Part shown: positions 1 to 64,000 of the stretch, piece after piece
How positions within the stretch are numbered: the first letter of the stretch is position 1
How the letters are laid out: each line of letters opens with the position of its first letter
Source of the DNA: an uncultured cyanobacterium
Lineage (GTDB): Bacteria > Cyanobacteriota > Cyanobacteriia > CACIAM-69d
Reading direction: 5' to 3'
NCBI GenBank assembly: GCA_937883785.1
Contig: CALGDE010000114.1
Location: forward strand, 1 to 64,000
Length of the DNA stretch: 64,000 nt
Made by a program: the position numbers and the translations under genes
Notes under the pieces: generated by a model
Database searches by the model: none
Told to the model about the DNA's origin: nothing
Seen by the model: the letters and a program-made list of their open reading frames with translations, nothing else

Positions 1-294
1 AGGGCTAAGAGGAAGATACAGGAAGCCTTTTAGCCTTCTTGTCACCCCGTCAGCCTTGTGAGTCTTTCCCATCAAGTAACCGGAGAATCCCAATCCGTGC
101 TTCTTTCTAACCACTACGAGTGAAGAATGCGATCCGCCCCGAACGTCAAACACGACTGATATCGCGATGGTTAAACAGAATAGCGACATCCAGATTCCGT
201 AGGGGCTCATAAGGCGAAAATCGGAATCTTTGAGTGCCGCCAGAAGAAGATAGAACAACAGTGGCGTCCAGAACAAAATGTGGGAAACCCCCAT
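1..294 (-). CDS. Membrane protein, partial at the left edge
   Basis: An open frame on the minus strand starts at an ATG (292-294) and runs through the left edge without a stop, giving 98 residues so far. The translation begins MGVSHILFWTPLL and has two clear hydrophobic segments, about residues 4-21 and 33-53. These are followed by a basic cytoplasmic-type stretch with VFDVRGG and VRKKHGLGFSGYL. The hydrophobic/basic pattern is typical of a small inner-membrane protein. An in-frame TAG lies just upstream of the ATG, so this is the only ATG available for it. I do not recognise the family. The 75-codon frame at 146-373 on the same strand overlaps it in another frame and looks less protein-like. 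Confidence 0.5.
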   Translation of the reverse strand, partial: MGVSHILFWTPLLFYLLLAALKDSDFRLMSPYGIWMSLFCLTIAISVVFDVRGGSHSSLVVVRKKHGLGFSGYLMGKTHKADGVTRRLKGFLYLPLSP

Positions 295-763
295 CCGATA
301 TGACGACTACGTATATCGGCAAGCTTGGATGTTTTCGCGTGAGCTGCGTTTTAATTTGAACGCTATTGACCATGATGCCAACTATTTATTGAAGAGAAAA
401 TCCTCCAGTGTAATCCCCTTTTCAATTGGGTGGATGGGCTACGCAATATTTGTTTGACAGTGTCCATACAAAGCCATTCAACCGTCTCAACGCCGCTACC
501 GATACCTTCGGTTCTGAAACTTCAGGTTTTGAACATCAACCGTCAGTAGGTCAGTGTGCATGGGCGTTGTTAGACCAGGACCGTATATCTTGAGGCGTAG
601 ATGGATTGAGTGGTGGGATGTTAGTGGTGGGATGTTACGTGTCTATCCCAACGAAAGTAAATTGTCAGCGCTCTATAATCTGCCCCTTGAGTCTCACGTT
701 GCGTCACCCTTTAGCATTCAGTCATCAAGCGAAATTTTCGGGACATTGGAGTCGGGGCAACCT
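295..763. other. Gene-free stretch upstream of the MerR-type gene
   Basis: This stretch holds no gene I can support. The frame of the downstream regulator stays open back to 554, but that extension has no family resemblance. A promoter for the regulator probably lies here, but I cannot point to one convincingly. Confidence 0.4.
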
Positions 764-2035
764 ATGCCAAAACTTTTACAAGTGGGGGAGTTAGCAAAAC
801 AGACTGGATTATCTATTCGAACTTTGAGGTACTACGACGAGATTGGCTTGCTAGTACCCTCGCACCGCACTGAAGCAGAGTATCGACTGTATAGCGAAGC
901 AGACATCGCAAGGCTCCAACAAATTTTGTCGTTACGACAGTTGGATTTTTCACTTAAGGAAATTCGCGAATGTTTGGAGAATCCTGATTTCTCCCTACCG
1001 AATGTGATCGACCTGCATTTGGCGCGACTTCAAGAGCAGATGACGGTATCGCAGTCGCTTTTTACCAAGCTCAGCACCCTCGCCCAACAATTCCAAACCT
1101 CCCGAGTCGCTTCCGTGGACGATCTCTTGCAAATAATGGAGAACCTCACCATGACTCAACAATATTTGACCCAAGAACAAAACGATTTACTCGAAGCTCG
1201 ATTGAATAAGGGGAACAATGATGGGCAGACCCAATGGCTGTTAGATCAAGCGCGATCGCACATGGTCCAAGGTCGTGACTTCAACGATCCAGAGGTGCGG
1301 CACATGGCATCGCAGTTTCGTCATGCCCTGCTATCTCTAGTGGATGGTGACCTGCAACTCTATGAAGCACTGATGCAGGTGTATCAGAAAGAAGGCGCTG
1401 AAGCCGCCACCTTGGGTGCCTTAGATGCCCCCACATTCGACTACATCCTCAAGGCAATGGCGATACTGTCCGTGCGAGAAGACATGGTGGATTTTTCGTT
1501 GGATCCCTTCACTCCGGAAAGCCGCGAAGTGTTGATTCAAGGTCAGAAATGTATGGAGGATCTACACCTCGACTTCTTCGGTACAGAAGGGCTACTTTTA
1601 GGGCTGCTAGCTGTCGAAACATCTTCAGTGGCACAAGCCCTGAATAACCAGGGGGTAGATTTCGTTATTGCCCAAGATCTCATACAAAAGTTGTTAGCTA
1701 AACACAACGTTGCGGATCAAAAAATCCCCTCTTATCTGAAAAATCTCAAGCGAAAACTGTTAGCTAAGTACACCGTTCAATTACCCAGAACCCCCTCTGA
1801 CACAAAAATCCCCTCAAAAATTTCCTTTACACCCCGCGCCCACCGTGTCGTGGAGCTAGCCACTGAACAGGCAAAGCAGCAAGGTCAAGCTCGGATGACT
1901 CCCCAACACCTGCTACTTGGTCTTTTGCGGGAAAGTGAGATAGGAGGTGAGGCGGGTGGCGGTTTGGCCATGCACGTTCTAAAAGAGTGCGCCGTAGACT
2001 GCCAGAAGCTGAAGCAGCAGCTGGACAGCGCATGA
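764..2035 (+). CDS. MerR-family regulator fused to TipAS-like and double Clp_N domains
   Basis: Predicted transcription regulator of 423 residues. Residues 3-70 form a MerR winged-helix DNA-binding domain (VGELAKQTGLSIRTLRYYDE, then the EYRLYSE wing). A coiled coil follows at about 80-115. Residues about 130-235 resemble the TipAS ligand-binding domain. Two Clp_N-type repeats follow, at about 245-315 (FTPESREVL, GTEGLLLGLL) and 345-423 (FTPRAHRVVELA, TPQHLLLGLLRE). I chose the ATG at 764 because MPKLLQVGEL is where MerR domains normally begin and GGAG lies 12 bases upstream. The open frame reaches back to 554 without any recognisable sequence. Clp_N repeats normally bind adaptors or substrates in ClpA/ClpC, so the fusion suggests a regulator that senses a small molecule or a protease-linked partner. 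That role is inference. Confidence 0.85.
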   Translation: MPKLLQVGELAKQTGLSIRTLRYYDEIGLLVPSHRTEAEYRLYSEADIARLQQILSLRQLDFSLKEIRECLENPDFSLPNVIDLHLARLQEQMTVSQSLFTKLSTLAQQFQTSRVASVDDLLQIMENLTMTQQYLTQEQNDLLEARLNKGNNDGQTQWLLDQARSHMVQGRDFNDPEVRHMASQFRHALLSLVDGDLQLYEALMQVYQKEGAEAATLGALDAPTFDYILKAMAILSVREDMVDFSLDPFTPESREVLIQGQKCMEDLHLDFFGTEGLLLGLLAVETSSVAQALNNQGVDFVIAQDLIQKLLAKHNVADQKIPSYLKNLKRKLLAKYTVQLPRTPSDTKIPSKISFTPRAHRVVELATEQAKQQGQARMTPQHLLLGLLRESEIGGEAGGGLAMHVLKECAVDCQKLKQQLDSA

Positions 2036-2159
2036 GGAGAAAGGGGTGGCACGAACGGTGGGAGGGGTCGGCGCGGGCGACAGTTCAACCGGCTCGGGGA
2101 CAAGGTCTTGAACGGCGTAGGACCGGTACACTGAACCACGTAGTCGTAGGTCTTTCTCC

Positions 2160-3083
2160 ATGTTTCCCGACTTTTTGCCCGCTGCCGCCCAAGACCTAAC
2201 CGACGCCGAATCCATCGATTTCGCTCAGAAAATTCAGCGGGTCACGGTAACTGTCCCCCTGGGGTCGGGGGGACGGGCGATCGCCACCAGCTACATCCAG
2301 CAAGGCACGCCAACGGATCAGCCCCCCATTCTGCTAATTCACGGATTCGACAGCTCCCTAATGGAGTACCGGCGACTGTTGCCTCTGCTGGCGGAGCGTC
2401 GGGAAGTGTGGGCAGTGGATTTACTGACCTTCGGATTTACGGAGCGTCCGGAAAATCTCACCTTTAGTGCGGCAATCATCAAGGCACACCTACATCAGTT
2501 TTGGCAGGACGTCATCGGGGGGCGATCGCTATTTTTAATCGGCGCATCCATGGGCGGAGCCGTTGCCCAGGATTTTGCCGTGACCTACCCCGACGCAGTG
2601 GAAAAATTGGTGTTGCTAGACAGCGCCGGATTTGTGGGCAAGCCCCTGGCTAGTCGTTTTTTGATTAATCCCATCGGCAAATTCGCCACCAACTTCCTGT
2701 CCAACCCCAAAGTGCGCGACGGCATTGGTCAACGTGCTTATTTCGCCCCCCAAAAGTGGGCAACGCCGGAAGCCTACCGATGCGGTGCGCTCCACGTCAC
2801 CATGCCCCGATGGAGTGAGGCGCTAATTTCTTTTACCCAACAAGGGGGCTATACGATTCAGCGGGATGCCATTGGAAAAATTCAGCAGCCAGCTTTGGTA
2901 TTGTGGGGCGATCGCGATCGCATCCTCGGTACCGCCAACGCCCAGAAATTTGCTAAAACTCTTCCCAACAACACCCTAATCTGGGTTCCCCAGTGCGGAC
3001 ATGTGCCCCATCTCGAGCAAGCTGAATTTACCGCCGCCCAGATCCAGAGCTGGTTGCCCACACCAGCGCCTCAAGCCGTTTAA
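2160..3083 (+). CDS. Alpha/beta hydrolase
   Basis: A 307-residue alpha/beta-fold hydrolase. The oxyanion loop is LLIHGFDSS (near residue 60), the nucleophile elbow is GASMGG (near residue 140), the acid is in LWGDRDRILG and the catalytic histidine in CGHVPHLEQ. The whole triad is present in the right order, so the enzyme should be active. Substrate cannot be read from sequence; esters or related small molecules are typical of cyanobacterial homologues. The gene stands alone, 124 bases after the MerR-type gene on the same strand and convergent with the next gene. The ATG at 2160 has only a weak ribosome site, and the first 15 residues are the least certain part. Confidence 0.85.
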   Translation: MFPDFLPAAAQDLTDAESIDFAQKIQRVTVTVPLGSGGRAIATSYIQQGTPTDQPPILLIHGFDSSLMEYRRLLPLLAERREVWAVDLLTFGFTERPENLTFSAAIIKAHLHQFWQDVIGGRSLFLIGASMGGAVAQDFAVTYPDAVEKLVLLDSAGFVGKPLASRFLINPIGKFATNFLSNPKVRDGIGQRAYFAPQKWATPEAYRCGALHVTMPRWSEALISFTQQGGYTIQRDAIGKIQQPALVLWGDRDRILGTANAQKFAKTLPNNTLIWVPQCGHVPHLEQAEFTAAQIQSWLPTPAPQAV

Positions 3084-3116
3084 GCCTCAAACTGTTTAAA
3101 AAGGCGCTGCGAGACG

Positions 3117-3584
3117 TTACTTTAGCTCACCGCGAATCGCCTCAATTTGAAAGACCTGCTCTTCAGGTTTCATGGCGGTCAATGCCATCCAATTAATAGC
3201 GTTCAGAAAAGAGGCTGCCTCACCGGTTTCCGCAATATCAACACCCCAGTCTCCCGTCTGTAATGCAGTGGGAGAAACACTGGTGGCTGGCGTAGTCTTA
3301 ATGCCGCCCAATACCAAGGTGTCGTAGGGCAAAGTGTCGTCATCCCGCTGCGATCGCCGCACCGCCAGCAGCACCTCAGCACAAGCCTGACCCACCGCCA
3401 CCGCATCGTCGCCGTCAAACTTCACCTCCACACACCAGTGGGGATGATCAATTGCCATCGCTGAAATTCCATCCCGCGCCGCAAACCCGTCCACGAAAAC
3501 CTGGGCAAACTGCGATCGCTCCAACGGCGGCACCGCAGCATCCAGCAAATTGTAGTTATGAGACAACAACATTCGTCCAGCCAT
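3117..3584 (-). CDS. Conserved-looking hypothetical protein
   Basis: About 155 residues, mixed alpha/beta, with no signal peptide or membrane segment. The sequence has features such as DHPHWCVEVKFDG, LPYDTLVLGGIKTTP and a C-terminal FQIEAIRGELK. I do not recognise the family. HIP1 sites within it and normal codon use suggest a resident cyanobacterial gene. The start is uncertain: a TTG at 3611, an ATG at 3584 (used here) and an ATG at 3569 are all in frame, and none has a strong ribosome site. It is convergent with the hydrolase gene. Confidence 0.6.
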   Translation of the reverse strand: MAGRMLLSHNYNLLDAAVPPLERSQFAQVFVDGFAARDGISAMAIDHPHWCVEVKFDGDDAVAVGQACAEVLLAVRRSQRDDDTLPYDTLVLGGIKTTPATSVSPTALQTGDWGVDIAETGEAASFLNAINWMALTAMKPEEQVFQIEAIRGELK

Positions 3585-3730
3585 ATCTCTGTTGCGCTCT
3601 TGCTTAGTCAATCATCACAATGCTCTTATACTACCTACTGCCTTCAAAATAGGCTTTTCAAAAATACTTGAGACAGGTGTAAATAAGATTGACTTTTATG
3701 TTGAGTTAAACAATTGTCGTTTGCTCAGAG

Positions 3731-4570
3731 TTAGTACGATTCAAGAAATAGAGTGGGATTATCAAGGAATTCGTCAGGCGAAATTTCCTTGGTTAAAAGA
3801 AGCTTTCTGGTCGATTGAAAATCCTTAAAGAAATTTGCTGGAGGAGTAGGAACACTGTGAATTGCCAAGTAAAGCCTATCTAGCAATTCTGGAATTTGAT
3901 TCTCGCTTGTAATGGAACAAAAGCTTATAAAGTCCATCACAAATGTAGATATTGCTTCATGGTCAACCTTCGTAATCACATGAAGTGTCTCTACTGCATC
4001 AAGTGCGGACTTGAAAAAAGACGGGGATAGCTTCATGTATGCAAGGCGCTCTATTATTTCAGCTCTCTGAGTCGGCTTTAACTGCCCTGAATCACTTGGT
4101 GAAACAAGTCTGTTGAGCATCTTACGCAACTCTTCATCTGCGGCAGTTTTCGGTCCCATTGCTATGGTTGCACTTGTCAATAAATCATCTACTTTGGTGT
4201 GAATTTTAATCGCGCTGATGGTGAACGCAAAGATTGCGAACGCAACCCACGTAATCATAAATGTCCAATACAAGCTCATAGTCCAGTCAACTCTCAGTAT
4301 TGTCAGCAATCCACCAACAAGGGGAAAAGAAGCCTCACCAAAGCTTTCCTTCTTGTTGTACACGAGCAGGGATATTACAAGGACAATAACGATAAGGGAG
4401 GCTGTCATCAATGTTGTGGAGAATGACAGCACAGCAATGACAGCGAGCGATGTTGTCAGCAGAATAGTCAGCAATTCGGGGATTGAAGAAACCGCCGTAG
4501 AAGCAAGCTTCTTCATCGAGCTACTAAGTGTCGATAGAGAGTTAGCTATGTTTGATTCTTCACTTTTCAA
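3731..4570 (-). CDS. Hypothetical membrane protein
   Basis: Up to 279 residues. The N-terminal third has three or four hydrophobic helices, about residues 30-50, 52-71, 83-92 and 98-121. A soluble, mostly helical C-terminal half of about 150 residues follows (DDLLTSATIAMGPK, then SFFKSALDAVETL). No family is recognised and there are no enzymatic motifs. The frame opens with a TTG at 4570. An ATG at 4516 (MKKLAS) would also keep all helices, and neither has a clear ribosome site. The gene and its flanks are visibly richer in A and T than the neighbours and lack GCGATCGC, which suggests separate acquisition. It probably sits in a membrane with the C-terminal domain in the cytoplasm. Confidence 0.6.
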   Translation of the reverse strand: MKSEESNIANSLSTLSSSMKKLASTAVSSIPELLTILLTTSLAVIAVLSFSTTLMTASLIVIVLVISLLVYNKKESFGEASFPLVGGLLTILRVDWTMSLYWTFMITWVAFAIFAFTISAIKIHTKVDDLLTSATIAMGPKTAADEELRKMLNRLVSPSDSGQLKPTQRAEIIERLAYMKLSPSFFKSALDAVETLHVITKVDHEAISTFVMDFISFCSITSENQIPELLDRLYLAIHSVPTPPANFFKDFQSTRKLLLTKEISPDEFLDNPTLFLESY

Positions 4571-4789
4571 GGATTTAGGACTAGCCTTGGTTTGCCAGTT
4601 TTATAGGTTGTCAAAGTCGTTTTTTCGTTCTCGATGTGTACTTGGCTCATACCTGAATCAGTAGTCAATGATATCTGTTACTGATTTCTTATATTCTAGC
4701 CGAGGAATTTTGCCCCGTGTAGTCACTGGGAATAGGGCACAATAAAGCATCTCAATGCCCCAACCCGCACAAAACTGCTTGGCAACCCC

Positions 4790-5890
4790 ATGAAAGCTAA
4801 AGACATAATTTTTCTGCTCCTGCTAGTTTTCATCCCCATCTCCGTTGCGGCCGAAACGTTGCATTGGGATTCGTTAGTGGTTTTTCTAACGGCGGCGGCG
4901 GCGATCGTGCCCCTAGCTGCATGGATGGGAACGGCGACGGAAGAAATCGCGGCAAAAGTTGGTCCGTCGTTGGGGGGACTGTTAAATGCCACCTTTGGTA
5001 ATGCCACCGAGTTGATTGTGGCGTTAATTGCCCTGAAGGAAGGGCTATTGGGCGTTGTTAAATCCAGCTTGGCAGGGTCGATCATCGGCAACTTGCTGCT
5101 GGTAATGGGATTGTCGATGTTTCTGGGAGGGCTGCGCTACAAGTCCCAAACGTTCCAGCCGGTGGTGGCAAGGGTTAATGCGTCGTCGATGAACTTGGCG
5201 GTCATTGCATTGCTGTTGCCTACGGCGATGAACTTTACGTCCACGGGTATTGGCATCGAACTATCCCGCGAGCTGTCTACAGCGGTGGCGGTGGTGCTTA
5301 TTGGGGTGTACGCCATGACCCTGTTGTTTTCCATGAAGACCCACACTTATTTATTTGATGCAGCGATCGCCAACAAAGAAGGAGACGGGGCGATCGCCGC
5401 TGGAGAAATTGAAGAAGAAGAGGAACACGGAGGCAGCATTTGGCTGTGGGTTGGCGTATTGTTGGCAGCCACAATTGCCGTCGCCTTTGAGTCAGAGTTT
5501 TTAGTTACGTCCTTAGAAACAGCCACAGAACAACTGGGCTTTAGCGAGCTATTTACCGGGGTTATTTTGCTGCCGGTGATTGGCAACGCCGCCGAACATG
5601 CCACCGCCGTAACCGTAGCCATGAAAAACAAAATGGACTTGTCCGTGTCTGTGGCGGTGGGTTCCAGCTTGCAAATTGCTTTATTTGTTGCGCCAGTTTT
5701 GGTGCTAGCGGGCTGGGCATTTGGGCAACCTATGGACTTAAACTTTCAGCCCTTTGAAATTGTGGCGATCGCTGTGTCGGTCCTAATTGCCAACTCCATC
5801 AGCTCCGACGGCGAGTCCAACTGGCTGGAGGGATTGTTGCTTCTTGCAGCCTACGTGGTTCTCGCCCTATCGTTCTTCTTCCACCCATAA
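4790..5890 (+). CDS. cax: Calcium/proton exchanger (CaCA family, Cax type)
   Basis: A 366-residue, roughly 11-helix membrane antiporter that would expel Ca2+ in exchange for protons. Both signature alpha-repeats are present: GLLNATFGNATELIVALIAL in the first half and VIGNAAEHATAV followed by SVAVGSSLQIALF in the second. Each has the conserved acidic residue within the GNA-E pattern. Between them is an acidic cytoplasmic loop (EGDGAIAAGEIEEEEEHGG), usual for Cax proteins. Length and order match the family. The ATG at 4790 gives an N-terminal hydrophobic segment, MKAKDIIFLLLLVF. The gene is separate from groE, whose regulatory region starts about 100 bases after it. Confidence 0.93.
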   Translation: MKAKDIIFLLLLVFIPISVAAETLHWDSLVVFLTAAAAIVPLAAWMGTATEEIAAKVGPSLGGLLNATFGNATELIVALIALKEGLLGVVKSSLAGSIIGNLLLVMGLSMFLGGLRYKSQTFQPVVARVNASSMNLAVIALLLPTAMNFTSTGIGIELSRELSTAVAVVLIGVYAMTLLFSMKTHTYLFDAAIANKEGDGAIAAGEIEEEEEHGGSIWLWVGVLLAATIAVAFESEFLVTSLETATEQLGFSELFTGVILLPVIGNAAEHATAVTVAMKNKMDLSVSVAVGSSLQIALFVAPVLVLAGWAFGQPMDLNFQPFEIVAIAVSVLIANSISSDGESNWLEGLLLLAAYVVLALSFFFHP

Positions 5891-5996
5891 TTTAGGTTTC
5901 CATCCATAACTTAGGTTTCCATCCGTAACTAACTTGTTGCGCCGGCCACTTACAGAAATCTGCCGAAACCCCCTTGACAACGTTGGTTCACCGCCC

Positions 5997-6012
5997 GTTC
6001 GGTAACCCGTAC
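5997..6012 (+). promoter_or_regulatory. K-box-like element of the groE promoter
   Basis: The sequence GTTCGG-TAAC-CCGTAC fits the K-box consensus described for cyanobacterial groE promoters (GTTCGG-NNAN-CCNNAC) at every fixed position. That element has been linked to light- and heat-responsive groE transcription independent of HrcA. It lies 39 bases before the CIRCE element and 186 bases before the groES start, so position and match agree. The consensus is from memory, not from a search. A TTGACA at 5974-5979 lies just upstream, but I cannot place a matching -10 box. Confidence 0.7.
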
Positions 6013-6051
6013 AGCTCACGCGATTGTCACCAATATTTCAACTCCAGTAAA

Positions 6052-6078
6052 TTAGCACTCGGATATTGAGAGTGCTAA
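6052..6078 (+). promoter_or_regulatory. CIRCE operator (HrcA site) of groESL
   Basis: A perfect inverted repeat TTAGCACTC, nine bases, GAGTGCTAA. This is the canonical CIRCE element bound by the HrcA repressor, which loses activity on heat stress and releases groE transcription. It lies 120 bases before the groES start codon, probably in the untranslated leader or at the transcription start. hrcA is not in this window. Confidence 0.96.
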
Positions 6079-6198
6079 ACCCCCGTGTTGACGCCTTCTC
6101 AAATCATCTAAATCACAGGTTTTGTCGGTTACAGGACGCTTAAACCTGTTGCCGTCAGCCGTTAATCGCAGTTTTTGTAGTTTGGAGAAGGTTCATAA

Positions 6199-6510
6199 AT
6201 GGCAGCCGTATCTTTAAGCGTTTCTACCGTTAAGCCCTTGGGCGATCGCGTTTTTGTAAAGGTCAGCGCTTCTGAAGAAAAGACCGCTGGCGGCATCCTG
6301 TTGCCCGACACCGCTAAAGAAAAGCCCCAAGTTGGCGAAGTTTCCGCAGTGGGCCCCGGTAAGCGTGGCGAAGGCGACAGCTATCAGGGATTGGAAGTGA
6401 AAGTGGGCGACCAGGTTCTGTACTCCAAGTACGCTGGCACCGACATCAAGCTAGGCAACGAGGACTACGTTCTGTTGTCTGAGAAAGATATTTTGGCGAT
6501 CGTTGGCTAG
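6199..6510 (+). CDS. groES: Co-chaperonin GroES
   Basis: A 103-residue GroES (Cpn10) subunit, normal length. It forms the seven-fold lid on the GroEL ring during protein folding in the cytoplasm. Characteristic segments are [11 protein letters not shown], the mobile loop [18 protein letters not shown], and the C-terminal [11 protein letters not shown] with [17 protein letters not shown]. The ATG at 6199 follows GGAGAAGG, a good ribosome site. It is the first gene of the groES-groEL operon, 102 bases before groEL, and is controlled by the CIRCE and K-box elements upstream. Confidence 0.98.
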
Positions 6511-6546
6511 GACCTTCTTCAGGGCATCGATACAAGTCCTGAATAG

Positions 6547-8247
<1,701 letters not shown>

Positions 8248-8394
8248 AATCTCTTCCCCAGGGCCGAGAAAAGCCCTTGAGAGTTACCGAAATTCCTACA
8301 AATGGCTGAAGGGCATGACTAGCTGAAGACAAACGTAAGTTGTTATTAGCAACTCACCTTTTACCGCTAGGAATTAGCAAAACTAAATACATAA

Positions 8395-8441
8395 AAAAAG
8401 TCAGACCGAAAGTTCTCCATGAGCAATTGGTCTGACTTTTT
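8395..8441 (+). terminator. Rho-independent terminator of groESL
   Basis: A perfect stem: AAAAGTCAGACC (8396-8407) pairs with GGTCTGACTTTT (8429-8440), with a 21-base loop and a T-run closing the right arm. Because the left arm begins with an A-run, it could work in both directions. It lies about 150 bases after the groEL stop, with nothing coding between. Confidence 0.88.
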
Positions 8442-8716
8442 ATTGATGTCTTTATGGTTGTCCCGGTTGATCGCTGAGCTCTTTCCGATCCCCGCTTTTG
8501 TTACTGGCGATGCAATTGGGAAGTCGAAATCTTCATAGGTTAAATATGAAGAAATTCAAGAAAACTCGATATTGAATTCAAAAAAAGTTCAGAATTTGTC
8601 TGAATTAGAAGGGCGAATGCTCCATTGAAAGTTAAGATAAGTAAATAGATTCTCATAATACCCACTCCCAATTGGGGTCAGATTTATAAGAGCGCATAAA
8701 TCGGAGGTAAGGCAGG
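8442..8716. other. Upstream region of the sigma factor gene
   Basis: An AT-rich intergenic stretch between the groE terminator and the sigma factor. It presumably carries the sigma-factor promoter, but no -35/-10 pair stands out enough to assign. No small coding gene or RNA is apparent. Confidence 0.4.
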
Positions 8717-9673
8717 ATGAAAACGGATCGAGCATCAACGGACCTGGTACGCACTTATCTCAAAGAGATTGGACGCGTAGACCTGCTAACTCACGAGGAA
8801 GAAATTGTGTTGGGCAAACGGGTGCAGCGCGGTAACGAGCTGTATGCCTTGCGGGACGAGTTAGAAGGAAATTCGGGGGAAAGGCCTGATTTAGTGACGT
8901 GGGCGGAGAAGGCAGAGCTTTCAGAACCGGAGTTGAAGCGTGAGTTGGAACGGGCGCGAAAGGCGAAGCGTCGCATGGTGGAGGCAAATCTGCGCCTGGT
9001 TGTTTCTGTGGCAAAAAAATACATTAAGCGCAATGTGGATCTGTTGGATCTGATTCAGGAAGGCACCATCGGTATGCAGCGGGGGGTGGAAAAGTTTGAC
9101 CCGTCCAAAGGTTATCGTTTCTCCACCTATGCTTACTGGTGGATCCGTCAGGCTATTACCCGGGCGATCGCCGAGAAAGGGCGTACTATTCGCCTACCCA
9201 TCCATATTACGGAAAAGCTAAATAAAATAAAAAAAGCCCAGCGCACCCTATCCCAAAAGCTGGGACGGGCTCCCAGTGTGCAGGAGATTAGCGACGAACT
9301 GGGGCTAACGCCGAAGCAAATTCGTGAATATTTAGAGCGATCGCGTCAGCCCCTGTCTTTAGACCTGCGCATCGGTGATAACCAGGACACGGAGCTGGGA
9401 GAGCTATTGGAAGATGACGGCATTACGCCGGAGGATTTTGCCACCCAATCTTCCCTGAAAAGTGACCTCCATGGGATGATTGCCGACCTAACGCCCCAAC
9501 AGCAGGAAGTATTGGCGCTACGGTTTGGTTTGGAAAATGGGCAAACTATGACCCTAGCGAAAATTGGCGATCGCCTTAGCATTAGCCGAGAGCGGGTGCG
9601 GCAAATTGAGCGCGAGGCATTAACCAAGCTACGCAAGCGTAAAGGCTCGATTCGAGAATATTTGGCGTCTTAG
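8717..9673 (+). CDS. Group 2 sigma-70 family RNA polymerase sigma factor
   Basis: A 318-residue primary-like, non-essential (group 2) sigma factor. Region 1.2 is near the N-terminus ([22 protein letters not shown]). Region 2 carries [35 protein letters not shown] and the -10-binding [19 protein letters not shown]. Region 3 follows ([17 protein letters not shown]). Region 4.2 holds the -35-binding helix ([24 protein letters not shown]). It lacks the long acidic N-terminus of RpoD/SigA, and SigB or SigD type is most likely. The ATG follows GGAGG and AAGG, a strong ribosome site. Group 2 factors adjust transcription under heat, light or nutrient stress. Its place next to groESL is suggestive only, since a terminator separates them. 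Confidence 0.93.
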
Positions 9674-9821
9674 GGAGTTTCGCTACGCCACTTGATCCAT
9701 TCCGTTAAGAGCGGTTTCCCTCCACGGGAAGCGGAAAATCCGTCTGCTATACCTAGAGTTGCGGGCGATGGATTTCTGTAGCAATTTTCCCAGTCAGTCC
9801 ATCCCCCAGTTCTTTTGAAAA

Positions 9822-10604
9822 GTGAGCGTTGCGATGATAGGTCGTGGTGTATTCCAAAGGCGGACAGCGGGGCGAGTGGCGCTGTGGGCGATCGCCGGTT
9901 TATCCCTAGCGATACTTTGGCCCAGCGGTGCGGCATGGGCCCAGGAGGCGGCTGCGGAAGCTGGCGGCATTGCTGGAGCCTTAGAAGGGGCATTGAAATG
10001 GGTGGAAGGATTGGGACCTGTGGGACCCATCGCCTTTATGTTGGTTTACATCGTGGCCACCGTCGCCTTTATTCCAGGGTCGGCCCTAACATTGGGCGCC
10101 GGCTTTTTATTTGGACCGATTCTTGGCTCCGTGGTGGTATTCATCGGAGCAACCATCGGAGCGACGGCGGCGTTTTTAGTGGGACGCTATATTGCCCAGG
10201 ACTGGGTTAAAGGCAAATTTATTGAAGGCAACGACAATTTTGCGGCGATCGACACCGCTGTCGGTAAGGAAGGTTTAAAAATTGTCTTGCTAACTCGCCT
10301 GTCTCCGGTATTCCCGTTTAACGTCCTTAATTATCTCTACGGCTTAACGGACGTTTCCTTAAAAGACTACGTGCTGGCATCCATTGGAATGTTGCCGGGA
10401 ACGGTGATGTACGTTTATATCGGATCCACCTTCGGAGAGCTGGCGGCGGTATTTGCTAGACGGGAGCGATCGCCTGCAGAGTGGGCTTTATATAGCATTG
10501 GTCTAGTGGCAACGGTGGCGGTAACGGTGTACATCACCAAAATTGCCAAGAAAGCCTTAAACGATGCAGTGGGAGAGCCGGTGACGGAAGCGCCCGTGGA
10601 ATAG
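9822..10604 (+). CDS. TVP38/TMEM64 family membrane protein
   Basis: A 260-residue integral membrane protein of the SNARE-associated/DedA-like superfamily. The N-terminal hydrophobic segment ends in AAWAQ, which looks like a cleavable signal. The core domain shows FIPGSALTLGAGFLFG and GATIGATAAFLVGRY, then LLTRLSPVFPFNVLNYLYGL with a final GMLPGTVMYVYIGS. These are the conserved elements of TVP38. Members are thought to move or scramble lipids, but no specific substrate is known for cyanobacterial copies. The start could be the GTG at 9822 or the ATG at 9834. The gene is 148 bases after the sigma factor on the same strand. Confidence 0.9.
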   Translation: MSVAMIGRGVFQRRTAGRVALWAIAGLSLAILWPSGAAWAQEAAAEAGGIAGALEGALKWVEGLGPVGPIAFMLVYIVATVAFIPGSALTLGAGFLFGPILGSVVVFIGATIGATAAFLVGRYIAQDWVKGKFIEGNDNFAAIDTAVGKEGLKIVLLTRLSPVFPFNVLNYLYGLTDVSLKDYVLASIGMLPGTVMYVYIGSTFGELAAVFARRERSPAEWALYSIGLVATVAVTVYITKIAKKALNDAVGEPVTEAPVE

Positions 10605-10784
10605 AGGAGTGAAATAGGGTACTGGAATAAACCACACCAACGACACACAACCAACTGCACACATCAGTAAGGGGAAAGATGCTGCGGAAAAAGGGCTGAA
10701 TAAGCATCTTGCGCCAGCAACATCGCCAGCAGCATCGCCAACGGCAGAGAACGGTATCCTTGGAGGTACTGTTCCTGTCGTTTT

Positions 10785-11744
10785 TTGTGGCTGTTTTTTG
10801 TGACCGCGACCTCCCCAAAACAACAAAAACAAGAAGGGTCCTCAAGCAACCTGCCAGGTAGCTTTTTTGAGAGTCCCTTTTTCCTTAAAGCGACACCGTA
10901 TTTATTTTTGCTGCCGGCGTTACTGGTGCTGACGGCGACGGTGTTTTACCCGGCAATCCAGGCGTTTTACCTTAGCTTCACCCGCTATGAATACGACCTG
11001 ACCCAGCCGCCAGATTGGGTGGGCACGGCAAACTTTGAGCGGCTATTGCAGGACCCAGTATTTTGGCAAGTGCTCTGGCAAACGGTGTTGTACCTTATTG
11101 TCGTGGTGCCAATTTTGACCTTTGTACCCTTGGGAATTGCCATTCTGGTTAACCGCAAACTAGCGGGTGTGTCCTGGTTTCGCGCCGCCTACTACATGCC
11201 GGTTATTGTCTCTATGGTGGTGGCGGGTATTGCCTGGAACTGGGTTTATGCGGAAGACGGGCTGCTGAACCAGTGGATCACGGGGCTGGGCGGAGAGGCA
11301 ATTCCCTGGCTGACCAGTCCTGGTTTGGCGTTATTTAGCGTGATGACGGTGACGGTGTGGAAAGGGCTGGGCTATTACATGGTGGTGTATTTAGCGGGAT
11401 TGCAGTCTATTCCCGGCGATATTTATGAGGCGGCGGCGCTGGACGGATCCGACGGCTGGATGCGCCACTGGGATATTACCCTGCCATTTATGCGTCCGTA
11501 TTTATTTTTGGTGGCCACCATTTCGGCGATTTCCGCCACCAAGGTGTTCGAGGAAGTGTATGTGATGACCCAGGGGGGACCGCGCAATAGCTCCAAAACC
11601 CTGGTGTATTACCTGTATGACCAGGCGTTTAATAATTTAGAAATGAGCTACGCCTGCACCATCGGCCTGGCGATGTTTTTGATGGTGCTAATTCTCTCGG
11701 CGCTGCGGCTGGCTTTCGGTAAAACTGATAATGCCATTACTTAG
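10785..11744 (+). CDS. Sugar-type ABC transporter permease (MalF/UgpA family)
   Basis: About 319 residues with six membrane helices, one of the two inner-membrane subunits of a carbohydrate uptake ABC transporter. The EAA loop that docks the ATPase reads EAAALDGSDGWMRHWDITLP near residue 215. The helix before it (VTVWKGLGYYMVVYLAGLQSIP) and the later KVFEEVYVMTQGGP are typical of MalF-like subunits. The partner permease, binding protein and ATPase are not next to it, so its substrate is unknown; glucosylglycerol, trehalose or other osmolytes are possible. The start is uncertain: the frame opens with TTG at 10785, a GTG at 10800 is an alternative, and a GGAGG at 10762-10766 is too far from either. 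Confidence 0.88.
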   Translation: MWLFFVTATSPKQQKQEGSSSNLPGSFFESPFFLKATPYLFLLPALLVLTATVFYPAIQAFYLSFTRYEYDLTQPPDWVGTANFERLLQDPVFWQVLWQTVLYLIVVVPILTFVPLGIAILVNRKLAGVSWFRAAYYMPVIVSMVVAGIAWNWVYAEDGLLNQWITGLGGEAIPWLTSPGLALFSVMTVTVWKGLGYYMVVYLAGLQSIPGDIYEAAALDGSDGWMRHWDITLPFMRPYLFLVATISAISATKVFEEVYVMTQGGPRNSSKTLVYYLYDQAFNNLEMSYACTIGLAMFLMVLILSALRLAFGKTDNAIT

Positions 11745-11800
11745 GGGCGGATATTTGAGCACCAATATTTGAGCACCAGTATTTGAACCCCAGCTAACGA

Positions 11801-12769
11801 CTATTTCAAAATCGATTTGGGCGGTGGCTCCAATCCAATGGCATCTTTCGGGAGCGGGGTGAAAACGGTGATCGCCTGGGGCTGCAACTCAAATAAAACC
11901 GGCGTGGTGGTGCTAATTTCCCCATCCGTATTGACTGAATGGGGGCGGGAGGTGGTAATCCGGAAGGACCTTGCTTCTAAGGTTCTGGCTTGGTTAACTT
12001 CATTAAGCTGACCACGATACAGGGCCGGCAATAGGTTCACTACGTCCCACCAGTGGCGAGTTTCTAGGCTGTATAAATCCAGGCGCTCGTCGTCGATGGT
12101 GGCATCCCAGGCGATCGCCATACCACCTCCATAGAATCGCCCATTGCCCACCGCAATTTGGATGGTGCGCACCCGAAATTTTCCATCCTCCGTTTCAATG
12201 GTGGCTCGAAACGGTTGGGAGTGGAGCACCGTTTGCATCGCCGACCATAAATATGCCAGCACCCCCCACTGTTTCTTCGCTGCGCGGGTCAGACGCTGGG
12301 TAATGTCCACGCTGAGCCCCAGGCTTGCCACGTTAAAAAAAGGATGGTTATTGGCCAGCCCCACATCAATTCGATGCTGGTGTCCCTGGGAAATCAAATC
12401 ACAGGCAGCGTTTAAATCATTGGGAATGCCTAAGGTTCGAGCTAGGTCATTGGCGGTGCCCAAGGGTAAAATTCCCAACGGTAGCTGGGTGCTGAGGAGT
12501 CCCGGCAGTGCTGCATTTAATGTCCCATCGCCGCCACCTACGATGACGCAATCCACCTGGTCCCGGTGGCGCTCGATAATATTCGGTAAATCCTCAGGGT
12601 TACGGCTGGAGCGAAAGGTAACTTCAAGTCCTTGGGCTTCTAAGTTTGCGATCGCCGGTCCCAGCGCCGCTGCCCCCCGTCGAGACTTGGGATTGACCAA
12701 CAGCAAACCATGGCGAGGCGATCGCTCCCCATTACTTTTCCCCGAATTCTCCGCTGTCACCTTAGCCAA
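11801..12769 (-). CDS. YegS/DgkA-type lipid kinase (diacylglycerol kinase catalytic domain)
   Basis: A 322-residue soluble lipid kinase of the YegS/BmrU family, expected to phosphorylate diacylglycerol or a related lipid at the membrane. Motifs in order: LLLVNPKSRRGAA (N-terminal nucleotide loop), VIVGGGDGTLNAALPGL (glycine-rich ATP site near residue 82) and LGILPLGTANDLARTLGIP. The C-terminal beta-domain has IAVGNGRFYGGGM and the final INTDGE-like segment VNTDGEIS. The start used is a TTG at 12769, with GGAG seven bases upstream; a GTG at 12760 is a second choice. The gene converges with the ABC permease and has no functional partner nearby. Confidence 0.92.
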   Translation of the reverse strand: MAKVTAENSGKSNGERSPRHGLLLVNPKSRRGAAALGPAIANLEAQGLEVTFRSSRNPEDLPNIIERHRDQVDCVIVGGGDGTLNAALPGLLSTQLPLGILPLGTANDLARTLGIPNDLNAACDLISQGHQHRIDVGLANNHPFFNVASLGLSVDITQRLTRAAKKQWGVLAYLWSAMQTVLHSQPFRATIETEDGKFRVRTIQIAVGNGRFYGGGMAIAWDATIDDERLDLYSLETRHWWDVVNLLPALYRGQLNEVNQARTLEARSFRITTSRPHSVNTDGEISTTTPVLFELQPQAITVFTPLPKDAIGLEPPPKSILK

Positions 12770-12924
12770 GGGGCAACTCCTACCACCCTTACGTCACAAG
12801 CCTGTCAGTCCCTTTGGATAATATAGGCGGAAATAACTAAGGAATTAAGAACAAAACATTAATAGCAACAACAAACGCGATAGCAAGATCAACAACCGCA
12901 AGGCGCATTGACACCTACAGTTCC

Positions 12925-12960
12925 CAAAAGAAAAGAGCCAGCTCTGTGTGAACTGACTCT
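12925..12960 (-). terminator. Terminator of the initiator tRNA gene
   Basis: On the minus strand AGAGTCAG (from 12960) pairs with CTGGCTCT (to 12934), eight pairs including one G-T, and is followed by TTTTCTTTT. It begins 16 bases after the tRNA 3' end. Confidence 0.75.
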
Positions 12961-12975
12961 CTTCTGTTATTCATT

Positions 12976-13052
<77 letters not shown>

Positions 13053-13181
13053 TTGCGTTTTATAAGTATAGGCACCGTACCTTGAAAGTGCAACCCTAAA
13101 TTGCAAATACATCTCAGAGTCTTCCCCAATGCCCTTCTTCGCAAACTCTAGAGAAACGAATTGGGTGGCAAAAACGAAGTT

Positions 13182-13256
13182 TGGATCCGGATCCCCCCTT
13201 TAATCGGGCAGGATTGGTGGGAATTCTACCCACTTCCCCTTAATCGAAGTGCCCCC
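13182..13256. repeat. Fragments of a C-rich dispersed repeat
   Basis: GGATCCGGATCCCCCCTTTAA (its core at 13187-13203) and CCCTTAATCGAAGTGCCCCCC (core 13238-13256) resemble the GGATCCCCCC...CCTTAATAAGG arms of the element inserted in the helicase gene at 20641-20757. The copy is degenerate, and no target-site duplication is visible. Confidence 0.4.
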
Positions 13257-13280
13257 CAGCTTGAAAGAACGCTGGGGGCT
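13251..13280 (-). terminator. GC-rich hairpin downstream of the binding-protein gene
   Basis: GCCCCCCAGC (13251-13260) and GCTGGGGGC (13271-13279) form a nine-pair stem with a ten-base loop, 58 bases after the stop of the substrate-binding protein gene. No clear T-run follows on the minus strand, so termination is likely but not certain. Confidence 0.6.
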
Positions 13281-13337
13281 GCATACCTTGCAGGTTAAGA
13301 CCTTGGGATGGAATTGAGATTTGATTGATGACAGCCC

Positions 13338-14618
13338 CTATTCCCCTTGAAGCTCCACCTTATCGGTAACGTCGATTTCGCCCGTATCCTGAACGGTCCA
13401 TACGTCATAGTTCCCCACCACATCTCCGTTTTCATCGATATCCACGTTGCCGCTGGCCCCTTGGAAATTAATATCCTTCCCTTCTTGAAGCAGCTTAAGC
13501 CCTTCGCAAATATCATTAACCTCTTCCCCGGGACCATTAGCCACGTCCAGCAGCTTCGACTGAATACCGGCACCGGTATTTTCCTGAGCAGCCTGAGCCG
13601 CCAACATGAGTAGAGACATGGCATCCCAGGTTTGGGGCACAAAAGCAGAGGGAGCTTTGCCCAGCTTTTCATCAATCAGCCTTTCCAACGCTGCCAAACC
13701 GACACCGTCAGCTCCCGGAACCGTTCCGATCGCCCCAGCAATAATCGGCTTACCGTCCACGTCCTTACCCACCTGGGTAGGAAACTCTTCCGTTTTGACG
13801 CCGTCCGTTAGCATCACTTGCACGCCCTCGGTCAAGCCCTGCTCGTAGGCTGCCTTTAGCAACAGCGCGCCAGTTTCCACATAGAGGATGGCTGCAACGG
13901 CGTCGGGCTTTTCACCAAAGGCAGCGCTGGCTTCAGTGGTAAAGGTGGCCGCTTTGGGGTCGTAGCGGGTGGGATTATCGGCATTAACAACGGTGCCTCC
14001 TAGCTTTTCAAACGCCTCAATAAAGCGCTGTTCAAATTCAATGCCATAGTCGTTATTAATAGCCACGGTGGCAACGGTCTTGAAACCGCGATCGCTCGCC
14101 AACTGGGCCAATGCCTCTGCCTGATAGGTATCCGGGGGGGCGGTGCGTGCCCAAAATCCTTTGAAATCGCCATTAGCCGCCCGTTCCGTAAATAGGGGGC
14201 TGGTGCTACCGGGGGAAATCATCATCACCTCGTTGCGGGCAGCCACATCGGCACCGGCCATGGAAACGCTGCTGGCAAAGGAGCCCACCACGCCGGCCAC
14301 ACCGTCCACTTCCGTTAGCTTGGTCATACCTTCTGCGCCAGCGGTGGGGTCCGTTTGGTCGTCCGCCGTAATTAACGTCACCGGACTGCCATTAACGCCA
14401 CCGCAAGCGTTCACCTGGTCCACAAGCAGGGGCAGCACTTCTAACATAGGCTGTCCAATGGACGATAGATCCCCCGTGGCCGGCAACAGGGCTCCCAACT
14501 TTAAACCGTCGGCTCCTCCTGATGCGCCACCGGTACCTGCCGGATCTTCACAGCCCACCAACGCGCCTGCAGCTAAGGCGATCGCCGCCAAAGCCCGTCC
14601 AGTATTACGAATTTTCAT
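13338..14618 (-). CDS. ABC transporter substrate-binding lipoprotein, amino-acid (Leu/Ile/Val) type
   Basis: A 426-residue periplasmic binding protein of the branched-chain amino-acid receptor family (peripla_BP_6). The signal peptide ends in the lipobox AGALVGC near residue 23, so it should be a lipoprotein. The mature part begins LKLGALLPATGDLSSIGQPM and continues with the two-lobe pattern (DDQTDP, VVGSFASSVS, MMISPGSTSPLFT, INNDYGIEFEQRF, VMLTDGVKTEEF). The ATG at 14618 has GGAG eight bases upstream. No permease or ATPase genes lie nearby; cyanobacterial Nat systems are often scattered in this way. Neutral or branched-chain amino acids or related compounds are likely ligands, but the exact ligand cannot be read. 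Confidence 0.9.
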   Translation of the reverse strand: MKIRNTGRALAAIALAAGALVGCEDPAGTGGASGGADGLKLGALLPATGDLSSIGQPMLEVLPLLVDQVNACGGVNGSPVTLITADDQTDPTAGAEGMTKLTEVDGVAGVVGSFASSVSMAGADVAARNEVMMISPGSTSPLFTERAANGDFKGFWARTAPPDTYQAEALAQLASDRGFKTVATVAINNDYGIEFEQRFIEAFEKLGGTVVNADNPTRYDPKAATFTTEASAAFGEKPDAVAAILYVETGALLLKAAYEQGLTEGVQVMLTDGVKTEEFPTQVGKDVDGKPIIAGAIGTVPGADGVGLAALERLIDEKLGKAPSAFVPQTWDAMSLLMLAAQAAQENTGAGIQSKLLDVANGPGEEVNDICEGLKLLQEGKDINFQGASGNVDIDENGDVVGNYDVWTVQDTGEIDVTDKVELQGE

Positions 14619-14808
14619 AGTCTGCTCCACACAACTGCGTTATGGCGAATCGCCGTTCAATCTCTCGCGATTCCACTTGCACCATGGTAAGGGCACCGGG
14701 GCATATCATTATGTGTCGCCGCACCCCAGAAGTATTGAGTCCGCAGAAGTCAGAACAGCCCGAAAAGGCTGCACCTAAAAATAATCAACAAAAGTAATTA
14801 ATAAACAA

Positions 14809-14899
14809 CGGAGAAGGAGGGATTCGAACCCTCGGAGCGCCCTAATTAGCACTCAATAGATTAGCAATCTACCGCTTTCGACCACTCAGCCACTTCTCC
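14809..14899 (-). tRNA. tRNA-Ser (GCU)
   Basis: A class II tRNA on the minus strand. The acceptor is GGAGAAG with CTTCTCC, the anticodon loop TTGCTAA (anticodon GCU), and a long variable arm stands between the anticodon and T stems. The T-loop is TTCGAAT and the discriminator base is G, as usual for serine tRNAs. CCA is not encoded. Confidence 0.96.
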
Positions 14900-15425
14900 A
14901 GCGGTACGCCAAATTTTGCGTTACGAACTGCATAATAGCAGACCCTTTTGAAATTGAACCAAAAAATAAGCTTAGAGAAACACGCTGGGCAAAAATCTAC
15001 GGATTTCCTGCCCAAAATTCCTTGCACAAATTAAAAATCACTGGCGGCTCTTATGCCACAGCCACAGCTCCTCGGTGAAAAAGGGGGGTAAGGGTGGTAA
15101 GTGCCTTTAAGAGATGCCCTGAGATAATTGTTTGCCCCCAGTGTTTGCCCCCAAAAAGTGGTGTTGAAGACCCCTGAAGAAAGATACTTGTGCAAAAATC
15201 CCTAAAAAATCCTGAATTAACCCCCTATCGAGGTCATAAGGGAAGAACTTATAAGAATTATGATCGGGTTGGTTCGGACTTTTCCCCTCGCGATCGCCCC
15301 AGACGGCCTATTATCCTGTGGTCAATATTTCAAACTTCACCCAAACAGCGTTTACCCCTATCCCCATCCGTGGATAGTTAGGAACATTTCAAGGGCACTT
15401 CACCATTTAGAGAGGTTTCATAGGA
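14900..15425. other. Gene-free stretch between tRNA-Ser and the DnaJ-like gene
   Basis: No supported gene. A short G-rich segment, AAGGGGGGTAAGGGTGGTAAG (15081-15101), resembles half of the C-rich dispersed repeat seen elsewhere in the window. Short frames at 15190-15445 have no protein-like features. The AGGA ribosome site of the DnaJ-like gene ends the stretch. Confidence 0.45.
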
Positions 15426-16463
15426 ATGGCTGCCACAGACTTTAAGGACTATTACGCCATTCTCGGGCTGTCGAAATCCGCCAGCGCTGATGAAATCAAG
15501 AAAAATTACCGACGCCTTGCTCGCAAATACCACCCCGATATGAATCCGGGCGATCGCGCTGCTGAGGCTCGGTTTAAGGAAATTAATGAAGCCTACGAGG
15601 TGCTGTCGGACAGCAGCAAGCGTAAAAAGTACGACCAGTTTGGACAATATTGGCAACAGGCAGATCGGGTGGGGGGAGCTCCCTGGGGCGGTCGCGCTGG
15701 TGGGGGTAGTGGCTTTGATGACTTTGAGTTTGGGCGCTACAACAGCTTTGATGACTTTATTAACGAGCTGTTAGGGCGATTTGGGGGACCCGGCGGTGCC
15801 AGCGGTGCCGGTCCTCGCACCAGTTACAACTACCGCACGCCCCCTGGTGCCGGGGGGAGCGGCTTTAATGGTTTTTCCGGGTTTGATGGGAGTTTTGGGA
15901 ACGGTGCGGCGGGTAATGCCAAGTCCAGTGGCGATCGCGAGGCTACGTTAACTTTAAATTTCAGCGAAGCTTTTAATGGTACCCAAAAGCGCCTGAGCGT
16001 GGGCGGTTCTACCATCACCGTACGCATTCCGCCGGGAGCAAAGCCCGGCAGCAAAATCCGCCTGCGAGGTAAGGGGCAGTTTGATGGTTACTCTGGGCAG
16101 CGGGGAGATTTGTATTTAAAGGTGAGCCTAAGCCCCCACGACTTTTTTGAATTTGATGGGGACAATTTGGTGTGTGAGGTGGCGATCGCCCCCGATGAGG
16201 CGGTGTTGGGCGCCAAAATCGATGTGCCGACCCCGGATGGAATGGTGACGGTGAATGTGCCCGCCGGGGTGAAGTCAGGTCAGTGCTTGCGGCTGCGGGG
16301 TAAAGGCTGGGTGAAAACCGGCGGTCAGCGCAGTGATCAGGTGGTGCGCCTGCAAATTGTGTCGCCCAAAACCATCTCCCAGTCGGAGCGGGAAGCTTAC
16401 GAAAAAGTGCGCGAAGCCCGTAGCTACGACCCGCGCGAATCCCTAAAGTCCGTGAAACTGTAG
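15426..16463 (+). CDS. DnaJ/CbpA-like chaperone without zinc finger
   Basis: A 345-residue Hsp40 co-chaperone that would stimulate DnaK ATPase activity and deliver substrates. The J-domain spans residues 7-72 ([20 protein letters not shown], the catalytic HPD in [10 protein letters not shown], then [13 protein letters not shown]). A long Gly/Phe-rich linker follows at about 85-160. The C-terminal peptide-binding domains cover about 168-330 ([36 protein letters not shown]). The CxxCxGxG zinc-finger repeats of true DnaJ are absent, so it is CbpA-like (class B). The ATG at 15426 follows AGGA. No dnaK or grpE is nearby and no CIRCE precedes it. Confidence 0.92.
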
Positions 16464-16686
16464 CCCGACAATCCACCTTTTGCATAAGTTGGAAATCGCC
16501 AAATGCCCTTAGCCCCCAGCCCTTTCTCCCTGAGGAAAAGGCAAAAAGAGAACGGTATAAGGAATCGATGGATCAGTATCAGCAGCACGCAAGTGTCATG
16601 TCAAAGGCCTAATATCAATGTCGCTGCCCCGTTGTGGGCTGCTACAACAGAGGAAGCGTACTTCTGTGGCTGGGTAAGCGAAAACT

Positions 16687-17841
16687 ATGGCACGTCCTCC
16701 AGGGTTGGATCAGATGATTGCGGCGTTTAAGCGGAAGGAATATCGCACCGCCGCTCGCCTGTTAAATCCTTTGTTGCAATCCCACGGCAATGATCCCTGG
16801 GTGCAGGTTTATGCGGCGCGGCTCCATGAACTGTCGGGGAAACGGGCGATCGCTGAGCCCATTTACCGAAAGCTGCTGCAAAACACGTCTTCCCCAAATC
16901 CCAAAGTTTTGAACTTAGCGCGCCAGGGGCTGGAGCGTTTGGAGAAGGTGGATCGCGATCGCCGTAAAGACGCCCTTGACGAAGCGAGAAAACAAGCGAA
17001 GGGGCAGGGCAGTCAGCGCAATAACGCCATGTTTGTGCTGGAGCCTTTGCCGGAGGGGGGCGATCGCAAGGCGGCGGCTCAAGCGTTGGCGCGGGTTTTT
17101 GATTTAGATGCCTATAGTGCTCGGCTACAGATCCCGTCGCGGGAGTGGCGGGTGTATCGATTGGGACCGCTGGCGGAACTGCAAATTTATGCACAGGAGC
17201 TAACTGCGGCGGGGCTATCTTGCTTTGTGGCGCCCATTCCCGCCATCCAGAAAACCAAAGTTTTTCAGGTGCGCTACCTGGAAGCGGTGGAGCCTCAACT
17301 AATTGTGGTTTGTGAAAATGAATCGGGACAGTTGGGGCGCATTGAGTTTAGTTGGGACGAAGTGACCAGTCGCGCCACCGGAGATTTACCCCTATTTGCA
17401 TCGGTGGTGGATCTGGATGCTCGCGGCAAGCTGATGCGCCGGGAACAGATGCAGGACTATGCCCAGATCATGGATGTGCATTTGGGCAGTCGCCACACCA
17501 TTTTGCGATTGGTAGACAGTCACTACGAATTTGATCAGGGGGTGGATTTTGTACCGGTGGCGTTTCTGGAGGAAAAAAATCACCAGCAGGTACGCCCCAC
17601 CCGCCGCACCCAGTGGAACGCCGTCACTAGCTTTTTTGATCAGCAGTTACCTAACATCCCCGCCCGCGACCAGTTTGAAACCTTTGCCGCCAGCGTCAGT
17701 GATCGCGACGACTTACTGTTGGATATTAAGTCCCACTTACTGCTGTCGCGCCGTCATGAAAACTCTATCGATTCCGCCTACCATCTTTACAGCGCCCTAA
17801 TCGCCTGGCACCAAAGCTCCCGTCTCCAATCAGGCGCTTAA
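16687..17841 (+). CDS. TPR-like protein conserved in style with cyanobacteria
   Basis: A 384-residue soluble protein. Residues about 5-85 form TPR-like helices (FKRKEYRTAARLLNPLLQSHGNDPWVQ and KRAIAEPIYRKLL). A basic helix follows (DRDRRKDALDEARKQAKGQ). The rest is a mixed alpha/beta region of unknown fold that includes WRVYRLGPLAELQIYAQEL and a C-terminal helical stretch. No catalytic motif is visible. It probably acts as a protein-interaction factor; a specific role cannot be given. The gene is on the same strand as the DnaJ-like gene, 223 bases away, so co-transcription is possible but not shown. It converges with the GT61 gene, 11 bases apart. Confidence 0.7.
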   Translation: MARPPGLDQMIAAFKRKEYRTAARLLNPLLQSHGNDPWVQVYAARLHELSGKRAIAEPIYRKLLQNTSSPNPKVLNLARQGLERLEKVDRDRRKDALDEARKQAKGQGSQRNNAMFVLEPLPEGGDRKAAAQALARVFDLDAYSARLQIPSREWRVYRLGPLAELQIYAQELTAAGLSCFVAPIPAIQKTKVFQVRYLEAVEPQLIVVCENESGQLGRIEFSWDEVTSRATGDLPLFASVVDLDARGKLMRREQMQDYAQIMDVHLGSRHTILRLVDSHYEFDQGVDFVPVAFLEEKNHQQVRPTRRTQWNAVTSFFDQQLPNIPARDQFETFAASVSDRDDLLLDIKSHLLLSRRHENSIDSAYHLYSALIAWHQSSRLQSGA

Positions 17842-17852
17842 GGCAGTGAATT

Positions 17853-18830
17853 TCAAGACAGCGCCTCGTTTAATACTGAACGGAAAGCATCTAGATCAAC
17901 GGTAAAATCGCACCGCTCCACATAATCGTCAGTGTCTGCGGAGGTACTTTGGGCAGGCAGTCGGGTGAGGTTAAAATCGCAAACTTTAGAGATATTTGGG
18001 TAGGATTGGCTGCCTAGGGAAATATTTTGATGGTTAAACAGCTCGATAATTTTTGTGCCTGAATTGCAGAACACAATATTTGCTAGCGCTGCGCCGTGGG
18101 GACTGACGATAACGTTAGATTCGTTGAATAGTTTGACCTGGCGAGAGAAGGATAATTGCCCTGGATCAATAATCTCAAACCCAGAGTTTTCTAAGATGTT
18201 CTCTAGCTCAGGTTCATTCGTAATTTGTCGCCCAGATTTGACGTTTCTTCGGGTTAGATAAATCCTTCGGGAAGGACTGGTGGCTGATGCCTTTACAAAG
18301 GCATTTTTAAGCATTTGACACAGTTCTTTTGTGGGTTCCCGCCGTTTCTCCTCCAGCTTAAGCACCGTCACTTTCTTGGCACTGACAAGCTGCACACGCC
18401 GGGCATCGATTAAATTCCAACGATTAAAGCCCAATGTCCTTAACGCCTGTCTTTGATAGGGCGTTCCCCACAGGCCGCAGTGGTAGTAGGCTTTCCCAAG
18501 ATCAAATTTATCGCGATGATTACTTAGGAAAACAAATTTCGGTAAGGTCTCAAGAAGCCAGTGAAAGTAAGAGTAGTTTCTGCACTCATGAACAACACAA
18601 ACAACTTCTTTATTTTTGACTCGCCTTTGGACATTTCCGGTATCAATATTTTTCCGCTTTTTACTGCCTAATTCCCTCGGAAAGTCGATAAAAGTGCCAT
18701 TCTTATCATAGGCTTCCCCAGCGCTATTAATGAAACCGTTATCTACAGTTAAGGCAGTAACTATAGGACTTAAGGACACAGTTGAAGCATCTACGGGTTG
18801 TGCTTTCATATCTGTTGTTGCTGGTTTCAT
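17853..18830 (-). CDS. Glycosyltransferase family 61 protein
   Basis: A 325-residue GT61 (DUF563) glycosyltransferase. Recognisable elements are YSYFHWLLETLPKFVFL (residues about 85-103), the arginine-rich RRIYLTRRNVKSGRQITNE and the hallmark VIVSPHGAALANIVFCNSG near residue 238, followed by IIELF. GT61 proteins add sugars to polysaccharide or glycoprotein acceptors, and bacterial members often serve exopolysaccharide or capsule synthesis. No other glycan genes are beside it. The composition is more AT-rich than the neighbours, with few HIP1 sites, which is common in surface-glycan genes acquired laterally. Confidence 0.88.
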   Translation of the reverse strand: MKPATTDMKAQPVDASTVSLSPIVTALTVDNGFINSAGEAYDKNGTFIDFPRELGSKKRKNIDTGNVQRRVKNKEVVCVVHECRNYSYFHWLLETLPKFVFLSNHRDKFDLGKAYYHCGLWGTPYQRQALRTLGFNRWNLIDARRVQLVSAKKVTVLKLEEKRREPTKELCQMLKNAFVKASATSPSRRIYLTRRNVKSGRQITNEPELENILENSGFEIIDPGQLSFSRQVKLFNESNVIVSPHGAALANIVFCNSGTKIIELFNHQNISLGSQSYPNISKVCDFNLTRLPAQSTSADTDDYVERCDFTVDLDAFRSVLNEALS

Positions 18831-19079
18831 GTAATATTTCCGCGATGGACTCCTGTACTAGTTATACGCAGGGGTTAATTGCCATCAGTAAAGTACAAAT
18901 CTAGAGGTGCATTTTTTAACCTTGGGTGCTTCTGGTTTTTATCTGAGTGATTTAATTCTTTCTGTCGAAAAGAAGCCCGTAATGCACTTACGGACTTCAG
19001 TTATTTCGTTGGAGAAGGCGTTGGCAAGTAACGCTTTCAGCCTTTTTTCTCGCCATAAATGGGGAAGGAAAGAATCGAC

Positions 19080-19547
19080 TTATAAAGCGCGAAGGCGGGT
19101 GACTTTCAGATCAAATTTGCCGCCGGTGGAGTTGCCAAAGGCCTGGACGCGAATGGTGTATTCCCCCTCCTGTTCAATACTGGTGAAAATGCGGGAATGG
19201 GTGCTGCCGTCGCCGCGATCATCGTTTTCCAGCAGGGTGGTGCCGTCGTTGGCAATTAGTAGCACTACGGTGTCGAATTCGTCGGACGTTAGCTCAATTT
19301 CTAGGCGATCGCCCGTCTTTGCAGAAATACGATAGTCCCGGGCAAAGCCGCCGGAGCCGGTAGGAATGTCGTTAACGGTAATTTCGCCGCTAATGCTGTT
19401 GGACGCCGGAAGGGGTTGGGGCTTGTACATATCAGACGGAGCCGCGATCACCGGTAAGGATAGCCCAGCGATCGCCAGCCCCGCCAACAGTCCTGCTTCC
19501 ACCTGCGCCGCCCGCTTAATCCACCGTGTCATCTGATTCCAAGCCAT
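19080..19547 (-). CDS. Secreted PPC-domain protein
   Basis: A 155-residue exported protein. The N-terminal signal peptide (hydrophobic AGLLAGLAIAGLSLPVIAA, cleavage after AIAA-like VIAA) is followed by one bacterial pre-peptidase C-terminal (PPC) domain. The domain shows the usual pattern RDYRISAKTGDRLEIEL, FDTVVLLIANDGT, LLENDDRGDGSTHSRI and GEYTIRVQAFG. PPC domains are beta-sandwich modules often attached to secreted proteases; here the domain stands alone, so binding rather than catalysis is expected. The start used is the ATG at 19547; an in-frame start at 19595 would lengthen the cytoplasmic lead. The gene is divergent from the helicase gene. Confidence 0.82.
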   Translation of the reverse strand: MAWNQMTRWIKRAAQVEAGLLAGLAIAGLSLPVIAAPSDMYKPQPLPASNSISGEITVNDIPTGSGGFARDYRISAKTGDRLEIELTSDEFDTVVLLIANDGTTLLENDDRGDGSTHSRIFTSIEQEGEYTIRVQAFGNSTGGKFDLKVTRLRAL

Positions 19548-19717
19548 TTTTCCAGAGCCCTTTCCAGAGTCAATCGTCACTATTTGCTCTCCCATTCACC
19601 GGCAATTACCTGGCGGGACCATAACGATGCCGCCGTATTCCAATTGTATGAATCCCATTGGCAGACTGCCATCTTGACGAACTGTGGTTTACAAAGTGCC
19701 AGACTGAAAGGGTAACG

Positions 19718-22183
19718 GTGGGTGAAGCGGTGGCAGACAGGGCGGCAAGTAAAGTGGCAGAAAATCAGAAGGTTGCCTGGGACACTGAGGCGTGGAGATC
19801 GCTGCGGGCTACGTTGCGCCCAGGACAGCGGGCGATGGCGGATTGGACGGGCGGGCCTTTGGCGGTGTCGGCGGTGCCGGGGGCGGGGAAGTCCACGGGG
19901 ATGGCGCGGGCGGCGGCGTTGGCGATCGCCAAATTCCAATTACATTCCGCCAAAAAGCTGGTGGTGGTGACCTTTACACGATCAGCAGCGGCAAATTTAA
20001 AGCAAAAAATTCGGGCGGCGCTGGTGGAGTTGAACGTGCCGGTGCAGGGGTTTATGGTGTCGACGCTGCATGGTTTGGCATTTCAAATTGTGGGGCGATC
20101 GCGGGATTTGGCGGGGCTAGATCCCCAGGCATCGTTGGTGGTGCCGTCGCTGGATCATCGGTTAATTCGCGATTCGGTGGATCGGTGGATTGAGCGCAAT
20201 CCGATGGCGTTTCAGCAGTTGATCGAGGGCAATGGCTTTGACGGGGAGGAGGCGGAGCGGCTGCGGCGATGGTCGGTTTTGCGCACGGCAGTGTTGCCCA
20301 ATATGGCGCTGACGGCGATTCACGAGGCGAAAAGTTCAGGATTATTGCCGGACGATCTATACAAGTTGTCCCAGCTAAAGGTGGATTCCGGGCGCGTTGA
20401 TGATTTTGTTGTTGCCTATGACGGGTTGGCGATCGCCGCTGGACTTTATGAAGAATACGAACGGCTATTGCGATCGCGAAATTTGATGGATTACGACGAC
20501 GCGATTTTGGGAGCGCTGCGGGTGTTGGAAGATCCGCAGTTGCGATCGCGATGGCAGTCGCAGATTTTTGGCGTGTTCGAAGATGAGGCGCAGGATTCAT
20601 CACCGCTGCAAAATCGACTAATCTCAATTCTCGCCACCCTCCCACCTTACCAAGGGGGGACCGAGGGGGGATCCTCAGAGACTCAAGCGCTAACCAAAGA
20701 TTCTGGAAAAGGGGGCGATTCTTTGGGATCCCCCCACCCCCCCTTAATAAGGGGGGCTTTTGCTGGTGATGATTTGAATTTGATTCGGGTGGGCGACCCT
20801 AACCAGGCGATTAATTCTACGTTTACGCCTGCGGATCCGATTTTCTTTCGACGCTTTTGCCAACGTTGCGGCGATCGCGATTCTTTAGCAGAGATGAACC
20901 AGTCGGGGCGCAGCAGCGAGGTGCTCATCAAGGCGGCAAATTTTGCGTTGAACTGGATTAATCAGAAATTTGCCGAGGACAATCCTGCGTATTACAACGA
21001 CGAGCCTAAACCGGCGATCGCCCTGCCATTTCTACCCCAAACCATTTATCCCGTTGCATCGGACGATCCGCAGCCCGATGCCAACCCCGATCCCCTCGGT
21101 CCCGGTTTGGAAATCGATCGCCCCGACACCATCCACGACACGGCGGAAAATATTGCCCGGCGTGCGTTGCGATTGTTCAAGAAATATCCCAGCTACAGCG
21201 CTGCGGTTTTGGTGCGTACTAATGATCAGGGGCGATTTTTGGCGGAAACTTTTGAGGATCGTTATGGCGATCGCCTCCCGGTTTACGAGGTGGGTCGCAG
21301 CGATCGCCAGTCTCACGTGCCCGGCGAACTGCTGCGGCTGCTGCGGTTTATTGAACGTCCCCATTCCCCCGATAATCTCAAGGCGGCGCTTAAGGTGCTG
21401 GGCGATCGCAAATTAATCGAAAGCCAGGATTTGGATCGCCTTGCCAGCCGTCCCGAGGGATTTTTGTATCCCAGTCCGTTGGAGCCGCGCCATAGCGATC
21501 GCCGCCGCCAAGCCCAAAAAATTTGCACAGCCCTGTTGCGTGCCCGGCTGGCGCTAACCCCCTACAATCTGATTTCCTTTGTGTGCTTTACCCTGGGCTA
21601 TGACCCCACCGAGCTGGCCACCGCGGAAAAACTAATTGACGAATTGCGCCAGCGGGGAGCAGGGGATGGACGCCTGGGGACAATTTTGCAGCACCTGTCG
21701 CCCCTGGTTGCCAACGAAACCTTTACGCCGGTGGATGCGGAAGGGACCGCCGAATCTGCCTATATGCGATCGGGGCAGCTCACAATTATTACCATGCACA
21801 AGGCGAAGGGGCTGGATTGGGACGCGGTGTTTATTCCGTTTTTGCAGGCGAACAATATCCCTGGCAAGCCAAATCCGCCGCTGCCTGCGAATTTCCTCGG
21901 TGAAATCGACCTAGCTGAATGTATCCGCGCCCAGTTGCGCACCTATATCCAAAACCCCGAGGTGCAGGTTTTGCCAGCGTTGGAAGAGGCTTGGCGGGAG
22001 GCAAATCAATTGAAACTGGCAGAAAATTATCGGCTACTTTATGTGGCGTTAACCCGTGCTAAGCGCTACTTATATCTGGCAGCAGAACACCAAGCGCCGT
22101 TCTCCTGGAATAACCTCGACAATCTACAAGGGATGCAGTCTTGCCCTTTGGTTCAACCTTTGGAACGGGAATTTGGGTGCTAG
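19718..22183 (+). CDS. UvrD/Rep-type ATP-dependent DNA helicase with inserted repeat
   Basis: A superfamily 1 helicase of about 821 residues. Motifs in order: I AVPGAGKST, Ia VVTFTRSAAANLKQKI, II FEDEAQDSS, III VGDPNQAI, V ITMHKAKGLDWDAVF and VI LLYVALTRAKRYLYL, so the motor looks intact. No nuclease domain is visible at the C-terminus. Between motifs II and III is a 39-codon Gly/Pro-rich stretch encoded by a palindromic repeat element (20641-20757) that normal family members should lack. The start is a GTG at 19718, preceded by AAAGGG; the frame extends to a TTG at 19658. It is 30 bases upstream of the MmeI-like gene and is probably co-transcribed with it. Confidence 0.88.
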   Translation: MGEAVADRAASKVAENQKVAWDTEAWRSLRATLRPGQRAMADWTGGPLAVSAVPGAGKSTGMARAAALAIAKFQLHSAKKLVVVTFTRSAAANLKQKIRAALVELNVPVQGFMVSTLHGLAFQIVGRSRDLAGLDPQASLVVPSLDHRLIRDSVDRWIERNPMAFQQLIEGNGFDGEEAERLRRWSVLRTAVLPNMALTAIHEAKSSGLLPDDLYKLSQLKVDSGRVDDFVVAYDGLAIAAGLYEEYERLLRSRNLMDYDDAILGALRVLEDPQLRSRWQSQIFGVFEDEAQDSSPLQNRLISILATLPPYQGGTEGGSSETQALTKDSGKGGDSLGSPHPPLIRGAFAGDDLNLIRVGDPNQAINSTFTPADPIFFRRFCQRCGDRDSLAEMNQSGRSSEVLIKAANFALNWINQKFAEDNPAYYNDEPKPAIALPFLPQTIYPVASDDPQPDANPDPLGPGLEIDRPDTIHDTAENIARRALRLFKKYPSYSAAVLVRTNDQGRFLAETFEDRYGDRLPVYEVGRSDRQSHVPGELLRLLRFIERPHSPDNLKAALKVLGDRKLIESQDLDRLASRPEGFLYPSPLEPRHSDRRRQAQKICTALLRARLALTPYNLISFVCFTLGYDPTELATAEKLIDELRQRGAGDGRLGTILQHLSPLVANETFTPVDAEGTAESAYMRSGQLTIITMHKAKGLDWDAVFIPFLQANNIPGKPNPPLPANFLGEIDLAECIRAQLRTYIQNPEVQVLPALEEAWREANQLKLAENYRLLYVALTRAKRYLYLAAEHQAPFSWNNLDNLQGMQSCPLVQPLEREFGC
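20641..20757. repeat. Palindromic C/G-rich dispersed element inside the helicase gene
   Basis: The two ends are imperfect inverted repeats: CTTACCAAGGGGGGACCGAG with GGGGGGATCC on the left and GGATCCCCCCACCCCCCC with TTAATAAGGGGGG on the right, with about 50 bases between. The same C-rich motif recurs at 26872-26903 and, decayed, near 13187-13256. The length as marked is 117 bases, exactly 39 codons, and it stays open in the helicase frame. It looks like a small non-autonomous element (MITE-like) tolerated as a peptide insertion. Ends are approximate. Confidence 0.75.
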
Positions 22184-22215
22184 GATCATACTTATGTGTT
22201 GGATAAGTTTTTGTG

Positions 22216-24963
22216 ATGACTGATTCGTCTTCTGCTCAGGGACTCGCAGAATTTTGCAAGTTTTGCCAGGGGCATCTCACGGGGGATGAGAAGGGGGAGG
22301 CGCAGATTTTTTTGGATCGGTTCTTTCGGGCATTTGGACACAAGGGGGCGATCGAGGCGGGGGCGGTTTACGAGAAGCGGATCAAGAAGGGGAGCAAGAA
22401 GGGGAAAACGGGGTTTGCGGATTTGGTTTGGAAGCCGCGCGTGTTGATTGAGATGAAAAAGCGCGGGGTGGATTTATCGAAGCATTATTCCCAGGCGTTT
22501 GAGTATTGGCAGCGGGCAGTTCCTGATCGCCCGCGCTATGTGCTGCTGTGCAACTTTGATGAGTTTTGGGTTTACGACTTTGATATTCAAATTGATACGC
22601 CGTTGGAGCGGGTGACGCTGGAGGAGTTGCCGGATCGTGCCAGTGCGTTTGGGTTTATGTTGCCTCGGGAACGGCGATCGGTGTTTGGCAATAATCAGGT
22701 GGAGGTGACGGAGAAGGCGGCTCGGCGGTTGGGGAAGGAGCTTTATCCGGTGTTGCGCGATCGCCTGCAAAAGCAACAAAAGCTGTCGCGGGCTGAGGCG
22801 GATTTGATGGCGCAGCGGTTTGTGTTGCAGTGCGTTTTGGCGATGTTTGCGGAGGATCGGGGGTTGTTGCCGGACAGTTTGTTTGTGCGGTGTGTGCAGG
22901 ATTGTGTCGGTGGCGAAAGTTCTTACGATGTGATTTCGCGGGGGCTTTTTGGGGAGATGAACGCGCCGGGGATTACGGCGGCGGGGCGGTTTGCGGGGGT
23001 GGATTATTTCAATGGTGGGTTGTTTTCTACGGTGGATGGGCTGGAGCTGACGAAGGAGGAGCTGAAGATTTTGGAGGTGGTGGCGCTGGAGGATTGGAGT
23101 ATGGTGCGCCCGGCGATTTTTGGCAGCATTTTTGAGTCGGCGATCGACCAGGAGGAACGGCACGCGCGGGGGATTCATTACACATCGGAGGCGGACATTA
23201 TGAAGATTGTGCGTCCGACAATTTCGCGGTTTTGGGAGGAGCGCATTGAGCAGGCGTCCACGATTAAGGATTTGGAGGCGCTGCAAGGGGAGTTGCGGGA
23301 TTATCGGGTGTTAGATCCGGCGTGTGGATCGGGGAATTTTTTGTATTTGGCGTATCAGGAATTAAAGCGAATTGAGCAGGAGTTATTGGAGAAAATTCGT
23401 GGCAAACGAAGGTCATCCAGAGATCAAATTCAGATGGGGTTTGTGACGCCGCTACAGTTTTTTGGGATTGATATTAATCCGTTTGCAGTGGAGTTGGCGC
23501 GGGTGACGTTGATGATTGCCAGGAAGGTGGCGATCGACCGGTTGGAGTTGATTGAGCCTGCGTTGCCGTTAGATTCGCTGGATGAAAATATTGTTTGTGA
23601 CGATGCTCTGTTCACAGAGTGGCCCAAAGCTGATGCGATCATCGGCAATCCACCATTTCTAGGAGGACGAAATGTACGCTTGCAACTTGGTGACGAGTAC
23701 GTTGATCGGATGGTGAGACAATTTCCCCAGGTAAAAGACGCAGTTGATTTTTGCACCTACTGGTTTCGACTATCACACGAAAGACTAGGGAAGAGTGGAC
23801 GTGCTGGCTTAGTAGGGACAAACTCTATCAGCCAGGGGTTAAGTCGGAAACAATCACTTGACTTCATCATTAGCAACGATGGGAGCATTCATGAAGCCAT
23901 ATCAACACAGCCTTGGTCGGGTGAGGCAAACGTGCATGTCAGCATCATAAATTGGAGCAACAAGGAAAGTTCAGCCAATTACTTAGATCACCGACTTGTC
24001 GATAGTATCAACTCTTCTCTCAGCGCTTCAACCAGTGTCACAGACGCACAGCTCATACAAAGCAATTCAGGGTATAGCTTTATTGGCATTCAGCTAACAG
24101 GAAAAGGATTCTTCATCGATCTAGAAACAATGGAGAAGTGGGGTAAACAGGATCCTAAAAATTTAGAGGTTGTGAAGCTTTTCTCAATGGGCAGAAACTT
24201 AGCATCAATCCCAAATGGAGTCCCAGATAGATGGGTTGTTGATTTCAATGATCTGTCTATTGAAGATGCGATGACTTACGAAGCTCCTTTCAAACACGTT
24301 CTGGAGTATGTAAAGCCAGTCCGCGATAAGAATCGTAGGGCTGCTACTAGAAAGTACTGGTGGCAGTATGGAGAAAAGCGACCAGGCATGAGAGCAACGA
24401 CCAAAACCCTGCGATACTTCTTCGCAGTTCCGAGGGTCTCTAAGTGGGAAGTTTTTATTCCTTTTAAAAGCAAGTGGCTACCGGGAGACCTAAATGTTGT
24501 CATTGCCTCAGACGATTTCTACATCTTGGGGCTCATCACTTCAGAAACTCACCGAACTTGGGTTAAAGCCCAAAGTTCAACTTTGGAAGATCGAACTCGC
24601 TACACGCCCAAGACCTGCTTTGAAACGTTTCCATTTCCACAGACGCCACTGCTGAAGACTGTTGAGAAGATTCGAGAAACAGCGATCGCCCTCCACGAAT
24701 ACCGCAGTGAACAAATGGAACAAAAACAGTGGGGAATCACAAAGCTGTATAACGCCTACTTCGACGAACCCGCCAGCCAACTCTATAAACTCCACAAAAA
24801 GCTGGATAAATTGGTGCTCGATGCCTATGGATTTGATCCCAAGGGCGATCGCCTGGAACAGCTTTTGGAATTGAACTTGGAACTGGCAGCCAAGGAAAAG
24901 CGCGGGGAATCGGTGGTGGGTCCTTGGGCGATCGATAATCCGCCGAAACGGGACGAGAGTTAG
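22216..24963 (+). CDS. MmeI-like type IIG/IIL restriction-modification enzyme
   Basis: A 915-residue single-chain enzyme that should both methylate adenine and cut DNA. A PD-(D/E)xK nuclease signature lies at the N-terminus: D69 in FADLVWK, then E79 and K81 in IEMKKRG. A helical spacer follows (residues about 165-340). The N6-adenine methyltransferase has motif I DPACGSGNF (residues 367-375) and catalytic motif IV GNPPF (477-481). The target-recognition region follows, and the end is a conserved tail (LHEYRSEQMEQKQWGITKLYNAY). No separate specificity subunit is needed in this class. The start used is the ATG at 22216, immediately after an in-frame GTG. Base composition changes between about 23,590 and 24,660, over the recognition region. 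The recognition sequence cannot be read. Confidence 0.9.
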   Translation: MTDSSSAQGLAEFCKFCQGHLTGDEKGEAQIFLDRFFRAFGHKGAIEAGAVYEKRIKKGSKKGKTGFADLVWKPRVLIEMKKRGVDLSKHYSQAFEYWQRAVPDRPRYVLLCNFDEFWVYDFDIQIDTPLERVTLEELPDRASAFGFMLPRERRSVFGNNQVEVTEKAARRLGKELYPVLRDRLQKQQKLSRAEADLMAQRFVLQCVLAMFAEDRGLLPDSLFVRCVQDCVGGESSYDVISRGLFGEMNAPGITAAGRFAGVDYFNGGLFSTVDGLELTKEELKILEVVALEDWSMVRPAIFGSIFESAIDQEERHARGIHYTSEADIMKIVRPTISRFWEERIEQASTIKDLEALQGELRDYRVLDPACGSGNFLYLAYQELKRIEQELLEKIRGKRRSSRDQIQMGFVTPLQFFGIDINPFAVELARVTLMIARKVAIDRLELIEPALPLDSLDENIVCDDALFTEWPKADAIIGNPPFLGGRNVRLQLGDEYVDRMVRQFPQVKDAVDFCTYWFRLSHERLGKSGRAGLVGTNSISQGLSRKQSLDFIISNDGSIHEAISTQPWSGEANVHVSIINWSNKESSANYLDHRLVDSINSSLSASTSVTDAQLIQSNSGYSFIGIQLTGKGFFIDLETMEKWGKQDPKNLEVVKLFSMGRNLASIPNGVPDRWVVDFNDLSIEDAMTYEAPFKHVLEYVKPVRDKNRRAATRKYWWQYGEKRPGMRATTKTLRYFFAVPRVSKWEVFIPFKSKWLPGDLNVVIASDDFYILGLITSETHRTWVKAQSSTLEDRTRYTPKTCFETFPFPQTPLLKTVEKIRETAIALHEYRSEQMEQKQWGITKLYNAYFDEPASQLYKLHKKLDKLVLDAYGFDPKGDRLEQLLELNLELAAKEKRGESVVGPWAIDNPPKRDES

Positions 24964-24968
24964 ACAGC

Positions 24969-26453
24969 TTATGGGGTTTCAGAGGGGCGCTCCTCCTGTT
25001 GGATATTTTCCAGCTTTTTCCCCCGAGGCAAATTGGTAAAGACGCGATCGCCCGATTCCAGCCCATCTAAAATTTGAATCTGCTGTTCCACCACCGGTCC
25101 CAACGTAACCGGACGGAACACCGGCTCTTGCTCCTCATTGGGCACCAACACCCCCGTTTTGCCCTTAATGGTTACCACTGCCACCGTCGGTACCACCAGC
25201 GCATTTTTCAAAGAATCCCCCAAAAACACCAGCTCCACATTCATCCCAGAGCGCAACACATCCCGCCCGGTAACCAGCGACAAGCGCACTTCAAAATAGG
25301 TCACATCCCGCTCCAAAATTGCCTCCGGCGCAATCCGCTTCACCTGGGCATCAAAGGTGCGATCTGGATAAGAATCGGCACGCACTTTTACCGTCTGCCC
25401 CTGGCGAATCAACCCAATATCCACCTCCGGCACCTGGGCCAAAATCTCCAATCCCTGAGCTAAAGCCGCGATGGAAGTCGAGGTAGCCCCCGTTCCCGTT
25501 GACGCTGAAGTGGTGGGGGTCACAAAAGCCCCCGGCTCCGCATATTTCTGGGAAATAAACCCGGAAAAAGGGGCGCGAATTTGGGTGTCATTAAGCTGGG
25601 TTTGAACCAGCGCCGCATTGGCTTGGGCTTCCTTCACCGCCGCCCGCGCCTGGGCAATCTCCTCCACCCGAAATCCATTTTGCAACCGCTCCAAACCGCG
25701 CCGCGCCTCTGCCAAGCCCGCCTGCGATCGCGTCAAATCCGCCTCCGCGGCCCGCGCCTCCTGCACCGCCCCATCCAACGAATCCCGCTCAATCACCCCT
25801 TGCTCCGTCAACGTCTGGTTCCGCTGTAGGCGAGTTTTTGCCAAATCCAACCGCGCCTGGGAACTAGCCACATCCGCCTGGGCACGATTGACCCGCGCCC
25901 GCGCCTCCGCAATATCCTCCGGACGACTGCCCGCCTCCAGCCGCAATAATTCTGCCCGCGCCCGATCCACCGCCGCCTGGGCTTGCCCTAACCGCGATCG
26001 CACCTCCGAATCATCCATCTGGGCAATCACCTGCCCCGCCGCCACGGAATCCCCTTGCTCCACATACAGCTGCACCAACCGCCCCGACGTTTTCGGGCTT
26101 AAGTTTACTGTCCGCACCGGGCGCACCGTTCCAGTGGCACTAATTTGCGCCGTAATATCCGTCTGGTCCACCACCACCGTCAGCGCGTCTAAATTCTCTT
26201 CGGGCGATCGCGGTGCAGTGCGCCTCGACACCGCCAAAACACCAGCGCCCACCAAAACGACACTAGCCAAAACTCCCCAAACAATCGGACGTTTCCAAAA
26301 CGGCGGCGGCTTTAATCCCAACTCCCGCTCATCGTCCCGAGAAGGTCCTAACGACTCCCCGAAGGAAGGTAGTTCGGCGGGGGAAAAATCCTGTGAATCT
26401 GGCGATCGCTCCAACTCAGCATCAGGCTTAGAATCGGGCTTGGAAATAGTCAT
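24969..26453 (-). CDS. Periplasmic adaptor (membrane fusion) protein of an efflux system
   Basis: A 494-residue RND/ABC-type efflux adaptor, HlyD-like. After a charged cytoplasmic lead, one membrane helix (RPIVWGVLASVVLVGAGVLAV, about residues 55-76) anchors it. The lipoyl half-motifs follow (ISATGTVRPVRTVNLSPKTSGRL, QGDSVAAGQVIAQMDD), then a long alpha-helical coiled-coil hairpin (about residues 145-285). The second lipoyl half and beta-barrel come next (IRAPFSGFISQKYAEPGAFV, then VDIGLIRQGQTVKV). The ATG at 26453 is preferred over the GTG at 26465. Its transporter partner is not in the window. It converges with the MmeI-like gene, five bases apart. Confidence 0.92.
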   Translation of the reverse strand: MTISKPDSKPDAELERSPDSQDFSPAELPSFGESLGPSRDDERELGLKPPPFWKRPIVWGVLASVVLVGAGVLAVSRRTAPRSPEENLDALTVVVDQTDITAQISATGTVRPVRTVNLSPKTSGRLVQLYVEQGDSVAAGQVIAQMDDSEVRSRLGQAQAAVDRARAELLRLEAGSRPEDIAEARARVNRAQADVASSQARLDLAKTRLQRNQTLTEQGVIERDSLDGAVQEARAAEADLTRSQAGLAEARRGLERLQNGFRVEEIAQARAAVKEAQANAALVQTQLNDTQIRAPFSGFISQKYAEPGAFVTPTTSASTGTGATSTSIAALAQGLEILAQVPEVDIGLIRQGQTVKVRADSYPDRTFDAQVKRIAPEAILERDVTYFEVRLSLVTGRDVLRSGMNVELVFLGDSLKNALVVPTVAVVTIKGKTGVLVPNEEQEPVFRPVTLGPVVEQQIQILDGLESGDRVFTNLPRGKKLENIQQEERPSETP

Positions 26454-26703
26454 GGGAAGAGACACGCTTAAAGCAGACGGGTTGAGCAGGCGTTCAAAAA
26501 GCTCTTCTTTTACTGTAGTGCGCTAGCCCAACGCTGGGGGCGATCACCAACCAATTCCTAAGGCTCAACACCGTTCGTCACGTCACGTTATAGGCGCAAC
26601 GCATCGTTATTTTCCGCCATCTTTATCTACACTCAATCCTGGCAAACCTCACAAAGCCTACGCAAAAGATCGCCCACATAAAAGACTGCCGGCACAAAAC
26701 CTC

Positions 26704-26740
26704 GCCCTCACCCCAAACCTCTCTCTCTCTGAGGGAGAGG
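26704..26740. repeat. CT-rich dispersed repeat
   Basis: GCCCTCACCCCAAACCTCTC is followed by CTCTCTGAGGGAGAGGAAC. This is an imperfect hairpin of the CCCTCACCCC...CTCTCCC...GGGAGAGG type common between cyanobacterial genes. A related fragment may be present at 16506-16540. No function is known. Confidence 0.55.
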
Positions 26741-26871
26741 AACTTCAGAGATAAAAATGAATCTAAGAACGTCAGTTCAACGAAAAGTCATCCTTACCAA
26801 GGGGAATTGGGGGAATTCTCAGGTGCTTGACCTGGTAGCGGGAAGTTTTAGTAACAAAGGATAGGGAAAGG

Positions 26872-26903
26872 CTCCCCCCTCAGTCCCCCTTGATAAAGGG
26901 GGA
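26872..26903. repeat. C-rich palindromic repeat, short copy
   Basis: CCCCCCTCAGTCCCCCTTGA followed by TAAAGGGGG. It matches one arm of the element inside the helicase gene, read on the opposite strand, with few differences, and so marks a dispersed family in this genome. Confidence 0.6.
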
Positions 26904-26971
26904 AGCGTATTTAAGCTAATTCTTTGCCGTCGAACTGACGTTAAGGGGATTTTTCCCGTTTTGCGCCTTTC

Positions 26972-28036
26972 CTAGCGACGACTTTGGCTTGTGCCGCGAT
27001 TTTGTAGCAGCGACGGCCAGGTGTCCGTTCTGGGTAACCCTGTGGGACCCAGGCGCATGGGCGATCGCCGAGCCTCCGGTACCCCCAGGGGAACGCCATC
27101 TTCGCACGGGCGCATACTCATCACCGTGCCCACGATAGAGTCGATCGCCCCCAGCATGCGACTGCCGGACTGCCCAGGCTGATTAACCAAAATGCTAAAT
27201 AGCAACGTGCCGTAGAGGGGATGCTCTAAATAGCCGGACAGTGCGCGAACCCCTCGCAGGGTTCCGGTTTTTGCAAGAACGCGACCGGCAACGGGGGTGC
27301 CTTTAAAGCGACGGCGTAGGGTGCCAGACCGTCCCGCGATGGGGAGCGATCGCCGAAACGCATCACTGCCCTGGGCTCGGTTCATTGCCGCCAGCAGCTG
27401 AATTACCGTCCCTGGCTGCACGGAGTTGCCCCGGGATAAACCGGACCCATCTCGCATGCGAAAACCGTTGGGATTAACGCGCAAATCCTTTAGTGCCCGC
27501 TTAACCCCCGACGAATACCCCATGGTGCGGAACAGGGCATCGGCGGATTTATTATTGCTGCGCTCGTTAATATACTTCACCCAATCAGCCACCCGAGACT
27601 GATAAGGGCGAGCGTCGGGACCGTACCGTTGCAGGGCAGCGGCGGTCACAAACAGCTTCATATTCGACGCCGGAATAAAAAAGTTGTTGCTGTTGCGCTC
27701 ATAAAAAACGGTGCCGTCCTGAAGAGCCTGCACCTTAATTCCCCAGCGCCCCTTTCGAAAGGTAGGGGCATTAACCACCCGGTTAATCCACGTGTCCAAA
27801 TCATTGGCACAAACCCGACCCGTTTGCGCCAGCAACATCGGATCCGTGGGACTGCTTTCTGCTAATTCTGGCGATATTTCAGGGGGTGATGTTTCAAGGG
27901 ATGGGCGAGAGGCGGCGATCGCCGGAGACAGGGGCAGCCAACCTTGAAGGGTGACGGCTAGGGCTGCACCGAATCGGGTAGCCGTGCGACGCCAACGGAA
28001 AACCTTGGGCGATCGCGGGTCAGAAAACTTAGCCAT
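26972..28036 (-). CDS. D-alanyl-D-alanine carboxypeptidase/endopeptidase, PBP4 (S13) family, compact form
   Basis: A 354-residue penicillin-binding protein that would trim or cleave peptidoglycan cross-links in the periplasm. After a signal peptide ending PAIAA, the catalytic SxxK is SNMK in IPASNMKLF. The second motif SxN is SNN in NERSNNKSADALF, and the third is KTG in VLAKTGTLRGV. Family members usually carry a large insertion between SxxK and SxN. Here only about 30 residues separate them, so that accessory domain is missing. The C-terminus after residue about 300 is Pro/Arg-rich and unlike the family. The start used is the ATG at 28036; a GTG at 28054 is in frame. Activity is plausible because all three motifs remain. 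Confidence 0.86.
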   Translation of the reverse strand: MAKFSDPRSPKVFRWRRTATRFGAALAVTLQGWLPLSPAIAASRPSLETSPPEISPELAESSPTDPMLLAQTGRVCANDLDTWINRVVNAPTFRKGRWGIKVQALQDGTVFYERNSNNFFIPASNMKLFVTAAALQRYGPDARPYQSRVADWVKYINERSNNKSADALFRTMGYSSGVKRALKDLRVNPNGFRMRDGSGLSRGNSVQPGTVIQLLAAMNRAQGSDAFRRSLPIAGRSGTLRRRFKGTPVAGRVLAKTGTLRGVRALSGYLEHPLYGTLLFSILVNQPGQSGSRMLGAIDSIVGTVMSMRPCEDGVPLGVPEARRSPMRLGPTGLPRTDTWPSLLQNRGTSQSRR

Positions 28037-28283
28037 AGCGAACTGGGACGGCACGTTAAGGGCCGATTAAAACAACGATGCAGCGACTTCTGTTTACCGG
28101 ATTAGTGGAGCCCAAACCGTAAGAACCGATGCATTTATGCCCCGTTTGGTGTGTGTGAGGCGAGGCAATGGACTGAGAATAGTCTATTCCCGTCCATTTG
28201 TGATCCCCGAGGTGGCAATTGAAGAGGATAGCAATCACCAGGAACCCGCAGATAAGACGGTCTTCGTCAGAATTGACGCGCAA

Positions 28284-31200
28284 TCAGGCAATCACTTGCA
28301 GCGTTGATCCCGTTGCTGTTTTGGTAACCTCAATGCGATTTTGAAACGCCTCTTTGAGCTGGGGAATATGGGTGACGGTGAGGATGCAGGAAAATTCACT
28401 GGCGATCGCGTTAATCGCCGCTACCAGGCGATCGCGACCGGCCTCGTCCTGGGTGCCAAATCCTTCATCCACAATAAGAAGCTGAAGTGCCGTACCGGAC
28501 CGCTGGGTGAGCAACCGCGAGAGGGCTAGACGGATGGAAAAGTTAATGCGAAATGCCTCGCCGCCGGAATAGGTTTCATAGGGACGGGTGCCCCGAGCGT
28601 CGGCAATTAGAATCTCCAGGGTGTCGGTCATGGCCACGTAATCCAAGGCGCGATCGCCCTTTTTACCCTTGCGGCTGCCGCGAGGCTTCGACTGGTTTTT
28701 CTTCGCCTTTTGGGTAATAAATTGCACGTGCAGTTGGTTAGCACTGAGGCGCGACAAAATCCGGTTGGTTTCTGCCTCTAACTGGGGCAAAACTGTTTCG
28801 ATGGTGAGCGCCTGTAAGCCGTTTTTCCCGAACGCCTTGGATAGCTCTTCGTAAATGCGCTGCTGCTTGTGATGCTTGCTGAGGGTGTGGCGATCGCTTT
28901 GGGATTGCTTTTCCAACTCGTCCAGTTCCGCAGCCTGCTGTTGCGATCGCCCCAGGTCCGCCAGGTATTGATTAAGGGTTTGGCGCAGGAACTGGGATTG
29001 GGCTTCTAACTGGGCGATCGCCCCGGTGGGGTCAGGAAGCTGATCAAGTTGCACCTGCAATTCCTGCGATTGTTGACCGAGCTTTTGAATTTCTTCCTGT
29101 CGTTCCTTTTGATGGGTTTCTAACTGTTGATATTGCTGATCAAGCTTGGGCTTTTCCTCGCGGCAGCGCTTAAGATTTTCAAACTGGGTTAGCCACTGTT
29201 GCTTTTCCCGCAGCTCTTTCCGCAGTTGATTGTGCACTTCTACCTGGTAGTTGAGTGCGTTAATTCTTGTCGTAATTTCTTCAATTTGTCCCGTCAGCGA
29301 TCGCTCCCCTTCCTCATTGGGCTGGGGATAATTTAACCAGGCTAACTGTCGATCTAGATCCTCTATTTTTTGATTAAGCTGGGGACGCTGCTGCTCAATA
29401 TGTACCTGTTTACGGCGTGCCTGCTCCAGCTCGTAAAATCGAACCTCCCCATGGCGCCAACGCTCCACCTCTCCCCGCGCCAACGCCAAATTCCGCTCAT
29501 CAAATTTCAGCCCCGCCAGGGTTTTCTCCACCTCCCGCCTCTCCGTCACCAAGGCGATCGCCCCCTCTCCCCCCTGGGGCAACATCTCCGGTGCGTCCCC
29601 GTCCTCACTATCCAGCCAACCCGTTGCGTGTTCAATGGCCCGCAGCTCCTGCGCCAGGGTTTCCTCCGCTGCTGCCAGCGCTTCCAACCCCTGACACTGC
29701 TCCTGTAATTTCCCCCGTTCCTCCAGCAGCGACCCCAGCGGCGCCAGCTCCTGACTTAACCGCTTATATTCCCCCCGTAACACCTCCCGCTCTCGATCTG
29801 AAACCGTTAGCTGTTCCTCGATAACCCAAAGCTGTTCCCGCAGATCCGTTTCATCCTGCTGTTGCTTTTCTAGAACCGTTTGCCAGTGCGCTTCATCTAA
29901 TGGGCGATCGCACAAAGGACAGGTCCCAAAATCATCTTTCACTGCCAATTCATCACTGCTGCTCCTAACAGCTTCTGAAATATTTCCATGACCACTTACG
30001 CTGGCTGAGACTGGGCGATGCTTTGACAGTAACTGATGCCGTTCCTGTAGCTTGATAAGGCGTTGGGATAGCTCGTCTCGATTCGCCTCCAGCCGATCAA
30101 TAAACGTCTTGCGCTCGATGCCCTTTTCCCGCACCCGCTGTTGATAAACCTGTTGCTTTTCTAACTGCTCAATGCGCTCCCCCAACAGTTGCAGCGTAAT
30201 CGCCTGCTCCGGCAACTGAGTTTCCCGGGCCGCGATCGCCCGCTGTTGCTGCCCTAACAAATCCTCCTGTCGCGCCAGCCACCGAGCCCGCACCCGCCCC
30301 AGCTCCACCGCCAAATCACTGGACCGCTTGATCAACGGCGACGCTTGCCCCTGCAATTTTTCAATTTCCCGCAGGGCATCGCGAGCCCCGTGGAGCTTTG
30401 CCAAACTCGCCTCAATATCCGCCGTTTTCGCCAAAATTTTCTGGCACTCCCCCTCCTGCCGCTCCAAATCTCCCAATCGCGCCGTCAAGGACTGTCGCTG
30501 TCCCGAAAGCTGGCTTGCCTGGCGATCGCGCTCCCCCTGCAATCCCCGCCGCTGCTCCACCCACTCACTATGCTGCTTAAACTGGGCCGACAACTCTTCA
30601 TCCCGCCGCTGCAAACCGCGAAACTCGTCCACCCCCGCCTCAATGCGCTCCCCCTGGACCAACACCTGCGCCGCCGCCGCCTGCCGTTCCGCAATGCTTT
30701 GTAAATCTCGCCCAATGCGACTCCAATCCTGCTGCACCGACTGGCGCTGCTGTTGCTGCCAGGTTTGCTGCTGCAGCCAGGACTGTCGCCGCTGCTGTTC
30801 CTCACGCCGCTGTTTCAACTGCGCCTCAATGTGCCGGTCCTGTTCCTGAGCGCTAGCAATATTTTTTTCCAAACTTTCTAACTGTTGAGCCACCGCCTCT
30901 CGCTGACTTAACTTAATATCTGCCCGCTCCAAAACCCCTTCTAGCTGCCCCGCCTCAAACTTAAATTCTTTCGCCTTCTCCTTCGCCTGATCCGCCAGTT
31001 GTTCGTACTGGGAAAGTTTAAGTAAATCCGCCAAAATATCCTTACGTTGCCCCGCCGTTTTCAACATAAACTCATCGGCTTTTCCCTGGCGTAAATAAGC
31101 CGAGTTGGCAAAGGTATCGTAATCCAATCGCAGCCGCTCAATAATGGCAGCCTGGGTTATTTTGATCGACTTTTCCGTAATGCTTTTAAAGTGGCGACTC

Positions 31201-31517
31201 CCCAGCTCTTCATCAATAGACGCCACCTGAAATTCCAGCGTACTGGCTTGTCGCAGCCGTCGAGTGCGAATAACGCGATAAACTTCTTGCCCATAGCGAA
31301 AGGTGAAATCCACCTGAGCTTCCTTTTCTCCCGTGCGAATTACATCGTCAGCGCCACCACGACATTTCCCCCAAATCACCCAAGAAATAGCCTCAAGCAA
31401 TGACGACTTACCCGCCCCATTTGATCCACAAATACACGCTGTGTGAAGACCTTGGAAACTAAGGGAAGCTTCTCTATAGCTTAAAAAGTTTTTTAACGTT
31501 AATAATTCAGGGACCAT
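28284..31517 (-). CDS. sbcC: Exonuclease subunit SbcC (Rad50-like SMC ATPase)
   Basis: A 1,077-residue SMC-type ATPase that works with the SbcD nuclease on DNA ends and hairpins. The N-terminal Walker A is CGSNGAGKSSLLEA (about residues 30-43). Long coiled coils flank a zinc hook with CPLCDRPLDEAHW near residue 531. The ABC signature YSGGEAFRINFSIRLALSRLL and Walker B LLIVDEGFGTQDEAG lie near the C-terminus. The Q-loop region (YLRQGKADEF) is present. The ATG at 31517 gives the standard MVPELLTLKNFLSYREA start. sbcD is not adjacent, unlike the common sbcDC operon. The gene is divergent from the amine oxidase gene with 139 bases between. Confidence 0.95.
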   Translation of the reverse strand: MVPELLTLKNFLSYREASLSFQGLHTACICGSNGAGKSSLLEAISWVIWGKCRGGADDVIRTGEKEAQVDFTFRYGQEVYRVIRTRRLRQASTLEFQVASIDEELGSRHFKSITEKSIKITQAAIIERLRLDYDTFANSAYLRQGKADEFMLKTAGQRKDILADLLKLSQYEQLADQAKEKAKEFKFEAGQLEGVLERADIKLSQREAVAQQLESLEKNIASAQEQDRHIEAQLKQRREEQQRRQSWLQQQTWQQQQRQSVQQDWSRIGRDLQSIAERQAAAAQVLVQGERIEAGVDEFRGLQRRDEELSAQFKQHSEWVEQRRGLQGERDRQASQLSGQRQSLTARLGDLERQEGECQKILAKTADIEASLAKLHGARDALREIEKLQGQASPLIKRSSDLAVELGRVRARWLARQEDLLGQQQRAIAARETQLPEQAITLQLLGERIEQLEKQQVYQQRVREKGIERKTFIDRLEANRDELSQRLIKLQERHQLLSKHRPVSASVSGHGNISEAVRSSSDELAVKDDFGTCPLCDRPLDEAHWQTVLEKQQQDETDLREQLWVIEEQLTVSDREREVLRGEYKRLSQELAPLGSLLEERGKLQEQCQGLEALAAAEETLAQELRAIEHATGWLDSEDGDAPEMLPQGGEGAIALVTERREVEKTLAGLKFDERNLALARGEVERWRHGEVRFYELEQARRKQVHIEQQRPQLNQKIEDLDRQLAWLNYPQPNEEGERSLTGQIEEITTRINALNYQVEVHNQLRKELREKQQWLTQFENLKRCREEKPKLDQQYQQLETHQKERQEEIQKLGQQSQELQVQLDQLPDPTGAIAQLEAQSQFLRQTLNQYLADLGRSQQQAAELDELEKQSQSDRHTLSKHHKQQRIYEELSKAFGKNGLQALTIETVLPQLEAETNRILSRLSANQLHVQFITQKAKKNQSKPRGSRKGKKGDRALDYVAMTDTLEILIADARGTRPYETYSGGEAFRINFSIRLALSRLLTQRSGTALQLLIVDEGFGTQDEAGRDRLVAAINAIASEFSCILTVTHIPQLKEAFQNRIEVTKTATGSTLQVIA

Positions 31518-31656
31518 ATTGTCGACAAAACTTAAGCCTGAACTGTCTTAATAATGACATGTTATGTACAAAGAAGTCGGGGTCGAAATCAGTGCTTGGG
31601 TGTTTAAGTTTTGATTCGATAGACGTCTTAATGCAACAACGGTCCGTGAATTAATA

Positions 31657-33120
31657 ATGTTTCAAAAAGACCTGACTCGTCGTCAGTTCGTGGGACTGCT
31701 TAGTTTGGCGACTACCCTTTCCAGTTGTCAGCAACCATTACGATCTGATTCTGATGCTAATTTTCAACCGAAGATTGCAGAAGCAGATGGGCGAGACATT
31801 ATTGTGATTGGCGCTGGCGTAGCGGGGCTGGTGGCGGCGCGATCGCTGATAAATGCTGGGCATCGAGTAAAAATTTTGGAAGCTCGCGATCGCATTGGAG
31901 GGCGAATTTTTCCACACCGCGTTGGTCCTGCCACGGTGGATTTGGGAGCAGCGTGGATCCATGGCGATCGCGGAAATCCGATGGTGAAATATGCGATCGC
32001 GAACGGATTAAACTATCGAAAAAATCAGGTTCAGCCGGATCTTTTAATTGATAACGGTAAAGCCATTAGCGATCGCGAATTATTTCAGGCATGGTCCTTG
32101 GTTATGGACTTTGCCCAAGACTTGGAAAAGATTGAAAAGACGGTGGGTTCACAAGCCGCAATCAGTGAGGCGATCGACCAGTTCCTATCAAGTCGTCAGC
32201 CAGAGATATCCACGGAACGTCGCGCTCGTTTTATTGCGGAAGTCCTATGGAGCGCCACTTCAGCCCCTGTGGACCAATTGTCTTTGGCAGGATCCATCGC
32301 AGAAATCAAGGCTGGATTTGACGGTGGTGATCATATTTTTTTAGAGGGATATCAAGGGTTGATCAGGCTCTTATGGAAAGGGCTCGATGTTGTATTAAAT
32401 GCTTCGGTGAAGCGCATTAAATCTTCAAAATCGAGCGTTGAAGTTACGGCTGAAAACAACCTAATTTTCGAGGGAAGTCATGTTATTGTTACGGTCCCTT
32501 TGGGGGTTTTAAAGGGAAACAAAATCAGCTTTGAACCCTCACTTCCTGCCGCCAAGCAATCGGCAATTGAGCGATTGGGATTTGGCTCCCTTGAGAAGGT
32601 GATTTTGGTTTACAACAACCGCTTTTGGCAGACAGATTTCACTAATTCTGTGGCCAATTTTGAAGGTTTAGGGGGCGATCGCGCCTTCCCTATTTTTGTG
32701 GATATGACCGATGCCTCAGGGAAACCTACCTTAGTGGCCCTTTATTCAGGGGCTTTTGCTGAGACAATCCAAGGCGATCGCCCTGAAAAAAACTTACAGG
32801 AAACCATTATTGCCAAGTGTCTAGAATCCCTGCACCGTGCTCTGGGGGAGAATATTCCCAACCCCATCGCCACCTACGCAACCAGTTGGCGACACGATCC
32901 TTACACCCTCGGTTCCTACAGCTATCGGGCCATTGGATCCAGCGATGCTGATATTGAAGCTCTAGCGGAGCCAGTGAATGGGCGGCTGTTGTTCGCAGGG
33001 GAAGCGACTAGCCTTGAGCATCATTCCACCGTTCACGGTGCATTTCTAACGGGACTTCGTGAAGCTCAGCGTATTGATTCTCGCGCCGCGATCCCTAAAC
33101 CAGACTTTGAACTGTCCTAA
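31657..33120 (+). CDS. Exported FAD-dependent amine oxidase
   Basis: A 487-residue flavin amine oxidase of the monoamine/polyamine oxidase family. The FAD-binding Rossmann motif is [17 protein letters not shown] (about residues 48-64), followed by [13 protein letters not shown] and GAAWIHG. The C-terminal flavin segment is [11 protein letters not shown]. The N-terminus has a twin-arginine motif (TRRQFVGLL) followed by a lipobox-like LSSC, so it is probably sent out folded by the Tat system and may be lipid-anchored. It should oxidise an amine to an aldehyde with release of ammonia and hydrogen peroxide; the substrate is unknown. It has its own upstream region divergent from sbcC. Confidence 0.9.
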
Positions 33121-33210
33121 AGGGCCGCGGCTTCCTATCGCAACAGTGCATATAATTCGGCACTGAAATTAATAGCTGATTCACGCCTTTACTATCAAAA
33201 GCAACAACCT

Positions 33211-33777
33211 ATGAAACCCATTCTCGGTCGGCTTTTTGCCAGTGTCGCTCTGCTACTTTGTCCTATTGCAGTACCCTTTTCTGCCTACGCATTGGAAGTG
33301 ACAACAGAGCCCGAAAATATTGTTTCTAGTCGGTTAGAAGGGCGCTGGGAAATTAGCCTTTTCGTCAGTAGCTTTTTGGGTAGAAATTTACCCACTAGAA
33401 CGCGTCCTATCATTAAATTCACCTCCGACAACAGCATTGTTGACCAACTTCCCCAAAGTTACAGGGACGAAATCCTTGTGGATCGCACCATTTATATGGC
33501 AGGAAAAATGGCAGTTGAAGGAGATATTTACCCCTTCGTACTAATCGAGCTTCAGGGAAATTCTCACATGATCTTTTTCGAAGAGCAGAATGGCGATCCT
33601 TTTGGACGGGCAGAGTCACTTAACGTAATGCTGGTGCCGGGGGAAGAGGAGGAGCAAGATTTATTGTTTATTGGTGGTGATTTTAATGATCAACAGTTTA
33701 TTGGTTTTGTGCGATCGCCCTTCATAGACCCCAGCGGTGCTGCTGGAGGCAGCGCTCCACCGGAATCCCAGCGGTAA
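33211..33777 (+). CDS. Secreted hypothetical protein
   Basis: A 188-residue protein with a signal peptide (MKPILGRLFASVALLLC, cleavage near AYA). The mature part is rich in beta-type segments (RLEGRWEISLF, RPIIKFTSDNS, DLLFIGGDF) and has an acidic GEEEEQD loop and a Ser/Gly/Pro tail. I do not recognise the family. The gene lies 90 bases after the amine oxidase on the same strand, so the two may be co-transcribed and both act outside the cytoplasm. Confidence 0.65.
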   Translation: MKPILGRLFASVALLLCPIAVPFSAYALEVTTEPENIVSSRLEGRWEISLFVSSFLGRNLPTRTRPIIKFTSDNSIVDQLPQSYRDEILVDRTIYMAGKMAVEGDIYPFVLIELQGNSHMIFFEEQNGDPFGRAESLNVMLVPGEEEEQDLLFIGGDFNDQQFIGFVRSPFIDPSGAAGGSAPPESQR

Positions 33778-33821
33778 TTATTGCAGCGGCAACTATTTCG
33801 CGGTAACCATTAGCAGCAACC

Positions 33822-34733
33822 CTAGCGATAATCCTGAATCACCTCATCCAGCACATCCCGATCAATGGCGTGCTTTCCTGCCTTTAATGCCCGCATTGCC
33901 GATCGCCGCAAAATCACATCCAGCCGCCCCACGCACCCTTGGGTAATTTCCCGCACCATTTCAAACGCCCCCTCCTCCTCCAGGTGCGATCGCTCTGGCA
34001 ATTGCAGCACCTCCACTTCCCACTTTTCAATGGCCTGCTTAAGCCCGTCTTCGTTTAGCTTGGGCATCCAATATAGGGGCTGAAATGCTGTAGCTAAATC
34101 TCGGTCTCGGTCCAGGCGATCGCTCAGATTTTGCCCGCCAATCAGCACAGCCCCCATCCACAGTCGCTCTGACAAATAGCGCACTTCCTGGAGCAATTTT
34201 GGGGACTGCTGATCGGCATTGTCGATAATGGCCAGGCGTAGCGATCGCTCTCGGCAAAGGGCCAGTCCCTGTCGCCGCTGCTGACTAAGGGCTCCCCACA
34301 GGGGCTCGCCTCCCAGGGACTCCACCAGCCGCCCGTACCATTCCCCTAAACCAGCCCCCGGCGGCAGCCGCACATAGGTCACCGTCTGGGGTCCCTCGTC
34401 TCCCGGCTTGCGGCGATAGCGCATGGCATACACCCGCGCCGCCACTGTTTTCCCCACTTGGGATACCCCTTCCAACCGCCCGCAGCCGCGAATTTGACGC
34501 ATCTCGTCGAACCACTGAAATATTGAGGCGAGGTGCTCCAAATCCACAAACCGCACCGTACTGAGCCGCCGCAGTTCCCCCTGAATTCCCTGCACCCGCT
34601 GAATTTCCCCCTCCCATTGTTCTTGGGGAAGTTCTGCAGCATTCTTATGGGCGTCCCCTGCCTTTTGGTCCTCCCCCTCCGGCAAAGCATCAGGGGAATC
34701 GGAGTCAGAGGGGTTAGAACAATCGTCAGCCAT
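33822..34733 (-). CDS. Orphan TnsC/TniB-like AAA+ protein with altered Walker B
   Basis: A 303-residue AAA+ protein resembling the TniB/TnsC target-selection ATPases of Tn7-like and CRISPR-associated transposons. Walker A is GVSQVGKT (G94, K95, T96). Walker B reads LAIIDNADQ, so the catalytic Glu after Asp171 is Asn172. A sensor-1-like AVLIGGQNLSDRLDRD and the C-terminal ITQGCVGRLDVILRRSAMRAL align well by eye with TnsC. The N-terminal 55 residues are acidic, Pro-rich and unlike TnsC. No TnsB, TniQ or CRISPR effector gene is nearby. The start is the ATG at 34733; a TTG lies nine bases upstream. It may be a domesticated regulator that binds but does not hydrolyse ATP, which is inference. Confidence 0.82.
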   Translation of the reverse strand: MADDCSNPSDSDSPDALPEGEDQKAGDAHKNAAELPQEQWEGEIQRVQGIQGELRRLSTVRFVDLEHLASIFQWFDEMRQIRGCGRLEGVSQVGKTVAARVYAMRYRRKPGDEGPQTVTYVRLPPGAGLGEWYGRLVESLGGEPLWGALSQQRRQGLALCRERSLRLAIIDNADQQSPKLLQEVRYLSERLWMGAVLIGGQNLSDRLDRDRDLATAFQPLYWMPKLNEDGLKQAIEKWEVEVLQLPERSHLEEEGAFEMVREITQGCVGRLDVILRRSAMRALKAGKHAIDRDVLDEVIQDYR

Positions 34734-34806
34734 AGGAGGCAACCTGCTTGGGGCAATAGGAAATATGAAAATGCTCTACAGCTATGATCCCACACATAAA
34801 GAGCAG

Positions 34807-34839
34807 AAAGGTCAGAGCGGCATCACCACTCTGACCTTT
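34807..34839 (-). terminator. Perfect hairpin between ftsH and the TnsC-like gene
   Basis: AAAGGTCAGAG (34807-34817) and CTCTGACCTTT (34829-34839) form an 11-pair stem with an 11-base loop, 54 bases after the ftsH stop. The T-run on the minus strand is short, so termination may be partial and allow read-through into the TnsC-like gene. Confidence 0.65.
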
Positions 34840-34892
34840 GCTGACCTATTGATTTGTGACAGGCTCAAGCCATCTAGCTAGAGAGTCAACGG

Positions 34893-36731
34893 CTATGCGA
34901 TCGCCGCCATCTTCACTTCGCTAGCGTTGAGCATATCCTGAAGCTCCTTGGAGTCCACAGTTTCCTGCTCAATCAATAGCTCGGACAGCTCGTCCAAAAT
35001 ACCCTTGTTTTCCACCAGCACACTCTTGGCACGCTCGTAGGCTTGATCCACTAGGGTACGCACCTCAGCGTCAATGGCCGCTGCGGTTTCCTCAGAGAAA
35101 TCCCGGTCGGCAGCAATATCGCGCCCCATAAAGGTATTACCCTGTTGACGACCTAGGGCAACGGGACCCAGGCGATCGCTCATGCCAAAGCGGGTAACCA
35201 TCTGGCGGGCAACGCGGGTAACTTGCTGCAAGTCGTTAGAAGCGCCGGTGGTAACTTCTTCTTCACCGAAGATGATTTCTTCAGCAATTCGACCACCTAG
35301 GGCAACTGCCATTTGGTTCTGCAGGTAAGAACGAGAGTACAAGCCCGACTCCATGCGCTCTTCACTGGGGGTGAACCAAGTCAAACCACCAGCGCGACCG
35401 CGAGGAATGATACTGATTTTCTGCACAGGATCGTAATCGGGCATCAGGGCACCCACCAAAGCGTGACCTGCTTCGTGGTAAGCCACAAGCTCTTTGCGCT
35501 TATGACTCATCACCCGGTCCTTCTTCTCAGGACCAGCCATGACGCGGTCAATAGCGTCATTGATTTCGTCCATGGACACTTCAGTCAAACTGCGACGAGC
35601 CGCCAAAATTGCTGCTTCGTTCAACAGGTTGGACAAGTCAGCACCGGTGAAGCCAGGAGTACGACGGGCAATACGGTCTAGGTCAACGTCATCAGCCAGG
35701 GTCTTACCGCGGGCATGAACATTAAGAATTTCCGTACGACCAGCATAATCAGGGCGGTCAACTACCACCTGACGGTCGAAACGACCGGGGCGCATTAGTG
35801 CTGCGTCAAGCACATCGGGACGGTTGGTGGCAGCCACAACGATGATTCCGGTGTTACCTTCGAAACCATCCATTTCAGTCAGCAGCTGGTTCAGAGTCTG
35901 CTCACGCTCATCGTTACCGCCACCAAGACCGGCACCGCGTTGGCGACCTACGGCGTCAATCTCATCAATAAAGATGATGCAAGGAGCATTCTGCTTCGCC
36001 TGCTCAAACAGGTCACGGACACGGGATGCACCCACGCCCACAAACATTTCCACAAACTCAGAACCGGAAATGCTGAAGAAGGGTACACCAGCTTCACCAG
36101 CAACGGCACGAGCCAACAGGGTTTTACCGGTTCCCGGAGGACCTACTAGCAAAACTCCCTTGGGAATCTTGGCACCGATCGCCGTAAAGCGGTCTGCATT
36201 TTTTAGGAAGTCAACAACCTCAGTCAGCTCCAGCTTGGCTTGCTCAATACCCGCCACATCGCCGAAGGTCACCTGAGTTTGGGGCTCCATTTGCACCCGT
36301 GCCTTGGACTTACCAAAGGTCATTGCCGGGTTGCCGCCACCGCCTTGGGCGCGACGTAGCAGGAAGAACAAACCCACTAGCAGCAAGATGGGCAAGAACA
36401 GGCTGCTCAAAGCCCGTACCCAGAAATTCTCATCGGTTTGGGGCTGCACCACGATATCGACGTTGTTCTCGCTGAGAATGTCGATGATTTCGGGATCATT
36501 AGGCAGATTCACTAGGACTTTGGTGCCGTCCTGAACCGTCGCCAACGCTTTGGTGCGGTCAGCGCTCAGGCTTACCCGATCCACCTTGTTAGCTTCGATA
36601 TTTTCCACAAACTGGCTATAGCGCCAGGTTTCGCGGGCTTCCGGCTGCCGGTCGAAAAATGCCGTAGCCAGGGCGATCGCCACGATGGCCAAAAGGGCAT
36701 ATAAACCGGCGTTTCTCCAACGCTTATTCAC
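34893..36731 (-). CDS. ftsH: ATP-dependent zinc metalloprotease FtsH
   Basis: A 612-residue membrane-bound AAA protease that degrades damaged or unassembled membrane proteins. Two membrane helices lie at about residues 8-25 and 108-125. The AAA motor has Walker A GPPGTGKT near residue 198, Walker [12 protein letters not shown] and the SRH around RPGRFDRQ. The zinc-binding HEAGH is at 419-423. The N-terminal [11 protein letters not shown]-like start and the charged segment before [13 protein letters not shown] suggest an FtsH1- or FtsH3-type cyanobacterial paralogue; the exact one cannot be settled by eye. The start is a GTG at 36731 with AGGAGGA 11 bases upstream. Confidence 0.96.
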
Positions 36732-37107
36732 TGGGGCGTTCCTCCTAAAACTGACTTAAAGCACATCCAAGACTGGTGTCAAAGACTAGTGTCAAAAACT
36801 GAAGTCTTACTAAAGCTGTTTTGTCAGAATGGTCGTATTAATTCCGTGTTAACTAATGTTAACTCAATTATGGCTTAGCGACAGCCCCGAAATTAGGTCA
36901 ATTAGGGCGACCACTACACCAAAAACCGGTAAGTATTTTTGCGGATTCTAACAATTGCCCTTAGCTAATCTCAGAATGCACACGTTTCACGGATCTCTTG
37001 ATTCTTCATATTAGCGAAAAGGGTAATGGCAATGGAATCGCCCAACTCTCCAATTTTCGAAGCATGGCTGCGGAGGCGGCTGAACGCTTACCTAGTGGGG
37101 AGCACGC
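36732..37107. other. Gene-free stretch upstream of ftsH
   Basis: AT-rich intergenic DNA with the ftsH ribosome site (CCTCCT on the plus strand at 36742-36747) at its left end. There is a short direct repeat GACTGGTGTCAAAGACTAGTG near 36770-36790. The ftsH promoter must be in here, but no box is clear enough to assign. Confidence 0.45.
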
Positions 37108-38004
37108 CTAGGTTGGAAAAATCGTAAATTGACCTTTTGAGCGTACGTAAATGATGCTCTCTTCCTCTGAATTGGATGAGACTTGGTGTACCGATTCCCC
37201 CGTCGAGCTGAAATAACTGCCTGGTCCCAAGGTTTGGAAGCTGGTCTCGCCGGGCATCCTATGCTGGGGTTGCCCCTTAATAACCACGGCGCGGAGAGCT
37301 GAACCTTCACTGCGTATCGTTCCAGAAAACTCAGCGGGCAACTTGACGAGGGTGCCATTTAGCTTGCCATCCTGCGGAATTCCCCAGAGGAAGGCGACTT
37401 CGGCATCGTTGGTGTGGTTTGGTGCGCTGGACTGATTTGATGGGCTGGACGGCTCGATCCAATCCGTATTGGAAGCGTCTAGCCAAACAATATTTGCCGC
37501 ATCCACATTGACGGGTCGGTCCCCATCATCAAAGGCTTCTTCGGCGGGAAAAACCCCAAAGTTGTCTTCAACTTCAATGTAGGCAAGGGCACCATTGCCC
37601 TGGGCAGCGGTGATGTGCACTTCCCCTGCGGGCTGTGTCCAAAAGGACCCCACCGGCATATACATGTCCTCTGCATCTGGATCGTCATTGTGAATGGTGC
37701 CGTCGATAACCACTCCACGGTAGGCGGTGTTGTGGATATGGGGAGGAGATCTGAATCCATCTACGGGTTTGAGGAGAAAGCCGGCGGGGCCCGGACCGGT
37801 GCGATCGCCCCAAAGCGTACCGGCTTGGGGGCTTTGGTCACCTCGGGCGGGATTAAGCTGCTCCCAGTTCACATCGGATACTGAAAGCACTGCTGATGTG
37901 GGTTCCGCCGTTGGGGCGGGTGGGTGGCTGTTAGCGGCGATCGGCACACCCACACTGACGGCCACAGCAATACTTATAAGTGCTAGCGCTAAAAACTTTT
38001 TCAT
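37108..38004 (-). CDS. Exported cupin protein (DUF4437 type)
   Basis: A 298-residue protein with a signal peptide ([19 protein letters not shown]). It carries two cupin-like halves, at about residues 45-165 and 190-298. The first half has [21 protein letters not shown] and a glycine-rich [16 protein letters not shown], giving several histidines suited to metal binding. The second half has the weaker [15 protein letters not shown]. The arrangement matches DUF4437 proteins, ChrR-like cupins of unknown activity. No sigma or anti-sigma gene is nearby, so a signalling role is not indicated. The gene is followed by a stretch without genes before ftsH. Confidence 0.82.
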
Positions 38005-38131
38005 AACTCGATTTCCTTAATCCAGAGGCTCCAGCCTGTGGTCGACCTTTGCCATTAATTCTCAAAATTGAAACTAACGTGGAACTGACTATTGGCGTTG
38101 TCTCTTTGGGCTGTTCCCATAAAAATTGGAT

Positions 38132-39091
38132 TTACGTGCTGTGGCAACCCCCTTCAGTATGAATGTCGAGGGCGATCGCCTGTTGCCAAAGTTTGAGCAG
38201 GTGGTCTGCAGCTCCCGGTTCAGGGTTTTGCCAAAACACCTCGCCCTCAGGGTCCAAAACCTTACGGATGGGGATTAAACCGACGCCGCTGTTGCTGTAG
38301 GCGATCGCCTCCAAGGTCTTCACCCAGTGGGGCGTCCAGGGGCGAGAGGCCACGGTTTGACCCTTATCTTCAAGAATTTGAGTAAGAAATTGCTGACCGG
38401 TGCCGGGAAGGCGTTGACCCGTTTGACAATGATTTAACAGCGGCGGAATCCACCATTGCCCATCACCGTAGCCCCATAAATTTCCGGTAGCCGTTTCCAA
38501 CCAGTGCCCGTTATCGCTGGTCAAAATCGTTTCTTCCCCGTGGCGATTCCGCCCTTCGCGAGCGGCCAGCCAGGGAGCCAGATAATTGCTCGACTTATGT
38601 TCCGGCAAACTTCGCTGATAATAGGGCGGCGCAACCCAAACGGTGATCCCTCGCGTTTGCCTGTGGTGTAAGTCGGCGGGGAGCGATCGCCCGGTGATCC
38701 ACTCGGTGCCATCGGGAAACACCACAATGCGCACAACGGGATAATTCCCCTGAATATATTCAGCACCGGCACGGATGCGACTCCAGTTGGGCGCGGTGAA
38801 TCCAAGCTGGCGGGTGGCGTTGCGCAGGCGATCGCAATGGGCAGCCCACTGGGTGGCGGGATGATCCAAAGTGTTGTGGACCCGCAGCGTCGTAAATAAG
38901 GTAGCTCCGTAAATTAAACCGGGGTCGCTAATGGATAAGGTGATAGTGTCACCAAGCACCGGCTGACCGTTGTACCAATAGGTCGAGCCATTTTGCTGGT
39001 GCGCTTGTCTACTATTTACTTGTTTACTATTTACTTGTGTCCGATTGATTACTTCGGTTGGGGAATCGCTAGTGTTGGGGTCGCCGTTCAT
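38132..39091 (-). CDS. Class IV aminotransferase (aminodeoxychorismate lyase-like)
   Basis: A 319-residue PLP enzyme of fold type IV, closest in look to 4-amino-4-deoxychorismate lyase (PabC), which makes p-aminobenzoate for folate. The catalytic lysine is in HKSSNYLAPWLA, which replaces the usual K-[ST]xN(Y) segment. ILTSDNGHWLETATGNLW and the final SNSGVGLIPI match the phosphate-binding parts. The first 35 residues are low-complexity, with VNSKQVNSR encoded by a 16-base tandem repeat, so the true start may be downstream, near TYWYNGQPV. The 5' end overlaps the divergent DsbD_2-type gene. A branched-chain or D-amino-acid aminotransferase cannot be excluded. Confidence 0.82.
   Translation of the reverse strand: MNGDPNTSDSPTEVINRTQVNSKQVNSRQAHQQNGSTYWYNGQPVLGDTITLSISDPGLIYGATLFTTLRVHNTLDHPATQWAAHCDRLRNATRQLGFTAPNWSRIRAGAEYIQGNYPVVRIVVFPDGTEWITGRSLPADLHHRQTRGITVWVAPPYYQRSLPEHKSSNYLAPWLAAREGRNRHGEETILTSDNGHWLETATGNLWGYGDGQWWIPPLLNHCQTGQRLPGTGQQFLTQILEDKGQTVASRPWTPHWVKTLEAIAYSNSGVGLIPIRKVLDPEGEVFWQNPEPGAADHLLKLWQQAIALDIHTEGGCHST
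39003..39040. repeat. Short tandem repeat between divergent genes
   Basis: Two copies of a unit reading approximately CTACTATTTACTTGT lie in the shared 5' region of the aminotransferase and DsbD_2 genes. The repeat either encodes part of a nonconserved N-terminus or is non-coding promoter DNA. Confidence 0.6.
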
Positions 39092-40370
39092 CTCTGTTCT
39101 ACCTGTGTCCCCATTGGATTTGGGGCTAATGGTTGCCCTGGGATTTGTGGGCAGTTTTGGCCACTGCGTCGGTATGTGTGGGCCGCTGACGATCGCCTTT
39201 TCTTTGTCTAGCTCTGGGGCTAAACGGGCGGGCGAGTCCCATTCAGGGTCGCAAGGGAACGATAAAACTCAAACCGACACCTGGCGATCGCAACTGCAAT
39301 TTCACGGACTGCTTAATCTGGGGCGTTTGGTCAGTTATAGCCTGGTGGGTGCGATTATCGGCGGGCTGGGATCTGCCGTAGCCGCCGGGGGACAATGGTT
39401 TGGGGTGGGCAGCCCAGTGCGCCAGGGGCTCAGTATTTTGACCGGAGTGTCCCTCATTTGGTTTGGGCTGGTGCAAATTAAGCCCCAGTGGCTGCCGAAA
39501 ATCCCCGTGCTCCATCCCCTCAGCGGCGTCAAGGGACATCAGCGAATTAACGATTGGTTTGACCGCTTCGGTCGTAACGCCACCTGGTTTCAACCGGCGC
39601 TAATTGGGTTGCTCTGGGGCAGCATTCCCTGTGGTTTTTTATATGCCGCCCAGCTTAAGGCGATCGCCGCCGGCAGTCCGTTAGCGGGGGCGATTACGCT
39701 GCTATCCTTCGGCTTGGGCACGTTGCCGGTAATGATCGGCGTGGGCACCACCGTGGGGCAATTGGGGAGCGATCGCCGCAGCCAGCTTTTCCAATTGGGC
39801 GGCTGGATCTCCATGGTGGTGGGCGGTTTGACCCTATTGCGCACGGGGCAAATGGTGGACCACACCGGACACTGTGCTTTAATTTGCCTGATGCTGTCCC
39901 TAATGGCCCGCCCTATCGCGAACCTCTGGAGCGCACCGCTGAAATATCGCCGGGGCATCGGGGTGGCGGCCTATGTGTTGGCGTTAGCCCACTGTGCCCA
40001 TATGTTTGAGCATTCCTTTGAGTGGCAGTGGCAGGCGATTTTGTTCCTACCACCATCCAACCAGTGGGGCATTTGGGGGGGGGCGATCGCCCTAATCCTC
40101 TTAACCCCTGCCGCCCTTACCAGCTTTGATTGGGCGCAGAAAAATCTCGGCAAAGCTTGGCGATCGCTCCATCTCCTCAGCGTCCCTGCCTTTATTCTCG
40201 CCGCCGGCCACACCGTCTTCAGCGGCTCCAGCTATCTTGGTCAGATTGACCTGTCGAGACTGAATTGGGCTCGCACTGGGGTGGTGGTGTGTCTGGTGGC
40301 GATCGTCTGTGTAGCCCGATGGATCAAATGGCAAATCCCAAAACAACCGCCCCAAGGAAAGGCACTATAG
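39045..40370 (+). CDS. DsbD_2/SafE-type membrane protein fused to a ferric-reductase-like domain
   Basis: A 441-residue polytopic membrane protein. Residues about 25-265 form a DsbD_2 (TauE/SafE-like, CcdA-related) domain with the paired-cysteine signature GSFGHCVGMCGP and a second GSIPCGFLYAA. The C-terminal part resembles ferric-reductase/MsrQ haem-binding helices: RRGIGVAAYVLALAHCAHMF, then LTSFDWAQKNLGKAWRSLHLL and FILAAGHTVF, with histidines spaced for haem. The combination suggests electron or thiol transfer across the membrane, perhaps for copper or cytochrome assembly; that is inference. The ATG at 39045 overlaps the divergent gene by 47 bases, and a GTG at 39105 would avoid the overlap. 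Confidence 0.83.
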   Translation: MITSVGESLVLGSPFISVLPVSPLDLGLMVALGFVGSFGHCVGMCGPLTIAFSLSSSGAKRAGESHSGSQGNDKTQTDTWRSQLQFHGLLNLGRLVSYSLVGAIIGGLGSAVAAGGQWFGVGSPVRQGLSILTGVSLIWFGLVQIKPQWLPKIPVLHPLSGVKGHQRINDWFDRFGRNATWFQPALIGLLWGSIPCGFLYAAQLKAIAAGSPLAGAITLLSFGLGTLPVMIGVGTTVGQLGSDRRSQLFQLGGWISMVVGGLTLLRTGQMVDHTGHCALICLMLSLMARPIANLWSAPLKYRRGIGVAAYVLALAHCAHMFEHSFEWQWQAILFLPPSNQWGIWGGAIALILLTPAALTSFDWAQKNLGKAWRSLHLLSVPAFILAAGHTVFSGSSYLGQIDLSRLNWARTGVVVCLVAIVCVARWIKWQIPKQPPQGKAL

Positions 40371-41318
40371 ACCCCTCTGTGTTTGGATGGGCTGAATCAT
40401 GTCGCGATGAAGTTCGTTGAGCCCATTTTTGAATTTCTGGTTCGCAATGTTGTATTCGGGCGTCAACGAGTCCCCTGAAGATAATTGAGACGTCGAGTTT
40501 TGCGGCTCCTTCTCCCTAATAGACTCCAGCTCCACAAACATTGAATTAAGGGCTTCCAGAGCACCACCAATAACTCGTCGTTCCATCGCAGATTCAAGCG
40601 CTTCAGCCTTCTCTCCGTAGGATCGAAGTTCTTTCTGATGCTGCTCGCTTATCATCTGCCACTCTTTTAGATTACTAGTGGTGCCTTTTGCGATCACTGA
40701 ATGTAGCCTAACTAAGTCCGCATGCCAAGTCAGATACGATCGCAGTTGTGTTTCTTGCCATGCCTGCACCGTTTCTGCTGACTCTCCTTCCACCCCAAAG
40801 TTTATTTCCAAAAAAACGGAAACGTCATCACCTTCCCCAGTTTGAATCAGATCCTTAGGGCCGACCAAAGGTACATTTGCACTTCCTGAACTGCTGTAGT
40901 CCAGGGAGGTTGAAGTAGATTCGATCCGAAGACTAGCTCTATAAACGCCGCTTTCCAATCCATTTGGGGATCCAAGGGGCTCAGAACTAAACGATCCATC
41001 TTCGGCGATCGCCACCGTCAACGTTTGCTCAAACTCATTTCCCGCCGTCACCCCTTCAACATCCAGCGTAAACTCTGCCTTGTCTGAACCGATGATGGTT
41101 CCTTGAAGCTGAACCTGGTCATTAGGAAGTCCCAAGAATTCGACTTGTATGGTTGTTTGGGAATTACCCTTAACGGATTCCTCACCGGCGGGAGCACTGG
41201 AAGAACTTGCTGACACGGCCTCTGTTTCCGCTTCAGATTTTGGTTGCTGAGGGGGTTCAGCACCACAGCCCACAAGTCCAAGGGTGATGAGTGCAAAGGC
41301 TGCAAAAGTTAATCGCAT
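40365..41318 (-). CDS. Hypothetical lipoprotein
   Basis: A 317-residue protein with a lipoprotein signal (AFALITLGLVGC, lipobox LVGC near residue 18). A Ser/Ala/Glu-rich linker follows, then a beta-sandwich-like domain at about residues 55-180 (TTIQVEFLGLPNDQVQLQG, ESGVYRASLRIES). The C-terminal part is helical (residues about 185-290) and ends IQPIQTQRGL. No family is recognised. It is exported and probably anchored to a membrane. It converges with the DsbD_2/ferric-reductase-like gene, overlapping by six bases at their stops. Confidence 0.65.
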   Translation of the reverse strand: MRLTFAAFALITLGLVGCGAEPPQQPKSEAETEAVSASSSSAPAGEESVKGNSQTTIQVEFLGLPNDQVQLQGTIIGSDKAEFTLDVEGVTAGNEFEQTLTVAIAEDGSFSSEPLGSPNGLESGVYRASLRIESTSTSLDYSSSGSANVPLVGPKDLIQTGEGDDVSVFLEINFGVEGESAETVQAWQETQLRSYLTWHADLVRLHSVIAKGTTSNLKEWQMISEQHQKELRSYGEKAEALESAMERRVIGGALEALNSMFVELESIREKEPQNSTSQLSSGDSLTPEYNIANQKFKNGLNELHRDMIQPIQTQRGL

Positions 41319-41432
41319 TTGAGGGGGGCGGCAAAGTAAGGATCATATCTTCCGCAAATACTGTAGCGGTCTACCCTCAAGTGCTTTTCCACCCATTGCA
41401 GGTATTTTAAGTGTCCACCCCTGGAAGTTTTT

Positions 41433-42017
41433 CTAGTCGTCGTCGATTTCTGCCATTTCGATGGTGCGTCCTTGCCAATCTTTCACCAGGAAATTTAACG
41501 GGCGATCGCTGCGAATTTTATTCTTCAGTCCCCGCATTTGCACCCGCAGCAAAATCTGTTCCAAACAATCGCGATCAAAGCACACGTGGCGTTGACTGTT
41601 TTTGTAACCAAAAGTGGCACCGGAAATCACGTGAACCTGCACGTTTTTTTTAAGCTGATACCAAAGCCCCTCCGGGCGATCCGTCGGCGACATGGCCCGT
41701 GTGGGGGGATTGTAAGTGGTGGGCGATAGGTACAGCGGGTCAAACCCAGAGGTGCCCAGGGTTTGCTCATAGTTGTAATAGTACTGAAGGGGCACATCCG
41801 CCGCCGCAAAATTCAGGTCGCCCTCGTAAAACTGTCGCGCCACCTCCAAGTCCGACACCATCACCGTATAAACCTTCGGCGCACTGGTGAGAAACATCCA
41901 CATGGCACCACCGTAGGCCATCAAAAGCAACACCATAATCCCCTGGGTGGAAAACAGCGTATCCAAGGGAAGTCCAAAGAGGGCGATCGGTAGTGCCAGG
42001 GACGAGGAATAGATCAC
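41433..42017 (-). CDS. Membrane-anchored VOC (glyoxalase-like) protein
   Basis: About 194 residues. An N-terminal hydrophobic segment (IMVLLLMAYGGAMWMFL) anchors it. The rest looks like a single vicinal-oxygen-chelate (glyoxalase-like) module: VYTVMVSDLEVARQFYEGDL at the start, RHVCFDRDCLEQILLRVQMRG in the middle, and FLVKDWQGRTIEMAEIDDD at the end. A catalytic metal set is not obvious (one His, some Glu), so it may be a binding protein. The start used is a GTG at 42017 with GGAG just upstream; a TTG at 42029 is in frame. The gene lies near the Fe-S genes on the same strand, but no link is evident. Confidence 0.7.
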   Translation of the reverse strand: MIYSSSLALPIALFGLPLDTLFSTQGIMVLLLMAYGGAMWMFLTSAPKVYTVMVSDLEVARQFYEGDLNFAAADVPLQYYYNYEQTLGTSGFDPLYLSPTTYNPPTRAMSPTDRPEGLWYQLKKNVQVHVISGATFGYKNSQRHVCFDRDCLEQILLRVQMRGLKNKIRSDRPLNFLVKDWQGRTIEMAEIDDD

Positions 42018-42179
42018 GGGCGACTCCAAAAAGCAAGGCTATCAGTGCGTCTAGATCCATCCTAAACGCTGAACAAAATATGGGGCACGTGAAAGTACAC
42101 CGAACAAAAGGCTGAAACCTTTGTAATGCGTTTCACGCACCCTACGAAAAGATGCTTACGTTGTTTTAAATGCGGCAGC

Positions 42180-42509
42180 TTAGGACGCGAGGGCAACCGT
42201 CAACATCTCCTTTAGCTGATCACTTTGGTAAAGCTCAATCATGATGTCGGAGCCCCCCACAAATTCCCCATTCATGTACACCTGGGGAATGGTGGGCCAG
42301 TTGGAATATTCTTTAATGCCTTGGCGAATCTCTGGGTCTGACAGTACATCGAAGGTTTCAAATGGTACGCCAAAGCTGTTTAAGATTTGCACCACATTGT
42401 TGGAAAAACCGCACTGGGGCATTAACTTGGTGCCCTTCATAAACACGAAAACCTTGTTGTCAGCAACCAACTTGTCAATGCGTTCTTTAACGGCTGGATC
42501 TAGTGCCAT
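42180..42509 (-). CDS. grxD: Monothiol glutaredoxin (CGFS type, Grx4 family)
   Basis: A 109-residue glutaredoxin with the single-cysteine active site CGFS in [14 protein letters not shown]. Other family features are VFMKGTK near the N-terminus, the [19 protein letters not shown] turn with the glutathione-binding TIPQ, and the final helix. CGFS glutaredoxins bind a bridging [2Fe-2S] cluster with glutathione and pass it to targets, often in complex with BolA. I chose the ATG at 42509 because the family starts there; the frame extends to 42581. It lies 115 bases downstream of bolA, in line with the suf genes. Confidence 0.96.
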
Positions 42510-42623
42510 AACTTGTCTACCAGTAAGCTCAATAAACTTAGAAATAAGGACGAAATAAATGCGGAGAAACGCTGCTAGCAAGGATATTCTACAGTCAGTT
42601 TCCTGCTCGCTATTTGGAGTGGT

Positions 42624-42878
42624 TTAGGATTGCGATGCTTGCCAAGCTGCAGGGGTGTAGGTCTTTAGGGCAAGGGCATGAATAGCATTGCTATCGAGCT
42701 CATCTTGCAGCGCACCGTAGACTAACTGATGTTGCTTCACAAGGCTTTTTCCTTCAAAAGCGGAAGAAACAACCAGAGCTTGATAGTGGTCGCCGCCGCC
42801 GGTTAAATCCTGCACCTCCACATGGGCATCGGGCAGTTTTGAGGCAATGGTGTCTTTGACCAGTTGGGGACTCACCAT
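42624..42878 (-). CDS. BolA family protein
   Basis: An 84-residue BolA protein with the class II KH-like fold. Recognisable are [31 protein letters not shown] (cut here: the loop GGGDHYQ carries the key His) and the conserved [12 protein letters not shown] near residue 60, whose second His is a known Fe-S ligand position. BolA proteins form hetero-complexes with CGFS glutaredoxins to sense or move Fe-S clusters. Its place directly between sufS and grxD fits that role well. The ATG at 42878 is standard. The next gene upstream, sufS, ends about 90 bases away. Confidence 0.93.
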
Positions 42879-42971
42879 AGTTGAGAAAGGTTTAGGTAAC
42901 GGTTAAATAACGGCTTGATAGTGACCAGGAATCGCTGCTAAGTCAGCGTATTTTCAACTTAGTGTAAGGAA

Positions 42972-44237
42972 TCAGTCGTCCATTACGCTAGCGAAAAATT
43001 CCAGGGTGTCTTGTAATGCCGTTAGGAACTGGTCGATTTCGTCGTGGGTGTTGTAAAAGGACAGGCTGGCGCGGGCGGTGGCGCTGACCTTGAGGTGCTT
43101 GTGCAGGGGCTGGGTGCAGTGGTGACCGGATCGGATGGCAATGCCCGATTGGTCAATTAGGGTAGCTAGGTCGTGGGCATGAACGGCTTCCGTAGTGAAG
43201 GCTGCCAATGCGGCACGACCGGTTCCGTCGGCGCTTGGCTGGGGACCGTAAAGGGTGATGCCGTCGATTTGGCTTAGCCCGTCAAATAAATGGCGGGTTA
43301 GTTCGGCTTCGTAGGCGTGGATGTTGTCCATTCCCAGGTTGCTTAAGTAATCCACGGCGGCTCCTAGGGCGATCGCCTCCCCAATGGCCGGCGTTCCCGC
43401 TTCAAATTTATGGGGCAATTCCGCGTAGGTGGAGTGCTCTAGGGACACATCGGCGATCATTTCGCCGCCCCCTAGAAACGGCGGCATGGACTCTAGTAAA
43501 TCCAGCTTGCCGTAAAGAAAACCGATGCCCGTGGGACCGCACATTTTATGTCCCGATGCCACCAGCCAGTCGCAATCCAGCGCCTGTACATCGATGGGCA
43601 TATGGGGAATGCTTTGGCAGGCGTCCAGCAATACCTTTGCACCAACTTTGTGGGCTAGGGGAATCACTTTGTCGACGGGGGTTTCGCAGCCCAAGGTATT
43701 GGACACGTGGACAATAGAAACCAGCTTGGTGCGATCGCTCAGCAGCGATTCAAACTGCTTCAGGTTAAATTCCCCAGTCTCTGTCGGTTCCACAAACTTT
43801 AGAACTGCCCCCGTCCGCTGAGCAACAAACTGCCAGGGAATCAAATTGCTGTGGTGTTCCATCACCGACAGAATAATTTCATCGCCGGCCGTCAGAGCGC
43901 TCATGCCCCAACTATATGCCACCAAATTAATCGCCTCGCTAGCATTGCGGGTATAGACAATTTCCTGGCGCGAGGAGGCATTGATAAACGCCGCCAACTT
44001 ATCCCGCGTGGCTTCGTAGGCATCGGTAGCGCGGTTGCTGAGGGTGTGGGCACCGCGATGGACGTTGGCGTTGTCCCCTTCGTAATAGTCCCGCAGTGCG
44101 TTGATGACGGCGGTGGGCTTTTGGGAAGTGGCGGCATTGTCCAGGTACACCAGAGGATGTCCGTTAACTTCTTGGTGAAGTATCGGAAAATCTTGGCGCA
44201 CCTGGGATGCAAGGGTTTTGGAAGCGGTTGCAACCAT
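42972..44237 (-). CDS. sufS: Cysteine desulfurase SufS
   Basis: A 421-residue group II cysteine desulfurase. It takes sulfur from cysteine as a persulfide for Fe-S cluster assembly. The PLP-lysine is in [17 protein letters not shown], and the active-site cysteine is in [11 protein letters not shown], a motif particular to SufS/CsdA. The N-terminal [11 protein letters not shown] and HRGAHTLS are present. Length is normal. It follows sufD by about 50 bases in the sufBCDS operon. The SufE partner is not in the window. The ATG at 44237 has no rival nearby. Confidence 0.97.
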
Positions 44238-44287
44238 GGCTTTGCAGTTGTTGGAGACTAAGTAAACGTAAACGGGGGGAGTGGGCT

Positions 44288-45679
44288 TTAGCTATTGGCG
44301 CGGATTTGGGCAGCGATCGCGGTAGCCAAAGGACTGCGGAGGGATTGCACAGGCAAACGCTCTAAAATTTCCCCCACAAATCCATCGAGCAATAGTCGCC
44401 GCGCCGCCATTTCATCGAGCCCTCGGCTGCGCAGGTAGAAAATTTCGTTGTCTTCTAACTGGCTAACGGTGGCGCCGTGGGTACATTTCACATCGTCAGC
44501 AATAATTTCTAGCTGGGGTTTGGTGTCTACCCGCGCCTTCGATGACAGCAGCAAGTTGCGATTTAACTGGGCTGCGTCCGTTTGCTGCGCCTGTTGTCCC
44601 ACAAAAACCCGACCGTTAAACACCGTATGCCCGCGATCGTTGGCGACGCACTTGTGCAAGTGGTCGGCGGTGCCATGGGGATGTTGCAGGTTTAGGAAGG
44701 TGTGGGTGTCGCTGGTTTGGCGCTCCGTAGCCACATTCAATCCGTTAAATGCCGTGTGGGTGCCCGGTCCCTTTTGGGAAACCGCCAAGTTATGGCGAGA
44801 GACCCGCGCCCCCGCATCTAGGGAAGTTAAGGTGTAGCGACTATCTCGGGCTTGGCTCACCGCCGTATTGCCAATATGAAATGCCGTCAGCGTATCTCGC
44901 TGCACCCGAGCATGGTTAATTTCTGCGTTGTCCGCCAGGGAAATTTCCGTTACCCCGTTCACCCAGTAGGGCGCATCAGAATCGTCGGTATGTTCCAAAG
45001 CGCGGTGCTCTTCCACCACGGTGCAGCGGCTATTAGTGCCCACTTTCACCAAACAGCGAGGCTGAGCGATCGCCCCGGTCCCCGCACTTAAAAACACCAC
45101 GTGAATGGGCAGCTCAATATCCGCATTGCGCCCCACGGAAATCACCGCCACCTCGTTCACCGCCGAGGTATTTAAAGCAGTAAACGCCTCAGCGCTGGTT
45201 TGGATTTTGCCCAAATTGCTTTCCACGGTGGCGTTCAGCACGCTGTCGTGACCAGCGGACCAGGCGCTAACGGTAACCTTATCCGCCAGCTCGCCCAGCG
45301 CACTTAGGTCGGACAACTCCGGTGAATGGCGACCGTTAATAAACACGATGCGGCTGCCGGGGGCTTCTTCAATGGCCACATCCGCCGCCGTAATGCCGGG
45401 GGTTGCGATCGCCCCAGCCACAGAAAATTCAATATCTAGCAGCGGCGACAAATCGGTAAATCGCCAGTCCTCATCGCGGGTGGACGGTAATGCTAGCTCT
45501 TGGGCGATCGCCGTTGCTTTGGACCGCACTTCTCCCACCCAACCGGTGGCAGCATCGGAATCAGCGGTCACCGTCTTCAGCAACTGGCTCCAATAATCCA
45601 CCCGCTGGGAGTTAACTTTCTTGCTGGAATTGCCGCCGGGATTATTACCTGCGGCTTGACTATCAGTGGTTCCCATCAT
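44288..45679 (-). CDS. sufD: Fe-S cluster assembly protein SufD
   Basis: A 463-residue SufD subunit of the SufBC2D scaffold. The N-terminal half has [28 protein letters not shown]. The beta-helix core holds [22 protein letters not shown], and the C-terminal [21 protein letters not shown] with FYLRSRGL. SufD forms the cluster-building interface with SufB and docks SufC. I chose the ATG at 45679 (MMGTTDSQ), seven bases past the sufC stop and with GGGGG upstream; the frame reaches to 45730 inside sufC, which is less likely. It sits between sufC and sufS in the usual operon order. Confidence 0.95.
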
Positions 45680-45686
45680 GCGCCCC

Positions 45687-46475
45687 CTAAGCCTCCACCA
45701 ACGTGGGCTCAAGATCATCCACCCAGTCATAACCCTTCTCTTCCAGCTCCAGCGCCAGTTCCTTGCCGCCGGTTTTGATGATGCGACCGTCCCGCATTAC
45801 GTGCACAAAATCAGGAACGATATAGTCCAACAGCCGCTGGTAGTGGGTAATGACCAACATGGCATTCTTTTCGGTGGACAGTTGATTAACGCCGCCCGCC
45901 ACAATGCGCAGGGCGTCAATGTCCAAACCGGAATCAGTTTCATCCAAAATCGCTAAAGTGGGCTCCAACAGCGCCATTTGCAGAATTTCGTTGCGCTTTT
46001 TCTCGCCCCCAGAAAATCCCTGGTTAACGCTGCGCTCTAGGAATGCCGGGTCCATTTGCACCACATCCAGCTTTTCCCGCACCAAATCATCAAAATCAAA
46101 GGGATCCAATTCCTCTAATCCCTGATGCACTCGCCGCGCATTGGTAGACTCCCGCAGGAAATCCAAGTTGCTCACCCCAGGAATTTCCACCGGGTATTGA
46201 AACGCCAGAAAAATGCCTTCGCGCGATCGCTCCTCGGGCTCCAATTCCAGCAAATCCTTGCCTTGAAAATCCACCTCACCGCCGGTCACTTCATAGGTGG
46301 GATGTCCCGCCAACACCTTCGACAGGGTACTTTTACCGGATCCATTGCGCCCCATAATGGCGTGGATTTCACCGGCTTTAATTTCAATGCCAAACTTTTT
46401 CAAAATCTCCTTGCCGTCAATGCCAGCCTGAAGATTCTTAACCGATAAAATCGTCGATGCGTTCTCTACAATCAT
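45687..46475 (-). CDS. sufC: Fe-S cluster assembly ATPase SufC
   Basis: A 262-residue ABC-type ATPase that powers the SufBC2D scaffold in the cytoplasm. Walker A is [17 protein letters not shown] near residue 41, the signature [17 protein letters not shown] near residue 154, and Walker [13 protein letters not shown] follows. The H-loop is in VITHYQRLL. Length and motif spacing are normal. The ATG at 46475 is 113 bases after sufB. It is translated with sufD, seven bases away. Confidence 0.97.
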
Positions 46476-46587
46476 AGGATCGCCGTTAACCCCTCAAAAT
46501 AACTCAGCCGAACTAACTCAAATCCCCAAAACGGCATCGGGCAACCACCGAAGGATCGCCCGACACCGCAATTCCAATCCCTAGCCT

Positions 46588-48030
46588 TTACCCAACGGAA
46601 CCTTCCAGCTTCAGGCTCAATAGCTTATCAGCCTCAGCGGCAAACTCCATCGGCAATTGGTTAAACACGTCCTTACAGAACCCTGACACCATCATGGACA
46701 CCGCATCCTCAGCGGAAATTCCCCGCTGAGCCAAGTAAAACAACTGGTCTTCACCAATTTTTGACGTCGATGCTTCGTGCTCCACCTGACCGGCTTCATT
46801 TTGCACCTGGATATAGGGGTAGGTGTTCGCCATGGCGCGATCGCCAATCAGCATCGAATCACACTGGGAATAATTGCGAGCCCCCTTCGCCTTTGGCGCA
46901 ATCTTCACCAACCCTCGATAGCTGTTTTTCGACTGCCCGGCGGAAATGCCCTTCGAAATAATCGTGCTGCGGGTATTTTTGCCCACGTGGATCATTTTGG
47001 TGCCGGTATCCGCCTGCTGATGATTATTGGTCAGCGCCACCGAGTAAAACTCACCCACGGAGTTGTCGCCCTTTAGGATGCAGCTGGGATACTTCCAGGT
47101 AATTGCCGAACCGGTTTCCACCTGGGTCCAGGAAATCTTGGAATTAACGCCAGCGCACAGGCCCCGCTTAGTAACGAAGTTGTAGATGCCGCCTTTGCCA
47201 TCTTTGTCGCCAGCAAACCAGTTTTGCACCGTGGAATACTTAATTTCCGCGTTGTCCAGAGCCACCAGCTCCACCACCGCCGCGTGCAGCTGATTGCTGT
47301 CATACATAGGCGCAGTGCAGCCTTCCAGGTAGCTAACGTAGCTCCCCTCTTCCGCCACAATCAACGTGCGCTCAAACTGTCCCGAGTCGCCGTTGTTAAT
47401 GCGGAAATAGGTGGACAGCTCCATGGGGCAATTAACACCCTTGGGAATGTACACAAATGAGCCTTCGCTAAACACCGCCGAGTTCAGCGCAGAAAAATAG
47501 TTGTCGCCCGCAGGAACCACCGACCCCAAATACTTTTCCACCAGTTCGGGATAGTCCTTGACCGCCTCCGACAGGGAGCAGAAAATAACGCCGTGCTCCG
47601 CCAGTTTTTCACGATAGGTGGTAGCAATGGAAACGCTGTCGAAAATGGCGTCTACGGCTACATTGCTCAGGCGCTTTTGCTCCGACAGGGGAATTCCCAA
47701 TTTGTCGAAGGTTTCCAACAGGGTCGGGTCCACTTCATCCAAGCTTTGCTTTTTCTTCTCTTGCTTGGGCGCGGAATAATAAACGATTTTTTGATAATCG
47801 ATGGGAGGATAGTCCACATCGGGCCAGGTGGGCTCCGTCATTGTCAGCCAGCGACGATAAGCCTTAAGCCGAAACTCCAGTAAAAACGCTGGCTCGTTTT
47901 TCTTTGCAGAAATCGCTCGAATAACGTCCTCATTCAGCCCAGGGGGCAGAGAGTCCGCCTCAATGTCGGTTACAAACCCATACTTATAGGGCTGATCAAC
48001 CAGAGTTTTAACAGAAGCACTCATAGACAA
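46588..48030 (-). CDS. sufB: Fe-S cluster assembly protein SufB
   Basis: A 480-residue SufB, the scaffold subunit on which [4Fe-4S] clusters form. It shows [33 protein letters not shown]-like [47 protein letters not shown] and the C-terminal [27 protein letters not shown] (split here at conserved points: EHEAS and LFYLAQRG). It is the first gene of sufBCDS, transcribed away from sufR, with two SufR-type operators in the 289-base gap to the sufR start. The start is an ATG at 48030, and an ATG at 48024 is also in frame. Confidence 0.97.
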
Positions 48031-48076
48031 ATGCCGTGAAACGTCGCTAGGAAACAGGGATGATGTTAGTCGCTTT

Positions 48077-48104
48077 ACTTAAACAACAGTTGTGTTGTTT
48101 AAGT
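48077..48104. promoter_or_regulatory. SufR operator 1
   Basis: Core CAAC-AGTTGT-GTTG at 48084-48097, matching the CAAC-N6-GTTG motif known for cyanobacterial SufR. It is embedded in a longer perfect palindrome: arm ACTTAAACAACA, four central bases, arm TGTTGTTTAAGT. It lies 47 bases from the sufB start, near or within the sufB promoter. Confidence 0.85.
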
Positions 48105-48123
48105 TGCCACTAGATTACTTTAG

Positions 48124-48137
48124 CAACAGTATTGTTG
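48124..48137. promoter_or_regulatory. SufR operator 2
   Basis: A second CAAC-AGTATT-GTTG site, exactly 40 bases (core to core) from the first, between sufB and sufR. It could serve sufR autoregulation or cooperative binding with operator 1. Confidence 0.82.
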
Positions 48138-48319
48138 TCAAAGGTGCCATGGGGCAGGTTAAGCTTACACAAGATGTGTCTATTAAACTTGCCCATCTGT
48201 TTACACTTGTTTATCGGTTTCGGCGTGCTGGCTGTGTTTTGCTGGCATTTCTGTTCCGGTGACGGTAATAGAACTGGAGTGGGGTTGGACCAAGGATGTG
48301 TCGCGATAGATCGCAGAGA

Positions 48320-48994
48320 ATGGCTTCGCAACAAGTTTCCACTAAGGACGATATTCTGCAGCGCCTGCTGAAGTGTGGATCAGCAACGGCTCAGGTTTTG
48401 GCGGCGGATTTAAGTATTAGTGCCCAGGCGATTCGTCGGCACCTTAAGGATCTGGAAGAAGAAGGGTTGATTATTCATGAAATTGACCGCAGCGGCTCCG
48501 GGCGACCGCAACATGTTTACGAGCTGAGTGCGGCGGGGCGATCGCGATTTCCCGATGGCTACGATGAATTTGCCCTGGGGTTGCTGGAAACGTTGGCGGG
48601 CACCTTGGGAGAGGATCATGTGTCCCAGATTTTGCGGGAACAGTGGGTGCGTAAGGCGATCGCCTACCGACAGGCGCTGGGATCCGGTCCGTTGAAGGAG
48701 CGGGTGGCGCGGCTAGTGGATTTACGCCGGGAAGAGGGATATATGACCGAGTGGGAGGATATTTCCAAGGCGGATGATGATGATTTGAGGATTTTTATTT
48801 CGGAGCATAATTGCGCTATTTCTACGGTGGCGTCGTCGTTTCCTGGGGTGTGTGCGCACGAGCTGGAAATGTTTGCGATCGCCCTGGAAGGGTGCAACGT
48901 GGAACGCACCCAGTGGATGGCGGGGGGAGAGCATCGCTGTGGATATGTGGTCTCCCTCGCCAGTAGTCCGGTGCCCGTGGAAAGTTCGCGCTAG
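48320..48994 (+). CDS. sufR: Fe-S responsive transcriptional repressor SufR
   Basis: A 224-residue DeoR/MarR-like winged-helix repressor. The DNA-binding domain occupies the first 75 residues (KDDILQRLLKCGSATAQVLA, SAQAIRRHLKDLEEEGLI, GRPQHVYELS). The C-terminal part carries the cysteines expected to hold an Fe-S cluster: HNCAIS, PGVCAHELEMF, GCNVERTQWMAGGEHRCGY. When loaded with cluster it should bind the sites between sufR and sufB and repress sufBCDS. The start used is the ATG at 48320 (MASQQVSTKDD); an upstream in-frame ATG at 48296 adds eight basic residues. It is divergent from sufB, as in other cyanobacteria. Confidence 0.95.
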   Translation: MASQQVSTKDDILQRLLKCGSATAQVLAADLSISAQAIRRHLKDLEEEGLIIHEIDRSGSGRPQHVYELSAAGRSRFPDGYDEFALGLLETLAGTLGEDHVSQILREQWVRKAIAYRQALGSGPLKERVARLVDLRREEGYMTEWEDISKADDDDLRIFISEHNCAISTVASSFPGVCAHELEMFAIALEGCNVERTQWMAGGEHRCGYVVSLASSPVPVESSR

Positions 48995-49068
48995 TTTTTC
49001 CCGGTTGGGCTTTTTTGATTGGTTTTTGAGCTGTTTTTTTCGGTTAGATTTTTCCGACTGAGTTTTGG

Positions 49069-49542
49069 TTATAACCCCAGGTCGGATAAGCCGGGGTGGT
49101 CATCGGGGCGGCGTCCTAAGGGCCAGTGGTATTTGCGATCCGATTCGGCGATCGGTAAGTCGTTAATGCTGGCAATGCGGCGCTTCATCAAACCTGACGG
49201 GGCAAACTCCCAGTTTTCGTTGCCATAAGCTCGATACCATTGCCCCGAATCGTCGTGCCACTCGTAGGCAAAACGTACGGCAATGCGGTTGTCTTCGAAC
49301 GCCCACAGTTCTTTTATTAGGCGATAGTCTAGCTCCTTGGCCCATTTGCGCTGAAGGAATTTGATGATTTCTTCGCGCCCCTCCACAAACTCCGCGCGAT
49401 TCCGCCAAACGCTGTCAACGGTGTAGGCGAGGGCAACTTTTTCAGGGTTCCGACCATTCCAACCGTCTTCGGCACCGCGCACTTTTTGGGCGGCAGTTTC
49501 GGCGTCGAAGGGGGGAAATGGGGAGCGACTTTCTGAGGTCAT
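49069..49542 (-). CDS. SnoaL/NTF2-like protein (DUF1348 type)
   Basis: A 157-residue single-domain protein of the NTF2-like superfamily. Typical DUF1348 segments are [46 protein letters not shown] (in two parts) and the [24 protein letters not shown] segment, with the conserved end [12 protein letters not shown] and [16 protein letters not shown]. The function of the family is not established; the cone-shaped cavity suggests binding of a small molecule. The gene is convergent with sufR and shows normal codon use. Confidence 0.85.
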
Positions 49543-49785
49543 AGTTGGGGTGGTTGGTTAAATTCGCCGATATGATATCTCGCTGGATGGGGTGCGGGGG
49601 GTTAATTCTTGAGTGGGCTATGTGTCAATGTGTTGCCAACTGATGCGCTTTGTTGGGGGGAGATTGTGATGGGGGCGATGGGGGGAGCGATCGCCCCAAA
49701 ACCGAAGAACGCCAAAGATAGTCAAATAAAGATAGTCCCAAAGGTTGTCGTTAAAATTGGGGATAAAACAACGTGAGGGGCGGAC

Positions 49786-50037
49786 ATGAGTGGAATGGGA
49801 TTGCCGGAATTTTTAACTGCGGAGGAGTCGGCGAAGGTGGATGCGGCATTGTTGTCGTCGCCGGAAAAGTTTTTGACGCGGTTAACGTTGTCGTCGTTTA
49901 AGCTGCTGACGTTTATTGCAGAGAGCGAAGGGGTGGCGATCGCGGACCTGACCCAGGAGCAAATCATTGCCTGGTTCGAGCGAGATGCTAAGACCAAGCG
50001 AGAACAGGGTGTCGATGCAGCGGTTTTGAAGTGGTAA
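49786..50037 (+). CDS. Small helical protein heading the EAD1/AAA/WD40 island
   Basis: An 83-residue protein, predicted mostly helical: LTAEESAKVDAALLSSPEKF, RLTLSSFKLLTFIAESEG and LTQEQIIAWFERDAKTKREQG. It has no membrane segment, cysteine pair or enzymatic motif, and I do not recognise a family. GAGGGG precedes the ATG. It stops four bases before the EAD1-AAA gene, so the two are probably translated together and may interact. A role as adaptor, inhibitor or effector partner is only a guess from position. Confidence 0.7.
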   Translation: MSGMGLPEFLTAEESAKVDAALLSSPEKFLTRLTLSSFKLLTFIAESEGVAIADLTQEQIIAWFERDAKTKREQGVDAAVLKW

Positions 50038-50041
50038 GCGA

Positions 50042-51553
50042 ATGACCTGGACCAGCGATCGCAAAAAACAGTTTCGGCAGGCGTTGCAGGATGTGTATCG
50101 CTCCTATGGGGCGTTGAGCCTGTTTGTGGCGGAGGAAGTTGGGGAGAATTTAGAGGCGATCGCTGGGGCGGGGAATTTGACGGAGGCGGCGTTTAAGCTG
50201 ATTGATTGGGCGGAGGCGAAGGGGCGTTTAGAGGAATTGTACGCGGCGTTTTGTGCGGAAGATCCGGGGCATGGATTTGCGCAGTCGGCGAATGGCGGTG
50301 GCGGTGCTCCGGGAGCTGGGGCGGCGATGGGGCAGTCGGGGGGACGGACGATTTCGACGGGGGGTGGCGATTATCGGGAGATTCTTAACCAGGGGCAGTA
50401 TGCCGAGGGGAATATTGATAATCGCCGATCGCAACGGGGGATTAATTCCAATGACAGTTCGACGGTCAATATTGGGACGGTGATTCAGAATTTTGGTGCT
50501 TCTTCTGGGGGGCCGTCTTCTTCAGAACCTTCGCCAAGTTCAGCGGGACAGGAAGGCGATCGCTATGTGTCCCATGAGTCCATTGAGCGGGAATGCCGAT
50601 CGCGGTTGATGGAGGATGGGGCGCTGGTGCGGATTAAAGCGCCTCACCAAATGGGGAAGACGGAGTTGGCGGTGCGGCTGTGTCGTTTCGCGAGGACGCA
50701 GGATTATGACTGTGTGGTGATTGATTTTCAGGCGGTGCAGGCGCAGCAGTTGGCGGAGTTGGATCGGTTTTGGCGGTGGTTTTGTCAGACGATCGCCGAT
50801 GCAGTGGACGTCAAAACTTCCTTGAATGAGTACTGGAATACTGAGCTGTTGGGGAGTAATTCGAGCTGCGAAAAGTATTTGCAGAAGGCGGTGCTGCGGC
50901 AGACGGATAAGGCGTTGGTGCTGATTTTGGAGAATGTGGATCGGTTGTTTGCGGAGGAGACGTTGGCGATCGCGGAGGAAGTGTTTCGGCTGGTGCGGGC
51001 GTTCCATGAAAAGGCGAAAACGTCGAAGCCCTGGCGGAAGTTGCGGCAGGTGCTGACCTATTCCACGGAGCCGTTGGCTAAGTTGGAGTTTGCTAATACA
51101 AATTACTCGCCGTTCAATGTGGGTCGCGAGGTGGAGCTGAAGAGTTTGTCGGCGCAGCAGGTGGGACAGTTGGCGCAACAGTTTGGGGTGCGGTTGGAGG
51201 ATGGGGCGATCGCTCAATTGATGATGGATTTTGGGGGACATCCGGCATTAATCCAACAGGCATTTGATCGGCTGCGGTCGGAGCCTAGTCTTGATTTAAA
51301 TGCCCTGTATCTCGATGCGCTGTGCCCCACTAGTTCCATCAGTAGCCATTTACGAAATTTAGAACGCCAATTGAATCAGTCTGGTTTGAAGGATGCGATC
51401 GCCCAGGTGGTTCGAGCATCGGAGCCGGTGGAGATTCCCAAGGAGGATGCCTATGGTTTATATCGATTGGGGTTGGTGGATTGGGAGAGCGATCGCCGTC
51501 GGGTGAAACCGCGCTGTCGGTTATATCGTGATCGCTTTAGGGCAGATGGTTAA
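50042..51553 (+). CDS. EAD1-domain protein with degenerate AAA-like (AAA_35) module
   Basis: A 503-residue protein. Residues about 5-75 match effector-associated domain 1 (RKKQFRQALQDVYRSYGALS, then ENLEAIAGAGNLTEAAFKLIDWAEAKGRL). A Gly/Ser/Asn-rich linker runs to about 175 and includes a DYREILNQGQYAEGN-like stretch. The AAA-like (AAA_35) domain follows. Its Walker A is APHQMGKT (K and T at 206-207). Its Walker B is LILENVD, with Glu297-Asn298 in place of the usual Asp-Glu, so ATP hydrolysis is doubtful. The C-terminus is winged-helix-like (GLYRLGLVDWESDRRRVKPR). EADs link STAND-type sensors to separate effectors carrying the same EAD; none is in this window. It is four bases after the small gene and 73 bases before the AAA-WD40 gene. 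Confidence 0.85.
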   Translation: MTWTSDRKKQFRQALQDVYRSYGALSLFVAEEVGENLEAIAGAGNLTEAAFKLIDWAEAKGRLEELYAAFCAEDPGHGFAQSANGGGGAPGAGAAMGQSGGRTISTGGGDYREILNQGQYAEGNIDNRRSQRGINSNDSSTVNIGTVIQNFGASSGGPSSSEPSPSSAGQEGDRYVSHESIERECRSRLMEDGALVRIKAPHQMGKTELAVRLCRFARTQDYDCVVIDFQAVQAQQLAELDRFWRWFCQTIADAVDVKTSLNEYWNTELLGSNSSCEKYLQKAVLRQTDKALVLILENVDRLFAEETLAIAEEVFRLVRAFHEKAKTSKPWRKLRQVLTYSTEPLAKLEFANTNYSPFNVGREVELKSLSAQQVGQLAQQFGVRLEDGAIAQLMMDFGGHPALIQQAFDRLRSEPSLDLNALYLDALCPTSSISSHLRNLERQLNQSGLKDAIAQVVRASEPVEIPKEDAYGLYRLGLVDWESDRRRVKPRCRLYRDRFRADG

Positions 51554-51626
51554 AAGGCGGGATTAAAATAGAGCAATAAATTTGGGTTTTGGGCTCCAAG
51601 ATGAATGGGCGAGTTGGCTACCGACT

Positions 51627-54600
51627 ATGACTGAGAGTTCGCGATTTTTTAAGGACCAGGGGGGAAGCCTGTTTGCGGGGGAGCCGACCTATGTGGAACG
51701 GGCGGCGGATGAGGAGCTTTATCAGGCGCTGCGGGCAGGGGAATTTTGCTACGTTTTGAATTCCCGGCAGATGGGAAAGTCTAGCTTGGCGGTGCAGGCG
51801 ATCGCTCGGTTGGAACGGGAGGGGGTGGGTTGTTTTTATTTAGATTTGTCGAAGTTTGAGGCGGCGATCGAACCGGCGCGGTGGTACGCCAATATTGCGT
51901 TTGAGTTGGCGGATGCGTTGGATTTGGATGGGGCGGAGGAGTTGTGGCAGTCGTTGGAGATGGTGTCGCCGTTGGAGCGGTTGGCGCAGGTGTTGGAGCG
52001 GGTGGTGTTGCCGGAGATTGAGGGGGGGCTGGCGATCTTTTTGGATGAGATTGATTCGGTTTTGGGGCTGGAGTTTAATGCGGATGATTTGTTTGCGTTT
52101 ATTCGGGCTTGTTATAACCAGCGGGCGGTGAAGCCGGAGTATGGCAAATTAACCTTTTGTTTGTTGGGGGTGGCCTCGCCGGCTGAGCTGATTCGGGATA
52201 TTAGTCAGGCACCGTTTAATATTGGGCGGGCGATTCGGTTGGGGGGATTGGGGTTTGAGCAGGCGATCAATAAACTGACGCCGGGGTTGAGTGGGTTGGC
52301 GGAGCCGGTGGCGGGGTTGCGAGAGATTTTGGATTGGACCGGGGGGCAGCCGTTTTTAACTCAGAAGGTCTGTCGGGCAGTGGCGGATGCGGCGGCGGTT
52401 AACCCAGCGGTGTCGGTGGAGGCGGTGATTCGGGGGCAGATTATTGAGAATTGGGAAACGAATGACGAGCCGATTCATTTGCGCCATATTGCCGAGAAGA
52501 TTGTAAAGAGTGATCGCGCGGTGCGGCTGTTGGGGCTTTATCGCCAGGTGTGGACGGAGGAGGTGGCGGAACCGGGAGCGGTGCGGGGCATTGATGTGGA
52601 GGGGAATGCTGATGAGATGGCGCTGTTGCTGTCGGGTATAGCGGTTCGAGATGGGAGACAAGTGCGAGTCTATAACCAGATTTATCGGGCCGTATTTGAT
52701 ACTGAATGGGCAAAATCAGAACAGGCTAAATTGCGACCTTACAGAGACAAATTTGATGCTTGGAAAGCATCAGGCAAGCCAGCACATTTGCTAGATAGAA
52801 GGGAACTTAAAGACGCGCGGATATGGGCTCAAGGCAAACGGCTAGACGATGCAGATTATGACTTACTGACCGCTAGCCAAGAAGCACATATGGCAAAGCT
52901 CCAGAGAACTTCTCTGGGAACCGTTGTCGCTGCCTTTGTGGCCGCTGGAGTGACTGGGGGACTAGCAATAGCCGCACAAGCAGAATTTCAGCGCGTCCGA
53001 GCCATTACAGAAATCGAGCAACAGGTGCGTGATGGAATGTCTCTACTTGATGTAGATAGGCATTTAGAGGCTCTTACAGTTTTTGTTGGTGCGGGTCGAC
53101 GCTTGGAGTTATTAGTCAAACATGAAGAAACTTCGGGTTTCCCAACGGTACGCCCGCTCTACGCTCTAGAAACCGCCATGAGTGAAATTCGACCTGAATT
53201 ACGCACCTTTAGCGGACATTCCTCTACAGTCTTGAGTGCAAGTTTTAGCCCAGACGGTAAGACGATTGTTTCCGCATCTGACGACCAGACGTTGAAGCTA
53301 TGGGATGCTAGCACTGGCAAAGAATTACGCACCTTTAGCGGACATTCCTCTACAGTCTTGAGTGCAAGTTTTAGTCCGGACGGAAAGATGATTATTTCCG
53401 CGTCTGGTGACCAGACGTTAAAGCTGTGGGATGCAAATACTGGCAAAGAATTACGTACCCTAAACGGGCATTCTGATGGTGTTTGGAGTGCAAGTTTCAG
53501 CCCGGATGGTGAGACAATCGTTTCCGCTTCCGATGACCAGACGCTGAAGCTGTGGGACGCGAATACCGGCAAAGAATTACGCACTTTTAGCGGACATTCC
53601 TTCCAAGTTTTTAGCGCGAGCTTCAGCCCGGATGGTGAGACAATCGTTTCCGCTTCCGGTGACCAGACGTTAAAGCTATGGGATGCTAGCACCGGCCAAG
53701 AACTGCGCACTCTCAACGGACATTCCTCCAGTATTTTTAATGCGAGTTTTAGCCTGGATGGGAAGATGATTGTTTCTGCTTCCAATGATCGGACGTTAAA
53801 GCTTTGGGATGCAAGAACCGGTGAAGAATTGCGCACTCTCAACGGACATTCCTCTAGTATTTTTAATGCGAGCTTCAGCCCGGATGGCAAGATGATCGTC
53901 TCTGCCTCTTTGGATCAGACGTTGAAGCTGTGGGATGCGAGCACCGGTGAAGAATTACGCACCCTAAACGGGCATGCTTCTGGTGTTTACAGCGCGAGTT
54001 TCAGCCCAGATGGCAAGACAGTTGTTTCTGCGTCCGATGCTGATGAGCAGACTTTAAAACTGTGGGATGTGAGTACGGGTGAAGAATCACGAACTCTAGA
54101 CGGACACTCCGAAAGTGTGTTTAGCGCGAATTACAGCCCGGATGGCAAGATGATCGTCTCCGCTTCCGGTGATAAAACGATTAAAATTTGGGACACAGGT
54201 ACGGGCGCAGAGTTACGTACCCTCAACGGGCACTCCGAGGGAGTTAGAAGTGCGAGTTTCAGCCCGGATGGCAAAATGATTATTACTACTTCCGATGCCT
54301 ATGAACAAATGACAAAGTTATGGGACGTGAGTACTGGCGAAAATTTACGCACCTTCAACGGACTCTTAGATGCGAGCTTCAGCCCGGATAGTAAAACGAT
54401 TGTCTCGCCTTTAAGAGAGGACGGGACGGTAAAGGTTTGGGACGTGAACACCGGCGGAGAGTTACATACTCTCTATGGACACTCTGAGAGTGTTTGGAGC
54501 GCGAGTTTCAGTCCAGATGGCCAAACAATTATTTCTACTTCTCGAGATCAGACAGTAAAAGTTTGGGACGCAAGCACCGGCAGAGAACTATATACCCTAA

Positions 54601-55094
54601 ATGGACATTCCGAGGGAGTAACGAGTGCGAGTTTCAGCCCAGATGGCAAGATGATTGTTTCCGCTTCCTATGACCAGACAGTAAAAGTTTGGGACGCAAG
54701 CACCGGCAGAGAACTACATACCCTAAATGGACATTCCGAGGGAGTAACGAGTGCGAGTTTCAGCCCAGATGGCAAGATGATTGTTTCCGCTTCCTATGAC
54801 CAGACGGCGAAGCTATGGGATACGAGGACTGGCGAAGAATTACGAACCCTAAACGGACATTCCGGGGGAGTGACGAGTGCGAGCTTCAGCCCGGATGGTA
54901 AGACGATTGTTTCCGCCTCTGGTGACCAGACGGTGAAGCTGTGGAAAGTGGAAACCTTTGAAGAACTTCTCACCCGCGCCTGCGATTGGCTAACCCCATG
55001 GCTAAGCAACCCCAACTCTCCTGCCACAGATGAAAACCGAGCCCTCTGTGGTGTTCCTCCCCGCCCCAAATCCGAAGCCACCGCAAACAACTAA
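51627..55094 (+). CDS. STAND-like AAA_35 protein with membrane helix and 14 WD40 repeats
   Basis: About 1,155 residues. The AAA-like domain (residues about 15-345) has Walker A NSRQMGKSS (GKS at 50-52) and an intact Walker B IFLDEID (D140, E141). A winged-helix segment and basic linker follow, then one membrane helix (GTVVAAFVAAGVTGGLAIAA, about 428-450) and a helical spacer. Fourteen WD40 repeats run from about residue 525 to 1110, enough for two seven-bladed propellers. This layout is typical of cyanobacterial sensor NTPases in which the propellers bind a ligand and the NTPase oligomerises. The ATG at 51627 (MTESSRFF) fits the family; a TTG at 51582 is in frame. It overlaps the convergent DUF2442 gene by four bases. 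Confidence 0.9.
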   Translation: MTESSRFFKDQGGSLFAGEPTYVERAADEELYQALRAGEFCYVLNSRQMGKSSLAVQAIARLEREGVGCFYLDLSKFEAAIEPARWYANIAFELADALDLDGAEELWQSLEMVSPLERLAQVLERVVLPEIEGGLAIFLDEIDSVLGLEFNADDLFAFIRACYNQRAVKPEYGKLTFCLLGVASPAELIRDISQAPFNIGRAIRLGGLGFEQAINKLTPGLSGLAEPVAGLREILDWTGGQPFLTQKVCRAVADAAAVNPAVSVEAVIRGQIIENWETNDEPIHLRHIAEKIVKSDRAVRLLGLYRQVWTEEVAEPGAVRGIDVEGNADEMALLLSGIAVRDGRQVRVYNQIYRAVFDTEWAKSEQAKLRPYRDKFDAWKASGKPAHLLDRRELKDARIWAQGKRLDDADYDLLTASQEAHMAKLQRTSLGTVVAAFVAAGVTGGLAIAAQAEFQRVRAITEIEQQVRDGMSLLDVDRHLEALTVFVGAGRRLELLVKHEETSGFPTVRPLYALETAMSEIRPELRTFSGHSSTVLSASFSPDGKTIVSASDDQTLKLWDASTGKELRTFSGHSSTVLSASFSPDGKMIISASGDQTLKLWDANTGKELRTLNGHSDGVWSASFSPDGETIVSASDDQTLKLWDANTGKELRTFSGHSFQVFSASFSPDGETIVSASGDQTLKLWDASTGQELRTLNGHSSSIFNASFSLDGKMIVSASNDRTLKLWDARTGEELRTLNGHSSSIFNASFSPDGKMIVSASLDQTLKLWDASTGEELRTLNGHASGVYSASFSPDGKTVVSASDADEQTLKLWDVSTGEESRTLDGHSESVFSANYSPDGKMIVSASGDKTIKIWDTGTGAELRTLNGHSEGVRSASFSPDGKMIITTSDAYEQMTKLWDVSTGENLRTFNGLLDASFSPDSKTIVSPLREDGTVKVWDVNTGGELHTLYGHSESVWSASFSPDGQTIISTSRDQTVKVWDASTGRELYTLNGHSEGVTSASFSPDGKMIVSASYDQTVKVWDASTGRELHTLNGHSEGVTSASFSPDGKMIVSASYDQTAKLWDTRTGEELRTLNGHSGGVTSASFSPDGKTIVSASGDQTVKLWKVETFEELLTRACDWLTPWLSNPNSPATDENRALCGVPPRPKSEATANN
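53200..54966 (+). repeat. Fourteen tandem 126-base WD40-coding units
   Basis: Units of 42 codons, each reading like LRTLNGH...SFSPDGK.IVSAS.DQTLKLWDASTGEE. Unit 10 is short and units 7 and 9 carry two or three extra codons. The blocks at about 54550-54675 and 54676-54801 are nearly identical over most of 126 bases, including synonymous positions, which points to recent duplication or gene conversion. Confidence 0.93.
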
Positions 55095-55438
55095 ACTGCC
55101 ACTAACCGTTCCATCCACTCCCGCGATCCAAAGCGCCCCGCCAAAAGCATCGGCACACTCAAATCCGCATCCAGCACGTCCCACCGCAACCCATCCCCCG
55201 CCGACGTCAACTCCACCAACGCCAACACCTCCGGCTCCGCCCCCGCAATCCCCTGAGCGATCTCCACCGGAAACCAAAACACCGCCCCACCCCGCAACCC
55301 AATCACAATTTCATTGCCTTCAGGCTCATAGTTCACCCACTTCCCCCGAGGCTCCCTCAACTCATTGAGCATTGCCACCCGCTGTGCCTGCTAAAGCTGC
55401 CGATCCAACTCATCCGCCGCCACAGGAAAATCAGCCAT
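55091..55438 (-). pseudogene. DUF2442-like gene interrupted by an in-frame TAG
   Basis: Read from the ATG at 55438, the frame gives MADFPVAADELDRQL, then a TAG (complement of 55391-55393), and continues in the same frame QAQRVAMLNELREPRGKW to the normal end. With the TAG read through, the product would be about 115 residues and look like a full DUF2442 protein (LLAGRFGSREW near the C-terminus). The ATG overlaps the stop of the upstream gene (TAATG), which supports translation from that start. A shorter product could still begin at the GTG at 55378. DUF2442 proteins are often found in toxin-antitoxin-like pairs. Either a nonsense mutation or a sequencing error is possible. Confidence 0.75.
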
Positions 55439-55788
55439 TAGGATTTCCCACCCAACAAACACAGCGATCGCCCCTTCGCCATCCGCACCACATGCTCCAA
55501 ATACTCATACTGCTCCCACTCCCGCCGGTCCTCCCCAGTCAGTCCCCCCAACTCGGATCGATCCAACAACACCCGAATCCGCTCCTGTAACTCCTCAGAA
55601 GGGCGCAACGCCAACACCTCCTGAGGCTGCGGCAACTTCGCCAAAAACTCCAACACCTCAACCATCGTCGAAAACTCAAGGGACTGCGCCTCAAGAAACT
55701 GCAACCCCGCCTGCAACACCTGAGACACATCTCGCGAATCCAACCGCTCTGCTAACTCATCCGGCAGATCCACCGTCACTTGAATCAT
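55438..55788 (-). CDS. Antitoxin-like protein
   Basis: A 116-residue protein. The N-terminus (MIQVTVDLPDELAERLDSRD) resembles ribbon-helix-helix-type antitoxins, which bind DNA as dimers. The C-terminal half (RIRVLLDRSELGGLTGEDRREWEQYEYLEHVVRMAKGR, in two parts: GGLTGEDRREWEQYEYLEH and VVRMAKGR) is a helical tail commonly seen in cyanobacterial antitoxins that pair with nuclease-type toxins. The start is the ATG at 55788 with GAGG upstream; a TTG at 55794 is also in frame. Its stop overlaps the DUF2442 start as TAATG, so the two were translated together. No recognisable toxin is present, so its partner is either the DUF2442 product or lost. Confidence 0.75.
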   Translation of the reverse strand: MIQVTVDLPDELAERLDSRDVSQVLQAGLQFLEAQSLEFSTMVEVLEFLAKLPQPQEVLALRPSEELQERIRVLLDRSELGGLTGEDRREWEQYEYLEHVVRMAKGRSLCLLGGKS

Positions 55789-55937
55789 CGCCAAACCTCA
55801 AAGCGCCACCCTCAGCCTAACAATTGGGGCAATGGCTTCAAAGCCCGCCCTTCACTCCACTATTCAAGCCCGAAACAACGACTCCACTTGAATCACACAA
55901 TCGGGAAATGCTAACGGTGCGATCGCCTCATAACCCC

Positions 55938-55978
55938 AAAAAAGGGACCTGAACCTTTTCCAGTTCAAGCCCCCTTTT
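55938..55978 (-). terminator. Rho-independent terminator after the RPV-repeat gene
   Basis: On the minus strand AAAAGGGGGCTTGAAC pairs with GTTCAGGTCCCTTTT (small internal loop) and runs into TTTTTT. It sits 29 bases after the stop of the repeat protein gene. Confidence 0.85.
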
Positions 55979-56006
55979 AAATTCGATTTAATGCCGCCGT
56001 CGCGCC

Positions 56007-56453
56007 TTAGTCGATAAAGCCCATTAGCGCAGCCTCTTCGCCCAAGTCATTAGACGCAACCGGACGCTTACCGCCGGGCAGCCAGGTGGTGTCAGCCTTC
56101 GCCAAATCGGAGGAAGACACAGGGCGGTTGCCCGATAGAACGATGGTGCTAATCACTTCCATATCGCTAGCAGCGATGGGGCGGGTGCCGTAGGAAGACA
56201 CAGTGCCGCTAACCTTCAAGGAGCTTGCCTCTACAGGGCGGTTGCTGGGCAAATCGCTCTCCACCAAATCCAGCTCGCTTGCCTCAACGGGGCGCTGACC
56301 AAAATTGGGAGCCAGGGGACGACGACGGGATTGTACGGGTAGGTTGGGGCGCTTGCTGTGCCCTCCTTTGGATTCAGCTTTTTCGATGCGCACTTCGCGA
56401 TCGCTGCTGCTGTTGTTTTTGCTGTTGGTTTCCGTCGTGTTGCGGCTGCTCAT
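56007..56453 (-). CDS. Repeat protein with RPV/ASxL motifs
   Basis: A 148-residue protein. After a Ser/Asn/Lys-rich disordered head of about 45 residues come five imperfect repeats of about 20 residues, each opening with a basic residue and then RPV or RPI: QRPVEASELDL, NRPVEASSLKV, TRPIAASDMEV, NRPVSSSDLAK, KRPVASNDLGE. The C-terminus is ALMGFID. There is no signal peptide or membrane helix. I have a sense that proteins of this type are widespread in cyanobacteria, but I know no function. The ATG at 56453 is the natural start, and a good terminator follows. It stands alone. Confidence 0.75.
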   Translation of the reverse strand: MSSRNTTETNSKNNSSSDREVRIEKAESKGGHSKRPNLPVQSRRRPLAPNFGQRPVEASELDLVESDLPSNRPVEASSLKVSGTVSSYGTRPIAASDMEVISTIVLSGNRPVSSSDLAKADTTWLPGGKRPVASNDLGEEAALMGFID

Positions 56454-56705
56454 GGAGAATCTTCCTTACGTCTATCGGTGTTCGTGGTTGTGCCCAGACA
56501 GACCGTGACGCCAGGCTCAGGCTTTGGGCACCGGATACCAAGCTCGGCATATCACAGGGATCAGGGCTTGGAAAGTACGGATGGGCCAACCAGGGGACAA
56601 CCTTTGTAAATCCATTTTACGTGACTGTCTAAAAAGTTTTCTAATTCTTCATTATTCAAATCAGTGGTGTCAATGATTAGTCATAATTATCCACCGCCAG
56701 GAGTT

Positions 56706-57959
56706 TCATAATGAACCACTGTTAATGGGGATTTTTTTGGCCACAGGATGGTCAACGGGGATACAGCGCCAGGCTTCTTGGGCGATCGCCCAGTCCTCTT
56801 GGGTATGGATCACCAACACCCGCACCGCCGAATCGTCCGCCGAAATATCAGCATTTCGAGGAGATCGCTGGTTTTTCTCCTCGTCCAATGTTAAGCTGAG
56901 GAATTTCAACCCCTGGCACACCCGCGATCGCAATTCCGGCGAATGCTCCCCCAGCCCCGCCGTGAACACCAAACCATCCAGCCCCTCCAGGGACATGATC
57001 ATGGAACCGAGGCAGGATTTTAAGCGATGGATATATACGTCGAAGGCGAGTTTAGCCTGTGAGTTACCCTGGGAGATCGCCTGTTGCACTTCCCGCAAAT
57101 CATGGGACACCCCTGACAATCCCTTTAACCCCGACTCTTTATTCAGCAGACGATCCACATCCGCAAGGTCATGCCCCTGATCCAGCAAATACATCAAAAT
57201 CCCCGGATCGATTGAGCCGCATCGGGTGCCCATCATCACCCCCTCCAACGGTGTAAACCCCATAGTGGTGTCAATACTTTGCCCGTTTTTCACTGCGGTT
57301 AACGATGCGCCGTTGCCCAAGTGACACACCACCAGCCGGAATTCCAATAAATCCTTGCCTAAAATCCGCGCCGCTTGGTGGCTACAAAATTGATGGCTAA
57401 TGCCGTGAAACCCATACCGCCGAATCCCCTGCGCTTTCCATTGATAGGGACCGGGGTAGGTGGCCGCCGTATCCGACAGCGTATGGTGAAATGCCGTGTC
57501 AAACACCGCCACCTGGGGCACGTCCCCCAACAGCGATTCCATCAGTTCAATGCCGTTTAAATTAGCCGGATTATGCAGCGGTGCCAGGGCACTTAAATCA
57601 GCGATCGCCCCCTTAACCTCTTCGTCCACCACCACGCTGGATTGGTACCTATCGCCGCCGTGCACCACCCGATGCCCCACCAAAGCGATTTCCTCTAGCC
57701 CATCAATCACCGCCGTCGGTCCCTGGTGTAGCGACGCCAAAACCTCCCGCAGCACCTCTGCCTGAGACTGCCCCGTAATGGTTTTATTTTGCTGACCCGT
57801 TTGCGCCTCAACGGTTAACGTTGCCGACTCATCATCGGGATACCAGTCAATTTGTGCTTGCCACAGGGGCGGCGGCGGATCATTGGGCAGCTCCTCTCCA
57901 ATGGCGTAGAGACAAAGCTTGTGGCTGCTGGATCCCGCATTAAGCACCAAAATATTCAT
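56706..57959 (-). CDS. ackA: Acetate kinase
   Basis: A 417-residue acetate kinase that converts acetyl-phosphate and ADP to acetate and ATP (reversible). The N-terminal signature is MNILVLNAGSSSHKLCLY, the second signature is HHTLSDTAATYPGPY, and the nucleotide-binding segments GFHGISHQF, VVCHLGNGASL and GLDGLVFTAGLGEHSPELR follow. Length is slightly above the usual 400. The ATG at 57959 is one base after the phosphatase stop, so the two are translated together. Upstream lies phosphoketolase, which makes its substrate; there is no phosphotransacetylase gene in the window. Confidence 0.97.
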   Translation of the reverse strand: MNILVLNAGSSSHKLCLYAIGEELPNDPPPPLWQAQIDWYPDDESATLTVEAQTGQQNKTITGQSQAEVLREVLASLHQGPTAVIDGLEEIALVGHRVVHGGDRYQSSVVVDEEVKGAIADLSALAPLHNPANLNGIELMESLLGDVPQVAVFDTAFHHTLSDTAATYPGPYQWKAQGIRRYGFHGISHQFCSHQAARILGKDLLEFRLVVCHLGNGASLTAVKNGQSIDTTMGFTPLEGVMMGTRCGSIDPGILMYLLDQGHDLADVDRLLNKESGLKGLSGVSHDLREVQQAISQGNSQAKLAFDVYIHRLKSCLGSMIMSLEGLDGLVFTAGLGEHSPELRSRVCQGLKFLSLTLDEEKNQRSPRNADISADDSAVRVLVIHTQEDWAIAQEAWRCIPVDHPVAKKIPINSGSL

Positions 57960-57960
57960 G

Positions 57961-58599
57961 CTAAGTTCCCTTGCGATCGCGCAACTCCGGCGGCAAATGG
58001 TTGCGATCGCCCGACCGCAGCAACATCGGACCGTAGCGCCCGAAAGTAATCACGTGGAGCGACGCCACTAACGCGTCCAGGCGATCGCGGTAGCGCCCCA
58101 AATCAATGCCCAGCAAGCTGCACAGAACAATGCGGATAGTGGTTTTGTGGGCTACCACCAGCACGTTGCCGGTGTCGTAAGTTTGCTGAATTTCCGTGAT
58201 CACGGTCATAGCCCGGTCCGCCACCTGCACCGCTGTTTCCCCGCCGGTCGGAGCATTCCAAGCCGGTTCCGCCGTCCATCGATCATAGGCGTCCCGGTCG
58301 TTGGCTCTCACGTCCTCCGGCGATCGCCCCTCCCAATCCCCAAAGTTCATTTCCGCCAGTCCCGCCCGAATAATGGGGGTGGTTTTAACGGCATCACTCA
58401 CCGGTTTGACGGTGGAGATCGCCCGACGTAGGGGGCTACAAAATATCGCAGTCCAGGGCAAGGACTGGTAATGGTCAGCAAAAGCCTTAGCCATCGCCAA
58501 CCCCTCCGGAGTCAGATCCGGATTCAGTGAGCCGCAGTAGCCCCCCGTTTGGCTATGGTCAGTTTCCCCGTGGCGCAAAAGATAAATATTCAGGGTCAT
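57961..58599 (-). CDS. Histidine phosphatase family protein
   Basis: A 212-residue member of the phosphoglycerate-mutase-like histidine phosphatases. The active-site motif is LLRHGETDHSQ (RHG, residues about 9-11), with the second catalytic arginine in CSPLRRA, the glutamate in AEMNFGDWEG and the second histidine in VLVVAHKTTIRIVL. All catalytic residues are present. It could be a broad-specificity phosphatase or a phosphoglycerate-mutase-like enzyme; the substrate is not evident. It overlaps in expression with ackA, being one base upstream, and lies after phosphoketolase beyond a terminator. Confidence 0.93.
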   Translation of the reverse strand: MTLNIYLLRHGETDHSQTGGYCGSLNPDLTPEGLAMAKAFADHYQSLPWTAIFCSPLRRAISTVKPVSDAVKTTPIIRAGLAEMNFGDWEGRSPEDVRANDRDAYDRWTAEPAWNAPTGGETAVQVADRAMTVITEIQQTYDTGNVLVVAHKTTIRIVLCSLLGIDLGRYRDRLDALVASLHVITFGRYGPMLLRSGDRNHLPPELRDRKGT

Positions 58600-58620
58600 A
58601 AAATCGCAGAATTAAGGAGT

Positions 58621-58673
58621 AGAAAAAGCCAGGTCCAGGTGCGATTGTCACATCGATAGTCCTGAACCTGGCT
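58621..58673 (-). terminator. Terminator of the phosphoketolase gene
   Basis: On the minus strand CCTGAACCTGGCT-type arm AGCCAGGTTCAGG (58661-58673 region) pairs with CCTGGACCTGGCT (58627-58639 region) over 13 positions with one mismatch, followed by TTTTTC. It separates xfp from the phosphatase-ackA pair, so those two may need their own promoter or rely on read-through. Confidence 0.85.
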
Positions 58674-58680
58674 GGGTTGG

Positions 58681-61104
58681 CTAAGAAGTGGGGAAAGGCC
58701 AAGTCCAATTTCGATCATTGTCCTTATCCCGACCGTGCTCGTGAGCGTGGGCTAAGGCTTCGATGATTTTATTTTTCATGCGCTCCTTAATATGCCCCGC
58801 CTTTGCCCCTAGCTGAGGCACCCGATCAATCACATCAATAACTAAGCTAAAGCGATCAATTTCATTCAAAATTGCCAGCTCCAGCGGCGTATTGATATTG
58901 CCCTTTTCCTTGTACCCGCGCACATGGACCCGCTCCTGCTTAGAACGGCGATAAATCATCTTGTGAATCAACCAAGGATAGCCGTGGAAATTGAAAATTA
59001 CGGGCTTATCAGCGGTAAACAAAGAGTTAAAATCCCGGTCCGATAATCCATGGGGATGTTCCCCTTCAGATACCAGCTTAAATAGGTCCACCACGTTCAC
59101 AAACCGCACTTTCAAACTAGGAATTTCCTCCCGTAAAATTGCCGTTGCCGCCAACGATTCCATGGTGGGAATATCGCCACAGCAAGCCATAATCACATCC
59201 GGCCCCTCCAAATCATCCGCCTCATCATTACTGGCCCAATCCCAAATACCAACCCCCTTGGTGCAATGGGCGATCGCCTCATCAATGGGCAAATACTGCA
59301 AGTGATTTTGCTTGTCAGAAATAATCACGTTGATGTAATCAGTGCTGCGGAAACAGTGGTCTGCCACCGATAGCAAACAGTTGGCATCAGGGGGAAAATA
59401 CAACCGCACCACATCCGGATTCTTATTCGTTACCAGGTCAATGTAGCCAGGATCCTGGTGACTAAAACCGTTATGATCCTGCCGCCAAACTAACGACGAC
59501 AGCAAAATATTTAAAGACGAAACCGACCGTCGCCAAGGCACATGATTCTTACAAATATCCAGCCACTTGGCGTGCTGGTTAAACATCGAACCCACCACAT
59601 GGGCAAAGGCTTCGTAAGTGTGGAATAATCCGTGGCGTCCAGTTAACAAATAAGTTTCTAGCCACCCCTGGAGGGTATGCTCGCTCAACATTTCCATCAC
59701 CCGCCCAGTTTGGGAGATTTGGGTGCCCCCCGCATCTTCGGGATAAATATCCGCCATCCACACTTTTTCCGTCACATCGTACACATCTTGCAGACGATTA
59801 GACGCCGTTTCATCGGGACCCATAAGGCGGAAATTATTGGGGTTATCCCGCATAATTTCCCGCATAAAAATTCCCAGGGCTTTGGTGTTTTCAAACTCCA
59901 CCGTGCCCCGCTGGTCGCCCACGTCGATAGCCAACTCACGGAAATCGGGCATTTTCAGCGCCTTCCGCAGCAACCCGCCATTCGCGTGGGGATTGGATCC
60001 CATACGCCGATTTCCTGTGGGAGCTAATGCCTTCAGCTCCGGCACCAGCGTTCCGTTTTCATCAAACAATTCCTCCGGCTTATAACCGCGCATCCATTCT
60101 TCCAGTAGCCGCACGTGCTCGGAATTTTCGTGCATTCCTCCCATGGGCACCTGGTGCGATCGCCAAAAATCCTCCACCTTCTTACCGTCCACCTCCTGGG
60201 GACCAGTCCATCCTTTCGGCGTACGCAACACAATCATCGGCCAACGGGGACGCTCCACCGTGCCCCCTTCCCGCGCCTGACGCTGCACCTCACGGATTTT
60301 GCCCACGCACTCTTCCATGGTGGCCGCCATCTTTCGGTGCATTTCCAGCGGATCGTTGCCTTCCACAAAATAAGGCGTATACCCATAGCCCCTAAACAGG
60401 GCCTCCAGCTCCTCCTGGGAAATCCGTGCCAAAATCGTCGGGTTAGCAATCTTATACCCGTTCAAATTCAGCACCGGCAACACCGCCCCATCCCGCGCCG
60501 GATTGATGAACTTATTGGAATGCCACGACGTAGCCAGGGGACCCGTTTCCGCCTCACCGTCCCCCACCACACAGGTAACAATCAAATCAGGATTATCCAG
60601 AACCGCCCCATAGGCATGGGACACGCTATAGCCCAGCTCCCCTCCCTCGTGAATAGAACCAGGAGTTTCTGGGGTTACGTGACTGCCGATAAAACCGGGG
60701 AAAGAAAACTGCTTAAAAAAGCGCTGCATTCCCTCCTCATCTTCACTTTTATCGGGATAGATTTCCGAATAGGTGCCTTCCAAATAAACCGGCCCCAAAA
60801 CCCCCGGAGCGCCGTGCCCTGGACCGGCCATAAAAATCATATCCAGGTCGTACTTTTTAATCAGCCGATTGCAGTGAATATAGGTGAAACTTAGGGCTGG
60901 CGATGATCCCCAGTGCCCCAACAAACGATGTTTAATATGGGACGCCTGCAAGGACTCTTTCAACAGGGGATTATCCCGCAGGTAAATCATGCCCACCGCC
61001 AGATAGTTGCACGCACGCCAATAAGCGTCAATATTGCCCAGCTCCTTTTCGTTGAGCACACTAAGATTTAGGTTTTTCGAATCTTTTGAGAAAGCAATGA
61101 CCAT
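58681..61104 (-). CDS. xfp: Phosphoketolase (Xfp)
   Basis: An 807-residue thiamine-diphosphate enzyme that cleaves xylulose-5-phosphate and/or fructose-6-phosphate with phosphate, giving acetyl-phosphate plus glyceraldehyde-3-phosphate or erythrose-4-phosphate. The TPP-binding motif is [17 protein letters not shown], with downstream [12 protein letters not shown]. Other family blocks are [17 protein letters not shown] and [15 protein letters not shown]. The length is that of full-size bacterial phosphoketolases. The ATG at 61104 follows AGGAG. With AckA downstream, it forms an acetyl-phosphate branch that yields acetate and ATP. Cyanobacterial phosphoketolase acts in carbon flux in light and dark; its regulation here is not visible. 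Confidence 0.97.
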
Positions 61105-61626
61105 TATTTTCTCCTAAGTCAATTAATTATTAAGTGGTTTTATGGATATTCTTTCGGCACTCTGTTGGTGAAGAACGATTTAAGAACGACTTAAGTTCCT
61201 TTTAATGTTTTTCTAAAAGACTTTTTCCGAAAAACATTGTCTAAAAAACGCTCTCTAAAAAACCAAGCGCACCGGGTGAGCACGGAATCAACTCGTGATG
61301 TAGCTTTCGTGATGTGGCTGTTGAAAACAAGATACGGCGCGGAACAAAGACAGTGAAAAGCTAATTTCGATCCAAGCTAAGGCAAAGTCATACGCAAGTA
61401 GATCTACCTATAGGCTAAAGAATCCAATTCGTTTTTGTGGCTAATGGCAGAGATCTTTACAAAACGTTTTCCACTAGATTTCTCCCATTAGATGAACCTG
61501 CCTAATTGATTAGCTCAGACAATTCAAATTGTGCAGGAATCAAACTTTGAGAAAAGCTTAAACTCTTTTAAGAAAGGTCTTGGGTTGGTGACAGTTATAG
61601 CGAAGCTTTACGAAAGAATTGCTTTA
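61105..61626. other. Gene-free stretch upstream of xfp
   Basis: An AT-rich gap of about 520 bases. It contains the xfp ribosome site at its left edge and repeats of CTAAAAAAC/TCTAAAAAA around 61210-61265 (runs of A after TCT or CT). I see no gene or strong hairpin. Promoters for xfp should be here. Confidence 0.45.
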
Positions 61627-62718
61627 TCAGTCGGCAGTTTTCGGCTTCATGGGAATTACCCGGTGGGACATATCGATGTGGTCACACATTTTGCACTCAA
61701 GCGTGGTTTCCATCATTCCTTCCCGTTCTGTCGTTGCCTCCTTCAAAATTTTGATCGTCCTTTTGAGGGCTTTTTCGTCGCAGCTGGGGCACACCTCAAA
61801 ATTGAGGCGGCTTTGGTCCAGGGCAAATAAATGAAACGGGCGCTCCAAGGAAGGGGCTTCAGGTTTTGCCCCAGCGTCAGCGCCTGCGGTTGGTAATAAA
61901 GGTTCACTAAAAGCAGGGTTGTCTAGCTCGGGATAACACTGAGCGCAATAGTGGGCGCGCCACTGTACGGATTTAACTTCTGCCAGTTTTTGTTCCCTCG
62001 GCGATAGGTATAGCTCCAGTTGTTCACTGGGCATGGGCGCGAGGGGATGCTGGCACACTTGGCAAAAGAACGGTCCTTCCCGCTTGGCTCGATGGTGATA
62101 ACTTGCCCACGCCTGCATTAGGTTCACACGCCATGCCAGCCAGGCAAATGCCCACACAAACAGGGAAATGGGTCCCAAGAAGATGATCCAAGCGTGGATG
62201 TGCGCGTGCCATAGAGCAAGCCATTTCACTAAAGTGAGGAAGGTGCAGGTGCCGGCAATTCCCCCGGCAATTTCCAGCGTAGTTTTGGGCTCGGGAGCCA
62301 CCTGGAATACCTGATCGCCGTCGTGGCGCAACCGATCAATTGCCGTGTCAGCGCTTAGATCGCCGTACTTAACAAAAGAGTGGGCGACGGGGGGCAAAAA
62401 TACTAGCGCCTGGGACTGGCGGCGAATATCGCTCCAGCAAAGAAGCACGGCGGCGATGCCTACGGCACTGATCCCAAAGCCTCCCCAAAGCTGCTGCTGT
62501 CGCCAGGTTTCATACAGGCGATCGCTAGTGATATTGATTAGTCCGCCGGTCATTGCTTGAATCGTAAGGGCAGGCTCAAGAATTAAGCCAAAGCCAAAAA
62601 CAACCAGAACAAAAGCCACAAACCGAATTTTCCACGCCTTTTCTTTACTCCATTGTCCTTGTTTTGAAGCGTAGTTTTTTACGGTGGATTTTACCGCCCG
62701 GGACGTCTCCATAACCAT
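61627..62718 (-). CDS. Membrane protein with cysteine-pair zinc-ribbon motifs
   Basis: A 363-residue protein. The N-terminal half has about four hydrophobic helices (residues about 30-55, 72-90, 150-168 and 175-195). The C-terminal half has four CxxC pairs: CQVC, CAQC, CPSC and CKMC, in two ribbon-like sets separated by a Pro/Ala-rich linker. These should bind zinc or another metal, or carry thiol chemistry. The family is not recognised with certainty. The start used is an ATG at 62718; a TTG at 62724 and an ATG at 62712 are in frame. It lies about 30 bases from the DUF790 gene on the same strand and may be co-transcribed with it. Confidence 0.72.
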   Translation of the reverse strand: MVMETSRAVKSTVKNYASKQGQWSKEKAWKIRFVAFVLVVFGFGLILEPALTIQAMTGGLINITSDRLYETWRQQQLWGGFGISAVGIAAVLLCWSDIRRQSQALVFLPPVAHSFVKYGDLSADTAIDRLRHDGDQVFQVAPEPKTTLEIAGGIAGTCTFLTLVKWLALWHAHIHAWIIFLGPISLFVWAFAWLAWRVNLMQAWASYHHRAKREGPFFCQVCQHPLAPMPSEQLELYLSPREQKLAEVKSVQWRAHYCAQCYPELDNPAFSEPLLPTAGADAGAKPEAPSLERPFHLFALDQSRLNFEVCPSCDEKALKRTIKILKEATTEREGMMETTLECKMCDHIDMSHRVIPMKPKTAD

Positions 62719-62749
62719 TATCAATAAATGCTGAAAACACTGAAAGGAG

Positions 62750-63967
62750 CTAATCTAAAACGGCCAACACTTGTTTAGGTTGCAGCTTTTCTTTAAACCA
62801 AACCACCGGTCCCGGCAGCTCATTAATGTTAACCCCCGCTTTTTCTAAATTGAGGCGCTGGGAAATGGCAATTACCCAGTCGGTGCGTCCTGATTTACGA
62901 ATTTGGGCAAACTTTTTACGCAAATATTCCGGTCGCCAATAGCCAATTATTTCCAGGATTAAATTGCGTCCATCGGGGTGCACCAGTCGGAAATCGGGAA
63001 TGGCGACGCTGCCGGGGATGGGCACTAAGTCCACTTCCCGCTCCAGTTTCCACTCAGTTTTGGTCTTTTCCCAGCGCTTAACAAAGGATTCTTCCACCAT
63101 GCTGTCGTACACTTTTCCTGGCGCATAATGGGTTACTAATCCACAGTTTGAATCCAGCGTAAATTGTCGTTCTAAGGTGCGACGATCGCCATATAAATCC
63201 TTCATTTGTAAGGTAGCCGTCAAAGACCATTTACTAACGTGAAGTAGGGCGGGAATGGTTTTTGCGATCGCCAGCCCATAACGAGTACTCGGCTTAAATA
63301 AACTGGTGGGACCGTCGATAGTGATGGTAAAACCCTGGCTTTGATCCCCCTCGATATAGGTCATTAATTGGAACAGTTTTAAGTAGCGAAAAAGCAGTTT
63401 ATATTCGCCGGGATCGTTGCGATAGGCTTGAATAACCAGATGGCTAGCGCGATAGAAAACCCCTTGCACCTGGGATAGGTTGTAGCGATGAATCAGGGCA
63501 TCGATGTCGGGGGCATCGAAGGTGGTTAGGATGCGATTTTCCGGCAAGTCCGCGTAAAGTCCCTGGCGTACCTGGTCCGGCTGTACTTCCTGGTCTCCCT
63601 CCTTGCTTAACTCTCGAGCCACCTTCTCTAAAGTGGTGGGGGTAGAACCGGGGCTAGGGCGATCTTGGGCAGCGGTTTCAAATACTCGTTGGCGCAGGGC
63701 GATGGGCTCCAGGGGGCTAACGATTTCAAAGGTGCAGAAGCTTTTTTGCAGAATATGCCCAAATCCTCGATCCACTTTAAAGTCAGGGCTGCTGCCTTCC
63801 AGCTCCGTTAAGGCTTTGCTTAGCTCTCCCTGGGTTTTTCCCTGGTGCGATCGCACCGTTTCAATGGCGATTGCTGATCGTCGCCGCGTAGATTCATCCA
63901 CGGGCAAGCGATGAGGATTTAGCGTTTCCCCCTGGTAGCGGTGGATCAGTAGCTCAGTTGGCAACAT
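62750..63967 (-). CDS. DUF790 family nuclease (Bax1-like)
   Basis: A 405-residue protein of the DUF790/Bax1 type. The C-terminal domain has a PD-(D/E)xK-like nuclease signature: PDFRLVHPDG with the acidic LILEIIGYWRPEYL. It ends in a conserved VIAISQRLNL and GPVVWF. The middle (QGVFYRASHLVIQAY, LLFRYLKLFQLM) is the usual helical part. In archaea and some bacteria, Bax1 partners the XPB helicase in DNA repair; an XPB-like gene may lie beyond the right edge. The start used is the ATG at 63967 (MLPTELLIHRY), with an upstream in-frame alternative at 63979. Confidence 0.85.
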   Translation of the reverse strand: MLPTELLIHRYQGETLNPHRLPVDESTRRRSAIAIETVRSHQGKTQGELSKALTELEGSSPDFKVDRGFGHILQKSFCTFEIVSPLEPIALRQRVFETAAQDRPSPGSTPTTLEKVARELSKEGDQEVQPDQVRQGLYADLPENRILTTFDAPDIDALIHRYNLSQVQGVFYRASHLVIQAYRNDPGEYKLLFRYLKLFQLMTYIEGDQSQGFTITIDGPTSLFKPSTRYGLAIAKTIPALLHVSKWSLTATLQMKDLYGDRRTLERQFTLDSNCGLVTHYAPGKVYDSMVEESFVKRWEKTKTEWKLEREVDLVPIPGSVAIPDFRLVHPDGRNLILEIIGYWRPEYLRKKFAQIRKSGRTDWVIAISQRLNLEKAGVNINELPGPVVWFKEKLQPKQVLAVLD

Positions 63968-64000
63968 AGACCCTGGCAATAAAAGCGAAGAACGCGAAGC

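What the first reader, a model, noticed from the sequence alone, without database searches (positions are those of the whole stretch)
764..2035. MerR regulator fused to TipAS-like and two Clp_N domains
Seen: MerR DNA-binding domain, TipAS-like segment and two Clp_N repeats in one 423-residue chain. Knowledge: Clp_N repeats are docking modules of ClpA/ClpC chaperones and bind adaptors, phosphoarginine or acyldepsipeptide-type ligands; TipAS binds thiopeptide-like compounds. Inference: a drug or proteotoxic stress sensor that controls transcription and may touch the Clp protease directly.
Basis: partly seen in the sequence, partly recalled or inferred. Interest (0 to 1): 0.55.

Follow-up and report, generated by a model that had tools for sequence, protein, structure and literature searches.

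The report
Drug-sensing regulator wearing ClpC's N-domain
A cyanobacterial gene encodes a one-protein switch that looks like a known class of antibiotic-sensing, antibiotic-trapping regulators but also carries a copy of the docking domain of the ClpC protein-destruction machine, so it may sense and soak up compounds or proteins aimed at that machine.

Summary
Window 764-2035 encodes 423 residues: MerR DNA-binding domain, coiled coil, TipAS-type drug-binding domain, and two Clp_N repeats that together form one ClpC-type N-domain. It is a real family: 20 intact genes, 19 of them in 17 of 388 sampled genomes of the class. They form one clade beside relatives of about 250 residues without Clp_N, and the Clp_N part is under purifying selection.

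Two new findings bear on mechanism. (1) 21 of 22 upstream regions examined have a MerR-type promoter: -35, 19 bp, -10, with a dyad between. In 21 genomes every exact match to the pattern lies before a family member, so the protein probably controls only its own gene. (2) Met130, invariant, follows one of the strongest conserved internal Shine-Dalgarno-like sites and aligns with the first residue of AlbAS, the short form of the albicidin trap AlbA. This predicts a short TipAS+ClpC-N product.

Best reading: a self-contained, apparently horizontally moving TipA-class sensor-plus-sponge that gained the N-domain of ClpC, probably as a target mimic. The ClpC-directed ligand is inference. Control of clp genes found no support. 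Seven searches of an open-access library showed no description. New variant of a known kind.

The parts
687..692 (+). -35 element TTGAGT of a MerR-type promoter
   Evidence: TTG in 21 of 22 upstream regions of the family
693..711 (+). 19-bp spacer with the presumed operator dyad (here CTCACG-TTG-CGTCAC, imperfect; the more symmetrical form in 12 of 21 is CTSACG-N3-CGTCAG or one base off)
   Evidence: 19 bp in 21 of 22; exact pattern in 21 genomes only before family members
712..717 (+). -10 element TAGCAT
   Evidence: 16 of 21 sites read TAG[CG]AT, the other five differ by one base
748..751 (+). GGAG Shine-Dalgarno-like site of the full-length product
   Evidence: Read directly; anti-SD energy -5.9 kcal/mol
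764..2035 (+). Gene for the 423-residue MerR / TipAS-like / ClpC-N protein
   Evidence: ORF, Pfam, 20-member alignment
764..988 (+). MerR winged helix-turn-helix DNA-binding domain (residues 1-75)
   Evidence: MerR_1 3.2e-20; 20 of 20 members; the most conserved part
989..1108 (+). Coiled-coil/dimerisation helix (residues 76-115), inferred
   Evidence: MerR-DNA-bind 48-104; long helix 78-112 in a low-confidence model
1109..1477 (+). TipAS-type effector (drug-binding) domain (residues 116-238)
1138..1153 (+). Predicted internal ribosome-binding site (GGAG 1138-1141) and start codon ATG 1151 (Met130) for a 294-residue TipAS+ClpC-N isoform
   Evidence: Best mean anti-SD score of 364 alignment columns (tied with its two neighbours); Met130 invariant; aligns with Met1 of AlbAS
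1499..1699 (+). Clp_N repeat 1 of one ClpC-type N-domain (residues about 246-312)
1700..1810 (+). Linker; window and L009 share a stretch of about 28 residues absent from the other 18 members (L056 has an insert of its own)
   Evidence: Alignment A1
1811..2026 (+). Clp_N repeat 2 of the ClpC-type N-domain (residues 350-421)
   Evidence: Clp_N best stretch 368-422; alignment with ClpC repeat 2

Best explanation
It is an autoregulated TipA-class sensor-and-sponge with an added ClpC N-domain as bait. Without ligand, the gene's own promoter, whose 19-bp spacer is too long for good use, is poorly active. Ligand bound by the TipAS and/or ClpC-N part remodels the MerR dimer, which binds and distorts the promoter and switches on its own gene. 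The message yields the full-length regulator and, from the internal start at Met130, a short TipAS+ClpC-N protein that traps the ligand before it reaches the cell's real ClpC. Shown by computation: domains, single clade of the fusion, selective constraint, promoter and dyad, exact operator only at the family's own genes, internal start signature. Inferred: ligand-dependent activation, production of the short form, sequestration. Least certain: that the ligand is a ClpC-directed peptide-like compound.
For: MerR and Clp_N in 20 of 20 members and TipAS in 19 of 20. Mid-domain profile hits AlbA. One complete ClpC-type N-domain: 126 and 103 bits to this genome's two ClpCs against 26 and 24 bits to its two ClpBs. 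20 fused genes plus one decayed copy in one clade, support 95/93. ClpC-N dN/dS 0.13-0.30 in 8 pairs, some sharing a member. MerR-type promoter with 19-bp spacer in 21 of 22 upstream regions. In 21 genomes the 22 exact matches lie before family members; of 72 matches with up to two mismatches I assign 25 to family genes, and the other 47 equal the 49 of the reversed control (my count). Internal start: mean anti-SD -5.98 kcal/mol, the best of 364 columns and like five true starts (-5.9 to -6.3); GAG at the codon before it in 17 of 20 fused and 13 of 13 unfused, against 37% and 45% overall; Met130 aligns with Met1 of AlbAS. Precedents: AlbA (PMC10189885, PMC12531866, PMC6078987, passages), TipA/SkgA (PMC7762955, passages), mycobacterial ClpC2, a ClpC-N protein that is derepressed by cyclomarin A and sequesters it (PMC10030653, passages). 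Equivalents of F80 and E89, named there as critical for cyclomarin A, are F in 18 of 20 and E in 19 of 20. No widely shared neighbour, as expected of a one-gene system.
Against: No ligand, binding or expression data. The third cyclomarin residue, F2, is not kept (position set by offset), so cyclomarin itself is an unlikely ligand. TipAS is below Pfam's cut-off in the window protein alone. The dyad in the window and its near relatives is imperfect. The search pattern was made from these same upstream regions, so only its absence elsewhere is informative. Fused L060 has no such promoter. Four loci carry broken copies, so the gene is dispensable in some genomes. The structure model failed (mean pLDDT 49). 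Internal start: columns 402-404, near the C-terminus, score almost as well (-5.6 to -5.8), residue 91 also has GAG in 17 of 19, relatedness inflates such counts, and cyanobacteria do not always rely on Shine-Dalgarno sites (recalled). PMC6078987 says the short AlbA form was assumed by analogy with TipA.
Confidence: 0.45

Rival explanations
1. Proteostasis sensor: the ClpC-N part binds what ClpC itself binds (adaptors such as ClpS1/ClpS2 or NblA, or phosphoarginine-marked or unfolded proteins), and this occupancy sets the expression of the gene, which then acts as a decoy for adaptors or substrates.
For: The glutamate equivalent to ClpC E32 (phosphoarginine contact, recalled) is E in 20 of 20. 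The review PMC7966870 (passages) names ClpS1, ClpS2 and NblA as ClpC adaptors in cyanobacteria. ClpC2 also rose to a milder degree under heat shock (PMC10030653, passage).
Against: The TipAS domain points to small molecules. The second site (ClpC E106, recalled) is E in only 11 of 20 and Q in the window. The operator was not found at this genome's ClpC and ClpB loci.
Confidence: 0.22
2. The Clp_N part delivers the protein or its cargo to the Clp protease (degron, or co-assembly with ClpC or the ClpP ring), so that the trap and the bound drug are cleared or the regulator is short-lived.
For: The N-domain is a whole ClpC-type unit. ClpT proteins associate with the ClpP ring in algae and plants (PMC7966870, passages); a double Clp-N motif protein scores in the profile search (4y0b, 5e-13; that it is a ClpT is recalled).
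Against: N-domains of ClpC receive adaptors and are not known to dock on other ClpC rings (recalled). [quoted passage not shown] Turnover could not be tested.
Confidence: 0.13
3. Ordinary TipA-class drug regulator in which the Clp_N part is only a structural or dimer-stabilising extension without its own ligand.
For: Unfused relatives have the same promoter type and internal start signature, so the basic circuit works without Clp_N. Decayed copies exist.
Against: All 20 intact fused members have the Clp_N part and they form one clade; it is under purifying selection, dN/dS 0.13-0.30; residues E275 and R358 are kept in 20 of 20, F355 in 18 and E364 in 19.
Confidence: 0.17

Closest known systems
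AlbA (AlbAL/AlbAS), albicidin resistance regulator of Klebsiella oxytoca
   Same: MerR domain plus TipAS-type domain; 19-bp spacer with a palindrome reported nowhere else in its genome (PMC10189885, passages); a short form AlbAS from an in-frame start (PMC12531866, passages; assumed by analogy in PMC6078987), whose Met1 aligns with Met130 here.
   Different: AlbA has two tandem TipAS-like domains and no Clp_N; here one TipAS-like domain plus a ClpC N-domain.
TipAL/TipAS (Streptomyces lividans), SkgA (Caulobacter), Mta (Bacillus)
   Same: Minimal autoregulated drug-binding MerR regulators (PMC7762955, passages); same order of MerR and TipAS domains.
   Different: They end with the TipAS domain; the ligand is unknown here.
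ClpC2 of mycobacteria
   Same: A ClpC1-NTD-like domain in a self-regulating transcription factor that binds cyclomarin A and acts as a molecular sponge (PMC10030653, passages).
   Different: ClpC2 dimerises by its own helical domain, is proposed to bind DNA through its ClpC-like part and is a repressor relieved by the drug; here DNA binding is by a MerR domain and activation is expected. It is an analogue, not a family member.
MerR-TipAS proteins of about 250 residues in cyanobacteria (alignment A3)
   Same: 36-46% identity in the 13 aligned, over residues of about 2-236; same promoter layout and internal start signature.
   Different: No Clp_N part.

Membership tests
TipA-class MerR regulators | N-terminal MerR helix-turn-helix | tested here: met
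   MerR_1 3.2e-20; 20 of 20 members
TipA-class MerR regulators | C-terminal TipAS effector domain | tested here: met
   Below cut-off in the window protein alone; met at family level: 19 of 20 at E<=0.1, unfused kin 13 of 13, AlbA profile hit 2.1e-8
TipA-class MerR regulators | Own promoter with long (19-20 bp) spacer and dyad | tested here: met
   19 bp in 21 of 22 family upstream regions; the dyad is imperfect in the window
TipA-class MerR regulators | Short drug-binding isoform from an in-frame internal start | tested here: inconclusive
   Sequence signature at Met130; no expression data
TipA-class MerR regulators | Binds and is activated by an antibiotic | not testable with these tools
   Needs protein and ligands
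ClpC-type N-domain | Two Clp_N repeats forming one domain closer to ClpC than to ClpB | tested here: met
   One stretch over ClpC residues 4-138, 1.3e-35; own ClpCs 126 and 103 bits, ClpBs 26 and 24 bits
ClpC chaperone | Two AAA+ modules | tested here: not met
   No AAA domain in the Pfam scan; the chain ends after the N-domain
Mycobacterial ClpC2 | Residues critical for cyclomarin A (F2, F80, E89 of ClpC1) kept | tested here: inconclusive
   F80 equivalent F in 18 of 20, E89 equivalent E in 19 of 20, F2 equivalent not kept
Mycobacterial ClpC2 | Own N-terminal helical dimerisation domain, with no separate DNA-binding domain | tested here: not met
   The N-terminus here is a MerR domain

The most novel reading that the evidence does not exclude
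A one-gene, horizontally moving resistance cassette in which a TipA-class regulator has captured the docking domain of the antibiotic's own target, ClpC. One promoter and two start codons make a sensor and a target-mimic sponge. Its spread would imply that cyanobacteria meet natural compounds aimed at ClpC, and that target-mimic sensing of Clp poisons arose separately in cyanobacteria and in mycobacteria (ClpC2).
Probability: 0.33. Interest if true: 0.78.

Novelty: new variant of a known kind. Interest (0 to 1): 0.57.

Why it matters
ClpC N-domains are the site of action of antimycobacterial peptides such as cyclomarin A, and ClpC2 shows that a stray ClpC N-domain can be both sensor and sponge (PMC10030653, passages). 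A second, differently built example in cyanobacteria would point to natural ClpC-directed compounds in these communities and offer a ready-made reporter to find them: the promoter and regulator in a laboratory strain. It also adds an effector part, a protease docking domain, that I know of in no described MerR regulator; the listings of the searches showed none.

Tried and rejected
Two separate Clp_N domains: rejected; they align as one ClpC-type N-domain. Start at GTG 554: not favoured; the promoter at 687-717 lies inside that extension and relatives align from ATG 764. Regulon including clp genes: not supported; the short core pattern CTSACGYNRCGTSA gave 28 matches in 8 genomes, 13 of them at family promoters by my count, against 26 for its reversed control. 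Conserved operon partners: none seen. The largest shared neighbour family is in 6 of 23 loci (a Uma2-like protein, label recalled); groES/groEL near the window gene had no match in the other neighbourhoods, several of which end at contig ends. Structure prediction with 4 sequences failed (pLDDT 49), so no fold search was run. Plasmid copies of the fusion: 35 records matched, 0 covered 80% of the query; the 20 listed match only the MerR-TipAS part. Wider spread: the pattern scan of genome contigs, which finds close relatives only, returned 6 loci, two of them fused (L009, L010), the others matching residues 4-123 or 4-91. In the phylum sample the two hits from outside the class had no Clp_N match. 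Other phyla were not sampled with the profile. A described Clp_N fusion in PMC7159879 (one passage) is with a vWA domain, not with MerR.

Full report
What is there. The gene at 764-2035 (+) encodes 423 residues. Pfam finds MerR, MerR-DNA-bind and Clp_N (two stretches), all above curated cut-offs; TipAS is below its cut-off when this protein is scanned alone. NCBIfam gives 19 matches at E<=10, all below cut-off, mainly to named MerR families and one to ClpB.

It is a family. A protein search of 388 genomes of the class found 42 with a match at E<=1e-30; at most four first-look candidates were scored per genome, so copies may be missed. From the ORFs, 19 intact fused genes lie in 17 of the 388 genomes. 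By matched range and open frame, 21 more have only an unfused relative, and four (G416, G604, G215, G619) have only a broken or contig-cut copy. With L010 (Crocosphaera sp. MO_202.B2) there are 20 full-length members; L009 (Cyanothece sp. SIO2G6) is the same locus as in G387. The contig-cut copy (L062) was left out of the 20-member alignment. Four loci are broken: L052 (in-frame stop), L068 and L087 (frame change), L020/L089 (remnant); some may be assembly errors. In the phylum sample 8 of 386 genomes matched; the samples overlap.

Domains at family level. MerR_1, MerR, MerR-DNA-bind and Clp_N match 20 of 20 and TipAS 19 of 20 at E<=0.1; the 13 unfused relatives aligned all match TipAS. A profile of the mid-domain hits six AlbA sequences and nothing else below 0.001. 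A profile of the C-terminal part aligns in one stretch with ClpC residues 4-138 (5hbn, 1.3e-35). It scores 126 and 103 bits against this genome's two ClpC N-domains and 26 and 24 bits against its two ClpBs.

History. In a tree of residues 1-240 with 36 rows, the 20 fused proteins and the decayed copy L087 form one clade (95/93), apart from the 14 unfused rows used. Eleven of those 14 come from the class search, which had 23 unfused matches by my count. L019 has a long branch and its place is unsure; the outgroup branch is very long. dN/dS (Nei-Gojobori) in eight pairs is 0.13-0.30 for the ClpC-N part, 0.08-0.24 for the middle and 0-0.11 for MerR. The window gene looks acquired. None of five genomes of the same family has a match at E<=1e-30, including G428 of the same genus with GroEL 99% identical, though G428 is a draft, 93% complete. 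Synonymous divergence of the gene from L009, of another family, is 0.47, against 1.54 for GroEL of the same two genomes and 0.64 for GroEL of window and G428. No neighbour is shared by more than 6 of 23 loci.

Promoter. I looked at 22 upstream regions (20 intact genes, L052, L062). In 21 there is TTGNNN, 19 bp, then TAG[CG]AT or one base off; 19 match the pattern TTGNNNCTSACGYNNCGTCANNNNNTA exactly and two with one mismatch; L060 has none. In the window this is 687-717. The dyad is CTSACG-N3-CGTCAG in the more symmetrical members and CTCACG-N3-CGTCAC, imperfect, in the window and its near relatives. Twelve unfused relatives read have the same layout. Across 21 genomes the pattern has 22 exact matches, all directly before a fused, broken or unfused family member. 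Of 72 matches with up to two mismatches, I assign 25 to family genes; the other 47 equal the 49 of the reversed control (my count). The pattern was built from these regions, so the telling fact is its absence elsewhere. No match with four or fewer mismatches is found in the stretches around the four own ClpC/ClpB genes. The simplest reading is a dedicated autoregulator. AlbA is described in the same way: 19-bp spacer, palindrome found nowhere else in the genome (PMC10189885, passages).

Internal start. Met130 is invariant in the 20 fused proteins and its counterpart in the 13 unfused ones. Its upstream GGAG/GAGG gives a mean anti-Shine-Dalgarno energy of -5.98 kcal/mol over the fused genes, the best of 364 columns (tied with its neighbours), like five true starts (-5.9 to -6.3). 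The glutamate codon that makes it is GAG in 17 of 20 and 13 of 13, against 37% and 45% GAG overall. Against this, columns 402-404 score -5.6 to -5.8, residue 91 also has GAG in 17 of 19, and relatedness inflates such counts. In the alignment with AlbAS, Met130 falls on the Met of MYDRW, which W5 in the papers' numbering makes residue 1 of AlbAS. The two products of albA are stated in PMC12531866 and were assumed by analogy with TipA in PMC6078987, passages seen in both.

Ligand. Of the ClpC1 residues named as critical for cyclomarin A (F2, F80, E89; PMC10030653, passage), the F2 equivalent is not kept, F80 is F in 18 of 20 and E89 is E in 19 of 20. The equivalents of two glutamates recalled as phosphoarginine contacts (E32, E106) are E in 20 of 20 and 11 of 20. 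This keeps open a ClpC-N ligand face but names no ligand. ClpC2 of mycobacteria is the functional precedent: a ClpC-N-like self-regulator and sponge for cyclomarin A (PMC10030653, passages).

Verdict. The parts are known; the combination is not described in anything I saw. The searches were made, in an open-access library only, judged from their listings plus the passages cited. I file it as a TipA-class MerR regulator with a new effector part: new variant of a known kind.

Noticed in passing
window 718-735 and family upstream regions: A block like CATCAACCGCA just after the -10 element recurs in most fused-family promoters (window: CATCAAGCGAA); several have a dyad AGGAT/ATCCT there (AGAAT/ATTCT in L067) and some unfused relatives ACCAT/ATGGT, which may be a second site or leader element (read by eye).
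   Followed up: partly
window 1700-1810: The linker between the Clp_N repeats has a stretch of about 28 residues shared only with L009, seemingly a repeat of a LLAK...IPS unit.
   Followed up: no
window 6199-8247: groES and groEL lie downstream of the gene; they had no match in the neighbourhoods of relatives, so this looks like coincidence.
   Followed up: yes
L052, L068, L087, L020/L089: Broken or remnant copies of the fused gene, each with an exact match to the operator pattern upstream, suggest frequent gain and loss.
   Followed up: partly
L060 and L088 (genome G506): This genome has a fused copy without the operator and an unfused copy with an exact one; possible cross-talk between paralogues.
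   Followed up: no

Follow-up and report, generated by a model that had tools for sequence, protein, structure and literature searches.

The UvrD/PcrA/AdnB-like helicase encoded in this cyanobacterial DNA carries, between its motifs II and III, a palindromic insert that is very probably a copy of a non-autonomous dispersed module, tolerated in a loop of the enzyme and most likely lacking a specific role in it. The window, which is the whole stretch of DNA analysed, is 64,000 nucleotides long. An in-frame palindrome had been placed at 20641-20757 in the preliminary description, and the palindrome, its coordinates and the open frame were confirmed.

The helicase and its palindromic insert

The helicase ORF matches the Pfam families UvrD-helicase (E 2e-29) and UvrD_C (E 7e-20), and the closest structures found by Foldseek with its predicted fold are those of UvrD, PcrA and AdnB. 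The palindrome is situated between the DEAQDSS and GDPNQAI motifs, in agreement with the earlier assignment, and the reading frame runs through it uninterrupted. The net insert is about 39 codons (20641-20757), a length divisible by three. In the window helicase the loop between motifs II and III has 48 residues, compared to a median of about 11 in its homologues. Residues 333-362, which lie between a helix and the strand leading to motif III, have AlphaFold pLDDT values below 50, and the insert is predicted to be a floppy, disordered loop. The helicase is probably still active with the insert in place. Directly 3' of the helicase (22213-24963, + strand) there is a 916-aa ORF with DPACGSGNF and NPPF motifs, which resembles a type II restriction enzyme-methyltransferase fusion.

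Table 1. Positions of the helicase, its insert and the second module copy in the window
Feature	Position	Strand	Remarks
UvrD/PcrA/AdnB-like SF1 helicase ORF	19658..22183	+	841 aa; TTG start as listed
Helicase motif II, DEAQDSS	20582..20602	+	D309, E310, A311, Q312, D313 and S314 invariant (37-sequence alignment)
Free-standing (class C) copy of the ~120-bp palindromic module	20638..20761	+	In frame in the helicase; nhmmer 88-102 bits
Left hairpin CCCACCTTACCAAGGGGGG	20641..20659	.	Hairpin pattern
Inner left arm GGGGGGATCC	20665..20674	.	Pairs with 20726-20735 in the fold and the RNAalifold consensus
Inner right arm GGATCCCCCC	20726..20735	.	Sequence and fold
Right hairpin CCCCCCTTAATAAGGGGGG	20738..20756	.	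Hairpin pattern
Helicase motif III region, GDPNQAI	20792..20812	+	Columns G379-I385 invariant (37-sequence alignment)
Complete 173-bp MITE-A	26769..26941	-	Terminal repeats ACGTCAGTTCGACG / CGTTGAACTGACGT; module inside at 26783-26905; intergenic

Both hairpins of the helicase copy have the form C6-TTNNYAA-G6, and a divergent core lies between the inner arms. When folded as single-stranded DNA, the palindrome has a z-score of -2.6, and only 2 of 200 shuffled sequences fold better. An inverted-repeat search run at default settings detected no inverted pair at this locus, so the case for the palindrome is made by the hairpin pattern and the fold. The covariance model of the module family, described below, scores 105.7 bits (E 4e-27 in the window) at 20638-20761. 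These ends carry no MITE terminal repeats, the flanks being helicase coding sequence, and no target duplication is obvious at them. A search of Rfam with the module gave no family at the gathering score; the animal microRNA, frameshift-site and lncRNA matches were at chance level, all far below it.

Copies of the module and their carriers

A BLAST search of the genome with the helicase locus gave 39 matches, with relatives at E 2e-17, and a search with the second copy in the window (the 26872-26903 region) gave 19. A covariance model was built from 26 copies, the helicase locus being part of the seed alignment. It found 87 matches in the genome, both strands of the palindrome being counted, among them the helicase locus at E 3e-25. 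The hairpin pattern, with one mismatch allowed, occurs 43 times per strand genome-wide, compared to 0 for the reversed control. In total 58 distinct module copies were collected (there are about 60 in all), and many have common module ends. A decayed copy proposed at 13187-13256 did not hold up: the best that the family model offers here is an overlapping match on the opposite strand at E = 0.29.

The copies were sorted by their flanks into three classes, MITE-A (21 copies), MITE-B (9) and class C, which has unique flanks (28). In class A the module is enclosed by the terminal inverted repeats ACGTCAGTTCGAYG ... CGTCGAACTGACGT, and the whole element is 167-177 bp long in most copies. Target duplications of 4-6 bp accompany 12 of 17 copies, compared to 1.3 on average and at most 6 among 5000 shuffles. 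Class A is a MITE that has transposed. The terminal repeats of class B, GGACTTACGYAAG ... GCGTAAGTCCTG, are unrelated to these. The terminal repeats of the two carriers can be written ACGTCAGTTCGA(C/T)G and GGACTTACG(C/T)AAG. A search with the terminal-repeat pattern of class A showed 23 sites, and no full-length IS was obvious among the further sites displayed. The related copy reported at 26872-26903 is real, but its extent has to be revised, as the module there spans 26783-26905 and lies inside a complete MITE-A, whose 4-bp target duplication, CTTA, shows a one-base offset.

Shortened forms with essentially a single hairpin occur in both MITE backbones, so that the two-hairpin form may have been reduced by recombination between its hairpins or may have grown from a single one. 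Short forms of MITE-B (L032:4283 and L037) are about 90 bp long, with a reduced hairpin region and the terminal repeats GGACTTACG(C/T)AAG.

The class C copies end near CTTCCCCCC and GGGGGGCTTT; among the weaker members there are partial or diverged sequences. No target duplications were found when the free-standing copies were examined by eye, which leaves transposition of the short form a hypothesis. At two contig ends, L009 (C161) and L015 (C126), module copies adjoin one and the same sequence, AGCTATCCATTAGGCACAAGTC; this would be expected if insertion of an IS into a palindrome copy had broken the assembly. The preliminary description had proposed a non-autonomous element that dispersed in the genome and came to be tolerated as a peptide insertion. 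The number of copies, their common ends and the MITEs with target duplications agree with this spread and tolerance; however, the helicase copy itself belongs to the free-standing class without MITE ends.

The covariance model found 39 matches in the congener G001 and 0 in four genomes from other genera of the family, showing that the expansion is at the level of the genus and common to G001 and the genome of the window. Some matches were also obtained in scattered genomes of the class. Palindromes made of G and C runs can also arise by convergence, and the matches in distant genomes may be convergent.

Insertions in proteins and their age

Seven of the 28 class C copies lie in frame inside long ORFs, compared to 0 of the 30 MITE-ended (A and B) copies (Fisher p = 0.004, a guide only, because the value depends on which ORFs were counted). 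The count leaves out two class C copies, L187 (ORF of 181 aa) and L193 (copy at the very start, 361 aa), because their ORFs were not verified as genes. A class A copy, L014, next to an alpha/beta-hydrolase-like ORF was rejected as an in-gene insertion, as a likely start codon is downstream of the element. The full-length cases comprise the helicase, a Wzy_C O-antigen ligase, a U32 peptidase and two paralogous NB-ARC proteins, and half copies are found in two TPR proteins. The host proteins read the module in different frames and in both orientations, as would be expected if any stop-free frame is tolerated. In the two NB-ARC proteins (NB-ARC/TPR proteins L012 and L017) the module is situated at the same place, before the Walker B-like strand, and both read the element's opposite strand; common ancestry or two events could account for this.

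The insert is missing from the helicase, the Wzy_C ligase and Peptidase_U32 of relatives outside the genus, which have short loops at the ligase and peptidase sites. Two findings that would have spoken against a mobile origin had been named in the preliminary description, a similar linker in the orthologues of distant cyanobacteria and copies without defined ends. Neither was encountered: the helicase loop is short in most of the distant cyanobacteria, other genera lack the insert, and many copies end at the common module ends.

The helicase of the congener has a diverged module copy at the same site, with aligned flanks, and its Wzy_C ligase has also retained a diverged copy between aligned flanks. 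The helicase insertion appears to be ancestral within the genus and to have been retained. The amino-acid identity of the two helicases is 43% (19/44) in the insert and 87% (549/628) in the rest of the aligned protein. The congener insert contains an in-frame TAA at about position 500-510 of L069 (CALCTI010000428.1), which, if real, would truncate the helicase. Downstream of it the codon differences number 48, 23 and 189 at positions 1, 2 and 3, respectively, which indicates constraint. The Wzy_C gene of the same MAG has a stop outside the insert; a sequence error is therefore possible, and the TAA was given little weight. It may be an assembly error or mark a recent pseudogene or a split gene. 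Ribosome bypass, which might have been read from the TAA, was set aside in view of this Wzy_C stop.

The motif II-III loop has a median length of about 11 residues among 105 helicase loci and reaches 78. In 100 aligned homologues this gap is the most insertion-prone, with long expansions in about 21-22 sequences, compared to 12 in the next gap. The second insertion-prone gap of the family is situated after residue 437 of the window protein (12 of 100 homologues). The long state (≥22 residues) requires at least 11 changes on a FastTree tree calculated with the loop removed, an approximate figure, as FastTree is a weaker method and there was a long-branch warning that included the window's own row. 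Six long loops from other species, chosen for their repeat-like look and hence giving no measure of the share among all loops, were searched against their own genomes. Five (L041, L094, L116, L128 and L145) match many places, and the sixth, L120, has only its own locus over its own stretch among the matches listed, so that it may have weaker ones. At least five of these six expansions are thus repeats dispersed over the genome that carries them, and the loop is a recurrent landing site. The loops of other lineages share no common motif. Some are simple tandem expansions (L102, L111 and L148), and in relatives of Nostoc some loops include short palindromes as well as heptamer-like repeats. It can be proposed, tentatively and with more doubt than confidence, that the loop is a phylum-wide landing pad, reached independently by many unrelated dispersed repeats, and that, in addition, the module moves alone into protein genes.

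In the reading that is very probable, a short non-autonomous palindromic module entered the surface loop between motifs II and III in an ancestor of the genus. Several of the module's frames being nearly stop-free, its net length being a multiple of three and the loop being tolerant of disordered residues, the insertion persisted. Most insertions into genes would be lost, and those that keep the frame in exposed loops would survive and drift. Other proteins would have received free-standing copies in the same way, while the MITE family with its terminal repeats and target duplications would have been moved in trans by a putative transposase. The free-standing copies could be a separate form or trimmed MITE debris. 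In the helicase, the insert would most likely be neutral and do nothing specific. Points against this reading are that free-standing copies show no visible target duplication, that the TAA of the congener would cut the helicase short if real, and that palindromes of G/C runs can be convergent.

A variant of this explanation differs in the route of entry and has the same outcome, so that confidence in it overlaps with that in the preferred one. The helicase insert would be the remnant of a MITE-A whose terminal ~40 and ~14 bp were deleted later, selection sparing only an in-frame remnant, and the free-standing class would be debris instead of a separate mobile form. MITE-A has clearly transposed, the helicase core aligns with MITE-A cores, and the single-hairpin derivatives inside both backbones are consistent with trimming of this kind. 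However, many free-standing copies in unrelated contexts stop at about the same two positions, the module is also present in the unrelated MITE-B backbone, and the in-gene copies are confined to the free-standing class (7/28 versus 0/30 for MITE-ended copies). The deletion route is thus considered rather unlikely.

Retention of the insert in two congeneric species, its strong pairing potential with several G runs and the repeated expansion of the loop might instead suggest that it has been co-opted to modulate the helicase, for example by binding a partner or by forming a hairpin or G-quadruplex in the mRNA and so slowing translation between motifs II and III. The low identity of the insert to that of the congener, its predicted disorder, the lack of a common motif in the loops of other lineages and the absence of an Rfam family at the gathering score argue against a modulating role, which is improbable. 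An ordinary Gly/Ser/Pro linker produced by local slippage, resembling the repeat by composition only, would fit the wide variation in loop length and the simple tandem expansions in some lineages. However, it can hardly be reconciled with the full-length match to the dispersed family (E 3e-25, with the locus in the seed), the relatives found by plain BLAST (E 2e-17) or the copies that have common ends between unrelated flanks, and can almost be dismissed.

Relation to known repeats

In Nostoc, small dispersed repeats (SDRs, 21-27 nt) and heptamer tandem repeats were reportedly described by Elhai et al. in 2008. The module resembles the SDRs in being a small dispersed repeat of cyanobacteria; however, it is ~120 bp long and, as far as seen, unrelated in sequence.

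A MITE review (PMC10969869) describes the Rickettsia palindromic elements (RPEs; Ogata et al. 2000, 2002) as palindromic repeats of about 150 bp found in frame in unrelated protein genes, and the 2002 title cited there calls protein-coding palindromes a unique feature of Rickettsia. The mechanism conceivably operates in other prokaryotes, according to the review (PMC10969869). The module shares with the RPEs its character as a multi-copy palindromic family, its in-frame presence in several unrelated proteins, peptides that are seemingly tolerated by their hosts, and helicase, Wzy_C and U32 orthologues in relatives that are free of the peptide. However, the host phylum is different, and the likeness is one of kind, with no sequence descent claimed. 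Moreover, two or more MITE backbones also carry the cyanobacterial module, whose copies are mostly intergenic.

REPs have been found in DNA-repair genes, those of the UvrD/REP helicase and RecB included, and two Xanthomonas species have different REPs at about the same recB site (PMC3733652). The presence of the module in a UvrD-like helicase resembles this occurrence of palindromes in repair genes. The GTAG/CGTC REPs are 20-40 bp long and have a GTAG or CGTC tag at one end (PMC3733652), whereas the module is ~120 bp long and its ends, CTTCCCCCC ... GGGGGGCTTT, have no such tag; its identification as a REP of this type was ruled out by both features. MITE-A has the properties of bacterial MITEs: it is a multi-copy, non-coding element with terminal inverted repeats and a short target duplication. 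A cyanobacterial example, Nezha, is cited in the review (PMC10969869). The likeness to Nezha is again one of kind, and the helicase copy differs in having no MITE terminal repeats.

Protein-coding palindromes are thus already known as a kind, from the RPEs and from REPs inside genes. What is new is the cyanobacterial family itself, the fact that its module is nested in two MITE backbones, and the repeated use made of a single helicase loop. The family provides a clear cyanobacterial case, in which one genome has several host proteins and an insertion appears ancestral and retained. The reuse of one helicase loop by unrelated repeats constitutes a natural experiment on insertion tolerance across a phylum, in which neutral and co-opted insertions can be directly tested against each other in one enzyme family.
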